Position numbers and translations under genes: made by a program. From the NCBI RefSeq assembly GCF_003095395.1, contig NZ_QEIJ01000003.1, forward strand, positions 310,001 to 374,000: 64,000 nucleotides of DNA, written 5' to 3'. Positions 1-64,000 of the stretch are shown here, piece by piece. The DNA comes from Microbacterium sp. Gd 4-13. GTDB taxonomy: Bacteria; Actinomycetota; Actinomycetes; Actinomycetales; Microbacteriaceae. Positions within the stretch are counted from its first letter, which is position 1, and the number at the start of each line of letters is the position of its first letter. The notes beneath the pieces were generated by a model. That model saw only the letters and a program-made list of their open reading frames with translations. It was not told where the DNA came from and did no database searches.

Positions 1-1
1 C

Positions 2-610
2 CTCCTTGCCGCCACTCCCCTGCTCATGGGGTTGCAGATCGTGCTCCTCCCCCTCTACCTCTGGGCGATGACGGATGCTGACGTCCTCGGTGCGTTCGAC
101 GTGCGGCCGTTCGTCGAGGCGTTCGTCTTCCTGATCGTCGTGCCGCTCGCCGCGGCCGCCCTGGTTCAGGCGCTCGCTCGACGCCGTCTGCCGTTCGCCG
201 CGATCCTCCGAGCGGCACCGACCGCCATGATCCCCCTCATGATGCTCACTCTCGCCACCGTGGTGGCCTCGCAGGTGTCGGCGGTGAGCGCGTCGGGGGC
301 CGACCTGTGGCGCGTCGTGCCGATCTTCATCGCGTTCCCCCTCATCGCCGCCCCGCTCGGCGTGCTCGCAGCACGGTTTGCCCGCCTGGATGTGCCGGGT
401 CGCCGCGCCTCTGCCTTCAGCGCGGCGACCCGCAACTCACTGGTCGTGCTCCCTCTCGCACTCGCCCTCCCCGGGTCATTCGCGCTGACCCCGCTTGTCG
501 TCGTCACGCAGACGCTGATCGAACTCGTCGCGATGGTCGTGATGGTGGCCGTCGTCCCCCGCGTCGTGCGTGCGAGCGGTCCGACTCAGCCGCGCCCGAG
601 CCGGTCCTGA
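2..610 (+). CDS. ACR3 / bile-acid symporter family transporter, C-terminal part
   Basis: The reading frame is open from the first bases of the window, so only the last 202 or so residues are present. They form five or six hydrophobic segments separated by short Arg-rich loops, as in the ACR3 arsenite efflux and bile acid:sodium symporter superfamily. The stretch SAATRNSLVVLPLALALP resembles the conserved A-x-x-A/T-R-N-S region of ACR3 proteins. The protein would be an inner-membrane exporter, with arsenite the first guess. The substrate is not shown by the sequence, and no arsR or arsC gene is visible beside it. Its 3' end overlaps the convergent DUF4188 gene by 25 bp. Confidence 0.7.
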   Translation, partial: LLAATPLLMGLQIVLLPLYLWAMTDADVLGAFDVRPFVEAFVFLIVVPLAAAALVQALARRRLPFAAILRAAPTAMIPLMMLTLATVVASQVSAVSASGADLWRVVPIFIAFPLIAAPLGVLAARFARLDVPGRRASAFSAATRNSLVVLPLALALPGSFALTPLVVVTQTLIELVAMVVMVAVVPRVVRASGPTQPRPSRS

Positions 611-1056
611 GCGCGGTCGCGACCACGCCCGATCGGCACCGAAGAGGTGGCCGCAGCGAGCCCGCGCACCGGTGAATCCACGTACACTGACTCGGCCCGC
701 TCGACGACATACGTCTCGTGCCAGACGCCGACGGCACCGGGCACCTTCCGCGCTCGGCGGTTGAAGTCCGCCCAGGCGGGTCGGTGAGCCGCCTCGCGAT
801 CGCTCGCGTACCCGTAGAGCTTCTCCACCGACGACCAGTACTGCACGAGCAGCGGGCCACCTCGCCCGAGCGTCATCCGGTATCCCATGAGGCCCGAATC
901 GGCGTCGCTCGCGAGCTCCGCCAGCATCCGCGGCATAGCCATGAACGCCGGCCACCACGCGTCCACACGCCAGGGACGGTTGAGAGTCATCCCGATGAGG
1001 AAGACGACGAGCTCGCCATCGTGATCGTGGGTTCGTCGACCCTGTTCGACAGTCAT
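586..1056 (-). CDS. DUF4188 domain protein (monooxygenase-like)
   Basis: This 156-residue soluble protein has the DUF4188 pattern: a beta strand with VVFLIGMTLNRPWRVDAWWP near the start, a central YRMTLGRGGPLLVQYW segment, then W-HETY. The family is usually annotated as monooxygenase-like on fold grounds; no catalytic activity can be read from the sequence. The start at 1056 is fixed by an AAGGAG-type ribosome site just upstream, although the frame stays open to 1440. It is divergent from a MerR regulator across a short palindromic region, so it is probably that regulator's target. Its last 25 bp overlap the upstream transporter gene tail to tail. Confidence 0.75.
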   Translation of the reverse strand: MTVEQGRRTHDHDGELVVFLIGMTLNRPWRVDAWWPAFMAMPRMLAELASDADSGLMGYRMTLGRGGPLLVQYWSSVEKLYGYASDREAAHRPAWADFNRRARKVPGAVGVWHETYVVERAESVYVDSPVRGLAAATSSVPIGRGRDRAQDRLGRG

Positions 1057-1076
1057 GCGCCGGCTCCTTAGAATTA

Positions 1077-1114
1077 GAAAGTACTGGTAGCCATAATTGG
1101 GTATCGCTACTTTC
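1077..1114. promoter_or_regulatory. imperfect palindromic operator between DUF4188 and merR-like genes
   Basis: Two 16-nt arms (1077-1092 and 1099-1114) around a 6-nt centre share GAAAGTA at their outer ends and match at about 12 of 16 places. MerR proteins bind such dyads between -35 and -10 elements, so this is the likely operator for both divergent genes. Assignment is by position and symmetry only. Confidence 0.55.
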
Positions 1115-1131
1115 CAGTCAAGGAGGTCGTC

Positions 1132-1752
1132 CTGAAAATCTCGCAACTCGCGGCGCTGAGCGGCGTTCCGGTCGGGACGATCAAGTACTACCTGCGCGAG
1201 GGCCTCCTGCACGACGGCACCCTGACGGCAGCGACTCAGGCCTCCTACGACGGGAGCCATGTGGAGCGACTCTCGCTGATCCGCGCGCTCGTCGGCCCGG
1301 CAGGGCTGTCGATCTCGGCGACCCGCAAGGTGTTCGAGACGCTCGACGATCGGGGCACTCCCCTGTTCGAGCTGCTCGGGCAGGTGCATCACACGACAGG
1401 GCCGCCGGTCAGCGACGACCAAGACCTCCGCGCCGCCCAAGCGCTCCTCGACAGGTGGGGCTGGCGATGCGAGACCGACGACCTCCCCACCGTGGGTGCT
1501 CTCGCCCGCGCCCTCGACGGACTCGCCGCGGCGGGGTTCGAGCTGACGCCGGAGCAGCTCGACGACTACGCCGCCCGCGTGCTCGGTATCGCGACGGACG
1601 AAGTCGACCGCATTCCGGTGAATTCACCCGAAGCTGCCGCGCGCTACGTGGCACTTGGCACGGTGCTGGTGGAGCCGCTCATCCTGGCCCTCCGCCGACT
1701 CGGCCACCAGCACGCGTCGCGCGAACGCTTCGGTGGCACCACCCCGTCATGA
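1132..1752 (+). CDS. MerR family transcriptional regulator
   Basis: The 206-residue protein opens with a MerR winged helix (ISQLAALSGVPVGTIKYYLREGLL, residues 3-26) followed by the family's second helix region, RLSLIRALVGPAGLSI. The C-terminal half (DLPTVGALARALDGLAAAGFEL onward) is a helical effector region without obvious Cys metal ligands. The first ATG/GTG-type start in the frame is GTG at 1261, which would delete the DNA-binding domain. A strong AAGGAGG at 1120-1126, five bases before CTG at 1132, indicates a rare CTG start. It probably regulates itself and the divergent DUF4188 gene through the dyad at 1077-1114. Confidence 0.8.
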   Translation: MKISQLAALSGVPVGTIKYYLREGLLHDGTLTAATQASYDGSHVERLSLIRALVGPAGLSISATRKVFETLDDRGTPLFELLGQVHHTTGPPVSDDQDLRAAQALLDRWGWRCETDDLPTVGALARALDGLAAAGFELTPEQLDDYAARVLGIATDEVDRIPVNSPEAAARYVALGTVLVEPLILALRRLGHQHASRERFGGTTPS

Positions 1753-1800
1753 CAGACCCGGGTCGATTCGCTCAACGCTGCTCGTGAGCCCCCACGTGCG

Positions 1801-4800
1801 TCACCGGAAGTCACGGGACGCATGCGACACCCCGACACGGAGATCTTCGAACCGGTCGGCCAGCAGGTTCGTCACTCCCTCCACCGAACGCTCCAGCACT
1901 CCGCGCACGATCAGAGCGGGCGACTCGCGGGCGACCCTTCGATAGCGGTTCCACACCCCGACCGAGCAGATCACGTTCACGAGGCCGTGTTCGTCTTCGA
2001 GGTTCAGGAAGGTGATTCCGGATGCTGTGGCCGGGCGCTGCCGGTGCGTGACGAGTCCTGCGACCTCGATTCTTCTGCCCGACTCGTGGGTGCGCATCTC
2101 TCGAGAGGTGAGCACGCCGCGCGCATCGAGCTGCGAGCGGTAATGGGTGAGCGGGTGGTCAGAGGTCGAGATGCCGGTCGCCCACAGATCAGCGGCGAGC
2201 ACCTCGTAGCTGGTCTGGTCGGTGAACAGGGGCGGCTGCACCGAGGTGAGGGAATCGGGGAGGTACTCCACCTGGTCTTCGGCGGCCGAGCCGGCGAGCC
2301 AGATCGCCTCTCGGCGACTGAGTCCCAGGCACTCGAACGCCCCCGCCGTGGCGAAGGATTCGAGCTGCGCGGCGGTGACGCCGACGCGCCGCACGAGATC
2401 GCGCATGTCGCGGTAGTCACCGCCGCGCTCTCGCTCGGCGACGATGCGCTGGGCGAGCTTCTCGCCGATGCCATGGACGCCGGCGAGCCCCAGCCTGACC
2501 GCGAACCCGCCGTCGCGCCGATGCGCCTCCGACTCGTCGGGCTCGGCCGGGTCGAAGTCGCCCACGTCGGGCTGCTCCCAGTGCGCGCAGGCGTCGAGCC
2601 CGGTGGGTGCCGACGGCGCCGTGCCCGACAGCGCTTCGAGGGTGGCCTCCGCCCGCGACCGCAGGAGGTCGGGCCGACGCACCTCCACCCCGTGCCGGCG
2701 GGCGTCGGCGGTGAGGGTCGCCGGCGAGTAGAAGCCCATCGGCTGCGCCCGCAGCAGCCCCGCGAGGAACGCCCCGGGATAGTGCAGCTTGATCCACGAG
2801 CTCGCATAGACGAGAAGCCCGAACGACAGCGAGTGCGACTCGGCGAACCCGAAGTTCGCGAACGCCTGGATCTTGGCGTAGAGGTCGTCGGCGACCTGGC
2901 CGACGAGGCCGTTGTCTTTCATGCCCTCGTAGAGCTTCGTGCGGAGCCTGTCGATCTTTTCGAGCCCCCGTTTGGAGCCCATGGCCCGTCGCAGCAGATC
3001 GGCGTCCTCGCCACTGCAGTTGCCGACCGCGACGGCCATCTGCATGAGCTGCTCCTGAAACACCGGCACGCCGTAGGTGCGCTCGAGCACGGGCCGCAGC
3101 TTCTCGTGCACGTAGGTGACCTTCTCCTGGCCGAGCTTGCGCCGCACGAACGGGTGCACCGCGCCACCCTGGATCGGTCCGGGGCGGATCAGGGCGATCT
3201 GCACCACCAGGTCGTAGAACTTCCTCGGCTGCAGGCGTGGGAGCAGCCCCATCTGCGCGCGGGATTCGACCTGGAACACCCCGATCGAATCCGCCCGGCA
3301 GAGCATGTCGTAGACCGCCTTCTCCTCCTTGGGCAGGGTCGAGAGCTCCCACTCCTCGCCCGTGGCGTCGCGGATGAGATCGAAGCAGTACTGCAGGGCG
3401 GCCAGCATCCCGAGGCCCAGCAGGTCGAACTTGACCAGGCCCATCCAGGCGGCGTCGTCTTTGTCCCACTGGATGACCGTGCGGTTCTCCATGCGGGCAT
3501 GCTCGATCGGCACGACCTCCCCCACCGGACGGTCGGTGAGCACCATGCCCCCGGAATGGATGCCGAGGTGGCGGGGGGCTTTGAGCAGCTCGGCGGCGAA
3601 CTCGATCACCTGATCGGGGATGTCATGGTCGGCCCCCGTCTCGAGCACCGCCCCCCACCGCTCGACCTGCTTCGACCAGGCGTCTTGCTGGCCGGGCGAA
3701 TGACCGAGAGCCTTCGCCATGTCGCGCACGGCGTTCTTGGGGCGGTACTGGATGACGTTGGCCACCTGCGCCGCCCGATCGCGGCCGTATTCCCCGTACA
3801 CCCACTGAATGATCTCCTCACGGCGATCGGAGTCGAAGTCGACATCGATGTCGGGTTCTTCGTCGCGAAGGCTCGAGAGAAACCTCTCGAACGGCAGCTT
3901 GTAGGCGATCGAGTCGACGGCCGTGATGTCGAGCAGGTAGCAGACGGCGCTGTTGGCAGCCGACCCGCGGCCCTGACACAGGATGCCGCGGCGTCGCGCT
4001 TCTTGCACGATGCCCCACACGATGAGGAAGTACCCGGGGAAGTCCTTCATCTCGATGACGCCGAGTTCGCGCTCGATGCGCTCCCGGTCTTCGAATCTGA
4101 GACCCGGGTACTTGCGCGGCACCGCCTCCCACACGAGGTGGCGCAGGTACGACATCGGGGTGTGCCCCTCCGGCACCTTCTGCTTCGGCAGGGCGGGCTT
4201 GGCCCGTCGGAGCGGAAAGGCCAGCTCGTCGGCGAGCGAGACGGTGCGGGAGACCGCGCCGGGGTACCGGGCGAACCGCCGCGTCATCTCGGCCCCCGAC
4301 CGCAGGTGCGCCCCCGCGTGGGCGGGAAGCCATCCGTCGAGCTCATCGAGCCCCCGCCCCGCCCGCACCGCGGCGACGGCCGCGGCGAGCAGTTCTCGAC
4401 GCGGAACGGCGTAGTGCACGTTGTTGGTGGCGAGGATGGGCAGCCCTCGCTCCGCGGCGAGGCCGGCGAGCACGTCGTTCGTGCGGCTGTCGAGAGGGTC
4501 GCCGTGGTTCATCAGCTCGACGTGCACGGAATCGCGGCCGAAGAGCGCGACCAATCGGTCGAGTTCGGTCGCCGCAGCATCCGGCCCCGACTCGGCCAGC
4601 GCACGGCGCACGGCGCCCTTGCGGCACCCGGTGAGCACCGCCCAGTGCGGGTCGCCCGGGCCGCCCGATCGTTCGCCGAGCTCGTCGAGGTCGTATACCG
4701 GGCGCCCCTTCTCGGCACCGCGCAGCTGCGCCGAGGTGAGAGCCGCGGCGAGGCGGTGGTAGCCCTCTTCGCCGCGCGCGAGCACCAGCAGATGGGAGCC

Positions 4801-5214
4801 CGCGGGGTCGGGCTCGCCGTTCTGCGGCTGGGGCAGCTCGAGCGAGAGTTCGGCCCCGAACACCGTCTTCACCTGAAGGTGCTCGGCGGCCTCGGCGAAC
4901 CGCACGATGCCGTAGAAGCCGTCGTGATCGCTGATCGCGAGGGCGTGGAGACCGAGCCGCTCGGCCTCTTCGGCCAACTCTTCGGGCGACGACGCACCGT
5001 CGAGGAAGGAGTAGGAGGAATGCGCGTGCAACTCGGCGTAGGGCACCGACTGCGCGGGCCGCTCGATCTCGGGCGTGACGTAGGCGCCGCGCTTGTGCGA
5101 CCACGCCGGACTGTCTCCGCCGTCGGCACCCGCGGGCGTCTCGCGAGGACGTCGCACATCGCTGAGCGCACGCTCGAGCTCCGACCACGGCACGGGGGGA
5201 TTGTGCCAACCCAT
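1801..5214 (-). CDS. dnaE2: error-prone DNA polymerase III alpha subunit DnaE2
   Basis: This 1137-residue C-family polymerase is the catalytic subunit of the ImuA-ImuB-DnaE2 mutasome that performs damage-induced translesion synthesis. An N-terminal PHP domain (YAELHAHSSYSFLDGASS near residue 59; AISDHDG near 96) is followed by the polymerase palm with the DIDVDFD acidic motif near residues 455-461, the fingers, and a C-terminal OB fold (RIEVAGLVTHRQRP). Length fits DnaE2 rather than the longer replicative DnaE1. The ATG overlaps by one base the stop of a small repeat ORF that in turn overlaps imuB, so translation is probably coupled along the operon. The gene converges on the merR-like gene with a gap of about 48 bp. 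Confidence 0.95.
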   Translation of the reverse strand: MGWHNPPVPWSELERALSDVRRPRETPAGADGGDSPAWSHKRGAYVTPEIERPAQSVPYAELHAHSSYSFLDGASSPEELAEEAERLGLHALAISDHDGFYGIVRFAEAAEHLQVKTVFGAELSLELPQPQNGEPDPAGSHLLVLARGEEGYHRLAAALTSAQLRGAEKGRPVYDLDELGERSGGPGDPHWAVLTGCRKGAVRRALAESGPDAAATELDRLVALFGRDSVHVELMNHGDPLDSRTNDVLAGLAAERGLPILATNNVHYAVPRRELLAAAVAAVRAGRGLDELDGWLPAHAGAHLRSGAEMTRRFARYPGAVSRTVSLADELAFPLRRAKPALPKQKVPEGHTPMSYLRHLVWEAVPRKYPGLRFEDRERIERELGVIEMKDFPGYFLIVWGIVQEARRRGILCQGRGSAANSAVCYLLDITAVDSIAYKLPFERFLSSLRDEEPDIDVDFDSDRREEIIQWVYGEYGRDRAAQVANVIQYRPKNAVRDMAKALGHSPGQQDAWSKQVERWGAVLETGADHDIPDQVIEFAAELLKAPRHLGIHSGGMVLTDRPVGEVVPIEHARMENRTVIQWDKDDAAWMGLVKFDLLGLGMLAALQYCFDLIRDATGEEWELSTLPKEEKAVYDMLCRADSIGVFQVESRAQMGLLPRLQPRKFYDLVVQIALIRPGPIQGGAVHPFVRRKLGQEKVTYVHEKLRPVLERTYGVPVFQEQLMQMAVAVGNCSGEDADLLRRAMGSKRGLEKIDRLRTKLYEGMKDNGLVGQVADDLYAKIQAFANFGFAESHSLSFGLLVYASSWIKLHYPGAFLAGLLRAQPMGFYSPATLTADARRHGVEVRRPDLLRSRAEATLEALSGTAPSAPTGLDACAHWEQPDVGDFDPAEPDESEAHRRDGGFAVRLGLAGVHGIGEKLAQRIVAERERGGDYRDMRDLVRRVGVTAAQLESFATAGAFECLGLSRREAIWLAGSAAEDQVEYLPDSLTSVQPPLFTDQTSYEVLAADLWATGISTSDHPLTHYRSQLDARGVLTSREMRTHESGRRIEVAGLVTHRQRPATASGITFLNLEDEHGLVNVICSVGVWNRYRRVARESPALIVRGVLERSVEGVTNLLADRFEDLRVGVSHASRDFR

Positions 5215-5444
5215 TAGCGGCGCACCTCGGAGTCGGACCCTTCGACAGGCTCAGGGACCGGCGTGGCGGGGTCAGGGACCGGCGTGGCGGGGTCAGGGAT
5301 CGGCCCTTCGACAGGCTCAGGGACCGGCGTGTGGGGGTCAGGGACCGGGGTGGCGGGGTAAGGGAGCGGCCCTTCGACAGGCTCAGGGACCGGGGTGGCG
5401 GGGTCAGGGAGCGGCGTGTGGGGGTCAGGGACCGGGTCAGTCAT
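5214..5444 (-). CDS. small repeat-encoded ORF between imuB and dnaE2
   Basis: A 76-residue frame starts inside the imuB stop (ATGACTGA, 8-nt overlap) and ends in TAATG at the dnaE2 start. Almost all of it is a Pro-rich repeat: three 22-residue blocks, each made of two 7-residue units such as PVPDPAT and one 8-residue unit PVPEPVEG. There is no predicted fold or homology to a functional domain. It may be a real translated spacer that couples dnaE2 to imuB, or only the reading frame of a DNA repeat. Every unit is a multiple of 3 bp, so the frame survives unit gain or loss. Confidence 0.5.
   Translation of the reverse strand: MTDPVPDPHTPLPDPATPVPEPVEGPLPYPATPVPDPHTPVPEPVEGPIPDPATPVPDPATPVPEPVEGSDSEVRR
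5238..5435. repeat. tandem 66-bp repeat, three copies
   Basis: Three 66-bp blocks lie head to tail. Each holds two 21-bp units and one 24-bp unit containing CCTTCGACAGGCTCAGGGAC on the plus strand. The 24-bp unit resembles short dispersed repeats that I recall as common between genes in Microbacteriaceae. Copies differ by single substitutions (for example Pro-Asp to Pro-Tyr or Leu for Val in the encoded units), so the array is not brand new. Confidence 0.85.
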
Positions 5445-7011
5445 AGCGACCCTCGGCTCTCCACTCGCCGGCTTCGCAGATCAGCAGCCATGCCGCGCCC
5501 TCGGCGTCAACGATCTGGAACCGATGGGCGTGCCGCGCGCGCAGAGGATCCCACCCCCGCTCGCTGATCGGCCACGGCCCGGCCCACGCCTCGATACGGC
5601 GGCGGCGGCCTGCGGCGTCGAGGTGGGCCGGAGGTGCGCTCAGCACCTCGCGCTCCCCCACCGACACCGCCGCACCCGCGATGTCGGTCACCTCGACCAG
5701 TCGCGGCTCGGGGAACACCGTCGCCGGCAGCGGGTCGGGGAGGCTCCCGGGCCACGGCCGGGCGCGCTCCTTCGTGGTGACGGCCCGGTCGCCCCAGGGC
5801 ACGGGCACCTGCCGCTCGGCCAGCCAGCGCCCCCCGCCGATGACCGGTGTGACGACGCTCCGATGCCCCAGCATCGCCTGCACGCGCGACAGGGCATGGT
5901 GCACGCGTTCGTCGGTGCCCGCCCCGAAGAGACCCTTGGCGTGATGGGAGGCGTCGTCGACCGCCTCGGGAGAGATGCGCACCCCGGCCACGCCCATCCG
6001 GAAAACGTCTTTTCCGCCCTCGGCGAGCTGCCACCGCACCCGGTCGACCACGGCCGAAGCATCGAACGACCCCGGGTGCAGCCATACCCGCTCGCTGCGT
6101 TCCCCCCGATCGCCGATGAGCTCGACCCGCAGCTCGGTGCAGACCAGGTCGAGCGCGCCCAGACCCGTCACGAACGCGTCGGCCGCCATGCGCATGCCGA
6201 ACGCGATCTGGTCGGCGAGCTCGAGCGGAGGCTCGAAGGCGACCTCGCGATGCAGCTCGGGAGGGGGCGTGCGCGGCTGCACCGGCCGAGAGTCACCGCC
6301 CGCCGCGAGCGCGTGGGAACGCACCCCCGGCTCGCCGAAGCGCTCGCGCACCCGATCGACCTCCATCTCGGCGAAGGCGCCGAGGGTGTGCACGCCGAGA
6401 CGGGCAAGGAGCCCGGCGAACTCGCCCACGGCGTTCGACGGCGCGATCGAGGCATCGAGCACCGTGACCGGTAGAGGCGACAAGAACGCCCCGGCCTCAC
6501 CGGCGGGCACGACGCGCACCGGCGCCTCCGCCCGGGTGGCACGCGCGGCCTGCTCGGCCGTGAACGGGCCGTCGGCCACACCCGCCCGCACCCCCGTGAT
6601 CCCCTGCTCCTCGAGGGTCGCGAGCATCACGTGCGCGGCCTCCGCCTCGCCGCCGTAGTAGCGCGCGGGGCCCCGGGCGCGCAGCGCGCAGAGTCCGGCG
6701 CGCACGATCTGCACCCCCGGGGCGATCTGCTCGATGCGCGCCACCACGGGCGAGAAGACACGGTGGTCTCGCGTCTCGTCGGCCGCGATCACCACTAGTC
6801 GCGGGTAGGCCGCTTGGGCATCACGTCGGCGTTGCCCCCGCCGCACGCCCTGTTCGCGCGCCGACGCAGAGCACGCGACGACGAGATTGCGCTCGAACAC
6901 GGCGATCGGCGCCCCCGCTCTCGCCGCGGCCGACGTGGTCGCCTCGCGCAGATATGCGGTGACCGGCCAATCGGGAAACCAGAGCACGAGGCTTCGGGTG
7001 GGCTCGTGCAT
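5437..7011 (-). CDS. imuB: ImuB, inactive Y-family polymerase-like mutasome hub
   Basis: The 524-residue protein begins SLVLWFPDWPVTA, where active Y-family polymerases carry catalytic Asp residues in the DxD(C)F motif; here the motif reads WFPDWP, and the later SxDE acid pair is not evident, as in ImuB proteins. ImuB links DnaE2 to the sliding clamp. A clamp-binding motif QVPVPWG lies near residues 401-407, comparable to the QLPLWG motif of mycobacterial ImuB. The frame is open upstream to 7257, but the ATG at 7011 overlaps the imuA stop (TGATG) and starts the conserved domain. It is the second gene of the SOS operon. Confidence 0.9.
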   Translation of the reverse strand: MHEPTRSLVLWFPDWPVTAYLREATTSAAARAGAPIAVFERNLVVACSASAREQGVRRGQRRRDAQAAYPRLVVIAADETRDHRVFSPVVARIEQIAPGVQIVRAGLCALRARGPARYYGGEAEAAHVMLATLEEQGITGVRAGVADGPFTAEQAARATRAEAPVRVVPAGEAGAFLSPLPVTVLDASIAPSNAVGEFAGLLARLGVHTLGAFAEMEVDRVRERFGEPGVRSHALAAGGDSRPVQPRTPPPELHREVAFEPPLELADQIAFGMRMAADAFVTGLGALDLVCTELRVELIGDRGERSERVWLHPGSFDASAVVDRVRWQLAEGGKDVFRMGVAGVRISPEAVDDASHHAKGLFGAGTDERVHHALSRVQAMLGHRSVVTPVIGGGRWLAERQVPVPWGDRAVTTKERARPWPGSLPDPLPATVFPEPRLVEVTDIAGAAVSVGEREVLSAPPAHLDAAGRRRRIEAWAGPWPISERGWDPLRARHAHRFQIVDAEGAAWLLICEAGEWRAEGRYD

Positions 7012-7730
7012 CAGCCGGCCGCCGCCGTCTCGTAGGCATCGGGAACGGCCCGCAGACGAGGCGGCGCCACGGCCTGTTCGAGAAGGCTCACCGTTCCGTC
7101 TGCGGCGGGCAGCAGCATCCGTGCGCGTCGGGCACCCGGCGAGCGCCGATGCGTCACCGTGACCGTGAGCTCGCGCCCCGAGAGGTAGCCGTGCCCGTCG
7201 CCGAGGCCCGCCCACCGCGGGTCGGCCACGTCGATCGTGGCCTCGGCCTGCGGCCACGCACCCTGGACGAGCAGCACCGTTCCCCGATCGCGCAGACGCG
7301 CCGCCAGTCGGGCAACCTCTTTCTCAGACACCCTCGACGGCGGACGCACGGCGACCACGGGCAGCACCTCGGCGATCGTGGCGGTGACCGCCAGCCACCG
7401 GGGCCCGGGGTCGGGCACGAACACCAGCCGGTCGAGATCGAGACCGTACCGCTCGGCCGCCTCGGCACCGAGCTCGGGCATGCCGATGGCGCCGCACCAT
7501 GCGCCGTCTTGCGAGGGTCGCGCCATGAGGGCGAGCAGCAGCGACGCCGACGGACTGAGCGCATAGGCCGAGCCGGGGCGCAGCCCGCCGCCCGGAAGCA
7601 GCGACGTGAAGGCCGGATGCGTCGGCAGCACGGGCGCGTCGAGCCGACGCCCCTGCATCCGTTCGAGCTGCGCGCGCAGCTCGTGGATGTCGCTCACCGC
7701 CTCGGCGCTTCTCACCATCGTCGCCCTCAT
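7011..7730 (-). CDS. imuA: ImuA' (RecA-like mutasome accessory protein)
   Basis: A RecA-fold-like accessory protein of up to 239 residues that starts the imuA-imuB-dnaE2 operon. The order and overlap with imuB identify it more firmly than the sequence does: the core (FTSLLPGGGLRPGSAYALSP) sits where RecA has its ATP loop, but there is no GxxxxGK[ST], as in actinobacterial ImuA'. Two starts are possible. ATG at 7730 lies only 8 nt from the SOS palindrome. ATG at 7718 (residue 5) has GAGGG six bases upstream and looks better supported by its ribosome site. Expression should be LexA-controlled. Confidence 0.85.
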   Translation of the reverse strand: MRATMVRSAEAVSDIHELRAQLERMQGRRLDAPVLPTHPAFTSLLPGGGLRPGSAYALSPSASLLLALMARPSQDGAWCGAIGMPELGAEAAERYGLDLDRLVFVPDPGPRWLAVTATIAEVLPVVAVRPPSRVSEKEVARLAARLRDRGTVLLVQGAWPQAEATIDVADPRWAGLGDGHGYLSGRELTVTVTHRRSPGARRARMLLPAADGTVSLLEQAVAPPRLRAVPDAYETAAAG

Positions 7731-7738
7731 CGGATCAG

Positions 7739-7758
7739 GCTAGAACTTATGTTCTAGC
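7739..7758. promoter_or_regulatory. SOS box (LexA operator) of the imuA-imuB-dnaE2 operon
   Basis: A perfect palindrome with 8-nt arms and a 4-nt centre, GCTAGAAC TTAT GTTCTAGC, contains the GAAC-N4-GTTC core of Gram-positive and actinobacterial LexA boxes. It sits directly upstream of imuA, the place expected for damage-inducible control. Confidence 0.85.
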
Positions 7759-7929
7759 GAATCAAGATGAGTCGAGACTACGTACGGCCTCCGACATCGA
7801 GAATCGGGCGATATCCGTCAGATATGTTCGATACTGCGCACCACACCGGCCTGCACACGCCCGAGCCCCGGCACGTCTGTGGCGAGGTCGCACGTGCGGG
7901 ACGCATCGAGGGCGACCGCTCGCCCCTCT

Positions 7930-7996
7930 TCGCCGAACCCGCACGGTATTGCCGAAACCGCACGATATCGACGGCAACGGCGTGCGGGCTCGGCGA
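7930..7996. repeat. intergenic inverted repeat in the imuA-HNH gap
   Basis: Arms at 7930-7954 and 7972-7996 pair over 25 nt with about four mismatches around a 17-nt loop. A further partial copy of one arm (GTGCGGGCTCGACGAAG) follows at about 8000. The remainder of the 7759-8048 gap shows no credible ORF. It could be a stem-loop RNA, a REP-like element or a terminator without a U tract. Confidence 0.5.
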
Positions 7997-8048
7997 GACC
8001 GTGCGGGCTCGACGAAGGCGCAGACGAAAGACGAAGAACAGCGGCGCG

Positions 8049-8546
8049 CTAGGCGGCGAGGGCGAGATAGGGCTCCCAGCGCGGGTCGGCGCGCTCGGTG
8101 CCGCGCACCGTCCACTGCCCACCGCGAGGGGCCTGCGGCACGAGGCGCAGCTCCCAGTGCATCTCCTGGGGCGTGCGGTCGCTCTTGATGTTGTTGCAGC
8201 GCAGGCAGCAGGCCACGAGGTTCTCCCACGTGTCCTTGCCGCCGCGCGACCGCGGCATCACGTGGTCGATCGTCGAGGCCGCCTTGCCGCAGTAGGCGCA
8301 GCGATGCGCGTCACGGCGCAGCACCCCGCGCCGGGTGACCGGCACCCGACGTGCGCCCGGCACCCGCACGTAGCGCGAGAGCACGATCACCGCCGGGCGA
8401 TCCCAGTGACCGGTGCTCCCCCACACCGGTTCGCCTTCGACGTGTTCGACCACGGTGGCCTTGTCGCTCATGACGAGAACCAGGGCTCGTTTGAACGACA
8501 CCACCGCGAGCGGTTCGTAGCCCGCGTTGAGTACCAGAGTGCGCAT
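8049..8546 (-). CDS. HNH endonuclease family protein
   Basis: The 165-residue protein carries a zinc-ribbon HNH nuclease at residues 89-122: CAYCG, then STIDHVMPRSRGG, then NLVACCLRCNNIKSD. The Cys pairs, the catalytic-type DH and the following Asn are all intact. The N-terminal part (RTLVLNAGYEPLAVVSFKRA) is the usual leader of the widespread stand-alone actinobacterial HNH proteins, whose target is not established. The start ATG at 8546 has GAGAGGA upstream. The gene lies behind a small ORF and terminator-like hairpin at 8629-8748 that could control it. Confidence 0.9.
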   Translation of the reverse strand: MRTLVLNAGYEPLAVVSFKRALVLVMSDKATVVEHVEGEPVWGSTGHWDRPAVIVLSRYVRVPGARRVPVTRRGVLRRDAHRCAYCGKAASTIDHVMPRSRGGKDTWENLVACCLRCNNIKSDRTPQEMHWELRLVPQAPRGGQWTVRGTERADPRWEPYLALAA

Positions 8547-8628
8547 GTCGGCATCCTCTCGAACGGTCCGGGACGGCTTCCCGGGTTATTCGACCTGCGA
8601 CGCGTCGGTCTGCGGAGGGTATGAAAAA

Positions 8629-8651
8629 GGCGCTGTCTTACAGACAGCGCC
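8629..8651 (-). terminator. intrinsic terminator / attenuator hairpin before the HNH gene
   Basis: A perfect 10-bp stem (8629-8638 with 8642-8651) and 3-nt loop is followed on the minus strand by a run of five T. The stop codon of the small ORF 8638-8748 lies in its loop, so a ribosome finishing that ORF would cover the stem. Confidence 0.8.
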
Positions 8652-8748
8652 AGGCGGCCGCGGTTTCACCGCAGCATCCGATCACACGATGCCGAAGGAC
8701 GAGCAGACCGAGCGCATCCATGGTTCGGATACGTGGTGTCGCGCCCAT
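8638..8748 (-). CDS. putative 36-residue leader peptide
   Basis: The ORF starts at ATG 8748 behind a strong AGCGGAGGA ribosome site (spacing about 6) and encodes 36 residues ending RVIGCCGETAAAWRCL. Its TAA stop is inside the loop of the terminator hairpin 8629-8651, and the HNH gene starts 92 bp further on. This is the geometry of a translated attenuator. Three Cys and one Trp cluster in the last 13 residues, so availability of Cys (or Trp) is a conceivable signal. The frame continues upstream to 8862, but that part runs into the M23 terminator and is unlikely to be translated. Confidence 0.55.
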   Translation of the reverse strand: MGATPRIRTMDALGLLVLRHRVIGCCGETAAAWRCL

Positions 8749-8821
8749 CGGCTTCCTCCGCTTCTCTCTACGTCGAGGAAAGGGTAACCCACCGCGACAC
8801 GCCCGAGGGTCGCCGAAAGGG

Positions 8822-8868
8822 GAAACAAAAAGCGGCGTGTCGGAGAACGAATGCTCCGACACGCCGCT
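8822..8868 (-). terminator. rho-independent terminator of the M23 peptidase gene
   Basis: A perfect 15-bp stem (8831-8845 with 8854-8868) and 8-nt loop is followed on the minus strand by TTTTTGTTT. It lies 19 bp after the M23 stop codon. Confidence 0.9.
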
Positions 8869-8887
8869 TCGACGCTGTTGCGGGGGC

Positions 8888-9811
8888 TCAGCCGGCGTTC
8901 TGCTCGAGCCAGGCCCACGGGTCGACGACCGCGTTGTTGATGTGCACCTCGAAGTGGAGGTGGCACGCGGTGGAGCTGCCGGTGCTGCCGACGACGCCGA
9001 TCAACTGACCTGCCTCGACCGTCTGGCCCGACTGCACCTGGCGGCTGCCGTAGGTCATGTGGCCGTAGAGCGTGTTCACGCGCTGTCCGTTGATCACGTG
9101 GTCGATCGTGACGGCGACGCCGTAGCCGCCGAAGCTCTCTTGCGAGACGCGCACGACACCGGCTGCCGCGGCGAAGAGGGGGGTACCGCACGAGGCGAGA
9201 AGGTCGACGCCCTGGTGGTAGCCCGAGTCCCAGAGACCGCGGCCCTTGGTGAAGCCCTGGATCGGCCAGCGCACCTCGCCCGAGCCCGGGGCGGTCATCG
9301 ACAGGTCGATCGGGGTGGAGTTCGTCGAGTTCGCCGAGTTGGTCGACGTCGAGGTCGACGTGGTGCGCGCGGCGGCGGCGACCTGACGGGCACGCTCGGC
9401 GGCTGCCTCGGCGGCCTTCTTCTTGTCGATCTCTTCCGCCGTGGTCGCGGAGTAGCTGCTGCGGTCGAGCTGCGCGACGGTGGCGTCGGACGCGACGACG
9501 AGCGACTGCGCGTCGGCGGCGGCGGCCTGCTGCAGGGTCTTCGTCTCGGCCTCGGGGCGGAAGGCCGCGTAGGCGGGGAGCGCGACGGTGGCGATCAGAC
9601 CGACGACCATCGTGAAGATGACGGCGCTGCGCACCGGACGCGAGCCCGAGCGGGGGCGAGCGGATGCGGCGACCGGAGCGGATGCTGCAACGGTGCGCGC
9701 GACGGGTCGGGCGGCGCGTGAACGAGGGGTGCGTCGTTCACGGTTCCTGCGAGTGAGATCGGTCGCGGTCTGCTCGGGTGCAGATGCGTCCGAATCGATT
9801 GGTTCAGCCAA
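8888..9811 (-). CDS. M23 family metallopeptidase (LytM-type), membrane-anchored
   Basis: With the TTG start at 9811 the protein has 307 residues: a basic N-terminus, one membrane segment (AVIFTMVVGLIATVALPAYA, about residues 63-82), a coiled Ala-rich region, a Ser/Thr-rich linker, and a C-terminal LytM domain with the zinc motifs HQGVD (H-x3-D) and HLHFE. It should cut peptidoglycan cross-bridges or regulate such cutting outside the membrane. The frame stays open to a GTG at 9886, but that codon has no spaced ribosome site, while the TTG has CGGAGG six bases upstream. A 150-nt leader and a promoter precede it. Confidence 0.85.
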   Translation of the reverse strand: MAEPIDSDASAPEQTATDLTRRNRERRTPRSRAARPVARTVAASAPVAASARPRSGSRPVRSAVIFTMVVGLIATVALPAYAAFRPEAETKTLQQAAAADAQSLVVASDATVAQLDRSSYSATTAEEIDKKKAAEAAAERARQVAAAARTTSTSTSTNSANSTNSTPIDLSMTAPGSGEVRWPIQGFTKGRGLWDSGYHQGVDLLASCGTPLFAAAAGVVRVSQESFGGYGVAVTIDHVINGQRVNTLYGHMTYGSRQVQSGQTVEAGQLIGVVGSTGSSTACHLHFEVHINNAVVDPWAWLEQNAG

Positions 9812-9958
9812 ACTTTTCCTCCGGCGCCTCTGCGCGTAACGCTGACTCGTCGACACTCGGTGTGGGGCACGATGTGCGGGCTTCACCCTCTGCGGACGAC
9901 GAGCCGATGAGGCAATCTGCGAGGGGTCCGTTGGCGGGCTTCTCGCCTGTGGACGGGG
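9812..9958 (-). promoter_or_regulatory. long 5' leader of the M23 peptidase gene, riboswitch candidate
   Basis: Between the predicted promoter and the TTG start is about 147 nt of non-coding, G/C-blocked sequence. In actinobacteria, leaders of cell-wall hydrolase genes are often c-di-AMP (ydaO-type) riboswitches. This leader has some fitting fragments (GCCCGCCAACGGACC and GAGGGTGAAGCC), but I could not align it to the consensus by eye. Treat the identity as a guess. Confidence 0.3.
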
Positions 9959-9961
9959 GCC

Positions 9962-9990
9962 ACGCTACCCGAAGGTAACGAATAAGTCAC
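9962..9990 (-). promoter_or_regulatory. promoter of the M23 peptidase gene
   Basis: On the minus strand GTGACT (9985-9990) and TAGCGT (9962-9967) are separated by exactly 17 nt, a fair match to the actinobacterial SigA consensus TTGACA-N17-TAnnnT. Confidence 0.55.
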
Positions 9991-10043
9991 GCTGAGCCGG
10001 GACACCAGTGGATAACCCCGTGCCCCCCGACGCCCGGGGAGGA

Positions 10044-10742
10044 TCAGCGTGCGTCGACGAGGAAGATGTGCGAGGCGACCTCGACGGGCAGTTCGAGCCC
10101 CTCGTCGCTGCCGTCCATCTCAACGAGGACATACCCCTCGTTGAAGCGGTAGCTGCCCGTCGCGCCGGGCATCACACCGGCGTCCTTGAGCTGCTGCAGC
10201 AGTTCGGGATCGACCTGGGCGGGCTCTGCGAGACGACGCACGGTGCCGGTGATCGGGGCACCCTCGTCGGTGAGTTTGCGCACGAGACCGACGACGCCCT
10301 GCTCGAAGGTGTTGGCGGGGTGGTCGCCGAGCTGGTCGAGTCCGGGGATGGGGTTTCCGTACGGAGATTCGGTCGGGTGCCCGAGCAGCTCGACGAGGCG
10401 CCGCTCGACCTGCTCGCTCATCACGTGCTCCCACCGGCACGCCTCTTCATGCACGTATGCCCAGTCGAGTCCGATCACGTCGCTGAGCAGACGCTCGGCG
10501 AGGCGGTGCTTGCGCATGACGTCGACGGCCTTCTGACGCCCGGAGTCGGTCAGTTCGAGGCGACGGTCTTCAGAGACGACGACGAGTCCGTCGCGTTCCA
10601 TGCGACCGACGGTCTGCGAGACCGTGGGGCCGGAATGACCGAGTCGCTCCGAGATGCGCGCGCGCAGGGGAACGATGTTCTCCTCCTCGAGCTCGAGGAT
10701 CGTGCGGAGATACATCTCGGTGGTGTCGATGAGATCTGTCAT
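10044..10742 (-). CDS. dtxR: DtxR/IdeR family iron-dependent repressor
   Basis: The 232-residue protein has the three DtxR domains: a winged helix (residues 1-72), a metal-binding dimer domain (73-140, containing EEACRWEHVMSEQVERRL and SPYGNPIPG) and a C-terminal SH3-like domain. The known DtxR metal ligands fall at identical positions: Met10, Cys102, Glu105 and His106 for the primary site, and His79, Glu83 and His98 for the ancillary site. It should repress iron-uptake genes when Fe(II) is plentiful. The start at 10742 gives this exact numbering; the frame extends to 10814 without conserved sequence. It is divergent from serC. Confidence 0.93.
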   Translation of the reverse strand: MTDLIDTTEMYLRTILELEEENIVPLRARISERLGHSGPTVSQTVGRMERDGLVVVSEDRRLELTDSGRQKAVDVMRKHRLAERLLSDVIGLDWAYVHEEACRWEHVMSEQVERRLVELLGHPTESPYGNPIPGLDQLGDHPANTFEQGVVGLVRKLTDEGAPITGTVRRLAEPAQVDPELLQQLKDAGVMPGATGSYRFNEGYVLVEMDGSDEGLELPVEVASHIFLVDAR

Positions 10743-10834
10743 GGGGTCCTCAGACGTGCGAAGGGAATCGGTCCAGCTTATCCGCTGCCCCAGGCCCCCG
10801 GCCGGGGCGGCCAACCGCCCGCTCGGGCGGACCC

Positions 10835-10840
10835 TAGAAT
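10835..10840 (+). promoter_or_regulatory. -10 element of serC, leaderless mRNA
   Basis: TAGAAT ends six bases before the serC ATG, the spacing expected when transcription starts at the initiation codon. No ribosome site precedes the ATG. Confidence 0.55.
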
Positions 10841-10846
10841 CGACGC

Positions 10847-11959
10847 ATGTCGCACGTGGAACTGCCGAAGGACCTCCTGCCCACCGACGGTCGATTCGGC
10901 TGCGGGCCGTCGAAGATCCGCGGGGCCCAGCTCGAAGCCCTCGTCACTCGCGGCGCGGGGATCCTCGGCACCTCGCACCGCCAGGCCCCCGTGAAGAACC
11001 TCGTCGGCAGCGTACGCGCGCAGCTAGCAGAGCTCTTCCGCCTTCCCGACGGGTACGAGATCATCGTCGGCAACGGCGGGTCGACCGCGTTCTGGGATGC
11101 CGCCGCATTCGGACTCATCGAGAACCGCAGCCAGAACCTCGTCTTCGGCGAGTTCGGCGGCAAGTTCGCCGCCGCGGCCGCCGCGCCGTGGCTGCAGGCG
11201 CCCGACGTGCGAAAGGCCGAGCCCGGCTCGCGCACCACCGCCGAGCCGGTCGACGGCGTCGACGTCTACGCCTGGCCCCACAACGAGACCTCGACGGGCG
11301 TCGCGGCGACGATCACCCGCGTCGAGGCCGATCCGGGCGCCTTGACCGTCATCGATGCGACGAGCGCCGCGGGCGGCATCGACTTCGACGTCACGCAGGC
11401 CGACGTCTACTACTTCGCTCCGCAGAAGAACCTCGGCTCCGACGGCGGACTCTGGTTCGCCGCGGTCTCACCGGCAGCCATCGAGCGCATCGAGCGGATA
11501 GCCGCATCCGACCGCTACATCCCCGAGTTCCTCAGCCTCAAGAACGCCCTCGACAACTCGCGCCTTCAGCAGACGCTCAACACCCCCGCCGTCACGACCC
11601 TGCTGCTGCTCGACGAGCAGCTCTCGTGGATCGCGGGCAACGGCGGCCTGGCGTGGGCGGATGCGCGCACGCGCGAATCGTCTGACGCGCTGTACGAGTG
11701 GGCCGAGGCGTCGAGCATCGCGACGCCGTTCGTGTCCGACCCGGCCGACCGGTCGCCCGTCGTGGTCACCATCGACTTCGACGCGAACGTCAACGCCGCG
11801 GCGGTCGCCCAGAGCCTGCGCGCGAACGGCATCGTCGACACCGAGCCCTACCGCAAGCTCGGGCGCAACCAGCTGCGCGTCGCGACCTTCGTCTCGATCG
11901 AACCCGAAGACGTACGCCAGCTCATCCGCTCGATCGACTACACGATCGAGCGCCTCTGA
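10847..11959 (+). CDS. serC: phosphoserine aminotransferase
   Basis: The 370-residue PLP enzyme converts 3-phosphohydroxypyruvate and glutamate into phosphoserine and 2-oxoglutarate in serine synthesis. The N-terminal FGCGPSKIRGAQLEAL and the PLP-lysine motif APQKNLGSDGGLW (Lys near residue 194) mark the actinobacterial SerC subgroup. Substrate-loop residues such as GTSHRQAPVKNLV are present. The ATG at 10847 follows a TAGAAT -10 box by six bases, suggesting a leaderless message. It is a single gene, with dtxR divergent on its left and an IS remnant about 140 bp to its right. Confidence 0.95.
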   Translation: MSHVELPKDLLPTDGRFGCGPSKIRGAQLEALVTRGAGILGTSHRQAPVKNLVGSVRAQLAELFRLPDGYEIIVGNGGSTAFWDAAAFGLIENRSQNLVFGEFGGKFAAAAAAPWLQAPDVRKAEPGSRTTAEPVDGVDVYAWPHNETSTGVAATITRVEADPGALTVIDATSAAGGIDFDVTQADVYYFAPQKNLGSDGGLWFAAVSPAAIERIERIAASDRYIPEFLSLKNALDNSRLQQTLNTPAVTTLLLLDEQLSWIAGNGGLAWADARTRESSDALYEWAEASSIATPFVSDPADRSPVVVTIDFDANVNAAAVAQSLRANGIVDTEPYRKLGRNQLRVATFVSIEPEDVRQLIRSIDYTIERL

Positions 11960-12100
11960 CCGACGCGCAGACGAGAATCATTCGTCGTCCTGATCGTGCA
12001 GGACGGATGCTGCGGAGCGACTAGCACTCGTCGCCCCGAACTGCTCACGCAGCCCGTCTGTAGAGGTGTGGCTCCTAACCTTGGAATCGAGGATGGGGTT

Positions 12101-12409
12101 ATGCCGAAGGAACTGGCGAATGGGAAGCCGACGATGCGTCGGTACTCGGTCGAGGAGAAGGCCGCCGCGGTGCGGATGGTGAGGACGCTGCGCGCCGAGC
12201 TCGGTGTCACGCAGGGGACGGTGCAGCGGGTCGCGACCCAGCTCGGTTACGGGGTCGAGTCGGTGCGGATGTGGGTGAAGTAGGCCGACGCGACCAAGAC
12301 CCGCGCCCCGCCCGCCCGCGCCCAGCGGGACGAGGAGTTGATCCCGCAGCTGGTCGAGATCTGGGAGACCAACTGTGGACGTTTGACGGTCGGCCGGACA
12401 TGTCGGTAA
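12101..12409 (+). pseudogene. IS3-type transposase remnant (OrfA start fused to OrfB piece)
   Basis: From ATG 12101 the frame reads as the start of an IS3-family OrfA (RRYSVEEKAAAVRMVRTL, then TVQRVATQLGYGVESVRMWVK), a helix-turn-helix. TAG at 12281 replaces what is usually a Gln codon. In the same frame the next stretch (RAPPARAQRDEELIPQLVEIWETN) resembles the N-terminal region of OrfB, so the middle has been deleted. Similarity ends near 12372, with TAA at 12407. A possible left terminal repeat starts near 12059. It cannot transpose and marks a decayed insertion site in front of the sigma-factor pair. Confidence 0.75.
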
Positions 12410-12412
12410 GTG
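12383..12412 (+). promoter_or_regulatory. possible promoter of the membrane protein / sigma factor pair
   Basis: TTGACG (12383-12388) and TAAGTG (12407-12412) are 18 nt apart, just inside the broken right side of the IS remnant and 20 bp before the downstream ATG. It may be native to the pair or created by the insertion. Confidence 0.35.
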
Positions 12413-12432
12413 AACCCAACCTGGAGGATCAC

Positions 12433-13104
12433 ATGAACGAGACGCTCGACCCGATGGACGATCTGCTCAACCGCACGGCACCGCCGCCGATTGAAAGCGG
12501 TTCCGCATTGGGACGTGACCTGAGGATGGTGTCGCGCGAGGCGCGTCGCCACGCCCGGCACACGACTGTGCCGGGCCCCCGTACGCGGCCGGCGCGGGTG
12601 GCCCTCGGTGCGGGGCTCGCCGTGCTTCTCGTGGCCGGAGCTGGCACGGCAGTAGCCGCCACCACCTTCGACTGGGCCCCCTGGGCACAAGACCCCGACA
12701 TCAGCTACCCCTTCGCTTTGCCCAGCGGTCGCGACTGTGAAGCGAGGGTGCAGATGCTCGTCGTGACGAGCATCGACGAGAACGGTCGTATCGAAACCGC
12801 CTACGACGAGACCGTCGCCGACCACTTCCGCGCCTTCGACGCTATCGGCGCCTCGGACGTCGAAGAGTCGATCACCGAGGTGCTGAACCGGAAGGGCAGC
12901 GGCTCCATGATCGTCATCCATCCGGACGGGCAGATTTCCGACATGCCGGAGACGCCAGAAGGGCCAACGCAGGACGATGTCTATGCGGCTGCGGTCGACG
13001 ATGCACTCGGCGATGCCTTACGCACCGAAGCGGTGGCCTATGGCCTGACCGAGGACCAATGGAACTCCAACGAGGTCATCCTGTGCGAAGCGGCACCTGA
13101 ATGA
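12433..13104 (+). CDS. single-pass membrane protein, probable anti-sigma partner
   Basis: The 223-residue product has a cytoplasmic N-terminus of about 55 residues (MNETLDPMDDLLNRTAPPP), one membrane helix (VALGAGLAVLLVAGAGTAVAA, about residues 56-76) and an acidic extracytoplasmic domain with two Cys. No zinc-binding anti-sigma HxxxCxxC motif is present. The next gene encodes an ECF-type sigma factor and overlaps it by 4 bp (ATGA), so the two are co-translated and the protein may sequester or sense for that factor. GGAGG six bases before ATG 12433 sets the start; the frame runs back to 12271 without support. No specific family was recognised. Confidence 0.7.
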   Translation: MNETLDPMDDLLNRTAPPPIESGSALGRDLRMVSREARRHARHTTVPGPRTRPARVALGAGLAVLLVAGAGTAVAATTFDWAPWAQDPDISYPFALPSGRDCEARVQMLVVTSIDENGRIETAYDETVADHFRAFDAIGASDVEESITEVLNRKGSGSMIVIHPDGQISDMPETPEGPTQDDVYAAAVDDALGDALRTEAVAYGLTEDQWNSNEVILCEAAPE

Positions 13105-13610
13105 GATCGGGACGTGCCCTTCGTTATACAGGGCTGGAACGGGCGCTCGAACAGAACTCGGCGGACGTGCTGTCCTACCTGCGTCGCCGGGCAGGCTCAG
13201 AGGACGCGTCAGACCTGTTCGGAGAAACACTCGTCGTGGTGTGGCGGCGGGTCGAAGAACTTCCTGCTGACGCGGACCAAGCACGCATGTGGCTGTTCGG
13301 GGTCGCTCGGGGGGTTCTCCTGAACTACCGACGGGGCGAACGACGCCGCTGGGCGCTGGCAGACCGCCTCAAGAAGCACACACGCCTCGACCCGGTCGCG
13401 CCGCCGGCGGACGAGCACGCTGAGGTCCACGACGCTATAGCGCGGTTGGAACCCGACCTGGGCGAACTCGTGCAGCTCGTGCACTGGGAACACATGACCC
13501 TGGTCGAGGCAGCACAGGTAGTCAGGATTCCCGCGTCCACCGCCCGTGGCCGCTACCAGCGGGCGAAAGAACAGTTGCGGGCCGTACTCGGCACCCCCGC
13601 TCCTCTGTAA
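13101..13610 (+). CDS. RNA polymerase sigma factor, ECF type
   Basis: The 169-residue protein has region 2 (ADVLSYLRRRAGSEDASDLFGETLVVVWRR, then ARMWLFGVARGVLLNYRRGERRR, residues 21-77) and region 4 (LGELVQLVHWEHMTLVEAAQVVRIPASTARGRYQRAKEQL, about residues 120-160), with no region 1 or 3, as in extracytoplasmic-function factors. It overlaps the upstream membrane-protein gene by four bases. The order membrane protein first, sigma factor second is the reverse of many ECF/anti-sigma operons. Its regulon cannot be read from this window. Confidence 0.88.
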   Translation: MRSGRALRYTGLERALEQNSADVLSYLRRRAGSEDASDLFGETLVVVWRRVEELPADADQARMWLFGVARGVLLNYRRGERRRWALADRLKKHTRLDPVAPPADEHAEVHDAIARLEPDLGELVQLVHWEHMTLVEAAQVVRIPASTARGRYQRAKEQLRAVLGTPAPL

Positions 13611-13627
13611 GCGCGGGCACCCCGTGC

Positions 13628-13667
13628 AGAAGGGTGCCGCGGTCGATGCCGGCCGGGGCACTCTTCT
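13628..13667 (+). terminator. inverted repeat after the sigma factor gene
   Basis: Arms 13628-13638 and 13657-13667 (AGAAGGGTGCC) pair with one G-T wobble or mismatch around an 18-nt loop, 18 bp after the stop. There is no U tract, so it is a weak terminator candidate. Confidence 0.4.
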
Positions 13668-13962
13668 GCCGCGCCTGCGAACCGCACTAGCCGATCAACC
13701 TTGCACCGACGCACGACCCCTCGGGAGGTACGTCCCCGAAACGCAGGGTCGCGGCGCGGAAGCATGATTGTCTCGAGCTTGCACCCGGGACCCTTCTATC
13801 CCACTGGCACGTCGCGGGTGCTGGTGTCTTCATAAGGGGATCCGCTACCGGGCCGATGGGCCGAGGGGTTCGAAGCCAGACCAGTTGGAGTCCGTCTCGT
13901 TAATCGATCAACGCGACGAACCGAGTCACACTGGCCGACCGAAGGGGGGCTGTCAGGGTGGG
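13668..13962. other. 295-bp stretch without a recognisable gene
   Basis: No ORF with a plausible ribosome site or codon pattern and no RNA gene was seen. Composition looks less GC-rich than the core genes around it. Together with the IS remnant and the broken DUF695 gene it reads as decayed accessory DNA. Confidence 0.5.
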
Positions 13963-14976
13963 TTACCCCGTGAGGTGTCGGACGGCGGTCCATGCCGGAT
14001 CTTTGTCCGACCGGATCTCAGAACCGCGTTCAACTGCCCAATCGGTGGCGGGCTGTGAAGCATTCTGGTCCTCGCTGTCGAGGTACACGTGGAAGGAGCG
14101 CCGGCCCTGCGTGGTTTCGTGCCCCACCAGAATGCCGCGTCCGCGAATCGTCTCTTCCAGTTCATCCTCGAGAGTGTGGAGCGAATCGAGTACGCCACCG
14201 TCAGCGGGCAGACCATCGTCCCTTGATTCGAACGGTATTTACACGGTCAGGTGCTGATCCAGAGTTGGGAAGTCGTTCCAACGAAGGCCTTTTCGGAAGC
14301 TCGCGATGACGGGATAGCCGTCCGTGTCCGCCCACTTCACCAGAACCCACTCGTCCAGATTTCGTTGCTCTGCAAGCCCAGCAACCGCGGCGACCACGTC
14401 ATCAGGGGTCGCCGACGGCGTCGGCAGAGCAGTGAGAGTCTCGATCACGCCCAGCCAGCGTTCGACGTCGTCCTCGCCGAGCAGCCAATCGAGTACCAGG
14501 AAAGAAATCTGGGTTCTTACCTCCTCCTGCAGGGCGCCGAACTGGGGGTGGTACACCCCAACATCGACACGCATGCGGTTGACGTCCGACTGCAGACTGA
14601 ACAGGGTCTTCGACAGATCTACCCGAGCCTTACCGATCTCGAGGATATTGCTGAGCGCGGAGGGTTCCGCCTCCTGGCTTGCGCGAAATTCCCACGTCGC
14701 GTCGGCAGGTGGGGCGGCCCGGAGCCATCGTTCGGCGAGGGGACGGAGTGCCGCCTGTCCCCCGGCAGAGACCGTCAAGCGGTGCTCCGACTCAGTGCCG
14801 GCGCTGAAATGCCACGCAAGGCCATTGTCGATGGACAGGACTCGCCGATTGAGCTCGGCGACTTTCGGTGACGCAGCGTGCGGGTTGACCGCGTGGCCGT
14901 CGCGACGCCACCAGTCCCAGAAAGCGAAAACGGGATGAGGAGAATCTGCCGACTGGCGAGCACGAAACAGACGCAT
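13963..14976 (-). pseudogene. DUF695 domain protein interrupted by an in-frame stop
   Basis: The N-terminal 245 residues (MRLFRARQSADS through FPTLDQHLTV) end at TAA 14239-14241. The same frame then continues without a frameshift for about 90 residues (IPFESRDDGLPADGG, GRGILVGHETTQGRR, FHVYLDSE, TDWAVERG) to TAA at 13963. That tail looks like the C-terminal half of DUF695 proteins, so the codon after HLTV was most simply a sense codon (for example AAA changed to TAA). The N-terminal part keeps an intact frame and could still be made as a truncated protein. ATG at 14976 begins the conserved sequence; its ribosome site is poor. Function of the family is unknown. Confidence 0.7.
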
Positions 14977-15411
14977 GGCAGCAATGTTCGCATTCCTCGG
15001 AGTCTGGGACTTCCGCACCTCCACAGCCGGTCGTCGCGATTGCTGCTTCGAGTCCACCGCCCGTGGTTGCACGGATCCGCACTGCGGCTCCTAGGAACTG
15101 GCTCGGGCGAAGACTCTCATACCGCTCGTAATGCGATTGTTGTGCGCACTCGGCTATATAAGGCGATCGGAGGAGCTGCCGGTTGCTGGCGTCGACCCGG
15201 GAGGCACCTAGCGCGCCGTGGCTCGCGTGTAGCCCGCCCGCGGATCGGCCCGCTCAAGGGTCCGGATAGGGACGCCGACTCCCGGAGCCGAATACGCCCT
15301 CGTGCCGGTTGCGGTGCACGGGAAGGTGAAAGCCGTCCACACCCCCAGCTCGACAACACGCACCGAAGTAGACGGCGATCAAGCCCCAGTGCTGGGCCCG
15401 GGCGGGAGCGC
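14977..15411. other. 435-bp stretch without a recognisable gene
   Basis: Neither strand shows an ORF with a ribosome site or familiar motif, and no tRNA cloverleaf was found. Near 15360-15405 short G/C dyads follow the stop of the DUF3027 gene on the minus strand and may serve as its terminator, but no U tract is visible. Confidence 0.45.
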
Positions 15412-15999
15412 TCAGCGCTCGTCGGACGCGGGCTCCGACCGGTCGAAGTACTCTTCGTCCTCGTCGGAGTCCTCCTCGTCGGAGTCGTCGTCATCGTCGG
15501 AGTCGTCGTCCTCCGCCGTCGCGTCGTCGAGCTCGTCGATCTCGACACCGTCGATGTCGCCGCCGTGGGTGCGGCTCACGCCCTCGTCGTCGTCATCATC
15601 GTCTTCTTCGTCGTCTTCGAACTCGTCGTCGGACTCGTCATCATCGTCGTCCGACTCGGATGCTTCGGCGAGCGCCGTCTGCGCGGCCTGGTAGTCGGCG
15701 AGGCGCTCGGCCCACGGCACCCAGTCGGGGGCGAGGAGCGCTCCGTCGCCGGGCAGCAGTTCGACCTCGAGCACGGTGGGAGCTTCGCCCTCGACGCGGG
15801 CGAGCGAAACGGTCCAGAACCAGCCCGGGTACCCGGGGAGGGTCGTGGCGAAGCGCAGGGAGACGACGCCGTCGTCCTCGAGCGTGTACCCGGCGGGGGC
15901 GCCGATCGAGGAGACGGGCGTCACCTCCGCGAGTGCGGCGATCGCGAGATCGTGCGCCGCCAGCAGCTCGGCGTCGGCCGGCTCAGGCTTCGAAGTCAT
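15412..15999 (-). CDS. DUF3027 domain protein with long acidic tail
   Basis: The 195-residue protein has an N-terminal DUF3027 domain (AAHDLAIAALAEVTP, YPGWFWTVSLARVEGEAPTVLEVELLPGDGALLAPDWVPWAERL, to about residue 110). The remaining 80 or so residues are extremely acidic: runs of Asp/Glu/Ser with short blocks such as EFEDDEEDDDDDDE. DUF3027 is an actinobacterial family of unknown function that is regularly encoded after a cold-shock protein, as here: its first 17 bp overlap the csp gene, so they are co-translated. The tail may act as a nucleic-acid mimic or binding arm, which is inference only. Confidence 0.85.
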   Translation of the reverse strand: MTSKPEPADAELLAAHDLAIAALAEVTPVSSIGAPAGYTLEDDGVVSLRFATTLPGYPGWFWTVSLARVEGEAPTVLEVELLPGDGALLAPDWVPWAERLADYQAAQTALAEASESDDDDDESDDEFEDDEEDDDDDDEGVSRTHGGDIDGVEIDELDDATAEDDDSDDDDDSDEEDSDEDEEYFDRSEPASDER

Positions 16000-16366
16000 C
16001 GGCTACCTTGCGCAGGACCGCGGCGATCTTCTTGGAGTGCGAACCGCTCGGGTAGCGGCCCCGGCGAAGGTCGCCGCCGATGCCGTCGAGCAGCTTCACG
16101 AGGTCTTCGACGATGATCGCCATGTCGTCAGCGGGCTTGCGCGCACGCTTCGCGAGGCTGGGGGGCGTGTCGAGCACGCGCACCGAGAGGGCCTGGAGGC
16201 CTCGCTTGCCGTCGGCGACGCCGAACTCGAGCCGCGCACCGGCCTTGAGGGCAGGGGTGCCTTCGGGCAGCGCCGTGGCGTGGAGGAAGACGTCCTGGCC
16301 GTCATCGGTGGTGATGAAGCCGAACCCCTTCTCCTCGTCGTAGAACCTGACTTTGCCGGTGGGCAT
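15983..16366 (-). CDS. cold-shock domain protein with C-terminal extension
   Basis: A 127-residue protein whose first 67 residues are a cold-shock domain with the RNP motifs KGFGFITTDD (RNP1) and DVFLHATAL (RNP2). The remaining 60 residues form a helical, basic-ending extension (DDMAIIVEDLVKLLDGIGGDLRRGRYPSG) found in the larger CspB-like proteins of actinobacteria. It should bind single-stranded RNA or DNA in the cytoplasm. ATG at 16366 begins the domain directly. The gene is translated together with the following DUF3027 gene. Confidence 0.9.
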   Translation of the reverse strand: MPTGKVRFYDEEKGFGFITTDDGQDVFLHATALPEGTPALKAGARLEFGVADGKRGLQALSVRVLDTPPSLAKRARKPADDMAIIVEDLVKLLDGIGGDLRRGRYPSGSHSKKIAAVLRKVADDFEA

Positions 16367-16390
16367 GGCACAACCTCGCTGGGAGAACGG

Positions 16391-16412
16391 GAGTCCGTGC
16401 GTGCACGGACTC
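16391..16412. repeat. perfect palindrome upstream of the csp gene
   Basis: GAGTCCGTGC and its complement are separated by 2 nt. It lies 25 bp before the csp ATG, in its 5' leader or promoter, and could be an operator or an RNA hairpin affecting translation. Confidence 0.5.
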
Positions 16413-16466
16413 TGGAGTCGGGGCAGGCGAGCCCCTCCTCCAGCCTACGACACGCCCGGCAGGCGC

Positions 16467-16472
16467 TAGGCT
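16467..16472 (+). promoter_or_regulatory. -10 element, leaderless start of the small membrane protein gene
   Basis: TAGGCT lies seven bases before ATG 16480 and no ribosome site is present, matching the spacing of leaderless actinobacterial messages. Confidence 0.45.
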
Positions 16473-16479
16473 GAGCGGG

Positions 16480-16746
16480 ATGAGTCCCACAGCACGCGAA
16501 GACATGCCGGTCCGCCGCATCGACCGCATTCTCGCGTTCATGTCGATCGGTCTGCTGGTGCTCTCCGTGGGGTGCTTCTTCGCGGTGCTCATCTCACGCC
16601 CCGCCGGTGTCACCGATTATTCGGAGGGCCTGTGGCCCACGGTGATCGTGCTTCCGAGCGTCGGTCTCCCCCTCGCCTTCGCGCTGATCGTCGTTGTGCT
16701 GGTGATGAGCTTCGTCAGAAGGGCTCGGGCCAACAAGGGTCGCTGA
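16480..16746 (+). CDS. small two-helix membrane protein
   Basis: The 88-residue product has two membrane segments, ILAFMSIGLLVLSVGCFFAVLI (about residues 18-39) and TVIVLPSVGLPLAFALIVVVLVMSF (about 54-78), with a basic C-terminus. Homologues in related genomes are sometimes named multidrug ABC transporter ATPase, which nothing in the sequence supports. A TAGGCT box seven bases upstream argues for the ATG at 16480 with a leaderless message; a second ATG at 16504 is possible. It stops 2 bp before the helicase-associated gene and is probably co-transcribed with it. Confidence 0.7.
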   Translation: MSPTAREDMPVRRIDRILAFMSIGLLVLSVGCFFAVLISRPAGVTDYSEGLWPTVIVLPSVGLPLAFALIVVVLVMSFVRRARANKGR

Positions 16747-16748
16747 GC

Positions 16749-18470
16749 ATGCCTCCCGCCTCCGATCAGCGCGCGCTCGCGTCTTCTCTGTCCGAGCGCG
16801 ACGACGCGGAGCTCGCGACGCTGCTCTCCGTACGAGGCGTCTCACCGACGGCCACGTGGCGCGATCTCTACGACGCCGCCGAGGCGTTCCTCGAACCCGC
16901 GGCTGTCAGCCGCGCGTTGGACGCGCTCCCGTCCACCGCAGCCGTCGCCCTGGCCGAGGCCGTGACCACGCAGACCGCCGTCGCCGCGCCCGCGCGCGCC
17001 GACCTCGCCGCGCGAGCTCTCGCGACGATCGACGGCGACGTGTTCCAGGCCGTGAGCGACGTCGTGCGCGAGCGCCTTCCCCTCATCGAGCCCATCGACG
17101 CCGTGCGGCCCGACTCGACCCCCGACGACGACGCGGCCGCCGCGGAACGGGCGTTCACGTCCGCCGCATCCCTCGCCGATCTGCTGCTGCTGTGCCTCGA
17201 GGCTCCGCTGGGGCGCATCGGGTCGGGAACCCTCGGCGCGGTCGATCGACGCCGCCTGGTGGAGGCGGGTGCCATCGCCCAGGCCGAAGACGCCGACCCC
17301 CTGGTCGAGGTCGCCGACGCGGGCGGCCTCATCGTCGGACGCGAACGCACCTGGCTGGTGACTCGCTCCGGACGGGAATGGCTGCACGCGACGACCGCCT
17401 CCCGCTGGGAGACGCTGGCCCTGCACCTGCGCGATGCGCTGCCCGAGGGCCTCCGCTCGCCGACCGGTGGCTGGATCCCCGCGGTCGACTGGCCCTCCGC
17501 CTACCCGTTCCAGCGGTCGTGGCCGGCCGTGGCCGAGCAGTGGCGACGGCGTTGGGTCGCGTGGGGCCTGTTCACCCCCGCCGGCGCCGAGCCGAGCTGG
17601 GTCGCCCCACTCGCCCGCGGCGAGGGTGTCGACGCCGACGTCTGGGCACGGATGCTGCCGACCGAGGTCGATCGGCTGTATCTGCAGAACGATCTCACCG
17701 CGATCGCTCCGGGGCCGTTGGCACCCGAGCTCGATGTGCGCCTCCGCACGATGGCCAACCGCGAGTCCCGCGCGCAGGCGACGACCTACCGCTTCACCGC
17801 GGCGACCATCGGCGCGGCGATCACGGCCGGCGAGACCGCGGAGTCGCTGCGCGACTTCCTCGAGACGGTGTCTCTGACGGGTCTCCCGCAGCCTCTCGCG
17901 TACGTCATCGAGAGCACGGCCGCCCGCCACGGTCTCATCCGCGTCGAGCGCGACGAAGCATCCGTGCTCACCCGTGTCGTCAGCGACGACCCGGCGACGA
18001 TCGCCACGATCGCCGTCGACCAGGCGCTGCGCTCGCTCGGCCTCGTGCGCGAGGGCGACGACCTCATCTCACGCGTCCCCGCCGACAGCGTCTACTGGGC
18101 TCTGGCAGACGCCCGGTACCCGGTGATCGCGGTCGACGGCGCAGGGTCTACGCGCACCCTCGACCGCTCGCGGATCGCCGACGACCCCTCCCCGGTGCCT
18201 GCGACCGGCAAGTACGCGGCCCTCCTGCTCCGTCTGCGGTCGGGCGGCTCGGACGGCGACGCCGCGTGGCTCGAGCGCGAACTCGATCATGCGGTGCGCG
18301 CCCGCGCCGTCGTCGACGTCGTGGTGAGCCTCCCCGACGCCAGCACACGCACCTTCCGCCTTGAGGCCACCGGGCTCGGCGGCGGGCGCCTGCGCGGACG
18401 CGACCGCGGCGCCGACGTCGAGCGCACGCTGCCCCTGCGCAGCATCGTGAGCGTCCACCCGGTGGCGTGA
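16749..18470 (+). CDS. helicase-associated domain protein (XPB partner)
   Basis: The 573-residue protein belongs to the actinobacterial family carrying a helicase C-terminal-like/XPB N-terminal-like domain (PF13625 type), found next to XPB helicase genes. No ATPase motif is present. The C-terminal third (AYVIESTAARHGLIRVERDEASVLTRVVSDDP, then LVREGDDLISRVPADSVYWALADARYPV) is the conserved core; the N-terminal half is Ala-rich helical repeats. It presumably loads or partners the helicase encoded 52 bp downstream. ATG at 16749 follows a GCTGAG stop/start context just after the small membrane gene; the longer frame from 16572 overlaps that gene. Confidence 0.8.
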   Translation: MPPASDQRALASSLSERDDAELATLLSVRGVSPTATWRDLYDAAEAFLEPAAVSRALDALPSTAAVALAEAVTTQTAVAAPARADLAARALATIDGDVFQAVSDVVRERLPLIEPIDAVRPDSTPDDDAAAAERAFTSAASLADLLLLCLEAPLGRIGSGTLGAVDRRRLVEAGAIAQAEDADPLVEVADAGGLIVGRERTWLVTRSGREWLHATTASRWETLALHLRDALPEGLRSPTGGWIPAVDWPSAYPFQRSWPAVAEQWRRRWVAWGLFTPAGAEPSWVAPLARGEGVDADVWARMLPTEVDRLYLQNDLTAIAPGPLAPELDVRLRTMANRESRAQATTYRFTAATIGAAITAGETAESLRDFLETVSLTGLPQPLAYVIESTAARHGLIRVERDEASVLTRVVSDDPATIATIAVDQALRSLGLVREGDDLISRVPADSVYWALADARYPVIAVDGAGSTRTLDRSRIADDPSPVPATGKYAALLLRLRSGGSDGDAAWLERELDHAVRARAVVDVVVSLPDASTRTFRLEATGLGGGRLRGRDRGADVERTLPLRSIVSVHPVA

Positions 18471-18508
18471 ACGGGCGACCGCGACGCCTCGACGATCCGC
18501 CCGCACGG

Positions 18509-18514
18509 TAGAAT
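18509..18514 (+). promoter_or_regulatory. -10 element of the XPB helicase gene, leaderless mRNA
   Basis: TAGAAT lies eight bases before ATG 18523 with no ribosome site between, so transcription probably begins at or within two bases of the ATG. Confidence 0.5.
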
Positions 18515-18522
18515 CGGTCCTT

Positions 18523-20172
18523 ATGGCTGACGGCCCCCTCATCGTCCAGAGCGACCGCACGGTGCTTCTCGAAGTGGCGCACCCCGACGCTGAGAGCGCC
18601 CGGCACGAGCTGGCGGTCTTCGCCGAGCTCGAGCGCGCTCCCGAGCACATCCACACCTACCGCATCACCCGCCTCGGGCTGTGGAACGCCCGTGCCGCCG
18701 GGCACACCGCCGAAGACATGCTCGACACCCTGAGCCGCTGGACGCGCTTCCCCGTGCCCGCCTCGGTGACGATCGACATCAGCGAGACCGTGAACCGCTA
18801 CGGGCGCCTCGTCATCGAACGAGACGCCGAGGGCGCGCTCGTGCTGAGGTCGACGGATGCTGCGGTGCTGGCCGAGGTCGCCCGCAACAAGCGCATTCAG
18901 CCGCTCCTCATCGGCCGCCCCTCCCCCGACTCCTTCGCGGTGGACGCGTGGGCGCGCGGTCACATCAAGCAGGAGCTGCTGAAGATCGGCTGGCCCGCCG
19001 AAGACCTCGCCGGCTACACCCCCGGAACCCCGCACGAGATCGACCTGGCCGAGGACGGCTGGACGCTCCGCCCCTATCAGCGGCAGGCGGTCGACACCTT
19101 CACCGAAGGCGGATCGGGCGTCGTCGTGCTCCCCTGCGGCGCGGGCAAGACCCTCGTCGGGGCGGCCGCCATGGCCGACACGAAGACCACCACCCTGATC
19201 CTGGTGACGAACACCGTCAGTGCCCGGCAGTGGCGCGACGAGCTGCTGCGGCGCACGTCGCTCACCCCGGAGGAGATCGGGGAGTACTCGGGTCAGGCGA
19301 AAGAGATCAAGCCGGTCACCATCGCCACCTACCAGATCCTCACCGCAAAGCGGGGCGGTCAGTACGCCCACCTCGCGCTCCTCGACGCCCTCGACTGGGG
19401 CCTCGTGGTCTACGACGAGGTGCACCTCCTCCCCGCACCGGTCTTCAAGCTCACCGCCGACCTGCAGGCGCGGCGCCGGCTCGGACTCACGGCCACGCTC
19501 GTCCGAGAGGACGGACGGGAGGGCGACGTCTTCAGCCTCATCGGCCCCAAGCGGTTCGACGCGCCCTGGAAGGAGATCGAGGCCCAGGGCTTCATCTCTC
19601 CGGCCGCCTGCTACGAGGTGCGCGTAGACCTCCCCGACGGCGACCGCATGGAGTACGCCGCGGCCGCCGACGAAGACCGCTACCGCATCGCGGCCACCGC
19701 GCCCGCGAAGATCGACGTGGTCCGCGGACTCGTCGAGCGCCACTCCGGCGAGCGCATCCTCGTGATCGGTCAGTACCTCGACCAGATCGACCTGCTCTCC
19801 GAGTCGCTCGGAGCCCCGAAGATCACCGGCGCGACCCCGATCCCCGAGCGCGAGGAGCTCTTCCAGGCGTTCCGCGTCGGCGAGATCTCGGTGCTGGTCG
19901 TATCGAAGGTCGCGAACTTCTCGATCGACCTGCCCGAAGCATCCGTGGCCATTCAGGTCTCCGGATCGTTCGGGTCTCGTCAGGAGGAGGCCCAGCGCCT
20001 CGGGCGCCTGCTGCGCCCCAAGAAGTCGGGCAACACGGCCAGCTTCTACACCCTGATCGCCCGGGACACGGTCGACCAGGACTTCGCGCAGAACCGGCAG
20101 CGCTTCCTCGCCGAGCAGGGCTACGCGTACACGATCCTCGACGCCGACGGCATCCTCGCGCCCGCCGCGTAG
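18523..20172 (+). CDS. XPB/ERCC3-type DNA repair helicase
   Basis: This 549-residue superfamily 2 helicase has the N-terminal XPB damage-recognition region (residues 1-170), Walker A PCGAGKTLVGAA (about 202-213), motif II DEVH (about 298-301), motif III LTATLVRED, and C-terminal motifs V-VI ending QRLGRLLRPKKSGNTASFYTL. XPB unwinds DNA 3' to 5' around lesions; bacterial XPB works with the nuclease Bax1 in some species, but no Bax1-like gene is seen here. The upstream gene encodes its usual actinobacterial partner protein. ATG at 18523 follows a TAGAAT box, suggesting a separate leaderless transcript. Confidence 0.93.
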   Translation: MADGPLIVQSDRTVLLEVAHPDAESARHELAVFAELERAPEHIHTYRITRLGLWNARAAGHTAEDMLDTLSRWTRFPVPASVTIDISETVNRYGRLVIERDAEGALVLRSTDAAVLAEVARNKRIQPLLIGRPSPDSFAVDAWARGHIKQELLKIGWPAEDLAGYTPGTPHEIDLAEDGWTLRPYQRQAVDTFTEGGSGVVVLPCGAGKTLVGAAAMADTKTTTLILVTNTVSARQWRDELLRRTSLTPEEIGEYSGQAKEIKPVTIATYQILTAKRGGQYAHLALLDALDWGLVVYDEVHLLPAPVFKLTADLQARRRLGLTATLVREDGREGDVFSLIGPKRFDAPWKEIEAQGFISPAACYEVRVDLPDGDRMEYAAAADEDRYRIAATAPAKIDVVRGLVERHSGERILVIGQYLDQIDLLSESLGAPKITGATPIPEREELFQAFRVGEISVLVVSKVANFSIDLPEASVAIQVSGSFGSRQEEAQRLGRLLRPKKSGNTASFYTLIARDTVDQDFAQNRQRFLAEQGYAYTILDADGILAPAA

Positions 20173-20215
20173 CCGCCGATCCGTTCGATATCAGCCCATC
20201 CATCATCGACTTCGC

Positions 20216-20221
20216 GATAAT
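20216..20221 (+). promoter_or_regulatory. -10 element of the OmpR-type regulator gene, leaderless mRNA
   Basis: GATAAT ends six bases before ATG 20228; the six intervening bases GAGGCC are too close to the ATG to act as a normal ribosome site. Confidence 0.5.
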
Positions 20222-20227
20222 GAGGCC

Positions 20228-20920
20228 ATGAACGCACCGCGCATCCTCGTCGTGGACGACGAACCCAACATCCGCGACCTGCTCATCACGAGTCTGCGTT
20301 TCGCCGGATTCCAGGTCCGGGCCGTGGCCAACGGCGCACAGACCATCTCGGCCGTACTCGAAGAGGAACCCGACCTCATCGTGCTCGACGTGATGCTGCC
20401 CGACATGAACGGGTTCAGCGTCACCAAGCGCCTCCGTGGCGCGGGGTACACCGCTCCCATCCTCTTCCTCACGGCCAAGGACGAGACCGAGGACAAGATC
20501 ACGGGTCTCAACTCCGGCGGCGACGACTACGTCACGAAGCCCTTCAGTCTCGACGAGATCGTCGCCCGCATCCAGGCGATCCTCCGCCGCACGATGCAGG
20601 CCGACGAGGAATCGGTGATCCGCGCGGGCGAGCTCACGATGGACCAGGACACCCACGACGTCACCATCGGCGACGTCTCGATCGACCTGAGCCCCACCGA
20701 GTTCAAGCTGCTGCGCTACCTCATGCTCAACCCGAACCGGGTGCTGTCGAAGGCGCAGATCCTCGACCACGTCTGGGAGTACGACTTCAACGGCGACGCG
20801 GGAATCGTGGAGAGCTACATCTCCTACCTGCGACGCAAGATCGACCCGCACTCCTCCGAGCCGCTCATCCAGACCAAGCGCGGCTTCGGCTACATGCTCA
20901 AGGCGGGCAAGACCGTCTGA
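20228..20920 (+). CDS. OmpR/PhoB family response regulator
   Basis: The 230-residue regulator has a receiver domain (DDE at 10-12, phospho-acceptor Asp54 in VLDVMLPDM, Lys in YVTKPF near residue 105) and a winged-helix output domain (PTEFKLLRYLMLNPNRVLSKAQILDHVW, KRGFGYML). It pairs with the histidine kinase that follows after 37 bp. The pair resembles mycobacterial TrcRS/MprAB-type systems, but neither signal nor regulon can be assigned. The ATG is preceded by GATAAT at leaderless spacing. Confidence 0.92.
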   Translation: MNAPRILVVDDEPNIRDLLITSLRFAGFQVRAVANGAQTISAVLEEEPDLIVLDVMLPDMNGFSVTKRLRGAGYTAPILFLTAKDETEDKITGLNSGGDDYVTKPFSLDEIVARIQAILRRTMQADEESVIRAGELTMDQDTHDVTIGDVSIDLSPTEFKLLRYLMLNPNRVLSKAQILDHVWEYDFNGDAGIVESYISYLRRKIDPHSSEPLIQTKRGFGYMLKAGKTV

Positions 20921-20957
20921 TCCACCGCGAAGCCGTGAGGCACGATCGGGGGTCATC

Positions 20958-22706
20958 CTGAGCGACACACACGACGCCGTCACCAGCTGGTGGCGCGGCC
21001 TCAGCCTGCGCGCGAAGGTCACCGGTGTGACGGTGACCCTGCTCGCCGTCGGGCTGTTCGCCGCCGGCGTGGGCACGATGGCGTTCCTGCGGAACACGCT
21101 CATCGTCAACCTGGACGCCAGCCTGCAGCAGGCGGTGACGACCGATATCGGCAGCACGGTGTTCGACATCCAGAACTTCGGCGGCGTCCTCAGTCTGACG
21201 GCGACCGAGACCAGTCCTCCCGCGGGTAACGTGCTGGCCATCTACGGCCCCGACGGCGACCTGGAGGCCGTGGCGAGCACCGTCTCGGCCGAGGACCGAC
21301 CGCTGCTCCCCAGTACCTACACCCTGGAGCGGAGCTCCGTTCAGGGAACGACGGCCTTCCCCCTGACGGCCTCCGAGACCGGCTCGGCCTTCCACGCCAG
21401 CGTGGACGTCTTCGAGGCTCCCGGGGGGATCCTCTACACGCAGTTGCTCGCTCAGTCACTCGCTCCGACCGAGCGCGTCGTCGGCACGTTCGTCGGCATC
21501 TACAGCGTGCTCGCGCTGCTCATCCTCGTCGCCAGCGCGATCGCGACCCGTTACCTCGTCACCCTCACCTTCCGCGGGCTCGGCCAGGTGGAGACGACCG
21601 CGATGGCGATCGCCGCCGGCGATTTCAGCCAGCGCATGGCCGACGTCGTGCCCGGCACGGAGGTCGGCCGGCTGAAGGCCGCCATCAACACCATGCTCGG
21701 GCGCGTCGACGCCTCGCTGCGTCAACGCGACGCGACGGTGCGACAGATGCGGCGGTTCATCGGCGACGCGAGCCATGAGTTGCGCACGCCGCTGGTCACG
21801 GTGCGCGGGTATGCCGAGCTCTACCGCATGGGCGCCATCCGCAGCGAAGACGACGTGGCGCAGTCGATGGAGCGCATCGAGAAGGAGGCGATCCGCATGG
21901 GGGTGCTCGTCGAAGACCTCCTGGCCCTCGCCCGCCTCGACGAGCGACGAGACGTCGAGATCGTTCCGATCGACCTGCGGCCGCTGGCCCGCGACGCCGC
22001 GCTCGACCTGCGCGCCGCATCGCCGCAGCGCGTCGTCACGGTCGACGACACGACGGAGATCACCCCTCCCCCCGCTCCCGAGCCCCCGGCCGCGCCCTCG
22101 GAACCCGCGGAGCCCGTCGGACCGAAGCCGCCCGCAGACAGCCGACGACGAACGATCCCGGCGACGTCGGCCATCGCCATCGCGGGCGCGACCTTCTCGC
22201 GCCTGCGCCGTCGCCCGCGCACCGACGGCGCGCAGGTGGACGTCGTCATGGAGCCCGAGTCGGAGGTCGTCGAGCCGATCGTGCTCGGGGAGGAGAACCG
22301 CATCCGTCAGGTCATCGCGAACCTCCTCGGCAATGCCCGACGGTTCACGGCCGACGACTCGCCCATCGGGCTCCGCGTCGGAGCCGATCGGGAGGCGGGC
22401 ATGGGCTGGATCGAGGTCATCGATCACGGCGAGGGCGTGCCCGCGCAGATCCGCGACCAGATCTTCCAGCGCTTCTGGCGCGCCGACACCTCGCGCACCC
22501 GCGAGACGGGCGGTGCGGGTCTGGGCCTGTCGATCGTGGCGTCGATCGTCGACGCGCTGAACGGCACCGTCTCGGTCACCGACACCCCGGGCGGAGGCGC
22601 AACCTTCCGCGTCTCGCTCCCGCTCGTCGACCCCACCCCCGACGCGCCCGACGAGGGCCTCGACACGCAGCCGCTGCCCCGCCAAGACCTGCCGACCGCC
22701 CGCTGA
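20958..22706 (+). CDS. sensor histidine kinase with Pro-rich insert
   Basis: A two-pass membrane kinase with an extracytoplasmic sensor between helices near residues 24-48 and about 175-197, a HAMP linker, an H-box (GDASHELRTPLVTVRGY, His273), N-box NLLGNARRF and G-boxes EVIDHGEGVP and GAGLGLSIV. About 60 Pro/Ala/Arg-rich residues (near 368-428) interrupt the start of the ATPase domain. The first ordinary start, GTG 21027, lies at the edge of the first helix. The upstream frame WWRGLSLRAKVTG looks like conserved cytoplasmic sequence, so the CTG at 20958 is proposed, giving 582 residues. The start is uncertain. It is co-transcribed with the preceding regulator. Confidence 0.85.
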   Translation: MSDTHDAVTSWWRGLSLRAKVTGVTVTLLAVGLFAAGVGTMAFLRNTLIVNLDASLQQAVTTDIGSTVFDIQNFGGVLSLTATETSPPAGNVLAIYGPDGDLEAVASTVSAEDRPLLPSTYTLERSSVQGTTAFPLTASETGSAFHASVDVFEAPGGILYTQLLAQSLAPTERVVGTFVGIYSVLALLILVASAIATRYLVTLTFRGLGQVETTAMAIAAGDFSQRMADVVPGTEVGRLKAAINTMLGRVDASLRQRDATVRQMRRFIGDASHELRTPLVTVRGYAELYRMGAIRSEDDVAQSMERIEKEAIRMGVLVEDLLALARLDERRDVEIVPIDLRPLARDAALDLRAASPQRVVTVDDTTEITPPPAPEPPAAPSEPAEPVGPKPPADSRRRTIPATSAIAIAGATFSRLRRRPRTDGAQVDVVMEPESEVVEPIVLGEENRIRQVIANLLGNARRFTADDSPIGLRVGADREAGMGWIEVIDHGEGVPAQIRDQIFQRFWRADTSRTRETGGAGLGLSIVASIVDALNGTVSVTDTPGGGATFRVSLPLVDPTPDAPDEGLDTQPLPRQDLPTAR

Positions 22707-22726
22707 CCCTCTCCCCCGCGCAACGA

Positions 22727-22796
22727 CCGGAGGAGATCTCACCGGCGGCTGACGCCCGCGGCGCGAGCGATCCTCCGCTCGTGAGATCCCCTCCGG
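22727..22796. terminator. long inverted repeat after the kinase gene
   Basis: Arms 22727-22742 and 22781-22796 pair over 16 bp with one mismatch around a 38-nt, largely self-complementary loop, 20 bp after the kinase stop. No U tract follows; it may terminate transcription or act as a stable RNA structure. Confidence 0.45.
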
Positions 22797-22889
22797 CGGT
22801 GACGCGTCGTCCGCCCCTCCCCAGGCGTCCCCCGTCGGCGGCTGTGCACGGCGGCATCATCGGCGGGCGGGCGGCCGTGCTCGGCGGCC

Positions 22890-22895
22890 TAGCGT
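22890..22895 (+). promoter_or_regulatory. possible -10 element of the WXG100 gene
   Basis: TAGCGT sits about 28 bp before the TTG start. No convincing -35 was identified. Confidence 0.3.
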
Positions 22896-22922
22896 GGCGG
22901 CATCCCATCGAAAGGAGCCCCC

Positions 22923-23210
22923 TTGGCCAGATTCTCCGTCGACAGCGACGAGGTACTCACCGCCACCGCGCTCGTGCAGGGCACGGTCGGCCGGCTCGAG
23001 TCCGAGTCGACCGCGCTGCTGTCTCAACTCACCCGACTGCAGGGCTCGTGGACCGGCTCGGCCGCGATCGCGTTCCAGGGGGTCGTCGAACGTTGGCGGG
23101 CGACCCAGCGCCAGGTCGAAGAGAGCCTCGCCGACATCAACGGTGCTCTCGCCGCGGCCGGGCGTCAGTACGCCGACGTCGAACAGGCGAGCACGAGCCT
23201 GTTCCGCTGA
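22923..23210 (+). CDS. WXG100 (ESAT-6-like) family protein
   Basis: The 95-residue helical hairpin protein has the WXG motif as W-T-G (LQGSWTGSAAIAF, residues 39-51) at the turn between two helices, and QYADVEQ near the C-terminus matches the YxxxD/E type VII secretion signal. Such proteins are exported as dimers by ESX-type systems. No EccC-type ATPase or second WXG100 gene is in the window, so the secretion machinery must be elsewhere. The start is TTG at 22923, fixed by AAAGGAG at 22911-22917 five bases upstream. A strong terminator follows immediately. Confidence 0.88.
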   Translation: MARFSVDSDEVLTATALVQGTVGRLESESTALLSQLTRLQGSWTGSAAIAFQGVVERWRATQRQVEESLADINGALAAAGRQYADVEQASTSLFR

Positions 23211-23217
23211 CGCCAAC

Positions 23218-23256
23218 GAAAGAACGGCCCCTCCGAAGCGGAGGGGCCGTTCTTTT
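23218..23256. terminator. bidirectional intrinsic terminator, WXG100 / groEL
   Basis: A perfect 14-bp stem (23221-23234 with 23240-23253), flanked by A-run and T-run on opposite sides, lies between the two convergent stops, so it can end both transcripts. Confidence 0.92.
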
Positions 23257-23270
23257 CGACTAAGCGTGGA

Positions 23271-24929
<1,659 letters not shown>

Positions 24930-24956
24930 TTAGCACTCAGCGAAGCCGAGTGCTAA
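24930..24956. promoter_or_regulatory. CIRCE element 1 (HrcA operator) of groEL
   Basis: TTAGCACTC-N9-GAGTGCTAA is a perfect match to the CIRCE consensus, 40 bp upstream of the groEL ATG. Confidence 0.97.
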
Positions 24957-24963
24957 TCCCATC

Positions 24964-24990
24964 TTGGCACTCTCCCCTAGGGAGTGCAAG
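24964..24990. promoter_or_regulatory. CIRCE element 2 (degenerate)
   Basis: TTGGCACTC-N9-GAGTGCAAG keeps the GCACTC-N9-GAGTGC core with both outer positions altered. It lies 8 bp from the first element, probably over the promoter. Confidence 0.85.
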
Positions 24991-25011
24991 CTGCGGCGAG
25001 CGCCCTGACGC

Positions 25012-25052
25012 AAAGAGAAACGCCGCAGCATCCGACACGGGATGCTGCGGCG
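25012..25052 (-). terminator. terminator of the csp gene, built from the GGATGCTGC motif
   Basis: A perfect 13-bp stem (25021-25033 with 25040-25052) is followed on the minus strand by TTTCTCTTT. Its arms contain GCAGCATCC and GGATGCTGC head to head. Confidence 0.88.
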
Positions 25053-25070
25053 AAGACGTGAGACGACGGG

Positions 25071-25271
25071 TCAGACCACGCGCACCGATTCGGCCTGGGG
25101 GCCCTTCTGCCCGGCACCCACCGTGAACTCGACCGCCTGGCCCTCCTCGAGGACGCGGAAGCCGGTCATGTCGATGTTCGAGTAATGGACGAAGACGTCC
25201 TGGCCATCACCCGCGGTGATGAAGCCGAAGCCTTTTTCGGCGTTGAACCATTTGACGGTGCCCTGGGTCAT
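25071..25271 (-). CDS. cspA: cold-shock protein CspA
   Basis: This 66-residue single cold-shock domain protein reads [23 protein letters not shown] and DVFVHYSNI, with RNP1 (KGFGFIT) and RNP2 (VFVHY) intact, ending VRVV. It is an RNA chaperone and the standard short CspA type, distinct from the 127-residue relative at 15983. The start at 25271 has AGGAG seven bases upstream; the frame is open for 14 more codons without support. It has its own terminator just after the stop. Confidence 0.95.
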
Positions 25272-25407
25272 GCGACTCTCCTGATGCTGTGCGACGAGCC
25301 CCATGTTAGGCACGCCCCACCCGGCCGATCATCGTCCGGAGGCATACTGTGACACGCGTGCATCCAAGTGTTTACGCGCCGGAAACACAGGCCGCGCGAA
25401 CCGGGTG

Positions 25408-26001
25408 TCAGGGCGCGGGAGTGGCTCCGGCGACCCGGTCGGTGCCGATCACGACCACCAGGCGCACCGCCTGCGTCTCGTCGGCGTCGGTGGCGGGGTT
25501 GTCTTCGACCGGATAGGCGTCGTACTGCGAGCTCTGGGCGACCTGCGCCCCGCCGATGACGTCGGCGACCCCCATCGCCGCCGCCTCGTCGTCGGTCCGC
25601 GAGTAGTAGACGGTGGTCGTCTCGAACGACCCGCCCGCGTCACCCGGCAACACCGATTCGGGGTTCCAGCCCGCCGTGACCAGGACGTCCTTGGTCTGCG
25701 TGGCGAGCCCCTGCTGCCCGGACGCGTTCAGCACGATGACCGTGGAGCTGGTGTCGACCACGGCAGCCACCTCGGGAAGGGAAGCCGCCGTCGGCGCGGT
25801 GGTCGGAAACAGCGCAAGGCGCCCCGAGACCACCAGCGAGCCGAAGATCCCCGCGGCGACCAGCACGATGGTCGCGACCACGGCCCACAACAGGATGACG
25901 CCGCCGCGCAGGCGGGGGTTCTCGGAACGGTGCGCTCCCACACGGCCGGTCTCGTCTGCGAGGTCGTCGAAGCGGTCTCGCGGATACGTCGGGTTCGGCA
26001 C
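25408..26001 (-). CDS. LytR C-terminal domain membrane protein
   Basis: A 197-residue protein with one membrane helix (GVILLWAVVATIVLVAAGIFGSLVV, about residues 34-58), a short Ala/Thr linker and an extracytoplasmic LytR_C domain (VVDTSSTVIVLNASGQQGLATQTKDVLVTAGWNPESVLPG, then TTVYYSRTDDEAAAMGVADVIGG). The domain often accompanies cell-wall glycopolymer ligases, but here it is alone, so a cell-surface binding role is the most that can be said. Start GTG at 26001. It follows DUF2332 and DUF3263 genes on the same strand. Confidence 0.85.
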   Translation of the reverse strand: MPNPTYPRDRFDDLADETGRVGAHRSENPRLRGGVILLWAVVATIVLVAAGIFGSLVVSGRLALFPTTAPTAASLPEVAAVVDTSSTVIVLNASGQQGLATQTKDVLVTAGWNPESVLPGDAGGSFETTTVYYSRTDDEAAAMGVADVIGGAQVAQSSQYDAYPVEDNPATDADETQAVRLVVVIGTDRVAGATPAP

Positions 26002-26036
26002 CCGACGATGCTACCCGTCGGCGCCCAGCAGACCTG

Positions 26037-26291
26037 TCAGCGTGACGCCGTGCGCGTCACTCGCGCGGCGCGCGCCGCCTCCCGCGCCTCGCGGAGTCGG
26101 CGAAGCCGGCGCACGAGCATCGGATCGTGCTCGAGTGCATCGGCCGTATCGATCAACCGTCCGAGCAGCTGGTAGTAGCGAGCGGGCGGCATGCCCAGGT
26201 CGGAACGGATCGCCTCTTCCTTCGAACCGTCGTGACGGCGCCACTCGGCCTCGAAGGCGAGCAGGGCGCGATCGCGGTCGGAGAGGGGCAC
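26037..26291 (-). CDS. DUF3263 domain protein
   Basis: This 84-residue small protein reads DRDRALLAFEAEWRRHDGSKEEAIRSDLGMPPARYYQLLGRLID, the DUF3263 signature of actinobacteria, with a predicted helix-turn-helix-like centre and a very basic C-terminus. Function is unknown; DNA binding is plausible from the fold and charge. Starts at GTG 26291 with GAGGGG upstream. It lies between the DUF2332 and LytR_C genes, with 9 and 35 bp gaps, so the three probably form an operon. Confidence 0.85.
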   Translation of the reverse strand: MPLSDRDRALLAFEAEWRRHDGSKEEAIRSDLGMPPARYYQLLGRLIDTADALEHDPMLVRRLRRLREAREAARAARVTRTASR

Positions 26292-26300
26292 CCCCTCACG

Positions 26301-27317
26301 CTAGCTCGGCGTCGCGGAGTTTGCGCGCAGCCACTCCACGCTCGCACCGAGCGGATCGACCGCGGCGAGGATCTCTCCGTCGAGGCCGAGGGCGAACCTC
26401 CCCGGCCACGGCTCGGGCACGGCCGTCCACCCGTCGTGCAGCCCCGGTTCGTCGATCGTGATCCACCGTCCCGCTGCGCGCGCGGCGGCGATCATCGCCG
26501 CGCGGTCGCGACGGGGAACGTGCGCGAGAATGCCCGGGGTCGTGACCACCAGAGTGGCGTCGCGGGGGGCGAGCGCGGCGATCTCGGCAAGGAGCACGGA
26601 TGCGTCACCCGCTGCCATCAGCGCGGGCTCGGCGGCGGCGATGTCGAGCGCGGCGGTGATCCGCTCGACGCGGCCGGTCTCACCCGGCCACGCGAGCCCC
26701 TCGATCCAGCGGCGGTCGTCGGTATCGCGCGCGTCTCGCGGGTGCAGGTCGATCCCCGCCCGCCAGACGATCTCGGGCATGCGCAACGGGGGCACTCCGA
26801 CGAGGGCACTGTCGTTAAGGGCACTCTCGAGCACGACGGGGCTGACTCCCGCGGCGGGGTCGAGCGCCAGAACCCCCTCCTCGGTGGCGTAGCGGTAGGA
26901 GTACCGATCGGGGTAGAGGCAGAGTCCGGCACTCGCCCCCACCTCCAGCAGGGCGATCGGGCCGTCGACGAGCGAGAGCGCGGGCAACAGTGCCGCGCAG
27001 CGCAGCGGCTCGTTGGTCTGGATGCTGCGCGCCGAGCACTCGACGACGACGGCGCGAGCGTGCGCGGCGAGCCAGTGGGCCCATGCGCGGTAGTCGCTCT
27101 CCGGCGCCCCGAGCAGGCGCGTCACGGCGAACACCAGGGGCGGTTGACGATGCGTCTCGGGAATCTGCGCGAGGATCGCCCGCGCCCCGGCGTCGGATGC
27201 GACGCCCGCCGCCCACTCGGCGTAGAGGGCGGAACGCCCCGGCGCCTCGACCTCGGCGAAGCGGCGGTACCTCGCGCCGATCGCGACGTCGAGGGCGGTC
27301 GCAGCATCCTGATCCAC
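26301..27317 (-). CDS. DUF2332 domain protein
   Basis: A 338-residue cytoplasmic protein of the DUF2332 family: ARYRRFAEVEAPGRSALYAEWA, LLEVGASAGLCLYPDRYSYRY (a glycine-rich motif resembling the SAM site of methyltransferases), VLLAEIAALAPRDATLVVTTPGIL. Function is not established. The likely start is GTG 27317, at the first conserved residues (VDQDAATALDVAIG). The frame extends to 27398 but would run into the divergent msrB start. It is the first gene of the minus-strand trio with DUF3263 and LytR_C. Confidence 0.82.
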   Translation of the reverse strand: MDQDAATALDVAIGARYRRFAEVEAPGRSALYAEWAAGVASDAGARAILAQIPETHRQPPLVFAVTRLLGAPESDYRAWAHWLAAHARAVVVECSARSIQTNEPLRCAALLPALSLVDGPIALLEVGASAGLCLYPDRYSYRYATEEGVLALDPAAGVSPVVLESALNDSALVGVPPLRMPEIVWRAGIDLHPRDARDTDDRRWIEGLAWPGETGRVERITAALDIAAAEPALMAAGDASVLLAEIAALAPRDATLVVTTPGILAHVPRRDRAAMIAAARAAGRWITIDEPGLHDGWTAVPEPWPGRFALGLDGEILAAVDPLGASVEWLRANSATPS

Positions 27318-27391
27318 TCCCCCATCTTCGCGGCAAGGCCGGGCCCGCGCCGCGCGGCATCGGGTTGAATAGAGGTGGAAAGGATCCGCAG

Positions 27392-27799
27392 ATGACATAC
27401 GCCGTCAGCAAGACCGACGAGGAGTGGCGCGCAGAGCTCGGCGCCGACCAGTACGCCGTGCTCCGTCAGGCCGCCACCGAACGCGCCTGGACGGGCGAGC
27501 TGCTCGACGAGAAGCGCGCGGGACTCTACGCCTGCGCCGCGTGCGGAGCCGAGCTCTTCCAGAGCGGCACGAAGTTCGACTCGAACTGCGGTTGGCCGAG
27601 CTTCTACGAGTCGGTGCGTCCGGAGGCGGTCGAACTCATCGCCGACAACACGCTCGGCATGGTGCGCACCGAGGTGCGCTGTGCGAGCTGCGGCTCGCAT
27701 CTCGGCCACGTGTTCCCCGACGGATACGGCACGCCGACCGGTGACCGCTACTGCATGAATTCGCTCGCGCTGGAGTTCACGCCCGGCGACGACGCATGA
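27392..27799 (+). CDS. msrB: peptide-methionine (R)-S-oxide reductase MsrB
   Basis: The 135-residue enzyme reduces methionine-R-sulfoxide in oxidised proteins. Zinc is held by Cys48/Cys51 (CAAC) and Cys97/Cys100 (CASC); the catalytic Cys121 is in RYCMNS, with Cys66 (SNCGWPSF) as a possible resolving residue. The HLGHVFPDG motif is intact. Start ATG 27392 has AAAGGA upstream; longer frames overlap the divergent gene. Its stop overlaps the nitroreductase start by 4 bp (ATGA), pointing to a two-gene redox-repair operon. Confidence 0.96.
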   Translation: MTYAVSKTDEEWRAELGADQYAVLRQAATERAWTGELLDEKRAGLYACAACGAELFQSGTKFDSNCGWPSFYESVRPEAVELIADNTLGMVRTEVRCASCGSHLGHVFPDGYGTPTGDRYCMNSLALEFTPGDDA

Positions 27800-28359
27800 G
27801 CGCGACGCTCGAGGCCGTCCGCTCGCGTCGATCGTGGTCGAAGGTCACCGATGTGGCGCCGACGCGCGCCGAACTGGAAGACCTGATCTCTGCGGCGGGG
27901 AGGGTCGCCGACCATTCGTCGTTGCGGCCCTGGCGGATCATCGAACTGCGCGGCGACGACCGCGAGGTCTTGGGCCGGGCGATGAACAAGGCCACCGGCC
28001 ACAAGGGCGCCTCGTCCAAGCCGATGCGCGCGCCGCTGCTGCTCGCCGTGGTCGCCAGCTACCGCAAGAGCAAGGTGCCCCGCTGGGAGCAGGAGGCGGT
28101 GGCGTCCGGCGTCGCCCACATGATGAGCCTTCTGCTCGATGACGCCGGATGGGGCGTGTTCTGGCGCACCGGCGACTACACCCGCAGCAAGGCCGTCGCG
28201 AAGGCGCACGGCCTGGAGAAGAACGAGGAGCTGCTGGGCTGGCTGTACGTCGGCGGCAAGCCTCCCGTGAAGCGTGAGGCCCGCCGCAAGGTCGTCGACG
28301 CCACCCGCCACCTCTCGCGGATGCCCGCCCCGAAGAAGGGTCGCGGGGACGACTCCTAG
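27796..28359 (+). CDS. nitroreductase family protein
   Basis: A 187-residue FMN-dependent nitroreductase-fold protein: AVRSRRSWSKVTDVAPTRAELEDLI, then ADHSSLRPWRIIELRG (FMN phosphate region), ASGVAHMMSLLLDDAGWGVFWRTG, and ELLGWLYVGG. Members reduce nitro groups, quinones or flavins with NAD(P)H; the substrate is unknown. It is translationally coupled to msrB by an ATGA overlap. The basic C-terminus (RMPAPKKGRGDDS) is unremarkable. It converges with the DUF7882 gene. Confidence 0.9.
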   Translation: MSATLEAVRSRRSWSKVTDVAPTRAELEDLISAAGRVADHSSLRPWRIIELRGDDREVLGRAMNKATGHKGASSKPMRAPLLLAVVASYRKSKVPRWEQEAVASGVAHMMSLLLDDAGWGVFWRTGDYTRSKAVAKAHGLEKNEELLGWLYVGGKPPVKREARRKVVDATRHLSRMPAPKKGRGDDS

Positions 28360-28363
28360 CGAG

Positions 28364-28400
28364 GGACGCTGCGGTGGGTCCCCGGCGAACCGCGGCGTCC
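28364..28400. terminator. inverted repeat between convergent genes
   Basis: Arms 28364-28375 and 28389-28400 pair at 11 of 12 positions around a 13-nt loop, 5 bp after the nitroreductase stop. No clear U tract on either side. Confidence 0.5.
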
Positions 28401-28443
28401 GAGAAGTCGGGCACCGCGGATCGTTTCGGCCGCAGCGCGCCCC

Positions 28444-28830
28444 TCACGCGGGGACGAGGCCGCTCCCTCCCGATGCGCCATCGCGCCGACCGGTGGCATG
28501 ACCCGGCCCGACGAAGCCTCTCAGATCCAAGCCGTTGGGGCTGTGGGCCTCGTCGAGCATCTTCTCGAAGACCTCGCGGTCGATCTTGTCGACGCGCGCC
28601 GTGTACACCTGAATCACGAGCGGCACCGAGGGCGAGATCCACAGGCTGCGGTAGCCCCCGGTTCCTTCGAGCCCCACGGAGAGCATGAACGGTTCTGCCC
28701 GTCGAAGCTTGGTGGCCACCACGACGCGTAACGGCAGCAAGATCTCGTCGGGGATGTCGTAGCCGGATTTCGCGTCGTTGTTGTACGTCAGTCGTCCCAC
28801 AGGACGAATGCTACGGCCGATCTCCGACAT
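28444..28830 (-). CDS. DUF7882 family protein
   Basis: A 128-residue protein of the small actinobacterial family reading GRLTYNNDAKSGYDIPDEILLPLRVVVATKLRRAEPFMLSV, then RSLWISPSVPLVIQVY and EKMLDEAHSPNGLDLRGF. Relatives are often mislabelled ATP-dependent DNA ligase; there is no ligase motif here. Function is unknown. The start at 28830 gives MSEIGRSIRPVGRLTYNN; the frame runs 16 codons further into the tRNA-derived repeats. The final 20 residues (GRRDGASGGSGLVPA) are low complexity. Confidence 0.78.
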   Translation of the reverse strand: MSEIGRSIRPVGRLTYNNDAKSGYDIPDEILLPLRVVVATKLRRAEPFMLSVGLEGTGGYRSLWISPSVPLVIQVYTARVDKIDREVFEKMLDEAHSPNGLDLRGFVGPGHATGRRDGASGGSGLVPA

Positions 28831-28845
28831 TGCTCCGACGCGCCC

Positions 28846-28945
28846 CGTATGACACGTACGGGTCGACGCCCACTTCATGGTGCCGGCTACAGGACTTGAA
28901 CCTGCAACCCCCGTATGACAACGTACGGGTCGACGCCCATCTGCG
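28846..28945 (-). repeat. partial copies of the tRNA-Thr 3' half
   Basis: A 39-bp stretch at 28878-28916 is identical to 28946-28984, the CCA end, T-arm, variable region and half of the anticodon arm of the adjacent tRNA-Thr. The spacers are also repeated: about 28 nt at 28846 and 28912 match with one indel. The units recur at 66-68 bp. The copies lack the D-arm and 5' acceptor strand, so they are not functional tRNAs. They may be attachment-site remnants or a local tandem duplication. Confidence 0.85.
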
Positions 28946-29021
28946 TGGTGCCGGCTACAGGACTTGAACCTGCAACCCCCGTATTACAAGTACGGTGCGC
29001 TACCAATTGCGCCAAGCCGGC
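28946..29021 (-). tRNA. tRNA-Thr (anticodon TGT), CCA encoded
   Basis: On the minus strand a full cloverleaf forms: acceptor GCCGGCT with AGCCGGC, anticodon stem CCGTA/TACGG around loop CTTGTAA (anticodon TGT, reading ACA), T-arm with GGTTCAAGTCC, discriminator A and genomic CCA. It lies 33 bp after the DsbA-like gene on the same strand. Confidence 0.95.
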
Positions 29022-29054
29022 GGAGCGCCCAGTCTATCGGCGCACGGGCACGCC

Positions 29055-30062
29055 TTACGGAGCGGCGGTGGCGGTCTCTTCAGGAGCCGCGGTCTGTGCC
29101 GGAGCGGCCGTCTCGGCAGGGGTCGCCGTGGGGGTGGGCGTCGGCGTGGCGGTGCGGAAGTAGGCGTCGCTCGCGACGGCGAAGACGAACTGCTGGAACT
29201 CCTTCGGGTCGCTCAGCTTGCCCACGTAGGGCGTGCCGTTGACGAGCACCTTCGGCATGCTGTCGAGGGTGAGCCCTTCGGTGTCGGGCAGCCCCTTGAG
29301 AGCGCGATCGGTCGCCGCCTTCGCCCAGGCCGCGAACTCCTCGTTCTCGATACACGAGCGCACGGTCGTGGGGTCGGTGACGCTCGAGCCCTGCGCGAGG
29401 TCGGCGAGTTCCGAATCGGAGTGTCCGTCGGTGTCGATCTCGGGCTGAGCGCGCAGCAGCTCGTTGTTGAAGTCGAAGAACCGCTCGGGCGAGTGCGTGG
29501 CGACGCAGGCGGCCGCGCTCGCGGCACGCAGCGAGTACTTCGTTCCGTTCGACTTCGCCGTGAGCATCGCGACGGGGTAGTAGGTGAGCGACGCGGTGTC
29601 GCTGCTCACCCACTGCGAGAGCTGCGACCGGTTGGCGAGCTGGAACTCGCGTGCACCGGCGGAGAGGTAGTCGACGTACACGCGGATGTCGACCGCGGGG
29701 GCGGCCGTCGGTGTCGTGGTCGGCGCGGCTTCGCCCTCGACCGCAGCATCCGTCGGCTCGGGCACGGGGGTGGCGTCTGCGATCGAACCGTCGCCGCCGC
29801 CGACAGCGGTGATGTCGGAGACGGTGAAACCGTCCTGCGACGCGTTCTCGGGCTGCGCCTGGGGGGTGGATGCTGTGGAGTCGAGCGCCCACGCGACACC
29901 GAAGGCCGTGCCGCCGACGACGACGAGCGCAGCCACGCCGATCAGCACGCCGCGCAGGATGCGCAGGCGAGACTGCTTCGTCTGAACCTGCTGCGCTTTC
30001 TCGCGGACGGCCTCTCGGCGGTCGCGCTTGGCGGGCACGTTCGGGGACTCGTCGTGGGACAT
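29055..30062 (-). CDS. membrane-anchored DsbA-like thioredoxin-fold protein without CxxC
   Basis: The 335-residue protein has a charged N-terminus, one membrane helix (LRGVLIGVAALVVVGGTAFGVAWAL, about residues 37-61), a Pro/Thr-rich linker, a DsbA-type thioredoxin domain (VDIRVYVDYLSAGAREFQLANRSQLSQWV; PKVLVNGTPYVGKL carries the cis-Pro loop) and a Thr/Pro/Ala-rich tail. The position where DsbA has CPxC reads SAGA, so classical disulfide exchange is not possible there; two other Cys remain (AACVATH, RSCIENEEF). It may be a chaperone-like or binding variant. The start at 30062 precedes the basic segment; longer frames are unsupported. Confidence 0.85.
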   Translation of the reverse strand: MSHDESPNVPAKRDRREAVREKAQQVQTKQSRLRILRGVLIGVAALVVVGGTAFGVAWALDSTASTPQAQPENASQDGFTVSDITAVGGGDGSIADATPVPEPTDAAVEGEAAPTTTPTAAPAVDIRVYVDYLSAGAREFQLANRSQLSQWVSSDTASLTYYPVAMLTAKSNGTKYSLRAASAAACVATHSPERFFDFNNELLRAQPEIDTDGHSDSELADLAQGSSVTDPTTVRSCIENEEFAAWAKAATDRALKGLPDTEGLTLDSMPKVLVNGTPYVGKLSDPKEFQQFVFAVASDAYFRTATPTPTPTATPAETAAPAQTAAPEETATAAP

Positions 30063-30209
30063 GAAACCTTCTGGAAAAGACGTGCGCCGGCTCGGATCCC
30101 GGCGTGCCGCAGGAGAACGCGGTCGAATGACGATGCTAGCCAGGCAGGCTGGGAAAAGCCCAGACGCACGGCCGATCCGTGGCCCCACCCGAGCGGGTCC
30201 GGGTCGTGA

Positions 30210-30215
30210 CATAAT
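30210..30215 (+). promoter_or_regulatory. possible -10 element of the ABC ATPase gene
   Basis: CATAAT lies about 100 bp before the ATG in the divergent 253-bp gap; a -35 partner is not clear. Confidence 0.35.
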
Positions 30216-30315
30216 GACCCTGCGCCCGAAGCCGTGCGCACGGGGCCTACCCGCCCCGCTCATTCCATCACTACGGATCGTCCGGCACGTACCTGCCGGT
30301 GAAGGAGAAGAGAAT

Positions 30316-31419
<1,104 letters not shown>

Positions 31420-31523
31420 GCCAGCACGCACAACGTCAGAAGCACCGTCGCGGCGCGTCCGTCGGTCCTCGATTCCATCGAAGGATCCGACGGGCGCGCC
31501 GCGTCTTTGTGAAGGAAGGTCTC

Positions 31524-32828
31524 GTGTCCGACTCCCTCAGCATCACCGCCAGCTCCGTCGACCCGGGGCTGCTCGCCCTCCCCTGGTCGACGCCCCTCGC
31601 CGACTGGCCGAGCAGCAACATCGTGTTCCTCCCGAAGGGCCTCTCCCGGCACCTGGTGCGGTTCGCGAACCTGTCGGGCCGCGTGGTCGCCATCAAGGAG
31701 ACCACCGAGGAGATGGCGCGCCGCGAGTACGACATGCTCGGCAACCTCACCCGCCTCGACGCCCCGTGCGTCGATCGCGTCGCCGTGATCGCGGGCAGGA
31801 CCGACGCCGACGGCGAGCCCCTCCCCGCGGCGCTCGTCACCGCCCACCTGCGCTTCTCGCTGCCCTACCGCGCGCTGTTCACCCAAGTGCTGCGGCCGGA
31901 TACCGCCACGCGGCTCGTCGACGCCCTCGCGGTGCTGCTGGTGCGCCTGCACAACGTGGGCTTCTTCTGGGGCGACGTCTCACTGTCGAACACCCTCTTC
32001 CGCCGCGACGCGGGCGCCTTCGCGGCCTACCTCGTCGACGCCGAGACCGGCGAGCTGCACGAGGGCGGCCTGACGCGCGGCCAGCGCGAGCACGATCTCG
32101 ACGTGGCCCGCACGAACATCGCCGGCGAGATCATGGACCTCGAGGCGGGCGGGCGCCTCGAGGGCGGCATCGACGCGGTGCAGATCGCCGACGGCATCAT
32201 GTCGTCGTACTGGTCGCTGTGGGCGGCCCTCACCGACCAGGAGACCTTCACCGTCGACGAGTCGTGGCGCATCACCGAGCGGGTGCAGCGCCTCAACGCG
32301 CTGGGATTCGACATCGGCGAGATGTCGATGCAGACGACCTCCGACGGCACGCGCGTGGCGATCGAACCCAAGGTCGTCGACGCCGGACACCACCAACGGC
32401 GCCTCATCCGATTGACCGGCTTGGACGTCGAGGAGAACCAGGCCCGACGACTGCTGAACGATCTCGACGAGTTCCGCGCGCGCATCTCTCGCCTGGGCGC
32501 CGACGAGGAGATGGTCGCCCACGAGTGGCTCACCCGCGTGTTCGAGCCGATCGTCATGGCGATCCCCTTCGACCTGCGCGCGAAGCTCGAGCCCGCCGAG
32601 GTGTTCCACCAGGTGCTGGAGCACCGCTGGTACATGTCGCAGGCACGCGGGCGCGCCGTGCCGCTGGCGGAGGTGCTGACCTCCTACATCGACGACGTGC
32701 TGCGCCACCGCCGCGACGAGGCCACTCTGATGGGCCCGTCGACCGAGACGCTGACGATCCCCGTCATCACGGGCAGCATCCCGACCCCCGACCCCGCCGA
32801 CGACATCGACTGGCGCGACCTCGTCTGA
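31524..32828 (+). CDS. DUF4032 protein with kinase-like N-terminal domain
   Basis: A 434-residue protein. The N-terminal half looks like an aminoglycoside/LPS-kinase fold: VVAIKETTEEMARREYDML (Lys and Glu), GFFWGDVSLSNTLFRRD in place of the usual HGDLHPGNVL catalytic loop, and AYLVDAETGE for the metal-binding Asp. The C-terminal DUF4032 domain covers FDIGEMSMQTTSDGTRVAIEPKVVDAGHHQRRL onward. The substrate is unknown. GTG at 31524 is chosen because GAAGGAAGG lies just before it; GTG 31509 would add five residues. It follows the ABC ATPase gene on the same strand after 104 bp. Confidence 0.82.
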   Translation: MSDSLSITASSVDPGLLALPWSTPLADWPSSNIVFLPKGLSRHLVRFANLSGRVVAIKETTEEMARREYDMLGNLTRLDAPCVDRVAVIAGRTDADGEPLPAALVTAHLRFSLPYRALFTQVLRPDTATRLVDALAVLLVRLHNVGFFWGDVSLSNTLFRRDAGAFAAYLVDAETGELHEGGLTRGQREHDLDVARTNIAGEIMDLEAGGRLEGGIDAVQIADGIMSSYWSLWAALTDQETFTVDESWRITERVQRLNALGFDIGEMSMQTTSDGTRVAIEPKVVDAGHHQRRLIRLTGLDVEENQARRLLNDLDEFRARISRLGADEEMVAHEWLTRVFEPIVMAIPFDLRAKLEPAEVFHQVLEHRWYMSQARGRAVPLAEVLTSYIDDVLRHRRDEATLMGPSTETLTIPVITGSIPTPDPADDIDWRDLV

Positions 32829-32872
32829 CCTGGCGCGCTGACCGCGAAACCCGTTCGGGCGTCAGAAGAGCG

Positions 32873-33514
32873 TCAGTAGCCGACGGTGAAGCGGCCGCGC
32901 GGATGCTGCGGCGACTCGATCTCGTCGATCACGGCGACCCCCAGGTCGGGCCCGGAGATGAACGATTCGCCCTCGGCGTCGGTCACGAGCACGTCGCCGC
33001 CGTCGCGGTACGAACCCGTACGCTCGCCCGGCGCCCACGCGCCGAAACCGCCGGCGGGGTGCACGTAGAACCAGTCGCGCGATGCCGGCGTGCGCTCGAG
33101 GTCTTCGAGGATCTCGATGGCCTCCCGCGCTTCGGGCTTGTACTCGTCGGCGAAGCCGTCGGTGTCGATGAGCCGCGGTCCTCCTGCGGCGACGAGGCTT
33201 CCGCCCGCGCCGCCGACGACGCCGATCCGCACCGTGTCGGGCAGAGCCGCGACGAGCTCGGCAACGGCCGGGCGCACCTTTCCGAGCATGTCGCCGCGGC
33301 CGGGCACGGTCGACACGATCACGTCGACCCCCTGCAGCTCGGCGACGAGGTTCGGTACGTCGAGCAGGGTGCCCTCGATGTAGGTCGCGCCCTCGACGCG
33401 CTCGTTGGGCACGGTGCGTGCGACCGAGACCACCGTGTGACCACGGCGGACTCCCTCGGCGAGGATGTGGCTGCCGGCGTAGCCGGTTCCTCCGATGACG
33501 GCGATACGGGCCAT
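32873..33514 (-). CDS. NAD(P)-binding oxidoreductase (atypical SDR, NmrA-like)
   Basis: A 213-residue Rossmann protein starting MARIAVIGGTGYAGSHILAEGVRRGHTV, with the GxxGxxG dinucleotide motif, DVIVSTVPGRGDM, RIGVVGGAGGSLV and DWFYVHPAGGFG. Members are atypical short-chain dehydrogenases or redox sensors; there is no YxxxK active site. The substrate is not evident. ATG at 33514 has AGGGAA five bases upstream; the frame is open ten codons further. It stands alone between the DUF4032 and rlmB genes. Confidence 0.88.
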   Translation of the reverse strand: MARIAVIGGTGYAGSHILAEGVRRGHTVVSVARTVPNERVEGATYIEGTLLDVPNLVAELQGVDVIVSTVPGRGDMLGKVRPAVAELVAALPDTVRIGVVGGAGGSLVAAGGPRLIDTDGFADEYKPEAREAIEILEDLERTPASRDWFYVHPAGGFGAWAPGERTGSYRDGGDVLVTDAEGESFISGPDLGVAVIDEIESPQHPRGRFTVGY

Positions 33515-33581
33515 GACGTTCCCTTCGATCGGTGCGCGGATCATCGAGCGGGCCTCGGCGGGGTCAGCCCCGCCGACGGCG

Positions 33582-34589
33582 TCACTCGCGGACGGAGCGC
33601 AGAGTGGAGACCTGGTACAGGGCGACGGATGCTGCGATCCCGGCGTTCAGCGACTCGGTGGCCGTCGAGATCGGGATCGAGACGATCTGGTCGCACGTCT
33701 CGGTCACCAGGCGCGACAGGCCCTTGCCCTCGGAGCCCACCACGATGATGACGGGACGGTCGGCGAGATCGAGCGCCGGCAGCGACACATCGCCGTCACC
33801 GTCGAGACCGAGCACGAACACGCCCTGCTTCTTGAGGTCCTTGAGGGTGGCGGTCAGGTTCGGCGCGAGTGCCACGGGAATGCGGGCGGCGGCTCCCGCG
33901 CTCGTCTTCCAGGCGGCCGAGTTGACCCCGGCGGACCGCCGCTGCGGAATGATCAGGCCCTGCCCGCCGAAAGCGGCGGTCGAGCGGATGATGGCACCGA
34001 GGTTGCGCGGATCGGTGACCCCGTCGAGGGCGACCAGCAACGGCAGCTCTCCCCGGTCGATGATCTGCTCGAGCAGGTCCTGCGGGTGCGCGTACTCGTA
34101 GGGCGGCACCTTGAGCGCCACGCCCTGGTGAACACCGTCGAACCCGGCCATGCGGTCGAGCTCGGGACGAGTGACCTCGAGCACGGGGATCTGCCGGTTC
34201 GTCGCGATCGAGAGCATCTCCTTCACGCGGTCATCCATCTCGACGCGCTGGGCGATGTAGAACGCCGTCGCGGGGATCTTCGCCCGCAGCGCCTCGAGCA
34301 CCGAGTTGCGACCGGTGACCGTTTCGGTGTCGTCGTCCTGCTTCGGCCGTCCGCCGCGGCTGGCGTTACCGCCGGTCGCGCGCACGGCGGGTCGGCCGCC
34401 CTTGCCGCCACCAGCCGCGGCGAGGCGCTCCTGGGCGGCCTTGCGCTTGCCGGCGGGGTGCCAGGCGCGCTCCTCGGCCTTGGGGGTGGGTCCGCGCCCC
34501 TCGAGGGCCCGCTTGTTCTTGCCGCCCGTGCCTTTGGTCGGGCCCTTCTTCTTGCCACGCCCGGCCGACGGGTTTCCGAAATTAGCCAC
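33582..34589 (-). CDS. rlmB: 23S rRNA (guanosine-2'-O-)-methyltransferase RlmB
   Basis: The 335-residue SPOUT-class enzyme methylates the 2'-hydroxyl of a conserved guanosine in the 23S peptidyl-transferase loop (G2251 in E. coli). A basic, Gly-rich extension of about 85 residues precedes the substrate-binding domain ([21 protein letters not shown]) and the SPOUT domain, whose knot motifs are [28 protein letters not shown] and [21 protein letters not shown]. The GTG start overlaps the cysS stop by 8 bp (GTGGCTAA), the usual cysS-rlmB coupling in actinobacteria. Confidence 0.95.
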
Positions 34590-36009
34590 GGTTCACGCTC
34601 CAATGGGTCCCCTCGGGACCGTCTTCGAGGACGATGCCGGCCGCCGCGATCGCATCGCGGATGCGGTCGGCCGTCGCCCAGTCCTTGCTCGCTCGCGCAT
34701 CGGCGCGTTGGTTGATCATGGTGAGCACGAGGGCGTCGAGGGCGGCGGCATCGGCGCCATCGCCGTCGTGCGACCATCGGGGGTCGAGGGGGTCGATGCC
34801 GAGAACGCCCGTCATGACGGCCACGGCGGCGAAGGCAGCGGCGACGGCGTCGCGGTCTCCGGTGTCGAGGGCGAGGTTGCCCTCGCGCACGGTCTCGTGG
34901 ATGACGGCGAGCGCCTGCGGCACGCCGAGGTCGTCGTCGAGGGCGGCGGCGAACCGCTCGGGCACCGCGGCATCCATCTTCCGTCCGCCCTCATCGGGGG
35001 CGAGCAGCCGCACCGCGCGCTCCTCGAAGGTGCGGATGCGCTCGAGAGCGGCCTCGGCCTCCGAGAACGCGCGATCGGAGATGTCGAGGCTCGAGCGGTA
35101 GTGGGCCGCGCCGAGCGCGTAGCGCACGACGAGCGGGTCGCGCTCGGCGAGCACGTCGTCGGCGAGCACGAAGTTGCCGATCGACTTCGACATCTTCTGG
35201 CCGTCGACGGTGACGAGTCCGTTGTGCACCCAGTACCGCGCGAACGCGTCTCCGGCGGCCGTCGACTGGGCGAGCTCGTTCTCGTGGTGCGGAAAGCGCA
35301 GATCGAGCCCGCCGCCGTGGATGTCGAACTCCGCGCCGAGGTAGCGGCGTGACATCGCGGAGCACTCGATGTGCCAGCCCGGGCGTCCGGGGCCCCACGG
35401 GGAGTCCCAGATCGCGCTGGTGGGCTCGCCCGCCTTGGCGCCCTTCCACAGGGCGAAGTCACGAGGATCGCGTTTGCCGCGGGGGTCGGCATCGGCGGCC
35501 GGCTCCATCGCGTCGAGCGACTGATGGGTCAGCGAGCCGTAGTCGCCCCACGACCGCACGTCGAAATAGACGTCTCCCGCGGCATCCGCGCTCGCTGCCG
35601 AGGGGTAGGCGTGCCCCGCGTCGATCAGCCGCGCGATGAGCTCCTGCATCTGCGGGATCGACGCCGTGGCGCGCGGCTCGTAGGTCGGCGGGAGAATCCC
35701 GATCGCGGCGTAGGCGCGTGAGAAGGCGAGCTCCATACGGTAGGCGAGCGCCCACCAGGGCTCGACGGCTGTCGCGTTGGCGAGCACCTTGTCGTCGATG
35801 TCGGTGACGTTGCGGACGAAGGTGACACGACCGAAGCGGTGCGCGAGCCAGCGGCGCAGGATGTCGAACGCGAGGGCCGCGCGCACGTGGCCGATGTGTG
35901 GTCCTGACTGCACGGTCGGGCCGCAGACGTAGATCGAGACGTTTCCGGGGTCGAGCGGGACGAAGTCGCGCAGGGCCTGCGCTTTCGTGTCGTACAGCCG
36001 GAGAGTCAC
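34582..36009 (-). CDS. cysS: cysteinyl-tRNA synthetase
   Basis: The 475-residue class I synthetase charges tRNA-Cys. The zinc ligands lie in YVCGPT (Cys29), WHIECSAM and [15 protein letters not shown] is the HIGH motif and KMSKSIGN is the ATP loop. The C-terminal anticodon-binding region ends with [40 protein letters not shown], the conserved terminus. The start MTLRLYDT is canonical. It overlaps rlmB at its end and is divergent from the EamA transporter gene. Confidence 0.97.
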
Positions 36010-36072
36010 CGCTCCAGCCTACCCGGGGCCCTCGTGGCGTAACGGGCGCCCGGCAGCCGATAGAACTGGAGG

Positions 36073-36993
36073 ATGCTCGCCCTGATCGCCGTGGTCGCCG
36101 CCGCCGTTCTCTTCGGCACGACGGGCACGTCCCAAGCGCTCGGTCCCGCCGATACGACGCCCCTCGCGGTGGGGGCGATGCGGCTCGCCATCGGCGGTAC
36201 GGCGCTGGCGGCGATCGGGCTGTCGCTCGGCGCACGGTCGCGCCGTCGCGCATCGGCTTCGCCGCGCCTGACTCCGCGCGCCGTCGCACTCATGGCGGTC
36301 ACCGGCGTGTGCCTGGCCGTCTACCAGCCGCTGTTCTTCCTCGGCACCGAGCGCAACGGCGTCGCGGTGGGCACCGTGGTGGCGCTCGGCTCGGCGCCCG
36401 TGATCGCCGGACTGATCGAGTGGGCCCTCACGAAGCGTCGCCCCTCGGTGGTCTGGGTGGCAGCGACGACCCTCGCCCTCGTCGGCGTCGTGTTACTGGG
36501 CGTCGGCGGCGCAGACGGCGCCGCCGGTGCCGACCCGCTCGGTTTCGTCGGCTCGGTCGGAGCGGGCGCCTCGTTCGCGGTGTTCGCGAACGCGCAGCGC
36601 CGGCTCATGGACGGCGGATGGGATCCGTTCACCGTCGCCGGCGCGATGGGCGCGACGTCGGCGGCCGTGGCCTTCGCGGCGCTGCCGTTCGTCGACCTGT
36701 CGTGGCTCGGTGCGCCCGGCGGGCTCGCCATGTCGCTCTGGCTGGGGCTCGCGACGATCGCCGTCGCCTACACGCTCTTCACGTGGGGACTCGGCCGCCT
36801 CACCGCGTCGGTGGCGGCGACCCTCACGCTCGCCGAACCCCTGACCGCGGGAGTGCTCGGGGTCGCGGTGCTCGGCGAACGTCTCTCCCCGCTCGCGGTC
36901 GGCGGACTCGCCGTCCTGGGCGCGGGCCTGGTGCTCCTGGCCGTCGGATCCCGGCCACGCCGCGATCCGGCACCGTTCGCCGTCGAGGGCTGA
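36073..36993 (+). CDS. EamA/RhaT family (DMT) permease
   Basis: The 306-residue membrane protein has about ten hydrophobic segments in two EamA repeats, beginning LIAVVAAAVLFGTTGTSQALGPADTTPLAVGAMRLAIGG, with the second repeat around GADPLGFVGSVGAGASFAVFANAQRR. Its C-terminal end (TASVAATLTLAEPLTAGVLGVAVLGERLSP) is the signature of drug/metabolite exporters. The substrate is unknown; amino acid or metabolite efflux is typical. ATG 36073 carries GGAGG immediately upstream, closer than usual, and TAGAAC six bases before it may signal a leaderless start. Confidence 0.9.
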   Translation: MLALIAVVAAAVLFGTTGTSQALGPADTTPLAVGAMRLAIGGTALAAIGLSLGARSRRRASASPRLTPRAVALMAVTGVCLAVYQPLFFLGTERNGVAVGTVVALGSAPVIAGLIEWALTKRRPSVVWVAATTLALVGVVLLGVGGADGAAGADPLGFVGSVGAGASFAVFANAQRRLMDGGWDPFTVAGAMGATSAAVAFAALPFVDLSWLGAPGGLAMSLWLGLATIAVAYTLFTWGLGRLTASVAATLTLAEPLTAGVLGVAVLGERLSPLAVGGLAVLGAGLVLLAVGSRPRRDPAPFAVEG

Positions 36994-37116
36994 CATCGAC
37001 GCGCGGAGCCGACGCTTTCCTCGGCCGCGGAGTCGGACGGATGCTGCTACGCCGCGGGCGCCGTCGACGACCCGTTCTCGGCGTTCGTCGCGCGCGCTCT
37101 GACGTGCCGCGCGAAT

Positions 37117-38316
37117 CTACGCCGGGAGGAGGAGGGCGACCGCCGTGACGGCGACTCCTTCGCCGCGGCCCGTGAAACCAAGCCCGTCGGTCGTCGTCGC
37201 GCTGACCGAGACGGAAGCCCCGCCGAGCGCTGCGGACAGGGCCGCTTCGGCCTCGGCGCGGCGCGGAGCGAAGCGGGGGCGGTTCGCCTGCATCTGCACC
37301 GAGACGTTGCCGATGCGCCACCCCGCCTCCCCGAGCAGCGCCGCCGTGCGCGAGAGGAAGACGTCGGCGTGCGCACCGACGTACTCGGGGCGGTCGGTGC
37401 CGAAGTGCGTGCCGATGTCGCCGAGGCCGGCCGCCCCCAAGAGGGCGTCGACGATCGCATGGGCCACGGCGTCGCCGTCGGAGTGCCCCGACAGCGCCGG
37501 CTCGCCCGGCCACTCCACCCCCGCGAGCCAGAGAGCACCGTCACCCCCGAAACCGTGCACGTCGGTGCCGAGACCCACGCGCGGGGCCGCCTGCGGCGCA
37601 TCGAGAAGCGTCTGCGCCCGCGGCACCGGCGCGACGAGATGACGGGCTCGATCGAGGTCGGCGGGCGTCGTGATCTTGAACGCCAGCGGATCGCCGTCGA
37701 CGATCGCGATCGGGTGGCCGGCGGCGGCCACGAGAGCGGCATCGTCGGTGTGCTCGTGGTCGGCCAGACGATAGGCCGTGTCGAGGATGTCGCGGCGGAA
37801 CCCCTGCGGCGTCTGGGCCGCGACGAGATCGGCACGATCGACCGCTTCTCGTACGCGTGGCCCGGCGACGCGCTTGACGGTGTCGATGACCGGAAGCGCG
37901 GGGAGCACAGCGGGAAGACCGTCGTGCAGCGCGTCGAGCACGCGGGCGAACAGCGCCGCGGGCGCCAACGCCCGCGCGGCGTCGTGGACGAGCACGTATT
38001 CGACGTCGGGCCAGAGTGCCCGCAGCCCCGCGGCGACCGATTGCTGCCGCGTGGATCCGCCGGCGACGACGGTGACGAGGTCTCGTCGGCCGCCCGCCGC
38101 CGCCAGGGCGTCGGTCAGGGCATCGCCCTGATGCGTCGCGGGGGCGACGATCACCACCTGCGCGGGCTCGGCGCGGAAGACGCCGGCCAGCGCGTGGCGG
38201 AGGATCGACGACTCGTCGATTCCGACCATCGCCTTCGGTCCGCCCGCGCCGAGGCGGGTACCCGACCCGGCGGCGACGACGATGATGGCGACGTGGGGAA
38301 CCGGCAGCATGCTCAC
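37117..38316 (-). CDS. ispDF: IspD-IspF fusion (MEP isoprenoid pathway)
   Basis: This 399-residue bifunctional enzyme catalyses two steps of the non-mevalonate pathway. Residues 1-230 are IspD, 2-C-methyl-D-erythritol 4-phosphate cytidylyltransferase ([37 protein letters not shown]). Residues 240-399 are IspF, the 2,4-cyclodiphosphate synthase ([58 protein letters not shown]). The zinc ligand D-x-H motif is intact. It lies directly after carD on the same strand (19 bp gap), the common actinobacterial order carD-ispD-ispF. Confidence 0.96.
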
Positions 38317-38335
38317 GCCGCCACGCTATCTGCCT

Positions 38336-38818
38336 CTAGGAGGCGAGGACCTCATCGAGAACGAGACCCGCTCGCTCCTCGTCGGTCTTCTCGGCCAGAG
38401 CGAGCTCCGACACGAGGATCTGTCGCGCCTTCGCCAGCATCCGCTTCTCACCCGCGGACAGACCGCGGTCCTGGTCGCGGCGCCAGAGGTCGCGCACGAC
38501 CTCGCTGACCTTGATCACGTCACCGGAAGCGAGCTTCTCGAGGTTCGCCTTGTACCGACGCGACCAGTTGGTCGGCTCCTCGGTGAAGGGGGCGCGGAGC
38601 ACGTCGAACACGCGGTCGAGGCCCTCTTTGCCGATGACGTCGCGGACGCCGACGAGGTCGACGTTCTCGGCGGGCACCTCGATGATCAGGTCTCCCTGGG
38701 TGACGTTGAGCTTCAGGTATTTCTTGGACTCGCCACGAATGATCCGGTCCTTGACCTCGATGATCGTGGCCGCCCCGTGGTGGGGGTAAACGACCGTCTC
38801 GCCAACCTCAAAAAGCAT
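38336..38818 (-). CDS. carD: CarD family transcription factor
   Basis: The 160-residue protein has the RNA polymerase-interacting Tudor-like domain ([25 protein letters not shown], residues 1-60) and a helical DNA-binding domain containing [45 protein letters not shown]. CarD stabilises the open promoter complex, notably at rRNA promoters. Start ATG 38818 has AAAGGAC upstream and matches family length; the frame continues to 38947 without support. It heads the carD-ispDF unit and is divergent from an LpqE-like lipoprotein gene, as in mycobacteria. Confidence 0.95.
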
Positions 38819-38977
38819 GTAGTTATGTCCTTTCGGCAACGTCCAGGATACCACAGGCAGGTTTGCGCTAAGGTTCTCCACCCTGGAGCCGGGAACGCCA
38901 CGGACGACGCGGTCCCGCGGGGGGTCGAGCGACCGCGTAGACTGCATGAGATGCCGTCTGCTCCGCTGGGAGGAACC

Positions 38978-39457
38978 GTGAAATCCCGCCTCATCGCGTC
39001 TATCGCCCTGAGTGCCGCCGTCCTCCTGGGAACGAGCGGCTGCGCCCTCGTCTCCACCCAGGCGACGAAGCTGCCCTACTCCCCCGGTGACGGGGTGAAC
39101 ATCCCCGACTCCGGGCCGCTGAAGGTGCGCAACGTCGTCATCATCAGCGACGCCGACGGCGACGCGGCCAACATGATCGCCGCGATCGTCAACGAGACCG
39201 ACGAACCGCAGACCCTGAGCCTCGAGCTCGGCGAAGGTTCCACCGCTCAGACGGCGACCGTCCGCGTCGGCGCCCGCGAGACCGTGAGCCTCGGCGACTC
39301 GGCGGAGAACGAGCCGCCGCTCGCCCTCGACGCGATCGACGGCCTCCCCGGATCGACGATCCCGGTCTACTTCCAGTCGGGCGATTCCGAGGGCGTGCTC
39401 TACCAGGTGCCCGTTCTCGACGGCGAGCTCGACTACTACGGCGACTTCCAGCCCTGA
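38978..39457 (+). CDS. lipoprotein, LpqE-like
   Basis: A 159-residue exported lipoprotein: signal peptide [17 protein letters not shown] with lipobox TSGC (Cys22), then a beta-rich domain ([47 protein letters not shown]-like middle, [16 protein letters not shown] at the end). Position opposite carD and sequence style match mycobacterial LpqE. GTG 38978 has GGGAGGA five bases upstream. ATG 38951, seven bases after a TAGACT box, would give a nine-residue longer leaderless form. A copper-chaperone-like fold has been proposed for relatives; no Met/His copper site is obvious here. Confidence 0.8.
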
Positions 39458-39476
39458 GGCCTGATCACGCCGTGAC

Positions 39477-39508
39477 AGCCGCGCTCACCCCGACGGGTGA
39501 GCGCGGCT
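39477..39508. terminator. intrinsic terminator between lipoprotein gene and regX3
   Basis: A perfect 14-bp stem (39477-39490 with 39495-39508) and 4-nt loop lies between convergent stops, serving both directions; U content is low. Confidence 0.8.
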
Positions 39509-39512
39509 TCTG

Positions 39513-40196
39513 TCATCCCTCGAAGCGGTAGCCGAGACCCCGCACCGTGACGAGCATGTTCGGGTCACTGGGGTTCTGCTCGATGCGCGATCGGATGCGC
39601 TTGATGTGCACGTCGAGCGTCTTGGTGTCGCCGAAGTAGTCGGTGCCCCAGACGCGGTCGATGAGCTGGCCGCGCGTGAGAACGCGACCCGCGTTGCGCA
39701 TGAGCACCTCGAGGAGCTCGAACTCCTTCAGCGGCATGCTGATCTCGTTGTTCTCGACCGACACCGTGTGCCGGTCGATGTCGAGGGTCACACGCCCGCC
39801 GGTGAGCACGCGGTCGTCGAGGTCGGACTCCACCTGCGAATAGCGCCGGAGCACAGCCCGCATGCGGGCGAGGAGCTCCCGAGCCGAGTAAGGCTTGGTG
39901 ACGTAGTCGTCGGCGCCGAGCTCGAGCCCCACCACGATGTCGACCTCGGAGTCCTTCGCGGTGAGCATGATGATCGGCACGGTGGTGCTGAGACGGAGCT
40001 GACGGCACACCTCCGTGCCGGGCATGCCGGGGAGCATGAGGTCGAGCAGCACGATGTCGGCACCGCGCTCACGGAAGGCGGACAGCGCGATCGCGCCGTC
40101 CTCGGCGATCTCGACCTCGTACCCCTCCCGACGCAGCAGATAGGCCAGCGGGTCGGCGAGATCGGGCTCGTCCTCCACGATAAGCACTCGGGTCAT
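39513..40196 (-). CDS. regX3: response regulator RegX3 (phosphate control)
   Basis: The 227-residue OmpR-type regulator has a receiver with Asp52 in VLLDLMLPG and Lys in YVTKPYSARELLARM, and a winged helix (PLKEFELLEVLMRNAGRVLTRGQLIDRVWG, TVRGLGYRFEG). The kinase gene overlaps its start by four bases and phoU is divergent, the actinobacterial senX3-regX3/phoU arrangement, so it should activate phosphate-starvation genes. Likely targets within this window are phoU, ppk1 and pstSCAB, each preceded by PHO-box-like repeats. Confidence 0.92.
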   Translation of the reverse strand: MTRVLIVEDEPDLADPLAYLLRREGYEVEIAEDGAIALSAFRERGADIVLLDLMLPGMPGTEVCRQLRLSTTVPIIMLTAKDSEVDIVVGLELGADDYVTKPYSARELLARMRAVLRRYSQVESDLDDRVLTGGRVTLDIDRHTVSVENNEISMPLKEFELLEVLMRNAGRVLTRGQLIDRVWGTDYFGDTKTLDVHIKRIRSRIEQNPSDPNMLVTVRGLGYRFEG

Positions 40197-41410
40197 GCTG
40201 TTTCCCCCTTCACGGGTGTGGAACGGCTCGTCACGGCCGCCTTGCGGGGCTTGCGACGGGCTTTGGTGCGCGGCGCCCGATCCTCGGGCACATCGGCCAG
40301 GGGCAGGCGGATGGTGAACGTCGATCCGCGACCGGGGCGCGACCAGAGCCGCACCTCACCGCCGTGACGCTGCACGGCGTGCTTGACGATCGACAAGCCG
40401 AGGCCCGTGCCACCCGTGCGGCGCGAACGAGCCTGGTCGGCGCGGTAGAACCGTTCGAACACACGGTTCTGGTCGCTCTCGTGGATGCCGATGCCGCGGT
40501 CGGTCACGGCGATCTCGACCACTCCGTCGATCGCCTTCACCCCGACGCCGACGCTCGAGCCCTGGGGCGAGTAGGCGATGGCGTTCGCGATGAGGTTGCC
40601 GACGGCCTCGCTCAGCACCTGCGCCTCGCCGCGGACGTACAGGCCGCGGGTGCCGCCGCGGACGATCGAGACCTGCGCGGAATCCGCCTGCAGCGTGTGG
40701 GCATCGACGGCCGAGGCGACGACCTCGTCGATCGAGACGTCTCGCACCTCCGTCAGCTCGGCCGACGCCTGCAGCCGCGAGAGGCTCATGATGCGCGAGG
40801 TGAGGGCACCGAGCCGCGAGGCCTCGGCGCTGAGGCGCGCGGTGAAGATGCGCACCTGGTCGGGGTCGTCGGCGGCCATCTCGATCGCCTCGGCGAGCAG
40901 AGTCACCGCGCCGACGGGGGTCTTCAACTCGTGGCTGGTGTTGGCGACGAAGTCGCGGCGCATCTCCTCGACGCGCTCGCGCTCGGTGATGTCGCGGATC
41001 AGCACGAGTGTGAGCCGTGGCGAGATGGCCGTCGCCCGCGCGGCGACCAGACGCGGTTCCGACGGCGCGGCGCCGCGCTGCAGACGCAGGTTCTCGGTCG
41101 CCGGCGCGCCCGAGTCGCGCGAGAGACGCGCGAGAGTGCGCACCTCGTCGCTCGGGATGACCTCGCCGACGCGAAGGCCGAAGACCTCGGCCGGCGCCGA
41201 CGCGGCCAGCACGGTAGATGACGCGTCGGTGACGATCGCGGCGTCGTCCATCGCGGCGAGGATCGCCGACACACCCGAGGGCACGTCGTCCGACGTGCGG
41301 GCGATGGCGCGATCCCGAATCCGGAAGGCGTAGGAGATCAACCCGCTCACACCGCCGCCGATCACCGCTCCCAGGAGGAGGGCGAGCAGCGTGAGCTGCG
41401 TCTGATCCAT
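40193..41410 (-). CDS. senX3: sensor histidine kinase SenX3 (PhoR-like)
   Basis: The 405-residue kinase has one N-terminal membrane helix (LTLLALLLGAVIGGGVSGLISYAF, residues 6-29), a PAS domain (about 45-140), H-box FVANTSHELKTPVGAV (His160), N-box EAVGNLIANAIAYSPQG, G1 TDRGIGI and G2 GGTGLGLSIVKHAVQRHGG. A basic tail follows the ATPase domain. With PhoU and Pst it senses low phosphate. Start ATG 41410 precedes the membrane helix; the frame is open far upstream, across phoU antisense sequence. It overlaps regX3 by ATGA. Confidence 0.92.
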   Translation of the reverse strand: MDQTQLTLLALLLGAVIGGGVSGLISYAFRIRDRAIARTSDDVPSGVSAILAAMDDAAIVTDASSTVLAASAPAEVFGLRVGEVIPSDEVRTLARLSRDSGAPATENLRLQRGAAPSEPRLVAARATAISPRLTLVLIRDITERERVEEMRRDFVANTSHELKTPVGAVTLLAEAIEMAADDPDQVRIFTARLSAEASRLGALTSRIMSLSRLQASAELTEVRDVSIDEVVASAVDAHTLQADSAQVSIVRGGTRGLYVRGEAQVLSEAVGNLIANAIAYSPQGSSVGVGVKAIDGVVEIAVTDRGIGIHESDQNRVFERFYRADQARSRRTGGTGLGLSIVKHAVQRHGGEVRLWSRPGRGSTFTIRLPLADVPEDRAPRTKARRKPRKAAVTSRSTPVKGETA

Positions 41411-41482
41411 AGGCCAAGAGTAAACGGCACGAGACGTCAACCCCCGCCCAGCCCCCGTCGTACCCCGTTCGCACCCGATACT

Positions 41483-41515
41483 GTTCACTCGTAAGGCACC
41501 GCTCGTTAACCTCGG
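41483..41515 (+). promoter_or_regulatory. PHO box, three 11-bp repeats between senX3 and phoU
   Basis: Units at 41483 (GTTCACT), 41494 (AGGCACC, weak) and 41505 (GTTAACC) are spaced exactly 11 bp, the layout of actinobacterial PHO boxes. The site can serve both divergent genes. Confidence 0.6.
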
Positions 41516-41579
41516 CTGGGGAAAATCGCCTGGGTAGCGGGATGCACCGGCGTGCCTGCGAATCAGGAAGGTTGCCGCA

Positions 41580-42251
41580 ATGCGTGAAGTATTCCACCAG
41601 TCCCTCGAGGACGTGCAAGCACGACTCGTCGAGATCGCCGAACTCGTCACGGTCGCCATCGAGAAGGCCACCCAATCGTTCTCCACGAGCGACGTCGGCC
41701 TCGCCGAAGCCGTCATCGAGGCCGACGCGATCATCGACGAGAAGGCTGCGGCCCTCGACGAGCTCGCCATCGAGATCCTCGCCCGCCAGCAGCCCGTCGC
41801 CCGTGATCTGCGCATCGTGGTCACCGCGCTGCGCGTGAGCGCTTCGCTCGAGCGCATGGGCGACCTCGCCGAGCACATCGCCCAGCTGTCGCGTTCGCGC
41901 TTCCCCGAGCGCGCCATCCCCAAGGGCCTCAAGTCGACCTTCACCCGCATGGGCGAGCTCGACGTGACGGTCGCGAAGAAGCTCACCGAGCTGCTGCGCA
42001 CCGAAGACCTCTCCATCGCGGAAGAGATCCGCAACGACGACGACGCCATCGACGAACTGCACCTCAGCGTGTTCGAGAAGGTGCTCGGCGAAGGCTGGAC
42101 GGGCGAGGCCACCGCAACGGTCGACGCGACCCTCGCCAGCCGCTACCACGAGCGCTTCGGCGACCACGCGGTCTCCGTCGCCAAGCGGGTCGTCTACCTC
42201 GCCACCGGCGACTGGGCGGGCGCCGACGACTCGGTGACGCTCCCCATGTGA
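41580..42251 (+). CDS. phoU: phosphate signalling protein PhoU
   Basis: The 223-residue all-helical protein has two PhoU repeats: REVFHQSLEDVQARLVEIAELVTVAIEKATQSF, then AARQQPVARDLRIVVTALRVSASLERMGDLAEHIAQLSR, and FTRMGELDVTVAKKLTELL through TVDATLASRYHERFGDHAVSVAKRVVYLATG. The metal-binding E-x3-D-x2-E style motifs (ERMGDLAEHI and ERFGDHAVSV) are intact. PhoU signals phosphate repletion from the Pst transporter to the sensor kinase. It is divergent from senX3 across a PHO box and far from pstSCAB (59.4 kb), as in mycobacteria and Streptomyces. Confidence 0.95.
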   Translation: MREVFHQSLEDVQARLVEIAELVTVAIEKATQSFSTSDVGLAEAVIEADAIIDEKAAALDELAIEILARQQPVARDLRIVVTALRVSASLERMGDLAEHIAQLSRSRFPERAIPKGLKSTFTRMGELDVTVAKKLTELLRTEDLSIAEEIRNDDDAIDELHLSVFEKVLGEGWTGEATATVDATLASRYHERFGDHAVSVAKRVVYLATGDWAGADDSVTLPM

Positions 42252-42260
42252 CGACGCTCG

Positions 42261-42304
42261 AACGACGAAGAGCGGATGCTGCGCAGCATCCGCTCTTCGT
42301 CGTT
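42261..42304. terminator. 44-nt perfect palindrome between phoU and gpmA
   Basis: Each half is 22 nt and fully complementary; the centre is GGATGCTGC meeting GCAGCATCC. It lies between convergent stops and probably terminates both transcripts. Confidence 0.85.
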
Positions 42305-42315
42305 TCAGCCTCGGG

Positions 42316-43065
42316 TCAGCCCTTGCCCTGTGCGGCCACGGCCGCGGCGCCGGCGGCGGCGGCCTCCGGGTCGAGGTACTCGCCCTTGCCGACGGGCTCG
42401 AGGTTCTCGTCGAGACGGTAGACGAGCGGGATGCCGGTGGGGATGTTCAACTCGGCGATGTCGTCGTCGCTGATGCCCTCGAGCTTCTTGACGAGGCCCC
42501 GCAGCGAATTACCGTGGGCGGTGACGAGCACCGTCTTGCCGGCGCGCAGGTCGGGGACGATCGCGTCTTCCCAGTACGGGAGCATGCGGTCGATGACGAG
42601 CTTGAGCGATTCGGTGTGGGGCACCTCGCCGTCGATGCCGACGTAGCGGGGGTCGCCGACCTGGCTGTACTCGTCGTCGGCGGGGAGGGCCGGCGGCGGA
42701 ACGTCGAACGAGCGACGCCAGAGCTTGAACTGCTCGGGTCCGAACTCTTCGAGCGTCTGGGCCTTGTCCTTGCCCTGGAGGGCGCCGTAGTGGCGCTCGT
42801 TGAGACGCCACGACCGCTTCACGGGGATCCACAGCCGGTCGGCCGCGTCGAGCGCGATGTTGGCGGTCTGGATCGCGCGGCTGAGCACCGACGTGTGCAG
42901 CACATCGGGCAGCAGCCCCGATTCGGCCAGCAGTTCGCCGCCGCGGGCGGCCTCGGTCTTGCCCTGTTCGGTGAGACGGACGTCGACCCAACCGGTGAAC
43001 TGGTTGGTCTTGTTCCACTCGCTCTGGCCGTGTCGGAGGAGGATCAGCGTGTAAGGCGCGGTCAT
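42316..43065 (-). CDS. gpmA: 2,3-bisphosphoglycerate-dependent phosphoglycerate mutase
   Basis: The 249-residue glycolytic enzyme interconverts 3- and 2-phosphoglycerate. The phospho-acceptor His is in [20 protein letters not shown], the second catalytic His in [17 protein letters not shown], and [14 protein letters not shown] is intact, all diagnostic of the cofactor-dependent class. The C-terminus ([18 protein letters not shown]) is the usual Ala-rich actinobacterial tail. It is a single gene convergent with phoU and divergent from a methyltransferase gene. Confidence 0.96.
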
Positions 43066-43105
43066 GCCGCCATCCTATCGAGAGCGGCCCTGGCACACTG
43101 GGGAT

Positions 43106-43900
43106 GTGGGGGCGTCGCCGGTCGGTCAGATCACCCGCGGCACCACCGGTACGAATCGGCTGCGGCGGGTCGATCGATGGATCGCCCGGCACCGGGTGCT
43201 GCGACGAACCGATGACCCGCTCGTGGTCGATCTCGGCTTCGGCGCCAGCGCGGTGACGACGCTCGAGCTGACGCAGCGACTGGCCCGCGTGCGCCCCGAT
43301 GTCGAGGTTCGCGGCCTCGAGATCGACCCGGAGCGCGTGGCGCGAGCGCGGGCGCAGCTCGACGCATCGGGCATCAGTGGGGTGTCGTTCGCGCGCGGCG
43401 GGTTCGAGGTTCCGCTGCCCGCCGGGCGGCGTCCTGCCGTCATCCGCGCGATGAACGTGCTGCGCCAGTACGACGAAGGCGACGTCTCCGACGCGTGGGG
43501 ACGCATGGCCTCACGTCTCGCGCCCGGCGGGATGCTCGTCGAGGGCACGTGCGACGAGATCGGCCGCGTGATGACCTGGGTCGAGGTCGGCCACGACGCC
43601 GCACCGCGGAGCCTGACCCTGTCACTGCGTCTGGCCGGGCTGCAGCAGCCGTCGATCGCCGCCGAGCGGCTGCCCAAGGCCCTCATCCACCGCAACGTGC
43701 CCGGCGAGCGCGTGCACGACCTGCTCGCCGCGCTCGACCGCGAATGGGAGCGCGCTGCCGCGCAGTCGGCGTTCGGCCCCGTCTCGCGATGGCGTACGGC
43801 CCTCGCCGCCGTCGCGGACGCGGGATGGCCGCTGCTCGAGCGCTCGCGATGGCGCCTCGGCGAGGTCGGCGTGCCCTGGCACGCGGTCGCGCCCCGCTGA
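43106..43900 (+). CDS. class I SAM-dependent methyltransferase
   Basis: A 264-residue protein with a Rossmann methyltransferase core: motif I VVDLGFGASAVTTLEL, acidic loop RGLEIDPERVARAR, motif IV region RAMNVLRQYDEGDV (substrate-side), and APGGMLVEGTCDE. The N-terminal GQITRGTTGTNRLRRVDRWI is conserved among relatives. The methyl acceptor is unknown. The likely start is GTG 43106 near the first conserved residues; upstream codons to 43064 would overlap the gpmA start region. It converges with the FUSC gene. Confidence 0.8.
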   Translation: MGASPVGQITRGTTGTNRLRRVDRWIARHRVLRRTDDPLVVDLGFGASAVTTLELTQRLARVRPDVEVRGLEIDPERVARARAQLDASGISGVSFARGGFEVPLPAGRRPAVIRAMNVLRQYDEGDVSDAWGRMASRLAPGGMLVEGTCDEIGRVMTWVEVGHDAAPRSLTLSLRLAGLQQPSIAAERLPKALIHRNVPGERVHDLLAALDREWERAAAQSAFGPVSRWRTALAAVADAGWPLLERSRWRLGEVGVPWHAVAPR

Positions 43901-43934
43901 ACGCTGCGACGGCCTCGGCGAGCCGCACGCCGGG

Positions 43935-45050
43935 TCAGATGCGCGGGATGATCGCCCGGGCATCCCCCGGCGGCATGCCGGTCGCGGTGAGGAGGTCGAC
44001 CGCGAGCGGCCGGAGCGCCGCGATCAGGTTGTGGTCGCCGAGGCCCGCCCCGGGCATCATCGCGGCGGGGTCGAGCCGGGCGGCGATGCCGACGATCACC
44101 GCCCGGGCGGCGGGCTCCACCGAGATGTCGTCGAGGGAGTCGGCGACGAGCCGCGCGGCGCGACCGAGTTCGGCGAGGAGATCGGCGGCGACCTCCCGGG
44201 GCTGGCCGTCGTCGACGAGATACGAGATGCGGCGGGCGACGACCCGCAGGTTGCGGGTCGCGAGATCCATCGACTGGCGCATGCGTTCGTGTCGCGCAAG
44301 CTCCGAGCGCTCGCGGTGCAGGAAGGGCGAGATGCGGGCGATCGCGAGCCCCGACTCGAGCGATGTGCGCCACTGGTCGACCGCCGCCTGGAGTGCGCGC
44401 GCCTTCTCGAGGCCGCGATCGGCGCGCAACCGGTCGCCCCGTCGCAGCGCCTGCACGAGCGTGGAGATGGCACTGTCCACCCCGGCGAAGAGGGTGGCCG
44501 CGTCGCGCAGCTCCGGCCGACGCCCGCTGCGGGGCACGAGGGCGGTCACGAGCAGCGCCGCGATCCCGCCGACGATGCCGTCGAGTAGCCGCAGGAACGG
44601 CGGCGCTCCCACACCGACGGTGAGAGCGATGAGCGCCTGAATGGCCGCCGCGATGGCGAAGCCGGGCTGCGCCGAGAGAAACCGGGCGACGATCAAGGTC
44701 GTGCCCAGCGCGAGCGCGATCTGCCACCAGCCGCCGCCGGCGACGAGCACGATGACCTCGGCGATGAGGATGCCCACCAGCATCCCGGCGACCGTTTCGA
44801 TGACCCGTCGCGGTCGTGCGTCGCGCACGAGCCCGAGACTCGACACGGTGACGGTCGCGGCGACGAGCGGCAGCGCGTGACCCAGGACGAGGTGGGCGAA
44901 GGTGTAGGCCCCGGTGGCGGCGAGCACGATCTGGATGATCGCGGCTCCCGAGTCGCGCACCCGGAACAGGCGAGGACGAAGGTCGAGTCTCGACCGCCAC
45001 CCCGTCGTGACGACTCCCGTCGTCGGTGCGGGCTCGTTCGCGGAGCTCAC
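43935..45050 (-). CDS. FUSC family membrane protein (aromatic acid exporter-like)
   Basis: The 371-residue protein has six membrane segments in its first 170 residues (IIQIVLAATGAYTFAHLVLGHALPLVAATVTVSSLGL onward) with the FUSC/ArAE repeat, followed by a long helical cytoplasmic domain (residues 175-371). Relatives export aromatic acids or other compounds; the substrate is unknown and the usual second repeat is missing, so it may dimerise. The GTG start overlaps the ygfZ stop by 4 bp (GTGA), placing it last in a minus-strand run with ygfZ and the nitrobindin gene. Confidence 0.85.
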   Translation of the reverse strand: MSSANEPAPTTGVVTTGWRSRLDLRPRLFRVRDSGAAIIQIVLAATGAYTFAHLVLGHALPLVAATVTVSSLGLVRDARPRRVIETVAGMLVGILIAEVIVLVAGGGWWQIALALGTTLIVARFLSAQPGFAIAAAIQALIALTVGVGAPPFLRLLDGIVGGIAALLVTALVPRSGRRPELRDAATLFAGVDSAISTLVQALRRGDRLRADRGLEKARALQAAVDQWRTSLESGLAIARISPFLHRERSELARHERMRQSMDLATRNLRVVARRISYLVDDGQPREVAADLLAELGRAARLVADSLDDISVEPAARAVIVGIAARLDPAAMMPGAGLGDHNLIAALRPLAVDLLTATGMPPGDARAIIPRI

Positions 45051-46153
45051 GACGAAGCGGCGCGCCGCCCCAGCCGAGGAAGACGGGGAACGGATGCCGT
45101 GGCCCCCGCGTCGCGCGGAACGACGACCTCCTGGGCGGCCGAGACCGGACCGTCGCTCGTCTCGACGACGAGGTCGACGTCGGTGGGCGCCGAGCGCTTC
45201 ACGATCGCCAGGGCGATGGGGCCGTCCTCGTAGTGGAGAGCGACGGACGTGATCGCCCCGACCTCGTTCTCCCCCGCCCGAACGATGTCGCCCGGCGCGG
45301 GCAGCACGCTGTCGCTCCCGTCGAGCTGGAGAGCGACGAGACGGCGCGGCGGATGCCCGAGGTTGTGCACCTTGGCGACGGTCTCCTGTCCGCGGTAGCA
45401 GCCCTTCGACAGGTGGACGGCGGTGCGCATCCAGTCGAGCTCGTGCGGGAGGGCGCGTTCGTCGGCGTCGGCGCTCACTCGGGGCCGCCAGGCGGCGACA
45501 CGGAGCGCATCGACGGCGTCACGGCCGGCCAGGGCGATCTCGCCGCGCGCGGCCGAGGCGACGATCTCGTCGAGCTCGGCGAGGGTGACGACGGCCTCGG
45601 TCCAGTCGCGGTCGGCACCGGGGTGCGGCTCGACGGCCGCATAGCCCCAGCCTCCCGGCGAGACGTCGGGCCACGGGTCGCGCCAGCGCACGGGGGTGCC
45701 CGTCGGGCCGACCGCGGCCAGGGCGGCGACGGCCGCTGCGGTGCCGCCCACGATCGCCAGGTCGTCGGAGCGGTCGCGCACCTCGACGCGCAGCCGGAAG
45801 CGCATCTTCGTGAGCCAGGTCGCCAGGGCCGCAGCATCCGAGTCGTCCACGAGCAGCCACGCCGTCTCGCCGTCGTCGACGACGGATGCAGCGTGCTCGA
45901 CCCGGCCCTGCGGGTCGAGGATCAGGGTCTCGGTGCCGACGCCGGGCGCCAGATGGGTCAGCGACTGCGACGACAGCGAGTCGAGCCAGCTCAGCCTGTC
46001 TTCGCCCGAGACCGTGAGCACGCGGCGATCGCCCAGCGGGGCGACGGCACGGCCCGCGACGAGCGCGCGCTGCTCGGCCAGCGGACCGCCCACGTGACGC
46101 AGGCCCCGTTCGTCGGCGACGGCGCCCGCAACGCCGGAGTAGTCGGTGGCCAT
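45047..46153 (-). CDS. ygfZ: YgfZ/GcvT family protein (Fe-S cluster maintenance)
   Basis: The 368-residue folate-binding GcvT-like protein carries the YgfZ signature KGCYRGQE (K-G-C-[YF]-x-G-Q-E) near residue 258 and the N-terminal VLTVSGEDRLSWLDSLSSQSL. YgfZ helps assemble or repair certain iron-sulfur enzymes in a folate-dependent manner. ATG at 46153 overlaps the nitrobindin stop (TGATG); the frame runs 139 codons further back through that gene in another phase. It is co-translated with its neighbours on both sides. Confidence 0.93.
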   Translation of the reverse strand: MATDYSGVAGAVADERGLRHVGGPLAEQRALVAGRAVAPLGDRRVLTVSGEDRLSWLDSLSSQSLTHLAPGVGTETLILDPQGRVEHAASVVDDGETAWLLVDDSDAAALATWLTKMRFRLRVEVRDRSDDLAIVGGTAAAVAALAAVGPTGTPVRWRDPWPDVSPGGWGYAAVEPHPGADRDWTEAVVTLAELDEIVASAARGEIALAGRDAVDALRVAAWRPRVSADADERALPHELDWMRTAVHLSKGCYRGQETVAKVHNLGHPPRRLVALQLDGSDSVLPAPGDIVRAGENEVGAITSVALHYEDGPIALAIVKRSAPTDVDLVVETSDGPVSAAQEVVVPRDAGATASVPRLPRLGRRAASS

Positions 46154-46752
46154 CAGTCGACCCGCGCCAGACGCGCTGAGGCGTGCGAGCGCAGCTCCTG
46201 GCCGAAGGCCGCGATGTCCCACGCCCAGAGCAGATGGGCATCGACGAGCCCGTACATGCGGGTGGCGGCGACGTAGTCCTTCGCACCGGCCGCACGCACC
46301 ACGGCGTCGGTCGAGAGATCGATGCGGGGTCCGCGCACCTGACCGAGGTACAGCTCGTGCACCCCGTCGGCGTGCACGAGCGAGACCTCGATGTCGAACC
46401 CGCCCTCGGCGTTGCGGAGCGCTTCGACGTCGTCGACGGTGCGGGCCGTGGCGGGTTCGCGTGCCGGAAGGAGACCCGGCCCCGCGTCGGCGTCGGTGGC
46501 GGGACGGCTCAGACGCCAGTAGCCCATCTCGGACACGAGCGGTGTGGTCGCGTCGCCGGACTGCAGCCACGCACTGGCCGAGTAGTTCAAGTACGAACCG
46601 CCGTCATGGCTGAAGCTCACCCGGTGGGCGAACTCGCCGGCATAGGTGTGCCCGGATGCTTCGTAGTCGAGCACGCCCGTCCCCTCCCAGACGCCGACCA
46701 GCCAGGAGAGCGGCGCGAGGTCTGCGGGGAGGTCGGTGGGAAGGTCGAACAC
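46153..46752 (-). CDS. nitrobindin-like heme beta-barrel protein
   Basis: The 199-residue FABP-like barrel begins DLAPLSWLVGVWEGTGVLDYEA, with the GxWxGxG motif of nitrobindins, continues YLNYSASAWLQSG and EMGYWRLSRP, and ends YVAATRMYGLVDAHLLWAWDIAAFGQELRSHASARLARV, where the conserved near-C-terminal His is the expected heme iron ligand. Nitrobindins hold ferric heme and isomerise peroxynitrite to nitrate. The pairing with ygfZ is common in actinobacteria and suggests shared protection of Fe-S or heme proteins against nitrosative stress. Confidence 0.9.
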   Translation of the reverse strand: MFDLPTDLPADLAPLSWLVGVWEGTGVLDYEASGHTYAGEFAHRVSFSHDGGSYLNYSASAWLQSGDATTPLVSEMGYWRLSRPATDADAGPGLLPAREPATARTVDDVEALRNAEGGFDIEVSLVHADGVHELYLGQVRGPRIDLSTDAVVRAAGAKDYVAATRMYGLVDAHLLWAWDIAAFGQELRSHASARLARVD

Positions 46753-46758
46753 GTTCTA

Positions 46759-46872
46759 TCAGCGCTGACCGCGGTACAGGTTCTTCACGACGACCACCGA
46801 GACGAAAGCGATGGCGAGCGAGGCCAAGCCCAGCAGGCCCACGAAGAACAGTTCGAGCGCGAGGAGGTCCAT
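46759..46872 (-). CDS. 37-residue membrane micro-protein
   Basis: The short frame ATG 46872 to TGA 46759 encodes MDLLALELFFVGLLGLASL, then AIAFVSVVVVKNLYRGQR: one continuous membrane helix with a basic C-terminus, which predicts an N-out orientation or a bitopic small protein. It starts 9 bp after the stop of the gene before it (46882) and ends 6 bp before the nitrobindin start, so it fits tightly into the operon. Codon use matches the neighbours. Function is unknown; small size means it is usually missed. Confidence 0.65.
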   Translation of the reverse strand: MDLLALELFFVGLLGLASLAIAFVSVVVVKNLYRGQR

Positions 46873-46881
46873 GCGTGCAGT

Positions 46882-47172
46882 CTATCCGGGAACGATCGCG
46901 GCGAGCCCGAAGCCCGCGCTGATGACGCCCAGCACGACGAGTGCCCCGAGCACGCTCGCGGCGACCCGCTCGACGAACTGCTGCGAACGGCCGTACGACA
47001 GCTGGATGGTGAAAGCCAGCACGAGGCTTGCGGCGAGTCCGACGGTGAGCCAGGCGGCTCGATCATCGGCGGGCACGAAGATTCCGATCGCGATCCCGGC
47101 GAGGGCGGCGGCCACCCAGACGGCGATCACCCCGCCGACCGTGCGGCGAGGTGCGAGTTCAGGACCGGGCAT
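46882..47172 (-). CDS. three-helix membrane protein
   Basis: The 96-residue protein contains three hydrophobic segments: VGGVIAVWVAAALAGIAIGIFV, AAWLTVGLAASLVLAFTIQLSYG and VAASVLGALVVLGVISAGFGLAAIV. No known family was recognised. ATG 47172 (MPGPELAPRRTVGG) is favoured over the 15-codon longer form because the extra residues are Arg-rich and unlike a membrane protein start. It heads the minus-strand run that continues through the micro-protein, nitrobindin, ygfZ and FUSC genes and is divergent from glnR. Confidence 0.7.
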   Translation of the reverse strand: MPGPELAPRRTVGGVIAVWVAAALAGIAIGIFVPADDRAAWLTVGLAASLVLAFTIQLSYGRSQQFVERVAASVLGALVVLGVISAGFGLAAIVPG

Positions 47173-47278
47173 TTCGACATTCTCGCCTACGCGGCGCCCG
47201 CGCGCACCCGCGAACACCGGTTCGCCCGAGTCGCCCTAGGATGGGCACGTCGCGGGGAACGCGACGCGGAGGTCCCTG

Positions 47279-47977
47279 TTGGCACAGCTTCTCGTTCTGA
47301 GTTCCGCCCCTGGCGGCAGCTCCGTGCTGCCCGCGCTCGAACTCCTCAGTCATCGCGTTCGGCAGATCCCTGCCGAACCGGCGCAATTGGTGAACGCCCC
47401 CAGCGCCGATGTGGTGTTCATCGACGCCCGCGCCGACCTCGTCGGCGCGAAGTCGCTCTGCAAGATCCTGAACACCACGGGGCTCGACGCCCCGCTCGTG
47501 CTGGTCGTCACCGAAGGCGGACTCACCGCGGTCTCGACCGACTGGGGCGTCGACGACGTCATCCTGATGACGGCCGGACCCGCCGAGGTCGACGCGCGCA
47601 TCCGGCTCGCCGTCGGTCGGATGGCGAAGGAGCAGGTCTCCAGCCGCATCCAGACCTCCGGCATCACGATCGACGAGTCGTCGTACTCGGCGAAGGTGCA
47701 CGGCAAGCCGCTCGACCTCACCTACAAGGAGTTCCAGCTGCTGCACTTCTTCGCCACGCACCCCTCCCGGGTGTTCACGCGCGAGCAGCTGCTGAGCGAA
47801 GTCTGGGGCTACGACTACTTCGGCGGCACCCGCACGGTCGACGTGCACGTGCGACGCCTGCGCGCGAAGCTCGGCGATCTCGAGCAGCTCATCGGCACGG
47901 TGCGCAACGTCGGCTACCGGTTCAACGTGTACGAAGACGACGTTCCTCCCGGCGCCGCAGCACCGGGAGCCTCGTAG
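47279..47977 (+). CDS. glnR: GlnR-type atypical response regulator (nitrogen control)
   Basis: The 232-residue protein matches actinobacterial GlnR across its length: [73 protein letters not shown], then the winged helix [54 protein letters not shown] and [12 protein letters not shown]. GlnR is an orphan regulator of nitrogen genes whose receiver lacks the full phosphorylation pocket. Start TTG 47279 has CGGAGG six bases upstream. It lies just before ppk1 with no partner kinase nearby. Confidence 0.88.
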
Positions 47978-47999
47978 GCGCTCGAAAAGCCGTCGGCCC

Positions 48000-48032
48000 G
48001 TTCACGCGGGTGTCACCTCGCCCTGCCATGAT
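48000..48032 (+). promoter_or_regulatory. PHO-box-like repeat and -10 of ppk1
   Basis: GTTCACG at 48000 and TGTCACC at 48011 are 11 bp apart, as in a PHO box. CATGAT at 48027-48032 lies six bases before the ppk1 ATG, indicating a leaderless message with the box over the -35 region. Confidence 0.5.
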
Positions 48033-48038
48033 GAGGGA

Positions 48039-50204
48039 ATGATCCAGGACGACGCGCTCGATTCAGGTCTCGGCGACGCGGATGACGACGACTTCGACGA
48101 AGCGGTCGAGGCGGCCGACGCCCAGCTTCCCGAGAATCGCTACCTCGACCGCGAGCTGAGCTGGCTGGCCTTCAATCAGCGCGTTCTCGAGCTGGCCGAA
48201 GACCCGACGCTCCCCACCCTGGAACGGGCGAACTTCCTGGCGATCTTCGCCAGCAACCTCGACGAGTTCTTCATGGTGCGCGTCGCGGGTCTCGCACGCC
48301 GCATCCTCACCGGTCTCGCCGTGCCGACGAACGTCGGACGCGCGCCGCAGGAGGTGCTCGCCGACATCTCGGCCGACGCGCACGCGCTGCAGTTGCGCCA
48401 TGCCGCGGCATGGAACGACCTGGTGCGCCCGGCGCTGTCCGACTCGGGCATCGACGTCGTCACCTGGGACTCGCTCGAGGACGGCGACCGCGAGACGCTC
48501 ACCGAGTACTTCCAGACGCAGGTCTTCCCCGTGCTCATGCCGCTCGCCGTCGATCCCGCGCACCCGTTCCCCTACATCTCGGGCCTGTCGCTGAACCTCG
48601 CCATCCGGGTGCGCAACGCCCGCACCGGTCGTCAGGAGTTCGCGCGCTTGAAGGTGCCGCCGATGCTCCCCCGCTTCGTCAAGGTCGCGGCGAGCGACCG
48701 GGTGCGCTACCTGCCGCTCGAAGAGCTCATCTCCAACCACCTGGGGCACCTGTTCCCCGGCATGGAGGTGCTCGACCACCACGCCTTCCGGCTCACCCGC
48801 AACGAAGACATGACGATCGAGGAGGATGAGACAGAGAACCTCATCCAGGCCCTCGAAGCCGAGCTGCTGCGGCGCCGGTTCGGGCCGCCGATCCGCCTCG
48901 AGATCACCGACGATATGGACGATCTCACCCTCGATCTGCTCATCACCGAGCTCGATATCACCGAGCAGGAGGTCTACCGCCTCCCCGGCCCGCTCGACCT
49001 GCGCGGCCTGTTCGACCTGTCGAAGATCGACCGGCCCGATCTGCACTACCCGCCCCACGTGCCCAAGACCGCCGCGGCCTTCCAGCCGGGCGAGCAGAAC
49101 GGCCGCGCCGACCTGTTCTCCGCGATCCGATCGGCCGACGTGCTGGTGCACCACCCGTACGAGTCGTTCGCAACGAGCGTGCAGGCCTTCCTCGAGCAGG
49201 CCGCACGCGACCCTCACGTGCTCGCCATCAAGCAGACGCTGTACCGCACGTCGGGAGACAGCCCGATCGTGCAGGCGCTCATCGACGCCGCCGAGGCCGG
49301 CAAGCAGGTGCTCGCCCTCGTCGAGGTGAAGGCGCGTTTCGACGAGGCGAACAACATCGTCTGGGCCCGCAAGCTCGAAAAGGCCGGCGTCCACGTGGTC
49401 TACGGCCTCGTGGGACTCAAGACCCACTGCAAGCTCGCCCTCGTCATCCGCGAGGAAGAGGGCGTGCTGCGCCACTACAGCCACGTCGGCACGGGCAACT
49501 ACAACCCCAAGACCAGCCGCATCTACGAGGACTTCGGCCTCTTCACCGTCGACGACCAGGTCGGCCGCGACCTCACGCGCCTGTTCAACGAGCTGAGCGG
49601 CTACGCGATCGAGAAGAAGTTCAAGCGCCTGCTGGTGGCCCCCCTCCACCTGCGCAAGGGGCTCGTACGCCTCATCGAGCGCGAGCGCGACAACGCCCAG
49701 GCGGGCAAGCCCGCGCGCGTGCGGATCAAGGTCAACTCGATGGTCGACGAGCAGATCATCGACGCGCTGTACCGCGCGAGCCAGGCCGGCGTGAAGGTCG
49801 AGGTGTGGGTGCGGGGCATCTGCTCGCTCAAGCCGGGCGTGCCCGGACTCAGTGAGAACATCACGGTGCGCAGCATCCTGGGGCGCTACCTCGAGCACTC
49901 GCGCATCTTCGCCTTCGAGAACGACGGCGATCCGCAGGTGTACATCGGCAGCGCCGACATGATGCACCGCAACCTCGACCGCCGCGTCGAGGCGCTCGTG
50001 CGCGTCATCGATCCCGCGCAGTTGCTCGAATTGAGCGCCCTCTTCGACCTCGCCATGAGCGACGGCACCAGCTCGTGGCACCTTCGGGCCGACGGCGAGT
50101 GGATCCGTCGGAGCGTGGACGCCGACGGCCGACCCCTCGTGGACATGCAGGACAAGACGATGGTGAACGTGCAGCGTCGGCGCCGGGCCCGGGCGGTTCG
50201 ATGA
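48039..50204 (+). CDS. ppk1: polyphosphate kinase 1
   Basis: The 721-residue enzyme reversibly makes polyphosphate from ATP. Domains in order are N ([48 protein letters not shown]), H, C1 ([41 protein letters not shown]) and C2. The autophosphorylated His is in [24 protein letters not shown], with [12 protein letters not shown] near the end. A PHO-box-like repeat and a -10 box at leaderless spacing precede it, consistent with induction by phosphate starvation as known for Streptomyces ppk. It overlaps the following Nudix gene by four bases. Confidence 0.97.
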
Positions 50205-51139
50205 CCGAGACCGCTGTCTATGCCGCCGGCGGTGTGGTGTGGCGAGTGGTCGACGGAAAGCTGCGCGTGCTGCTGATCACGCGCACGCGGTACCGCGACC
50301 TGACGCTGCCCAAGGGCAAGCTCGAGCCGGGCGAGACGCTCGCCGAGGCCGCCGTGCGCGAGATCCGCGAAGAGACGGGCCTGCGCGTCGCTCTCGGAGC
50401 GCCCGTGGGGGTCTCGCGCTACGCGATGCCCAACGGCCGCACGAAGATCGTGCACTACTGGGCGACCGAGGCGACGGATGCGGCGGTGCGCTCGACATCG
50501 TTCGTTCCCAACAAAGAGGTCTCCGCCGTCGAGTGGATGAGCGTCAAGAAGGCCCGCGCACGGCTGAGCTACCCCGTCGACATCGAGATCCTCGACGCGT
50601 TCACCGCGCTCGTCGACGGTGGCGTGCTGCGCACGTTCCCCCTCGTCGTGCTGCGCCACGCCAAGGCGAAGGCGAGGGAGGACTGGGACGGCGACGACGC
50701 GGCACGTCCGCTGAACACCCGCGGTCGGCGCCAGTCCAACGCGATCGTCGGACCGCTCCTGGCGTTCGGGGTGCGGCGCATCGTCTCCAGCCCCGCCGAA
50801 CGATGCATCCGCACGGTCATGCCGCTCTCGGCCGCTCTGGGACGCCGCGTCGACCGCTCCGACCTCATCAGCGAGCAGGCGTGGTCGGACGGCGTGTCAG
50901 ACCCCCGCACCGTCGTCGTCGAGCGAGTTCGCGCGCGCAAGCCCGTCGTGCTGTGCAGCCACGGACCGGTGCTCCCCGACATCCTGTCGGAGCTGGCGGC
51001 GGCCACGGGCACCCGCCCCGGCGCCTATCTCGGCAGCGCATCCACGCTGGACACCGCGGCCTTCTCGGTGGCGCATCTGTCGGTCGACAACCCCGGCGCG
51101 GGCATCGTCTCGATCGAGACGCACGACCCGAGGCTCTAG
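50201..51139 (+). CDS. Nudix hydrolase - histidine phosphatase fusion (MutT1-like)
   Basis: The 312-residue protein joins an N-terminal Nudix domain (Nudix box [23 protein letters not shown]) to a C-terminal SixA-like histidine phosphatase ([42 protein letters not shown]), the architecture of mycobacterial MutT1. That protein hydrolyses 8-oxo-dGTP and diadenosine polyphosphates. The start ATG overlaps the ppk1 stop (ATGA), so it is co-translated with polyphosphate kinase, suggesting a link to nucleotide or diphospho-inositol-type phosphate metabolism under stress. The longer frame from 50075 lies inside ppk1. Confidence 0.92.
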
Positions 51140-51141
51140 CG

Positions 51142-51675
51142 ATGACGGGTGCCCCCACGTCGCTCCGCCTCGCGTGGGGCCGCGTGCCGGCCGGCCTCGC
51201 GCGGCGCACGGCGGCCTGGGAGCTGATCCGCGACCTCGTGCCCGGGGCCGCGCTGTCGAACCGATGCGCGCGCTGCGGCGGCGACCACGGGCCGGTGCGC
51301 ATCGCCGGCGCGGAGTTCGAAGCATCCGTCACCTACGCCGGCGACCATGCGGTCGTCGCCGTCGTCTCGCGCGCGGAGGCCGCGGCCGTCGGCATCGACG
51401 CCGAGCTCGTCGACGATCCGCGCCGCGACGCGGTCGGCCTCGCGGGCGTGCTCGGCGAGCGGCCCGCCGACGTTCGCGCGTGGACGCGCGTCGAGGCGAC
51501 CCTCAAGGCCGATGGACGGGGGCTCCGCCTCGACCCCGCTCTGGTCGACGTGGTCGGTACGGCCGCGTCGTGGACCGCCCGCGTGCCCGGCCGGGCGTTC
51601 GCGCTCTCCGGCGTCGACCTCGACGGGCCGACCGGGATCGTGCTCTCCGCCGCTTTCGCGACGACGTCGGGCTGA
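51142..51675 (+). CDS. probable 4'-phosphopantetheinyl transferase-like protein
   Basis: A 177-residue protein with features of a short Sfp-type transferase: NRCARCGGDHGPVRI, VTYAGDHAVVAVVSRAEAAAVGIDAELVD (the magnesium G-I/V-D-x-E motif) and WTRVEATLKADGRGLRL (the W-x-x-K-E-A-x-x-K-A motif with Val replacing the first Lys). Such enzymes attach phosphopantetheine to carrier proteins. The only carrier domain in the window is in the Pls-type synthetase 4 kb away. It begins 2 bp after the Nudix gene. The altered KEA motif lowers certainty. Confidence 0.65.
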   Translation: MTGAPTSLRLAWGRVPAGLARRTAAWELIRDLVPGAALSNRCARCGGDHGPVRIAGAEFEASVTYAGDHAVVAVVSRAEAAAVGIDAELVDDPRRDAVGLAGVLGERPADVRAWTRVEATLKADGRGLRLDPALVDVVGTAASWTARVPGRAFALSGVDLDGPTGIVLSAAFATTSG

Positions 51676-51709
51676 CGGCCGGGACACGCGTCCCGACCGT
51701 CAGCGGTGG

Positions 51710-53131
51710 TCAGGCGCGGGTTCTCGAGCGCTGCCACCATCCGACGACGACGTCGATCACGACGAACGCCGCCAGCGTGTAGCCGACGAACGGCAACCAG
51801 AGCCCGACGGCGACCGCGCCGACGATCACGGCGACGAGGCCCCACCACGGTGCGCCCCGCAGCGCGCCGCGACGCGGGGGCGTGCCGACGAGAGCACCCG
51901 TGCGCGTGGGGCGCCGCTTCCACCACATCGCGTAGCCGAGCACGACCATCGCGGCGATCCCCGAGGCGATGACGAACATCACGATCTGGTTGACGAGGCC
52001 GAACATCGAGCCCATGTGGATGTCGATGCCCCAGCGCGCGAGCTTGGCGGGGAGCGAGAACTGCGCGAAGTCGACGCGGTCGACCACCTCGAGGGTGGAG
52101 CCGTCGACCGCGACGGCGTCGACCTCCGTGGGGAAGCTGCGCTGGATCTCCTTGACCACCCAGGCCGTGCCGGGCTCGGCGGGAGGTGTGATCTCCACGC
52201 GGCCGGTGTTGACGTTCACGCCCTGCGCGACGGCGAGGACGGCGTCGAACGTCGCGGGGTCGGCGCCACCGGTCGAGGCGCTCCCCCCGCCGTGGTGGTC
52301 GGCGTGCTCTCCGCCGCCGGCGTCCGCCTCACCCGAGAGGCTCGTACTCACCGAGGGGGTGCCCCAGTCGAGCGCCGCCCGGAGGTCGGTGACGTTCGCG
52401 CCGGCGTAAGCCGACCACGTGATGCCCGTGGCGGAGAGGAAGAGCGCGCCCACCAGCACCCAGATGCCGACGGAGGTGTGCCACGAGAGCACCCGACGGT
52501 ATCCGCGGTACGCGCGATTGGGGCGCACGAAGTCTTTCTTGGTCTTCGAGCGGCGGACGCGGATGATCCACAGAGCGAGACCCGCGAGGGCGACGACGCC
52601 GAGCCAGGATGCCGCGAGCTCGCTGTAGTAGCGACCGGGTTCGCCGAGATTGAGGTTGCGGTGCAACTGATCGACCCAGGTGCGCAAGGGCAGTGCCCCG
52701 CTGGTGCCGTAGACGACGAGGTCGCCACGGATCTGCCCCGTGCCGGGGTCGATGAAGACCGCGCGCGACTCGCTCTCGCCGAGTCCGTCCTGCGCGAACA
52801 GGATGCGGGTGGTGTCGCCGGGTTCGGGGGCCGGCCGCACCGCCGAGAGCGCGGCGGCGTCGCCGATATACGCCTCGGCGATCTCGATCTGGTCGCCGAG
52901 GGTCAGCGAGGTGCCGGTGACCGGGGCGCGCAGCTCATGGTCGTAGACGACCTGCTCGACCTGCGGGGTCAGGGCGTAGAGGGCGCCGCTCACGGCGGCC
53001 ACGAAGATGAACGGGCCGACGAGAATGCCGGCGTAGAAGTGCAGGCGGAGCAGCAGCTGGCCGAACCAGCCTCTCTGCTTCTTCGCCTCGGGAAGCGCCC
53101 CGCCGTCGGGGCGCGCGAGTGTCGTGGTCAT
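51710..53131 (-). CDS. PepSY-associated membrane protein with His-rich loop
   Basis: The 473-residue protein has four PepSY-TM type membrane helices (LRLHFYAGILVGPFIFVAAVSGALYAL with a conserved His; SWLGVVALAGLALWIIRV; VLSWHTSVGIWVLVGALFLSATG; QIVMFVIASGIAAMVVLGYAMWW) and two more hydrophobic segments at the end. PepSY-like domains lie outside the membrane. A loop near residues 265-280 reads GGGEHADHHGGG, a plausible metal-binding stretch. Relatives are often linked to iron or copper handling and ferric reductase-like roles. The start at 53131 fits the conserved N-terminus. It converges with the transferase gene. Confidence 0.83.
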   Translation of the reverse strand: MTTTLARPDGGALPEAKKQRGWFGQLLLRLHFYAGILVGPFIFVAAVSGALYALTPQVEQVVYDHELRAPVTGTSLTLGDQIEIAEAYIGDAAALSAVRPAPEPGDTTRILFAQDGLGESESRAVFIDPGTGQIRGDLVVYGTSGALPLRTWVDQLHRNLNLGEPGRYYSELAASWLGVVALAGLALWIIRVRRSKTKKDFVRPNRAYRGYRRVLSWHTSVGIWVLVGALFLSATGITWSAYAGANVTDLRAALDWGTPSVSTSLSGEADAGGGEHADHHGGGSASTGGADPATFDAVLAVAQGVNVNTGRVEITPPAEPGTAWVVKEIQRSFPTEVDAVAVDGSTLEVVDRVDFAQFSLPAKLARWGIDIHMGSMFGLVNQIVMFVIASGIAAMVVLGYAMWWKRRPTRTGALVGTPPRRGALRGAPWWGLVAVIVGAVAVGLWLPFVGYTLAAFVVIDVVVGWWQRSRTRA

Positions 53132-53258
53132 GGGGAGGTCTCTCGTTTCGGGGTCGTCGACGACGGCGCCGCGCACACCCGTGAGGGAGCACGCGGAGCG
53201 GACGCGTCGATCGCAGAAGAAGGGGTCGTCGAAGGGTCGGTGCGCGGCGCTGCCGTGC

Positions 53259-53885
53259 TCAGACCGCGGGGACGACGGGCGGACCCCTCCGGCGCGATGA
53301 CGCGACGACGACGACCGACAGGGCCGGTCGTACCGAGACGACCCCCGCCCGCACGAGGCGGGGCACCGGGGGCGAGAAGATCGAGGGAGTCAGGATGCGG
53401 CGGCGCACCCACGACAGGAGTCGGCGGGCGAGCTCGATGAGCCGTCGCCCGGTGGCCTCACCGCGGTGAACCGCTGCGACGGTGACGATCGCGGCGATCG
53501 CGTGCGCGAGCCACATCGCGGCGCCGGCACCGGTGACGACCGTCTCGGCCGCGGCATCCATCGGCATGCTCAGGCCCACCTGGTGCACGTGGGCGCGGTT
53601 CGTCGCCACGCCGCTGGAGGGCGCGAAGGTTCCGAGCACGAACAGCGTGTGGAACAGCGTCTGACTGATGCCGACGGCGAGCCCCAGACGCACCGCCGAG
53701 AGGCTGCGACCGGCGAGGACGACACAGACCGGCACCGAGATCATGAGCGGCACGACGATGCCGATCCAGCCCGGCATCGCGCCTCCGGCCGACACGTGCG
53801 AGAGGAGGGCGACGAAGGTCGCCACGCACGCCGCGAGCGACCCGCGCACGAGGCGAGACACTCGCAACCGTCGCATGGCGTCCAT
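53259..53885 (-). CDS. four-helix membrane protein of unknown function
   Basis: Of 208 residues, the first 130 or so contain four membrane segments (SLAACVATFVALLSHVSAGG, WIGIVVPLMISVPVCVVLAG, LGLAVGISQTLFHTLFVLGTF, GAAMWLAHAIAAIVTVAAVHRG) with conserved-looking His in loops (AHVHQVGLSMPMDA). The tail is Arg/Val-rich. No family was recognised. Its His-Met loop and its place upstream of the PepSY gene (about 127 bp gap) hint at metal-related function. The start could also be ATG 53876 or a codon up to 53909. Confidence 0.6.
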   Translation of the reverse strand: MDAMRRLRVSRLVRGSLAACVATFVALLSHVSAGGAMPGWIGIVVPLMISVPVCVVLAGRSLSAVRLGLAVGISQTLFHTLFVLGTFAPSSGVATNRAHVHQVGLSMPMDAAAETVVTGAGAAMWLAHAIAAIVTVAAVHRGEATGRRLIELARRLLSWVRRRILTPSIFSPPVPRLVRAGVVSVRPALSVVVVASSRRRGPPVVPAV

Positions 53886-53909
53886 TCTGGCAGTACGCCG
53901 ACGCCGCAC

Positions 53910-55217
53910 TCAGCCGAGCGGCGGCAACGGCGTCCTGTCGATCCACGCGCCCAGCTGCGCCACCGCGGCGGCTCCGCCGGCCGTCGCGACCGCGCGGCGG
54001 AAGTCGTCGGTCACCACGGTGCGGTGCCGATGCACCGCGGTCCAGTCGCGCAGCATCCGGAAGAACGTCTCGTCGCCCAGGAGCGTGCGTAGCGCGTGGA
54101 GGGTCAGCGCGCCGCGCTTGTAGACGACGTCGTCGAACATGCGGTCGGGTCCGGGGTCGGCCAGAACGAGATCCTGCGGTTCGGCGGCGAGACGGGCGTG
54201 GTACGACGCGGCGAGCGCGGCGGCACTGGTGGAACCGGATGCTTCCGACCACACCCATTCGGCGTAGCAGGCGAAGCCCTCGTTGAGCCAGATGTCTTCC
54301 CAGCGCGCGAGCCCGACGCTGTTGCCGAACCACTGGTGGGCGAGCTCGTGGGCGACGAGTCGCTGCGACGCGGGCGCGAGATGGTTGGAACCGAAGACGG
54401 CAAGCCCCTGCGCCTCGAGCGGGATCTCGAGCACGTCGTCTGTGACCACGAGTGCGCAGTCGGCCTGCGGGTAGGGTCCGAACGCCTCGCCGAACACGCG
54501 CAGCATGCGCGGCACGTCGGCGAAGGCCGACGCGACCGCCTCGCGGAGGGCCGGCGGTGCGCTCACGCGCACAGTGGGAACGGCGGCGACTCCCGTGCCG
54601 GCGAGGGGTGTCGTGCGGTAGCGGCCGATGTGCACGGCCGCGAGATAGGTCGCGGTCGGGGTGTCGGAGGCGAACGTCGTGGTGACCGTTCCGCCGCGGC
54701 GCACGGGCGCACTCGGCGTGCCGGTCGCGGCGGTCTCGTAGCCGTCCTCGGTCGTGATCTCGAGCCGGTAGCGCGCACGGTCGGCGGGCCGGTCGTTGCA
54801 CGGGAACCACGTCGGGGCTCCCGTGGGCTGAGCGGCGACGAGCGCCCCGTCGTCGAGCTCCTCCCAGCCGATGGCACCCCATCGGGAGCGACGAGGGGCG
54901 GGCTGCCCGGCGTAGACGACCTCCACGGTGAAGCGCTCCCCCGCGGCGATCGGGGCGACGGGCACGACGCGGAGCTTGCGGGGCCCGGGGCGGTATGACG
55001 TTCTCGCCTCGCCGTTCACGCGCACCCGCGTCGCACGAAGCCCCACCAGGTCGAGCGTGAACGCCCGAAGAGCGACGTGGGCGACCGCGTGCAGAGTCGC
55101 CACCCCCTCCAGGCGGTTGGTTCGCACGCGGTAACCGATCCGCAGGTCGTACGACTCGACGCCGAACGTCGGATCGCCGCTCTGGGGCGTGTACGGGTCG
55201 TGCGCGAGCTCTGTCAC
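53910..55217 (-). CDS. M1 family metallopeptidase
   Basis: A 435-residue zinc aminopeptidase: N-terminal beta domain (YDLRIGYRVRTNRLEGVATLHAVA), PTWFPCNDRPADRARYRLEI, substrate region EAQGLAVFG (in place of the usual GAMEN), zinc motif HELAHQWFGN plus ENEGFA-type downstream Glu (WLNEGFACYAEW), and YKRGALTLHALR with the catalytic Tyr. It is shorter than full PepN, lacking the large C-terminal domain. It starts at GTG 55217, 69 bp after the Pls-type synthetase on the same strand. Characterised enzymes that degrade epsilon-poly-lysine are zinc aminopeptidases, so a role with that product is plausible. Confidence 0.9.
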   Translation of the reverse strand: MTELAHDPYTPQSGDPTFGVESYDLRIGYRVRTNRLEGVATLHAVAHVALRAFTLDLVGLRATRVRVNGEARTSYRPGPRKLRVVPVAPIAAGERFTVEVVYAGQPAPRRSRWGAIGWEELDDGALVAAQPTGAPTWFPCNDRPADRARYRLEITTEDGYETAATGTPSAPVRRGGTVTTTFASDTPTATYLAAVHIGRYRTTPLAGTGVAAVPTVRVSAPPALREAVASAFADVPRMLRVFGEAFGPYPQADCALVVTDDVLEIPLEAQGLAVFGSNHLAPASQRLVAHELAHQWFGNSVGLARWEDIWLNEGFACYAEWVWSEASGSTSAAALAASYHARLAAEPQDLVLADPGPDRMFDDVVYKRGALTLHALRTLLGDETFFRMLRDWTAVHRHRTVVTDDFRRAVATAGGAAAVAQLGAWIDRTPLPPLG

Positions 55218-55285
55218 TGGGCCTCTGTCGGGGTGTCCGTGGCGCCGGGCGTGCGGAGCCGTTCTCTGGTGTTCACCCCAGCCTG

Positions 55286-58200
55286 TCATTGTGTCGACTG
55301 GTAGGCGCGGGCCTTGACCGCGCGCCACGGACCGATCGGGTTTCCGCTCCACCGCGATCCGACCGGGACGGTCTCGCCGCGCATGACGAGCGACGCCGGC
55401 CCGACCGTCGCGTGGGCGCCGATCGCCGCGGCCGGCAGCACCACGCTGTGCGGGCCGAGGGTCGCCCCCGCCTCGAGCTCCACCGCATCCATGCTCATGA
55501 TCCGGTCGTGGAAGAGGTGCGTCTGCACGACGCATCCGCGGTTCACGGTCGAGGCATCGCCGAGCGTCACGAGGTCGGGCTCGGGCAGCCAGTAGCTCTC
55601 GCACCAGACGCCCGTGCCGATCTTCGCGCCCAGCGATCGCAGCCACATCGCCAGGGCCGGGGTTCCCGTCGCGGCGCGGGCGAACCACGGTGCGGCCACC
55701 ATCTCGGTGAAGGTGTCCGACACCTCGGTGCGCCACACGAAGCTCGACCAGAGCGGCTGCTCGCCCGCACGGATCGGACCGACGATGATCCACTTCGCCA
55801 GGGTCGACACCGTCGCCGCCACCGCACCGGCAGCCAGCATCACGACCCCCGACAGCAGGAGCGCACCGACGGGGCCGAGAGAATCCCACAGCGCCGCGAG
55901 GGCGAACAGCACCAGCACACCGATCGCGCACGTGACGAAGACCGGCACGACGCGGCAGATCTCCCACAGTGCCCGGGCCACGCGCAGGCCCGGCGTCGGG
56001 CGGTACGTGCGCGATTCGTCGCCGGCGGCCGAGAGGCGCCGCAGCCGCACGGCGGGCGAACCCAGCCACGACGACCCCGCCTTCGCCTTGATCGGCGCCG
56101 AAGACAGAACCGCGACGAGACCGTCGCGCGGCACGCGATGACCGGGCGCCGCCATGCCGGAATTGCCGAGGAAGGCGCGCTTGCCGATCCGGACGGGACC
56201 GATCCGCAGCCATCCGGAGTGCAGCTCGTAGGAGGCGACCATCGTGTCGTCGGCGAGGAAGGCGCCGTCCTCGATCCGCGCCATCGACGGGATCAGCAGA
56301 ACCGTCGATGCCTCCACGTCGCGGCCCACGCGGGCTCCCAGCATCCTGAGCCACACCGGGGTGAACAGACTGGAATACAGCGGGAAGAGGATCGTGCGCG
56401 ACGCGTCGAGCAGCCGCTCGATCGTCCATGCCTGCCAGGCCACACGACTGCGCACGGGGTGCACCCCCTCGCGGAGGGCGATCGAGAGCACCCGCACGAG
56501 CACGACGACCGAACCCGCGAAGACGACCCCCACCGCGAGGACCGCCGGCACGAGCCACACGAGGGCGGCGGCGAGCGCCGAGGCGAGGTCTGCCGCGCCG
56601 CGCATGCCCTGCGCGAGCACCAGCCCGCCGACGGCGAACGCGACGAGCGGCAGCAGCGCGAGTGCGGCGGCCGACGCGGCATACCCCCACAGCCAGCGGT
56701 GAGCGGCCGGAGGTCTCTCGGCCGGCCATCCGCCGCCCGCACCGCCGACCCGCACAGCGGGCGAGCCCGCCCAGGTCTGGTCGGCGCGCACGCGGCCGAA
56801 CACGGCCGAGCCCGGCGCGATCTCGGCGCGCTGCCCGATCCGGGTTCCCGGGGCGAGGGTGCTGCGCGCGCCGATGCTGGCTTCGGCGCCGATGCGCACT
56901 CGTCCGATGCGCACGAGGTCGCCGTCGATCCAATACCCCGTGAGGTCGACCTCGGGTTCGATCGATGCGCGGTCGCCGATCTCGAGCATGCCGGTCACCG
57001 GCGGGAGCGTGTGCAGGTCGACGTCACGGCCGATCTTGGCACCGAGCGCGCGGGCGTAGTACGTCACCCACGGGGCGCCGGCGAGGCCGACCGCATCGAC
57101 CTGGGCCGCGATCTGCTCGGCCAGCCACAGCCGCAGGTGCACCGAGCCGCCGCGCGGGTAGTCGCCGGGTACGAGGCCGGCGAGCAGAAGCCGGGCGGAT
57201 GCTGCGGCGATCGCCATGCGCCCGAACGGCGTCGCGAACACGACGAGGCCGATCACGATGAGCGGCCACGGCGCGGTCGGGAGAGCGTCGAAGCCGGGCA
57301 CGAGCTGCAGGATGGCGCTGGCGGTCAGCAGGTAGAGCAGCCAGCGCACGCCCGAGAGGATGAACAGCGGAACGCCGAGGAGGGTCTGCGCCCACTGCGT
57401 CGCGCGCGGTGTCGGCAGCGGGCGGCGGAATCCCGCGTTCGCGTCGTCATCGCCGAGCGGCCCGAGCGCCTTCGCCATCGCGCCGAGCCGGGGGACGTCG
57501 TAGATGTCGGCGACCGAGAACTCCGGCACGCGCGCGCGGATGCGCGACACGAGCTGAGCTGCGGCGAGCGAGCCACCGCCGAGGTCGAAGAAGTCGGCCT
57601 TGCGGTCGGGCACCGGCATGCCGAGCACGGCCTGCCACTGCTCGGCGAGCCAGGCCTCCGCGGGCGAGAAGTCGACGGCGACCGGGGCGTCCACACCCGG
57701 GAGCGGCCACGGGAGGGCGGCGCGGTCGACCTTGCCCGAGGTGCGCACGGGCAGTTCGTCGACGACGGCGAGGAGCGGAATGGTCGCCGCCGGCAGTCGT
57801 TCGCCCAGCGCCGCCCGCGCGGCCGAGCGGTCGAGCTCCGCACCGCCTTCGGTCACGAGGTAGCCGACGAGGATCGGCACGCCGGCCTCGGTGTGGCGCA
57901 CGGCGACGGTGGCGGCGGCGATCCCGGGCAGGTCTTGCAGGGCCGACTCGACCTCGCCGAGCTCGATGCGGCGCCCGCCGACCTTGACCTGGTCGTCGGC
58001 GCGGCCCTGGAAGACGAGGCCCTCGGGGTCGAAACGCACCAGGTCGCCCGAGCGGTAGGCGCGGTCCCAGCCCAGCGTGGGCATGGGCGCGTACTTCTCG
58101 CGATCCTTCGCGGGGTCGAGGTAGCGCGCGAGTCCCACCCCGCCGATGATCAGCTCGCCGATGCCGCCCTCCGCGACCCGGTGGCCCGCGTCGTCGACCA

Positions 58201-59266
58201 CCGCGAGCGCCCACCCGTCGAGCGGCAGACCGATGCGGACGGGCATGGATCCGTCGAGCGGGGCGCCGCACGCGACGACGGTCGCCTCGGTCGGTCCGTA
58301 GGTGTTCCACACCTCGCGCCCCTCGGCCACCAGGCGTGCCGCGAGCTCGGGCGGGCACGCCTCACCGCCGAAGATCAGCAGGCGCACATTCTCGATCGCG
58401 TCGCCCGGCCACATCGCGGCGAGCGTCGGCACCGTGGAGACGACGGTGATGCCCTGACGCAGCAGCCACGGCGCGAGGTCTTCGCCCGACCGCACGAGCG
58501 AGCGCGGCGCGGGCACCAGGCAGGCACCGTGCCCCCACGCGAGCCACATCTCCTCGCACGACGCGTCGAACGCGACCGACAGGCCCGCCAGCACCCGGTC
58601 GCCCGGGCCGAGCGGAGCATCCTGCAGGAACATGCGCGCTTCCGCGTCGACGAACGCCGCCGCCGATCGGTGCGAGACCGCGACCCCCTTCGGCACTCCC
58701 GTCGACCCGGAGGTGAAGATGATCCAGGCGTCGTCGTCGACCGTGGGCGGGGCGACGATGGGCGTCGATCGGGTGCTCGGATGCGGCGCATCTCCGGCGA
58801 ACAGCGTGGAGACCGGCAGCTCTTCGACAGCGACATCGGCATCGTCGTCGTCCACGGCCGGCGTGTAGTCGCCGGTGCCGGTGATCACGCCCGCGACCCG
58901 CGCCTCCCCGAAGACCAGGCGCGCGCGCTCCTCCGGGTCGTCGGCGTCGACCGGCACGTAGGCCGCACCGGCGGCGAGCACGCCGAGGATCGAGACGTAG
59001 AGCTCCTTCGAGCCAGACGGCATCCGCACCCCGACGCGGTCGCCACGCTCGACGCCCGCCTCGTGCAGGCGTGCGGCCGTCTGCCACACGCGCGCCAGCA
59101 GCTCGCGGTAGCTCAGCGCGCCCGATCCGTCGTCGACGGCGGAGGCCTCGGGATGGCGTGCGGCGACCTCCGCCAGTACGTCGATGAGGGTACGCGGAGC
59201 GGGTGCGGAGGCGGAGCGGTCGAGCACGGACTGCGCGCCGAGGGGAGGAGAGTCCGTCACGGGCAT
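55286..59266 (-). CDS. Pls/PosA family non-ribosomal peptide synthetase
   Basis: The 1326-residue membrane enzyme has an adenylation domain (residues 30-510: IIFTSGSTGVPKGVAVSH, NTYGPTEATV, YRSGDLVRFDPEG, TSGKVDRAALP), a carrier domain (DFFDLGGGSLAAAQLVSRIRAR, Ser near 567) and six membrane helices alternating with three C-terminal left-handed beta-helix/condensation-like domains (ARALGAKIGRDVDLHTLP, GSPAVRVGG, RMLGARVGRDVEAS, RSLGAKIGTGVW). This is the layout of epsilon-poly-L-lysine synthetase, which polymerises one amino acid without templating. The residue used cannot be read by eye. ATG 59266 lies six bases after a TAGGCT box; GTG 59272 is an alternative. Confidence 0.9.
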   Translation of the reverse strand: MPVTDSPPLGAQSVLDRSASAPAPRTLIDVLAEVAARHPEASAVDDGSGALSYRELLARVWQTAARLHEAGVERGDRVGVRMPSGSKELYVSILGVLAAGAAYVPVDADDPEERARLVFGEARVAGVITGTGDYTPAVDDDDADVAVEELPVSTLFAGDAPHPSTRSTPIVAPPTVDDDAWIIFTSGSTGVPKGVAVSHRSAAAFVDAEARMFLQDAPLGPGDRVLAGLSVAFDASCEEMWLAWGHGACLVPAPRSLVRSGEDLAPWLLRQGITVVSTVPTLAAMWPGDAIENVRLLIFGGEACPPELAARLVAEGREVWNTYGPTEATVVACGAPLDGSMPVRIGLPLDGWALAVVDDAGHRVAEGGIGELIIGGVGLARYLDPAKDREKYAPMPTLGWDRAYRSGDLVRFDPEGLVFQGRADDQVKVGGRRIELGEVESALQDLPGIAAATVAVRHTEAGVPILVGYLVTEGGAELDRSAARAALGERLPAATIPLLAVVDELPVRTSGKVDRAALPWPLPGVDAPVAVDFSPAEAWLAEQWQAVLGMPVPDRKADFFDLGGGSLAAAQLVSRIRARVPEFSVADIYDVPRLGAMAKALGPLGDDDANAGFRRPLPTPRATQWAQTLLGVPLFILSGVRWLLYLLTASAILQLVPGFDALPTAPWPLIVIGLVVFATPFGRMAIAAASARLLLAGLVPGDYPRGGSVHLRLWLAEQIAAQVDAVGLAGAPWVTYYARALGAKIGRDVDLHTLPPVTGMLEIGDRASIEPEVDLTGYWIDGDLVRIGRVRIGAEASIGARSTLAPGTRIGQRAEIAPGSAVFGRVRADQTWAGSPAVRVGGAGGGWPAERPPAAHRWLWGYAASAAALALLPLVAFAVGGLVLAQGMRGAADLASALAAALVWLVPAVLAVGVVFAGSVVVLVRVLSIALREGVHPVRSRVAWQAWTIERLLDASRTILFPLYSSLFTPVWLRMLGARVGRDVEASTVLLIPSMARIEDGAFLADDTMVASYELHSGWLRIGPVRIGKRAFLGNSGMAAPGHRVPRDGLVAVLSSAPIKAKAGSSWLGSPAVRLRRLSAAGDESRTYRPTPGLRVARALWEICRVVPVFVTCAIGVLVLFALAALWDSLGPVGALLLSGVVMLAAGAVAATVSTLAKWIIVGPIRAGEQPLWSSFVWRTEVSDTFTEMVAAPWFARAATGTPALAMWLRSLGAKIGTGVWCESYWLPEPDLVTLGDASTVNRGCVVQTHLFHDRIMSMDAVELEAGATLGPHSVVLPAAAIGAHATVGPASLVMRGETVPVGSRWSGNPIGPWRAVKARAYQSTQ

Positions 59267-59272
59267 TTTCAC

Positions 59273-59278
59273 AGCCTA
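59273..59278 (-). promoter_or_regulatory. -10 element of the Pls-type synthetase gene
   Basis: TAGGCT on the minus strand ends six bases before ATG 59266, suggesting a leaderless message. Its -35 region lies close to the PHO box of the divergent pstS gene. Confidence 0.45.
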
Positions 59279-59314
59279 TTGAACCGGCCCCCAGACCCGC
59301 GGAATCCCGGGCCT

Positions 59315-59332
59315 GTTCACCGTCCGTTCACC
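59315..59332 (+). promoter_or_regulatory. PHO box upstream of pstS
   Basis: Two exact GTTCACC units start 11 bp apart (59315 and 59326), the standard actinobacterial PHO box. A single GTTCACG follows at 59368. It lies in the intergenic region shared with the poly-amino-acid synthetase. Confidence 0.85.
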
Positions 59333-59375
59333 TCTTCAGCCCGGTTGCTTAAGAGTCGCTGTCTAGCGTTCACGA

Positions 59376-59412
59376 CGAACCCTGCACCGGGTTTCGAACC
59401 CTGCACCGGGTT
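59376..59412 (+). repeat. two tandem 19-bp palindromic units in the pstS leader
   Basis: CGAACCCTGCACCGGGTTT is repeated directly (59376-59394 and 59395-59412). Each unit is itself an inverted repeat (AACCC/GGGTT), giving two small hairpins or one longer alternative structure about 35 bp before the pstS GTG. Confidence 0.75.
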
Positions 59413-59445
59413 CTTCTCTTCCCTCACACGCGAAGGATTCACATC

Positions 59446-60549
59446 GTGAAGCTCAACCGTTTCGCCCAGTTCGGCGCCGTGGCTGCTGTCGCAGCCCTCG
59501 CCCTCGCCGGGTGCGCCTCGAACGAGGCTCCCGCCGACTCCGGCAACGACAGCTCGTCCAGCACCGGCACGCTCACCGGCACCCTCGTCGGCGGCGGCGC
59601 CTCGTCGCAGGAAGTCGCCGTCCAGACCTGGACCGCGGGCATCCAGACGGCCAACCCCGAGCTGACGGTCAACTACGACGCCGCCGGCTCCGGCGCGGGC
59701 CGCGAGTCGTTCCAGGAGGGCGCTTTCGCCTTCGCCGGCTCCGACCGCGCGTTCAGCGCCGAGGAGATCGAAGAGGGCCCGTTCGGCTCGTGCGCCGAGG
59801 GCTCCGACCTCGTCGAGCTGCCGACCTACATCTCGCCGATCGCCGTCGTCTTCAACCTCGAGGGCGTCGACTCGCTGAACCTGGACCCCGCCACTCTGGC
59901 CGGCATGTTCGCGGGCACCATCACGACCTGGAACGACCCGGCCATCGCCGCGTTGAACGCCGGCGTCGAGCTCCCGAGCACCGCGATCACCGCCGTGCAC
60001 CGTTCGGACGACTCGGGCACCACCGAGAACTTCACCGACTACCTCTTCGCAACCGCCCCCTCGGTCTGGACCAGTGAGCCCGACGGCGTCTGGCCGCTCT
60101 CCGGCGGAGAAGCCGCCAACGGCACCTCGGGCGTCATCAGCGCCGTCCAGGGCGGACAGGGCACCATCGGCTACGCCGACGCCTCGCGCGCCGGCGACCT
60201 CGGCACCGTTGCGGTCAAGGTCGGCGAAGAGTTCGTCCCCTACTCCCCCGAAGCCGCCGCGGCGGTCGTCGACGCCTCGCCCGAGGCGGAGGGTCGCGCC
60301 GCGACCGACATCGCCATCGAGATCGACCGCACCACCACCGCGGCCGGTGCCTACCCGATCGTGCTCGTCAGCTACCTCATCGGCTGCGCCGACTACGAGG
60401 ACGAGGCCGCAGCCGCGAACGTGAAGGGCTTCTTCACCTACGCAGCCAGCGAAGAGGGCCAGGACGCCGTCGCCGCTGCCGCCGGCAGCTCGCCGATCTC
60501 CGACACCCTGCGCGAGCAGATCACCACGGCGATCGACGCCATCAAGTAA
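59446..60549 (+). CDS. pstS: phosphate-binding lipoprotein PstS
   Basis: The 367-residue exported protein captures phosphate for the Pst importer. A lipoprotein signal (KLNRFAQFGAVAAVAALALAG-C, Cys23) is followed by a Ser/Thr linker and the binding protein fold with phosphate-contact motifs VGGGASSQEV, YDAAGSGAGRESF, AGSDRAFS and VHRSDDSGTTENF. Start GTG 59446. It is first in pstSCAB, behind a PHO box and palindromic repeats. A strong stem-loop after its stop probably makes pstS mRNA more abundant than the downstream genes. Confidence 0.97.
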   Translation: MKLNRFAQFGAVAAVAALALAGCASNEAPADSGNDSSSSTGTLTGTLVGGGASSQEVAVQTWTAGIQTANPELTVNYDAAGSGAGRESFQEGAFAFAGSDRAFSAEEIEEGPFGSCAEGSDLVELPTYISPIAVVFNLEGVDSLNLDPATLAGMFAGTITTWNDPAIAALNAGVELPSTAITAVHRSDDSGTTENFTDYLFATAPSVWTSEPDGVWPLSGGEAANGTSGVISAVQGGQGTIGYADASRAGDLGTVAVKVGEEFVPYSPEAAAAVVDASPEAEGRAATDIAIEIDRTTTAAGAYPIVLVSYLIGCADYEDEAAAANVKGFFTYAASEEGQDAVAAAAGSSPISDTLREQITTAIDAIK

Positions 60550-60557
60550 GACCCCAC

Positions 60558-60595
60558 AGATGCCCGGTCCGGCCGTAAGGTCGGACCGGGCATCT
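60558..60595 (+). terminator. stem-loop between pstS and pstC
   Basis: A perfect 14-bp stem (60558-60571 with 60582-60595) and 10-nt loop stands 9 bp after the pstS stop. With few U residues it is likely a partial terminator or mRNA stabiliser within the operon. Confidence 0.75.
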
Positions 60596-60648
60596 TCAGG
60601 CCCGCAGCGCTCCTCCCCGACACCCGACTCCGACCGAGAATCGAAGCA

Positions 60649-61602
60649 ATGACCACAACACCGGCGGTCACCAGGACCGAGCCCCCGAAAGCGAAGAGCC
60701 GCCCGGGCGATCGATGGTTCTCGGGAGCGGCGCTGTTCGCCGGCTCGATGATCCTCGTCACCCTCGCCGCCGTCGCCATCTTCCTGATCGTGCAGTCGCT
60801 CCCGGCGTTGTTCGCCACGAACGCGGACGCCTCGATCCTCCCCGCCGACTTCTGGTCGTACGTCGGCCCCCTCGTCTTCGGCACCGTGTGGGCAGCCGCT
60901 CTCGCGCTGCTCATGGCGGTGCCGTTGTCGATCGGCGTCGCTCTCTTCATCTCCCACTACGCGCCCCGCCGACTCGCCCAGGCTCTCGGCTACGTCGTCG
61001 ACCTCCTTGCCGCCGTCCCCTCGGTCGTCTTCGGCCTCTGGGGCATCGGCGTCCTCGCCCCGGCCGTCCAGCCCGTCTACACCTGGCTGGTCGACAACGC
61101 CGGGTGGTTCCCGCTGTTCGCAGGCCCCGTCTCCAGCACCGGCCGCACGATCTTCACCGCCGCCATCGTGCTCGCGGTCATGGTCACCCCGATCATCACG
61201 GCGATCTGCCGAGAGATCTTCCTCCAGACGCCCAACCTGCACGAAGAGGCCGCGCTCGCGCTCGGCTCGACGCGCTGGGAAATGGTGCGGATGGCGGTCT
61301 TCCCCTTCGCCCGCAGCGGTATCGTCTCGGCCTCGATGCTCGGCCTCGGCCGCGCCCTCGGCGAGACCATGGCCGTCGCCATGGTGCTCTCCGTCTCGGG
61401 AGGCGTGACCTTCGCGCTCCTCACCCCCGACAACCCCAACACGATCGCCGCGAACATCGCGCTGAGCTTCCCCGAGGCCTACGGGCTCAACGTGAACGTG
61501 CTCATCGCCACCGGCCTCGTGCTGTTCGTCGTCACATTCGCCGTCAACGCGCTCGCTCGCTACATCGTGAGCCGGCGCAAGGAATTCTCGGGGGCCAACT
61601 GA
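60649..61602 (+). CDS. pstC: phosphate ABC transporter permease PstC
   Basis: The 317-residue inner-membrane subunit has six helices, starting LFAGSMILVTLAAVAIFLIVQSLPALF, and the ABC coupling (EAA) loop EEAALALGSTRWEMVRMAVFPFARSGI before GLGRALGETMAVAMVLS, both hallmarks of PstC. It forms the channel with PstA. ATG 60649 is 14 bp after GACCGAGAATCG-type sequence and fits the conserved N-terminus. One base separates its stop from pstA. Confidence 0.96.
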   Translation: MTTTPAVTRTEPPKAKSRPGDRWFSGAALFAGSMILVTLAAVAIFLIVQSLPALFATNADASILPADFWSYVGPLVFGTVWAAALALLMAVPLSIGVALFISHYAPRRLAQALGYVVDLLAAVPSVVFGLWGIGVLAPAVQPVYTWLVDNAGWFPLFAGPVSSTGRTIFTAAIVLAVMVTPIITAICREIFLQTPNLHEEAALALGSTRWEMVRMAVFPFARSGIVSASMLGLGRALGETMAVAMVLSVSGGVTFALLTPDNPNTIAANIALSFPEAYGLNVNVLIATGLVLFVVTFAVNALARYIVSRRKEFSGAN

Positions 61603-61603
61603 C

Positions 61604-62698
61604 ATGTCGACTACAACGCTGACCCCCGCGCGGCCGTCCGTCTCGACCGACGGCCTGACCAACGGCCGCCTTCCGGGCTGGTCGCCCTGGGTGCTTCTGA
61701 TCGGCTCCCTGGCCGTCACCTTCGCCGCGTTCGGCATCATGGCCAGTGCGTCCGGCGCCGGCCTCAACATCGCCGGGGCCGCCGTGCTCGGCGCGCTCCT
61801 CTACCTCGTGCTGATCTTCACGATCTCCGCGATCGTCGAGGGCCGCCGCAAGGCCGTCGACCGTCTCGTGACCGGCGTCGTCACGGCCGCCTTCGCCGTG
61901 GCCATGGTTCCGCTCGTCTCGGTCGCGGTCACGGTGATCGTCGCCGGCGCCCCGAACTGGACGGCGACGTTCTTCACCTCCTCGATGCGCAACGTGGTGG
62001 GAGAAGGCGGCGGTGCGCTCCACGCGATCGTCGGCACGCTGCTCATCACGCTCGCCGCGGCCGTCATCTCGATCCCGATCGGCATCTTCACCGCGATCTA
62101 CCTGATCGAGTACGGCAAGGACAACCGCCTCGCGAAGGGCATCACCTTCCTCGTCGACGTCATGACGGGCATCCCGTCGATCGTCGCCGGCCTGTTCGCC
62201 TACGCCCTCTTCGCGCTGTTCTTCGGCCCCGGCATCCGGCTCGGCATCGTCGGTGCGGTGGCCCTCGCGGTGCTGATGATCCCCGTCGTCGTCCGCTCGA
62301 CCGAAGAGATGCTCCGCCTCGTACCCAACGAGCTGCGCGAAGCGGCGTACGCGCTGGGCGTGCCGAAGTGGCTGACGATCGCCAAGGTCGTCCTCCCGAC
62401 GGCCATCGCGGGAATCACGACGGGCGTGATGCTGTCGATCTCGCGCGTGATCGGCGAGACGGCTCCGCTGCTCATCACCGCGGGCGCCACAGCATCCATG
62501 AACTACGACCTGTTCAGCGGACGCATGATGAGCCTCCCCGTCTTCACCTACACCCAGTACATGAACCAGGGCATCCCGGCCGAGGCGTTCGTCGGTCGCG
62601 CGTGGGCAGCAGCCCTCGCGCTGATCGTCATCGTCATGGTGCTCAACATCGTGGCGCGCGTCATCGCCAAGCTGTTCGCCCCCAAGACCGGCCGCTGA
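61604..62698 (+). CDS. pstA: phosphate ABC transporter permease PstA
   Basis: The 364-residue permease carries about eight hydrophobic segments; the PstA core begins [26 protein letters not shown] and includes [29 protein letters not shown] and the coupling loop [28 protein letters not shown], ending [14 protein letters not shown]. The N-terminal 70 residues with two extra helices are longer than in E. coli but usual for actinobacteria. ATG 61604 starts one base after the pstC stop. Confidence 0.96.
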
Positions 62699-62717
62699 AC
62701 CGAAAAGAAAGCCTGAA

Positions 62718-63497
62718 GTGTCCAAGAGCATCGAAGTCAACGACCTCAACGTCTACTACGGCGACTTCCTCGCCGTCGAGGGCGTCTCCCTCAACATCGA
62801 GCCCCGCACGGTCACGGCCTTCATCGGTCCCTCCGGTTGCGGCAAATCGACCTTCCTCCGCACGCTCAACCGCATGCACGAGGTGATCCCGAAGGCCCGC
62901 GTCGAGGGCAAGGTGCTGCTCGACGGCAACGACCTCTACGGCCCCGGTGTCGACCCGGTGCTCGTGCGCCGTCAGGTGGGCATGGTGTTCCAGCGCCCCA
63001 ACCCGTTCCCGACGATGTCGATCAAGGAGAACGTGCTCGCGGGCGTGAAGCTCAACAACAAGCGCATCTCGAAGTCCGATGCCGACGCTCTCGTCGAGAA
63101 GTCGCTGCAGGGCGCCAACCTCTGGAACGAGGTCAAGGACCGCCTCGACAAGCCCGGCTCGGGTCTCTCGGGCGGGCAGCAGCAGCGTCTGTGCATCGCT
63201 CGCGCGATCGCCGTCTCACCCCAGGTCATCCTGATGGACGAGCCTTGCTCGGCTCTCGACCCGATCTCGACCTACGCGATCGAAGAGCTCATCTCCGAGC
63301 TCAAGAACGACTACACGGTCGTCATCGTGACCCACAACATGCAGCAGGCCTCGCGCGTGTCGGACAAGACCGCGTTCTTCAACATCGCCGGCACCGGCAA
63401 GCCCGGCAAGCTGATCGAGTACAACGACACCTCCTCGATCTTCACGCAGCCCAAGGTGCAGGCCACCGAGGACTACGTCTCGGGTCGCTTCGGTTGA
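62718..63497 (+). CDS. pstB: phosphate ABC transporter ATP-binding protein PstB
   Basis: The 259-residue ATPase powers phosphate import: Walker [11 protein letters not shown] (residues 35-44), Q-loop [18 protein letters not shown], signature [14 protein letters not shown], Walker [14 protein letters not shown] and H-loop [13 protein letters not shown], the exact PstB pattern. The GTG start at 62718 is preceded by GAAAGAAAG. It is last in pstSCAB and followed by a strong terminator. Confidence 0.98.
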
Positions 63498-63512
63498 TCC
63501 GCACCCTCTGAA

Positions 63513-63548
63513 CGCGAAGGCCCCCACCTCCCGGTGGGGGCCTTCGCG
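63513..63548 (+). terminator. terminator of the pstSCAB operon
   Basis: A perfect 16-bp stem (63513-63528 with 63533-63548) and 4-nt loop lies 15 bp after the pstB stop; the U tract is minimal (GTTCT). Confidence 0.85.
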
Positions 63549-63568
63549 GTTCTGGGGCTGCCCGCGGC

Positions 63569-63630
63569 CGCGAGTTGCCGCAATGCGGGGCCTCCCGCCT
63601 CTCGGTGAGGCCCGGTTGCGGCAACTCGCG
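63569..63630. repeat. nested inverted repeat between pstB and the class IV aminotransferase
   Basis: Outer arms 63569-63583 and 63616-63630 are perfectly complementary over 15 bp; an inner GGGCCTC/GAGGCCC dyad adds a second stem. It lies 15 bp beyond the aminotransferase stop and may terminate that minus-strand gene or be a dispersed palindromic element. Confidence 0.65.
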
Positions 63631-63645
63631 CCGAACCCGGCCCGG

Positions 63646-64000
63646 TCAGTCGCGGGGCGAGAGCAGGTAGGCGTTGATCGACGCCGTCAGGTCGCGGTCG
63701 AGCGCGAGGTCGACGCCGTCGACCGAGGTGATGGGGGCGGCGAGACGGATGCTGGAGACCAGCCACGCCGCATCCGCTTCGGCGAGCTCCGCCGGAAGCA
63801 CGCGCCGGTACTGCGTCGCGTAGCCCTCGGCCTCGAGGTAGGCGAACAGGCTGAGCTGCGTCGTGCCGTGCAGAATGCCGCCGCTGGGCTCGGGGGTGAC
63901 GAACACGTCGCCGAAGCGCAGCACGATCGACGAGGTCGGCCCCTCGAGCACGTAGCCGTCGGACGACACGAACACCGCGTCGTCAGCGCCGCGACGCTTC
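63646..64000 (-). CDS. class IV aminotransferase / aminodeoxychorismate lyase, C-terminal part
   Basis: The frame is open to the window edge, so only the last 117 or so residues are seen: KRRGADDAVFVSSDGYVLEGPTSSIVLRFGD, GGILHGTTQLSLFAYLEAEG and DAAWLVSSIRLAAPITSVDG. These match the PLP-binding and C-terminal region of fold-type IV enzymes such as 4-amino-4-deoxychorismate lyase (folate synthesis) and branched-chain aminotransferases. EGPTSS is the phosphate-binding motif. The catalytic Lys lies upstream, outside the window, so the exact activity is open. Confidence 0.85.
   Translation of the reverse strand, partial: KRRGADDAVFVSSDGYVLEGPTSSIVLRFGDVFVTPEPSGGILHGTTQLSLFAYLEAEGYATQYRRVLPAELAEADAAWLVSSIRLAAPITSVDGVDLALDRDLTASINAYLLSPRD

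Follow-up and report, generated by a model that had tools for sequence, protein, structure and literature searches.

The window analyzed here, a 64,000-nucleotide stretch of the Microbacterium sp. Gd 4-13 genome, contains a pls gene (55286-59272, minus strand) encoding a synthetase of the Pls/PosA family. The protein has 1328 residues when read from the GTG start, and the 1326 residues given in the initial annotation are the length from an ATG two codons later (59266). Downstream of it, on the same strand, lies a gene for an M1 zinc aminopeptidase of the short type (53910-55217), and a gene for a short Sfp-type phosphopantetheinyl transferase (PPTase), distant from the Pfam model (51142-51675, plus strand), converges on the pls operon. 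All three genes had been proposed from the sequence, and their presence is confirmed. The surrounding context comprises ppk (48039-50204) and a NUDIX/histidine-phosphatase gene, together a plus-strand block at 48039-51139, and the pstS-pstC-pstA-pstB phosphate uptake operon (59446-63497, plus strand), which is divergent from pls.

The N-terminal part of Pls matched the AMP-binding (E = 7.6e-69) and PP-binding (E = 1.7e-10) profiles, which delimit an adenylation domain (57713-59173, minus strand) and a carrier (T) domain (57464-57652, minus strand). The carrier serine, Ser568, is conserved in all 81 aligned sequences. Residues 628-1313, at the C terminus, matched TIGR02353 with 717.4 bits, relative to a cut-off of 423.1. 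In this membrane-bound part (55289-57460, minus strand) three hydrophobic regions alternate with three soluble domains, C1 to C3; hydropathy placed the strongly hydrophobic regions at about residues 630-692, 861-936, and 1101-1165. The layout expected of the Pls/PosA family is one of three acetyltransferase-like domains placed between paired membrane helices; an AlphaFold2 model of the C terminus (pLDDT 79.5, pTM 0.83) has long helices followed by strand-rich domains. A hexapeptide (left-handed β-helix) signal was seen in C1 by fold and sequence, the structure comparison (VIA list) being limited to chains ranked by Foldseek and to C1, and in C3 by sequence. Of the A-T-membrane-(β-helix)x3 layout proposed initially, the A and T domains and the three hydrophobic regions are seen, and the β-helical fold is supported for C1 and C3.

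The closest solved relative of Pls by sequence is the Streptomyces albulus ε-poly-L-lysine (ε-PL) synthase (PDB 7wew, the A domain; E = 2.9e-185), which resembles it in the A-T arrangement and the membrane C terminus. As the initial annotation had recommended, the specificity residues of the adenylation domain were compared with those of Pls. Positions 236, 237, 240, 279, 300, 302, 324, 332, and 333 (and 514) read DAESIGTVVK, a code identical in 81/81 aligned sequences and equal at all ten positions to that of S. albulus Pls as read from the 7wew alignment. A missing carrier serine or a pocket incompatible with a diamino acid had been named as evidence against the assignment; the serine is present and the pocket is of the lysine type. 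The product had been left open, and the pocket narrows it to a predicted polymer of L-lysine; because the pocket is common to the two enzymes, the product is most likely ε-PL. According to the available portion of PMC10522769, the size-setting pocket residue is Met in the ornithine enzyme and Phe in the diaminobutyrate and diaminopropionate enzymes. The δ-poly-L-ornithine synthetase PosA of Acinetobacter baumannii described there shares the family and layout of the window Pls, but it carries this Met where the window enzyme has Ala, and it is reported in that portion without co-transcribed neighbors, unlike pls with its M1 gene. That Pls polymerizes another diamino acid (ornithine, diaminobutyrate, or β-lysine) or a mixture is highly improbable: a pocket code predicts substrate activation only, and several polymers are made within the family (PMC10522769, in part), but the ten-residue identity, the Ala at the size-setting position, and a peptidase context that fits Pls and reportedly differs for three other synthetases (PMC8117764, in part) all argue against it.

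The M1 peptidase gave a Pfam Peptidase_M1 match with E = 1.4e-28. It begins 68 bases from the pls stop codon if its GTG start is used, in line with the close downstream placement noted earlier; with the upstream ATG at 55289 as its start, the gene would instead overlap the stop codon of pls (ATGA). The loci used for comparison are the best 80 among more than 594 stretches that had been confirmed, so they are the nearest relatives. In 80/80 of these an M1 homologue lies downstream of pls on the same strand, at a distance of at most 300 bases in 75 and of 626-2173 bases in the other five. An M1 homologue also follows pls in 19/20 further loci, mostly from other families of the class. The zinc motif HExxH-18-E, present as HELAH-18-E in the window protein, was found in 80/80 of the same best 80 of more than 594 loci. 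A GxMEN-type motif is the amino-end anchor of M1 aminopeptidases. Its position is taken in the window protein by an IPLEAQ-like sequence, the Glu of which may serve as the anchor.

The closest solved relatives of the M1 protein are 6a8z and 6iff, listed as a short M1 zinc metalloprotease, a Deinococcus enzyme; the match covers nearly the whole length (E = 1.6e-54). No action of this enzyme on isopeptide polymers is known. Its listing, together with the lack of a clear signal peptide in the window M1 by eye and by hydropathy, would suit an ordinary cytoplasmic aminopeptidase that does not trim polylysine. We consider this unlikely given the M1 gene after pls in every one of the best 80 of more than 594 loci and given S. 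albulus PldII, an aminopeptidase coupled to pls according to the accessible part of PMC9223678. By its adjacency to pls, with a possible ATGA overlap, the window M1 may be a counterpart of PldII, but PldII is reported outside the membrane (PMC9223678, in part), whereas the window M1 has no clear signal peptide.

The third gene is more divergent. Alone, the window PPTase scored 16.5 bits against PF01648, under the Pfam cut-off of 25, but 10/20 family members matched this model at E values up to 0.01 (best 4.3e-15), and the top solved match of the family profile was Sfp of Bacillus (1qr0 and 4mrt, E = 4e-5). Metal-binding Asp/Glu and W-x3-E-A-x2-K motifs mark Sfp-type phosphopantetheinyl transferases. 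The window protein, although short and below the Pfam cut-off, carries GIDAE and WTRVEATLK, corresponding to the G-I/V-D-x-E and W-x3-E-A-x2-K motifs of Sfp. By strict pattern both motifs occur in 13/20 related loci, and the motif Asp, Trp, Glu, and Lys are invariant in 20/20 aligned relatives. The initial annotation had pointed to a PPTase-like gene close to pls, and the association goes beyond proximity: within the genus, PPTase was found in 69/119 genomes, the very ones that carry pls, and in 0/50 of the rest (a raw count that ignores kinship), and match tables place both genes on one contig in 67/69. Since PPTase occurs with pls in 69/119 genomes and without it in none, a chance neighborhood is unlikely, with the same proviso on kinship. 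When the genome was searched with PF01648, the only gene to match lay on a different contig; this search was blind to the window PPTase too, so a second, equally distant gene could escape it. The co-inherited transferase is a likely missing partner for pls expression in other hosts.

Taken together, this evidence supports the earlier reading of a poly-amino-acid locus with a Pls, an M1 peptidase, and a carrier-activating enzyme. More specifically, we predict from sequence, with a probability of about 0.88, an ε-PL operon of Pls and an M1 aminopeptidase with a co-inherited Sfp-type transferase. The transferase would load Ser568 with phosphopantetheine, and the adenylation domain would adenylate L-lysine and then load the carrier. 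The membrane-bound C1-C3 part would link lysines via ε-amide bonds, with the chain then exiting the cell, and the M1 aminopeptidase may trim the polymer from the amino terminus, either to fix its length or to protect the cell. Low phosphate might, less certainly, raise expression through a PHO box between pls and pstSCAB.

Genes for pls are common in actinobacteria, and this locus is an ordinary member of a known enzyme kind with a testable regulatory lead. Pls in Microbacterium and the pls-peptidase operon have already been published: in the available sections of PMC8117764, Corynebacterium variabile Pls and its coryneform homologues, Microbacterium included, have the Pls-peptidase operon and lysine pocket found in the window. 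As reported there, C. variabile Pls made ε-PL in an S. species, no ε-PL was made in C. variabile under its own control, and the trigger of coryneform pls expression is described as unknown. Those sections mention neither a PPTase partner nor a PHO box, and the term "phosphopantetheinyl" is absent from the whole text of the paper.

In Microbacterium, the nudix gene and pstSCAB precisely flank the pls-M1-PPTase block, which faces the PHO box of pst. Both pst and ppk are near pls in ten Microbacteriaceae loci (L005-L014) among the best 80 of more than 594; beyond these, the scanned flanks of the same 80 contained pstS in L083 only and ppk in L052 and L054 only. We regard pst and ppk as context and not as parts of the pls system because ppk, nudix, and pstS are contiguous, without the pls block, in 13/14 pls-less genomes of the genus.

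A PHO box consists of 7-4-7 direct repeats of GTTCACC (PMC4415409, in part). A perfect one, GTTCACCGTCCGTTCACC (14 of 14), lies in the pls/pstS spacer at 59315-59332 on the plus strand. It is the only perfect PHO box found in the genome and points toward pstS. Members of the genus that lack pls carry the same perfect box, there located between nudix and pstS: 9/14 of these genomes have one roughly 1 kb beyond ppk, and 13/14 have pstS at that place. Among pstS-like places, 13/14 had a box scoring 12 of 14 or better as a raw count, the scan having taken 14/18 places and 11/12 genomes, one of them (G136) without a pls match. In six Microbacterium loci, moreover, an extra gene sits between the box and pls. 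The perfect box may therefore not serve pls, and an account in which it belongs to pstSCAB alone, pls being a neighbor without phosphate control, has in our estimate a little under an even chance.

PHO sites upstream of pls in other genomes speak against that account. Positions were counted from the first matched residue of pls, not from a proven start codon. Among 65 order-level genomes, half-sites occurred in 27 near and 4 far windows and in about 2 in shuffles; these 65, of 73 pls-positive genomes, exclude the window's own genome, G317 (98% identical), G045, G177 and G271 (matches without a start), and G151, G353, and G246 (partial or split matches); pstS is a near neighbor in at least two of the 65 (L116 and L117), 38 stretches being too short to show this. 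Outside pst-linked loci, half-sites were found upstream of pls in 28/70 cases versus 31/318 for other ORFs, and PHO boxes in 15/70 versus 12/318, nine of the 12 control boxes lying in pst-linked loci L006-L014 and probably including pstS boxes. Boxes were also present in 19/80 pls upstreams (best 80 of more than 594 loci) versus 11/1600 random 400-base windows. Species may be shared between the 65 genomes and the 80 loci, so the sets are not strictly independent. Chance was thus tested against random windows, shuffles (one of which kept 69/81 pls upstreams after removal of near-duplicates), far-upstream windows, and upstreams of other ORFs, and the boxes were enriched near pls. Unlike the window spacer, the S. 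albulus pls promoter as published has no PHO box (best score 9 of 14), and the 16 scanned class loci other than f45 scored 7-11 of 14.

The enrichment upstream of pls, including that outside pst-linked loci, makes phosphate starvation a candidate trigger of pls expression. Tentatively, and at somewhat less than even odds, the phosphate-starvation regulon may count ε-PL synthesis among its outputs, both in several families of the order and in some Rhodococcus-like relatives, with pls having PHO boxes of its own in several genera. We did not find phosphate control of pls in print. If it holds, the polycation would serve in phosphate starvation, for example by binding anionic polymers or killing phosphate competitors, and "silent" pls genes would be woken by low phosphate. 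A phosphate-linked sequence before pls, also without adjacent pst, makes the open question of the trigger testable by low phosphate.

Two further features of the locus were considered. The PepSY and small membrane genes between PPTase and the M1 gene (51710-53909) had 0 homologues in the flanks of the best 80 of more than 594 loci and are therefore treated as a local insertion rather than as operon members. A long, arginine-rich ORF antisense to pls (55289-59449, plus strand) looks like a shadow frame.

The pls gene (55286-59272, minus strand) is the single gene above the cut-off of 423.1 bits for the family model TIGR02353 in a search of the whole genome. Its closest named relatives, among the matches listed, come from Microbacterium and share up to 84% identity, which makes this very probably the genus of the host, and the nearest solved protein by sequence is the S. 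albulus epsilon-poly-L-lysine synthase (7wew; E 2.9e-185). Ten A-domain pocket positions were located by motif and follow GrsA numbering. These positions read DAESIGTVVK in all 81 aligned sequences (the window and the best 80 of more than 594 loci). In the available text of PMC10522769, the second pocket position is Ala in lysine enzymes, Met in PosA and Phe in diaminobutyrate and diaminopropionate enzymes, with Asp at position 1 and Glu at position 3 conserved. The initial annotation had left the product open; since alignment with 7wew, read by eye, gave the identical ten letters, L-lysine is the best prediction for the substrate. An arginine-rich open frame of 1386 codons antisense to pls (55289-59449, plus strand) most likely represents a shadow frame in coding DNA of high GC content.

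The proposed architecture of a membrane region followed by three beta-helix domains finds partial support in three strongly hydrophobic regions in the C-terminus (hydropathy) and in sequence-profile matches to hexapeptide proteins at the first and third soluble C-terminal domains (C1 and C3). An AlphaFold2 model of residues 605-1328, based on a 38-sequence alignment, had a pLDDT of 79.5 and a pTM of 0.83, with confidence dropping in the last domain; it added a serine acetyltransferase-like fold for C1 (Z 15.0, rmsd 1.9 across 95 residues). His-754, His-1252 and His-1255 (H754, H1252 and H1255) are among the residues invariant in the alignment of the window and the best 80 of more than 594 loci, and may have a catalytic role.

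The M1 peptidase gene annotated after pls on the same strand is present at 53910-55217 (minus strand). This arrangement is kept in all 80 nearest named loci (the best 80 of more than 594), at a distance of up to 300 bases in 75 and of 626-2173 bases in five, and the HExxH-18-E zinc motif is found in all 80 homologues. An M1 homologue also lies 3' of pls in 19 of 20 further loci of the class, L251 being the exception; in two of the 19 (f35 g100) it is roughly 1 kb away and has a different anchor motif. A possible alternative M1 start, an upstream ATG at 55289, would overlap the pls stop as ATGA, which would fit translational coupling of the type reported for pldII in the accessible part of PMC9223678. 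Between the M1 and transferase genes the minus strand carries a gene of the PepSY_TM type (51710-53176) and an ORF for a small membrane protein (53259-53909), and homologues of neither were found in the examined flanks of the 80 related loci (the best 80 of more than 594).

The nearby carrier-activating enzyme, also annotated initially, is probably a short Sfp-type phosphopantetheinyl transferase (51142-51675, plus strand). It was found at 20 of the 80 nearest named loci (the best 80 of more than 594); at ten of these 20, pst and ppk are absent from the examined flanks. In a genus sample of 119 genomes (thresholds E ≤1e-100 for pls and ≤1e-5 for the transferase), both genes occurred in the same 69 genomes and neither in the remaining 50, a raw count that ignores kinship. 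The two genes share a contig in 67 of the 69 (tables read by eye; exceptions G057 and G062). A PF01648 search of the window's genome returned one gene, on a different contig, and missed the window transferase itself, so that a second equally divergent gene could be missed.

The locus is of a known kind; the partner enzyme and the control signal are the points worth testing. As far as the available text of PMC8117764 goes, homologues of Pls had already been reported from Microbacterium and from other coryneforms, the C. variabile pls gene yields epsilon-PL in S. coelicolor, and the trigger of pls expression is stated as unknown. The accessible parts of two further papers note phosphate-limited cultures for S. 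albulus epsilon-PL (PMC9695796) and up-regulation of RegX3-SenX3, alkaline phosphatase D and a phosphate-binding protein in a high producer (PMC10157215). No published report of a PHO box at pls was recognized in a literature search that covered only a minority of subscription papers.

The pstSCAB genes diverge from pls, and the pls/pstS spacer contains a PHO box, GTTCACCGTCCGTTCACC (59315-59332); no other perfect copy turned up in the genome of 3.43 Mb. The S. coelicolor PHO box has the form of 7-4-7 direct repeats in the available text of PMC4415409 and PMC9019756, the repeat unit being GTTCACC (PMC4415409). With up to two mismatches there were 56 sites versus 4 for the reversed pattern, an excess that may reflect codon bias in part and other Pho sites in part. 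In 11 scanned genomes a box matching at least 12 of 14 positions was found at 13 of 14 pstS places, with at least one in every genome, so the box is probably a Pho signal there.

Upstream of pls in the relatives, the half-site GTTCACC was the top 7-mer within 200 bases (22 of 69 versus 1.2 expected; k-mer counts in the window and the best 80 of more than 594 loci, near-duplicates removed). Of 65 order-level genomes, 27 have it no further than 250 bases from pls, versus 4 for a far window and an average of 1.95 (maximum 6) in 200 shuffles. Boxes of at least 12/14 lay near pls in ten of these genomes (families f1, f6, f14 and f18), versus 0 in the far window and 0.03 in shuffles. For pls genes outside the ten pst-linked Microbacteriaceae loci, half-sites occurred in 28/70 upstreams, versus 31/318 upstreams of other ORFs in the named loci (Fisher p 9e-9), and boxes in 15/70 versus 12/318 (p 5e-6), with kinship ignored in both tests (the best 80 of more than 594 loci). 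Several Nocardia loci (e.g. L036, L041, L047, L063 and L071) have a different recurrent motif, GTTTGCC-4-GGTAACC, roughly at the PHO-box place, possibly the site of another regulator. Apart from the Microbacterium block, two loci have ppk (L052, L054) and one has pst (L083) no more than 7 kb from pls.

Several observations argue against control of pls by phosphate starvation through the box. The majority of pls upstreams have no clear box, the counts being 19 of 80 (the best 80 of more than 594) and 10 of 65. Further class loci score 8-11 of 14 in f37, f35 and f22 and 7 in f41; scores of 12 or 13 occur only in f45, at three of its four loci. A scan of the S. albulus pls promoter found no PHO box. 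The box is oriented towards pstS both in the window and in the loci closest to it. In six Microbacterium loci (L006, L008, L009, L012, L013 and L014; at ~6.0-7.0 kb) an extra gene separates the pst PHO box from pls; this gene is on the pls strand, is rich in lysine and alanine and has a SAP/Rho_N-like end. Where pls is absent from a genome of the genus, ppk, a NUDIX/histidine-phosphatase gene (nudix) and pstS stand side by side in 13 of 14 cases, which places the pls-M1-transferase block at the nudix-pstS junction. A perfect box lies about 1 kb after ppk in nine of the 14; the box exists at this junction also without the block.

Elsewhere in the window, a 97-base tRNA-Ile (gat) called by ARAGORN at 34933-35029 (minus strand) is longer than usual, lies inside a frame of coding-like composition and may be a false call.
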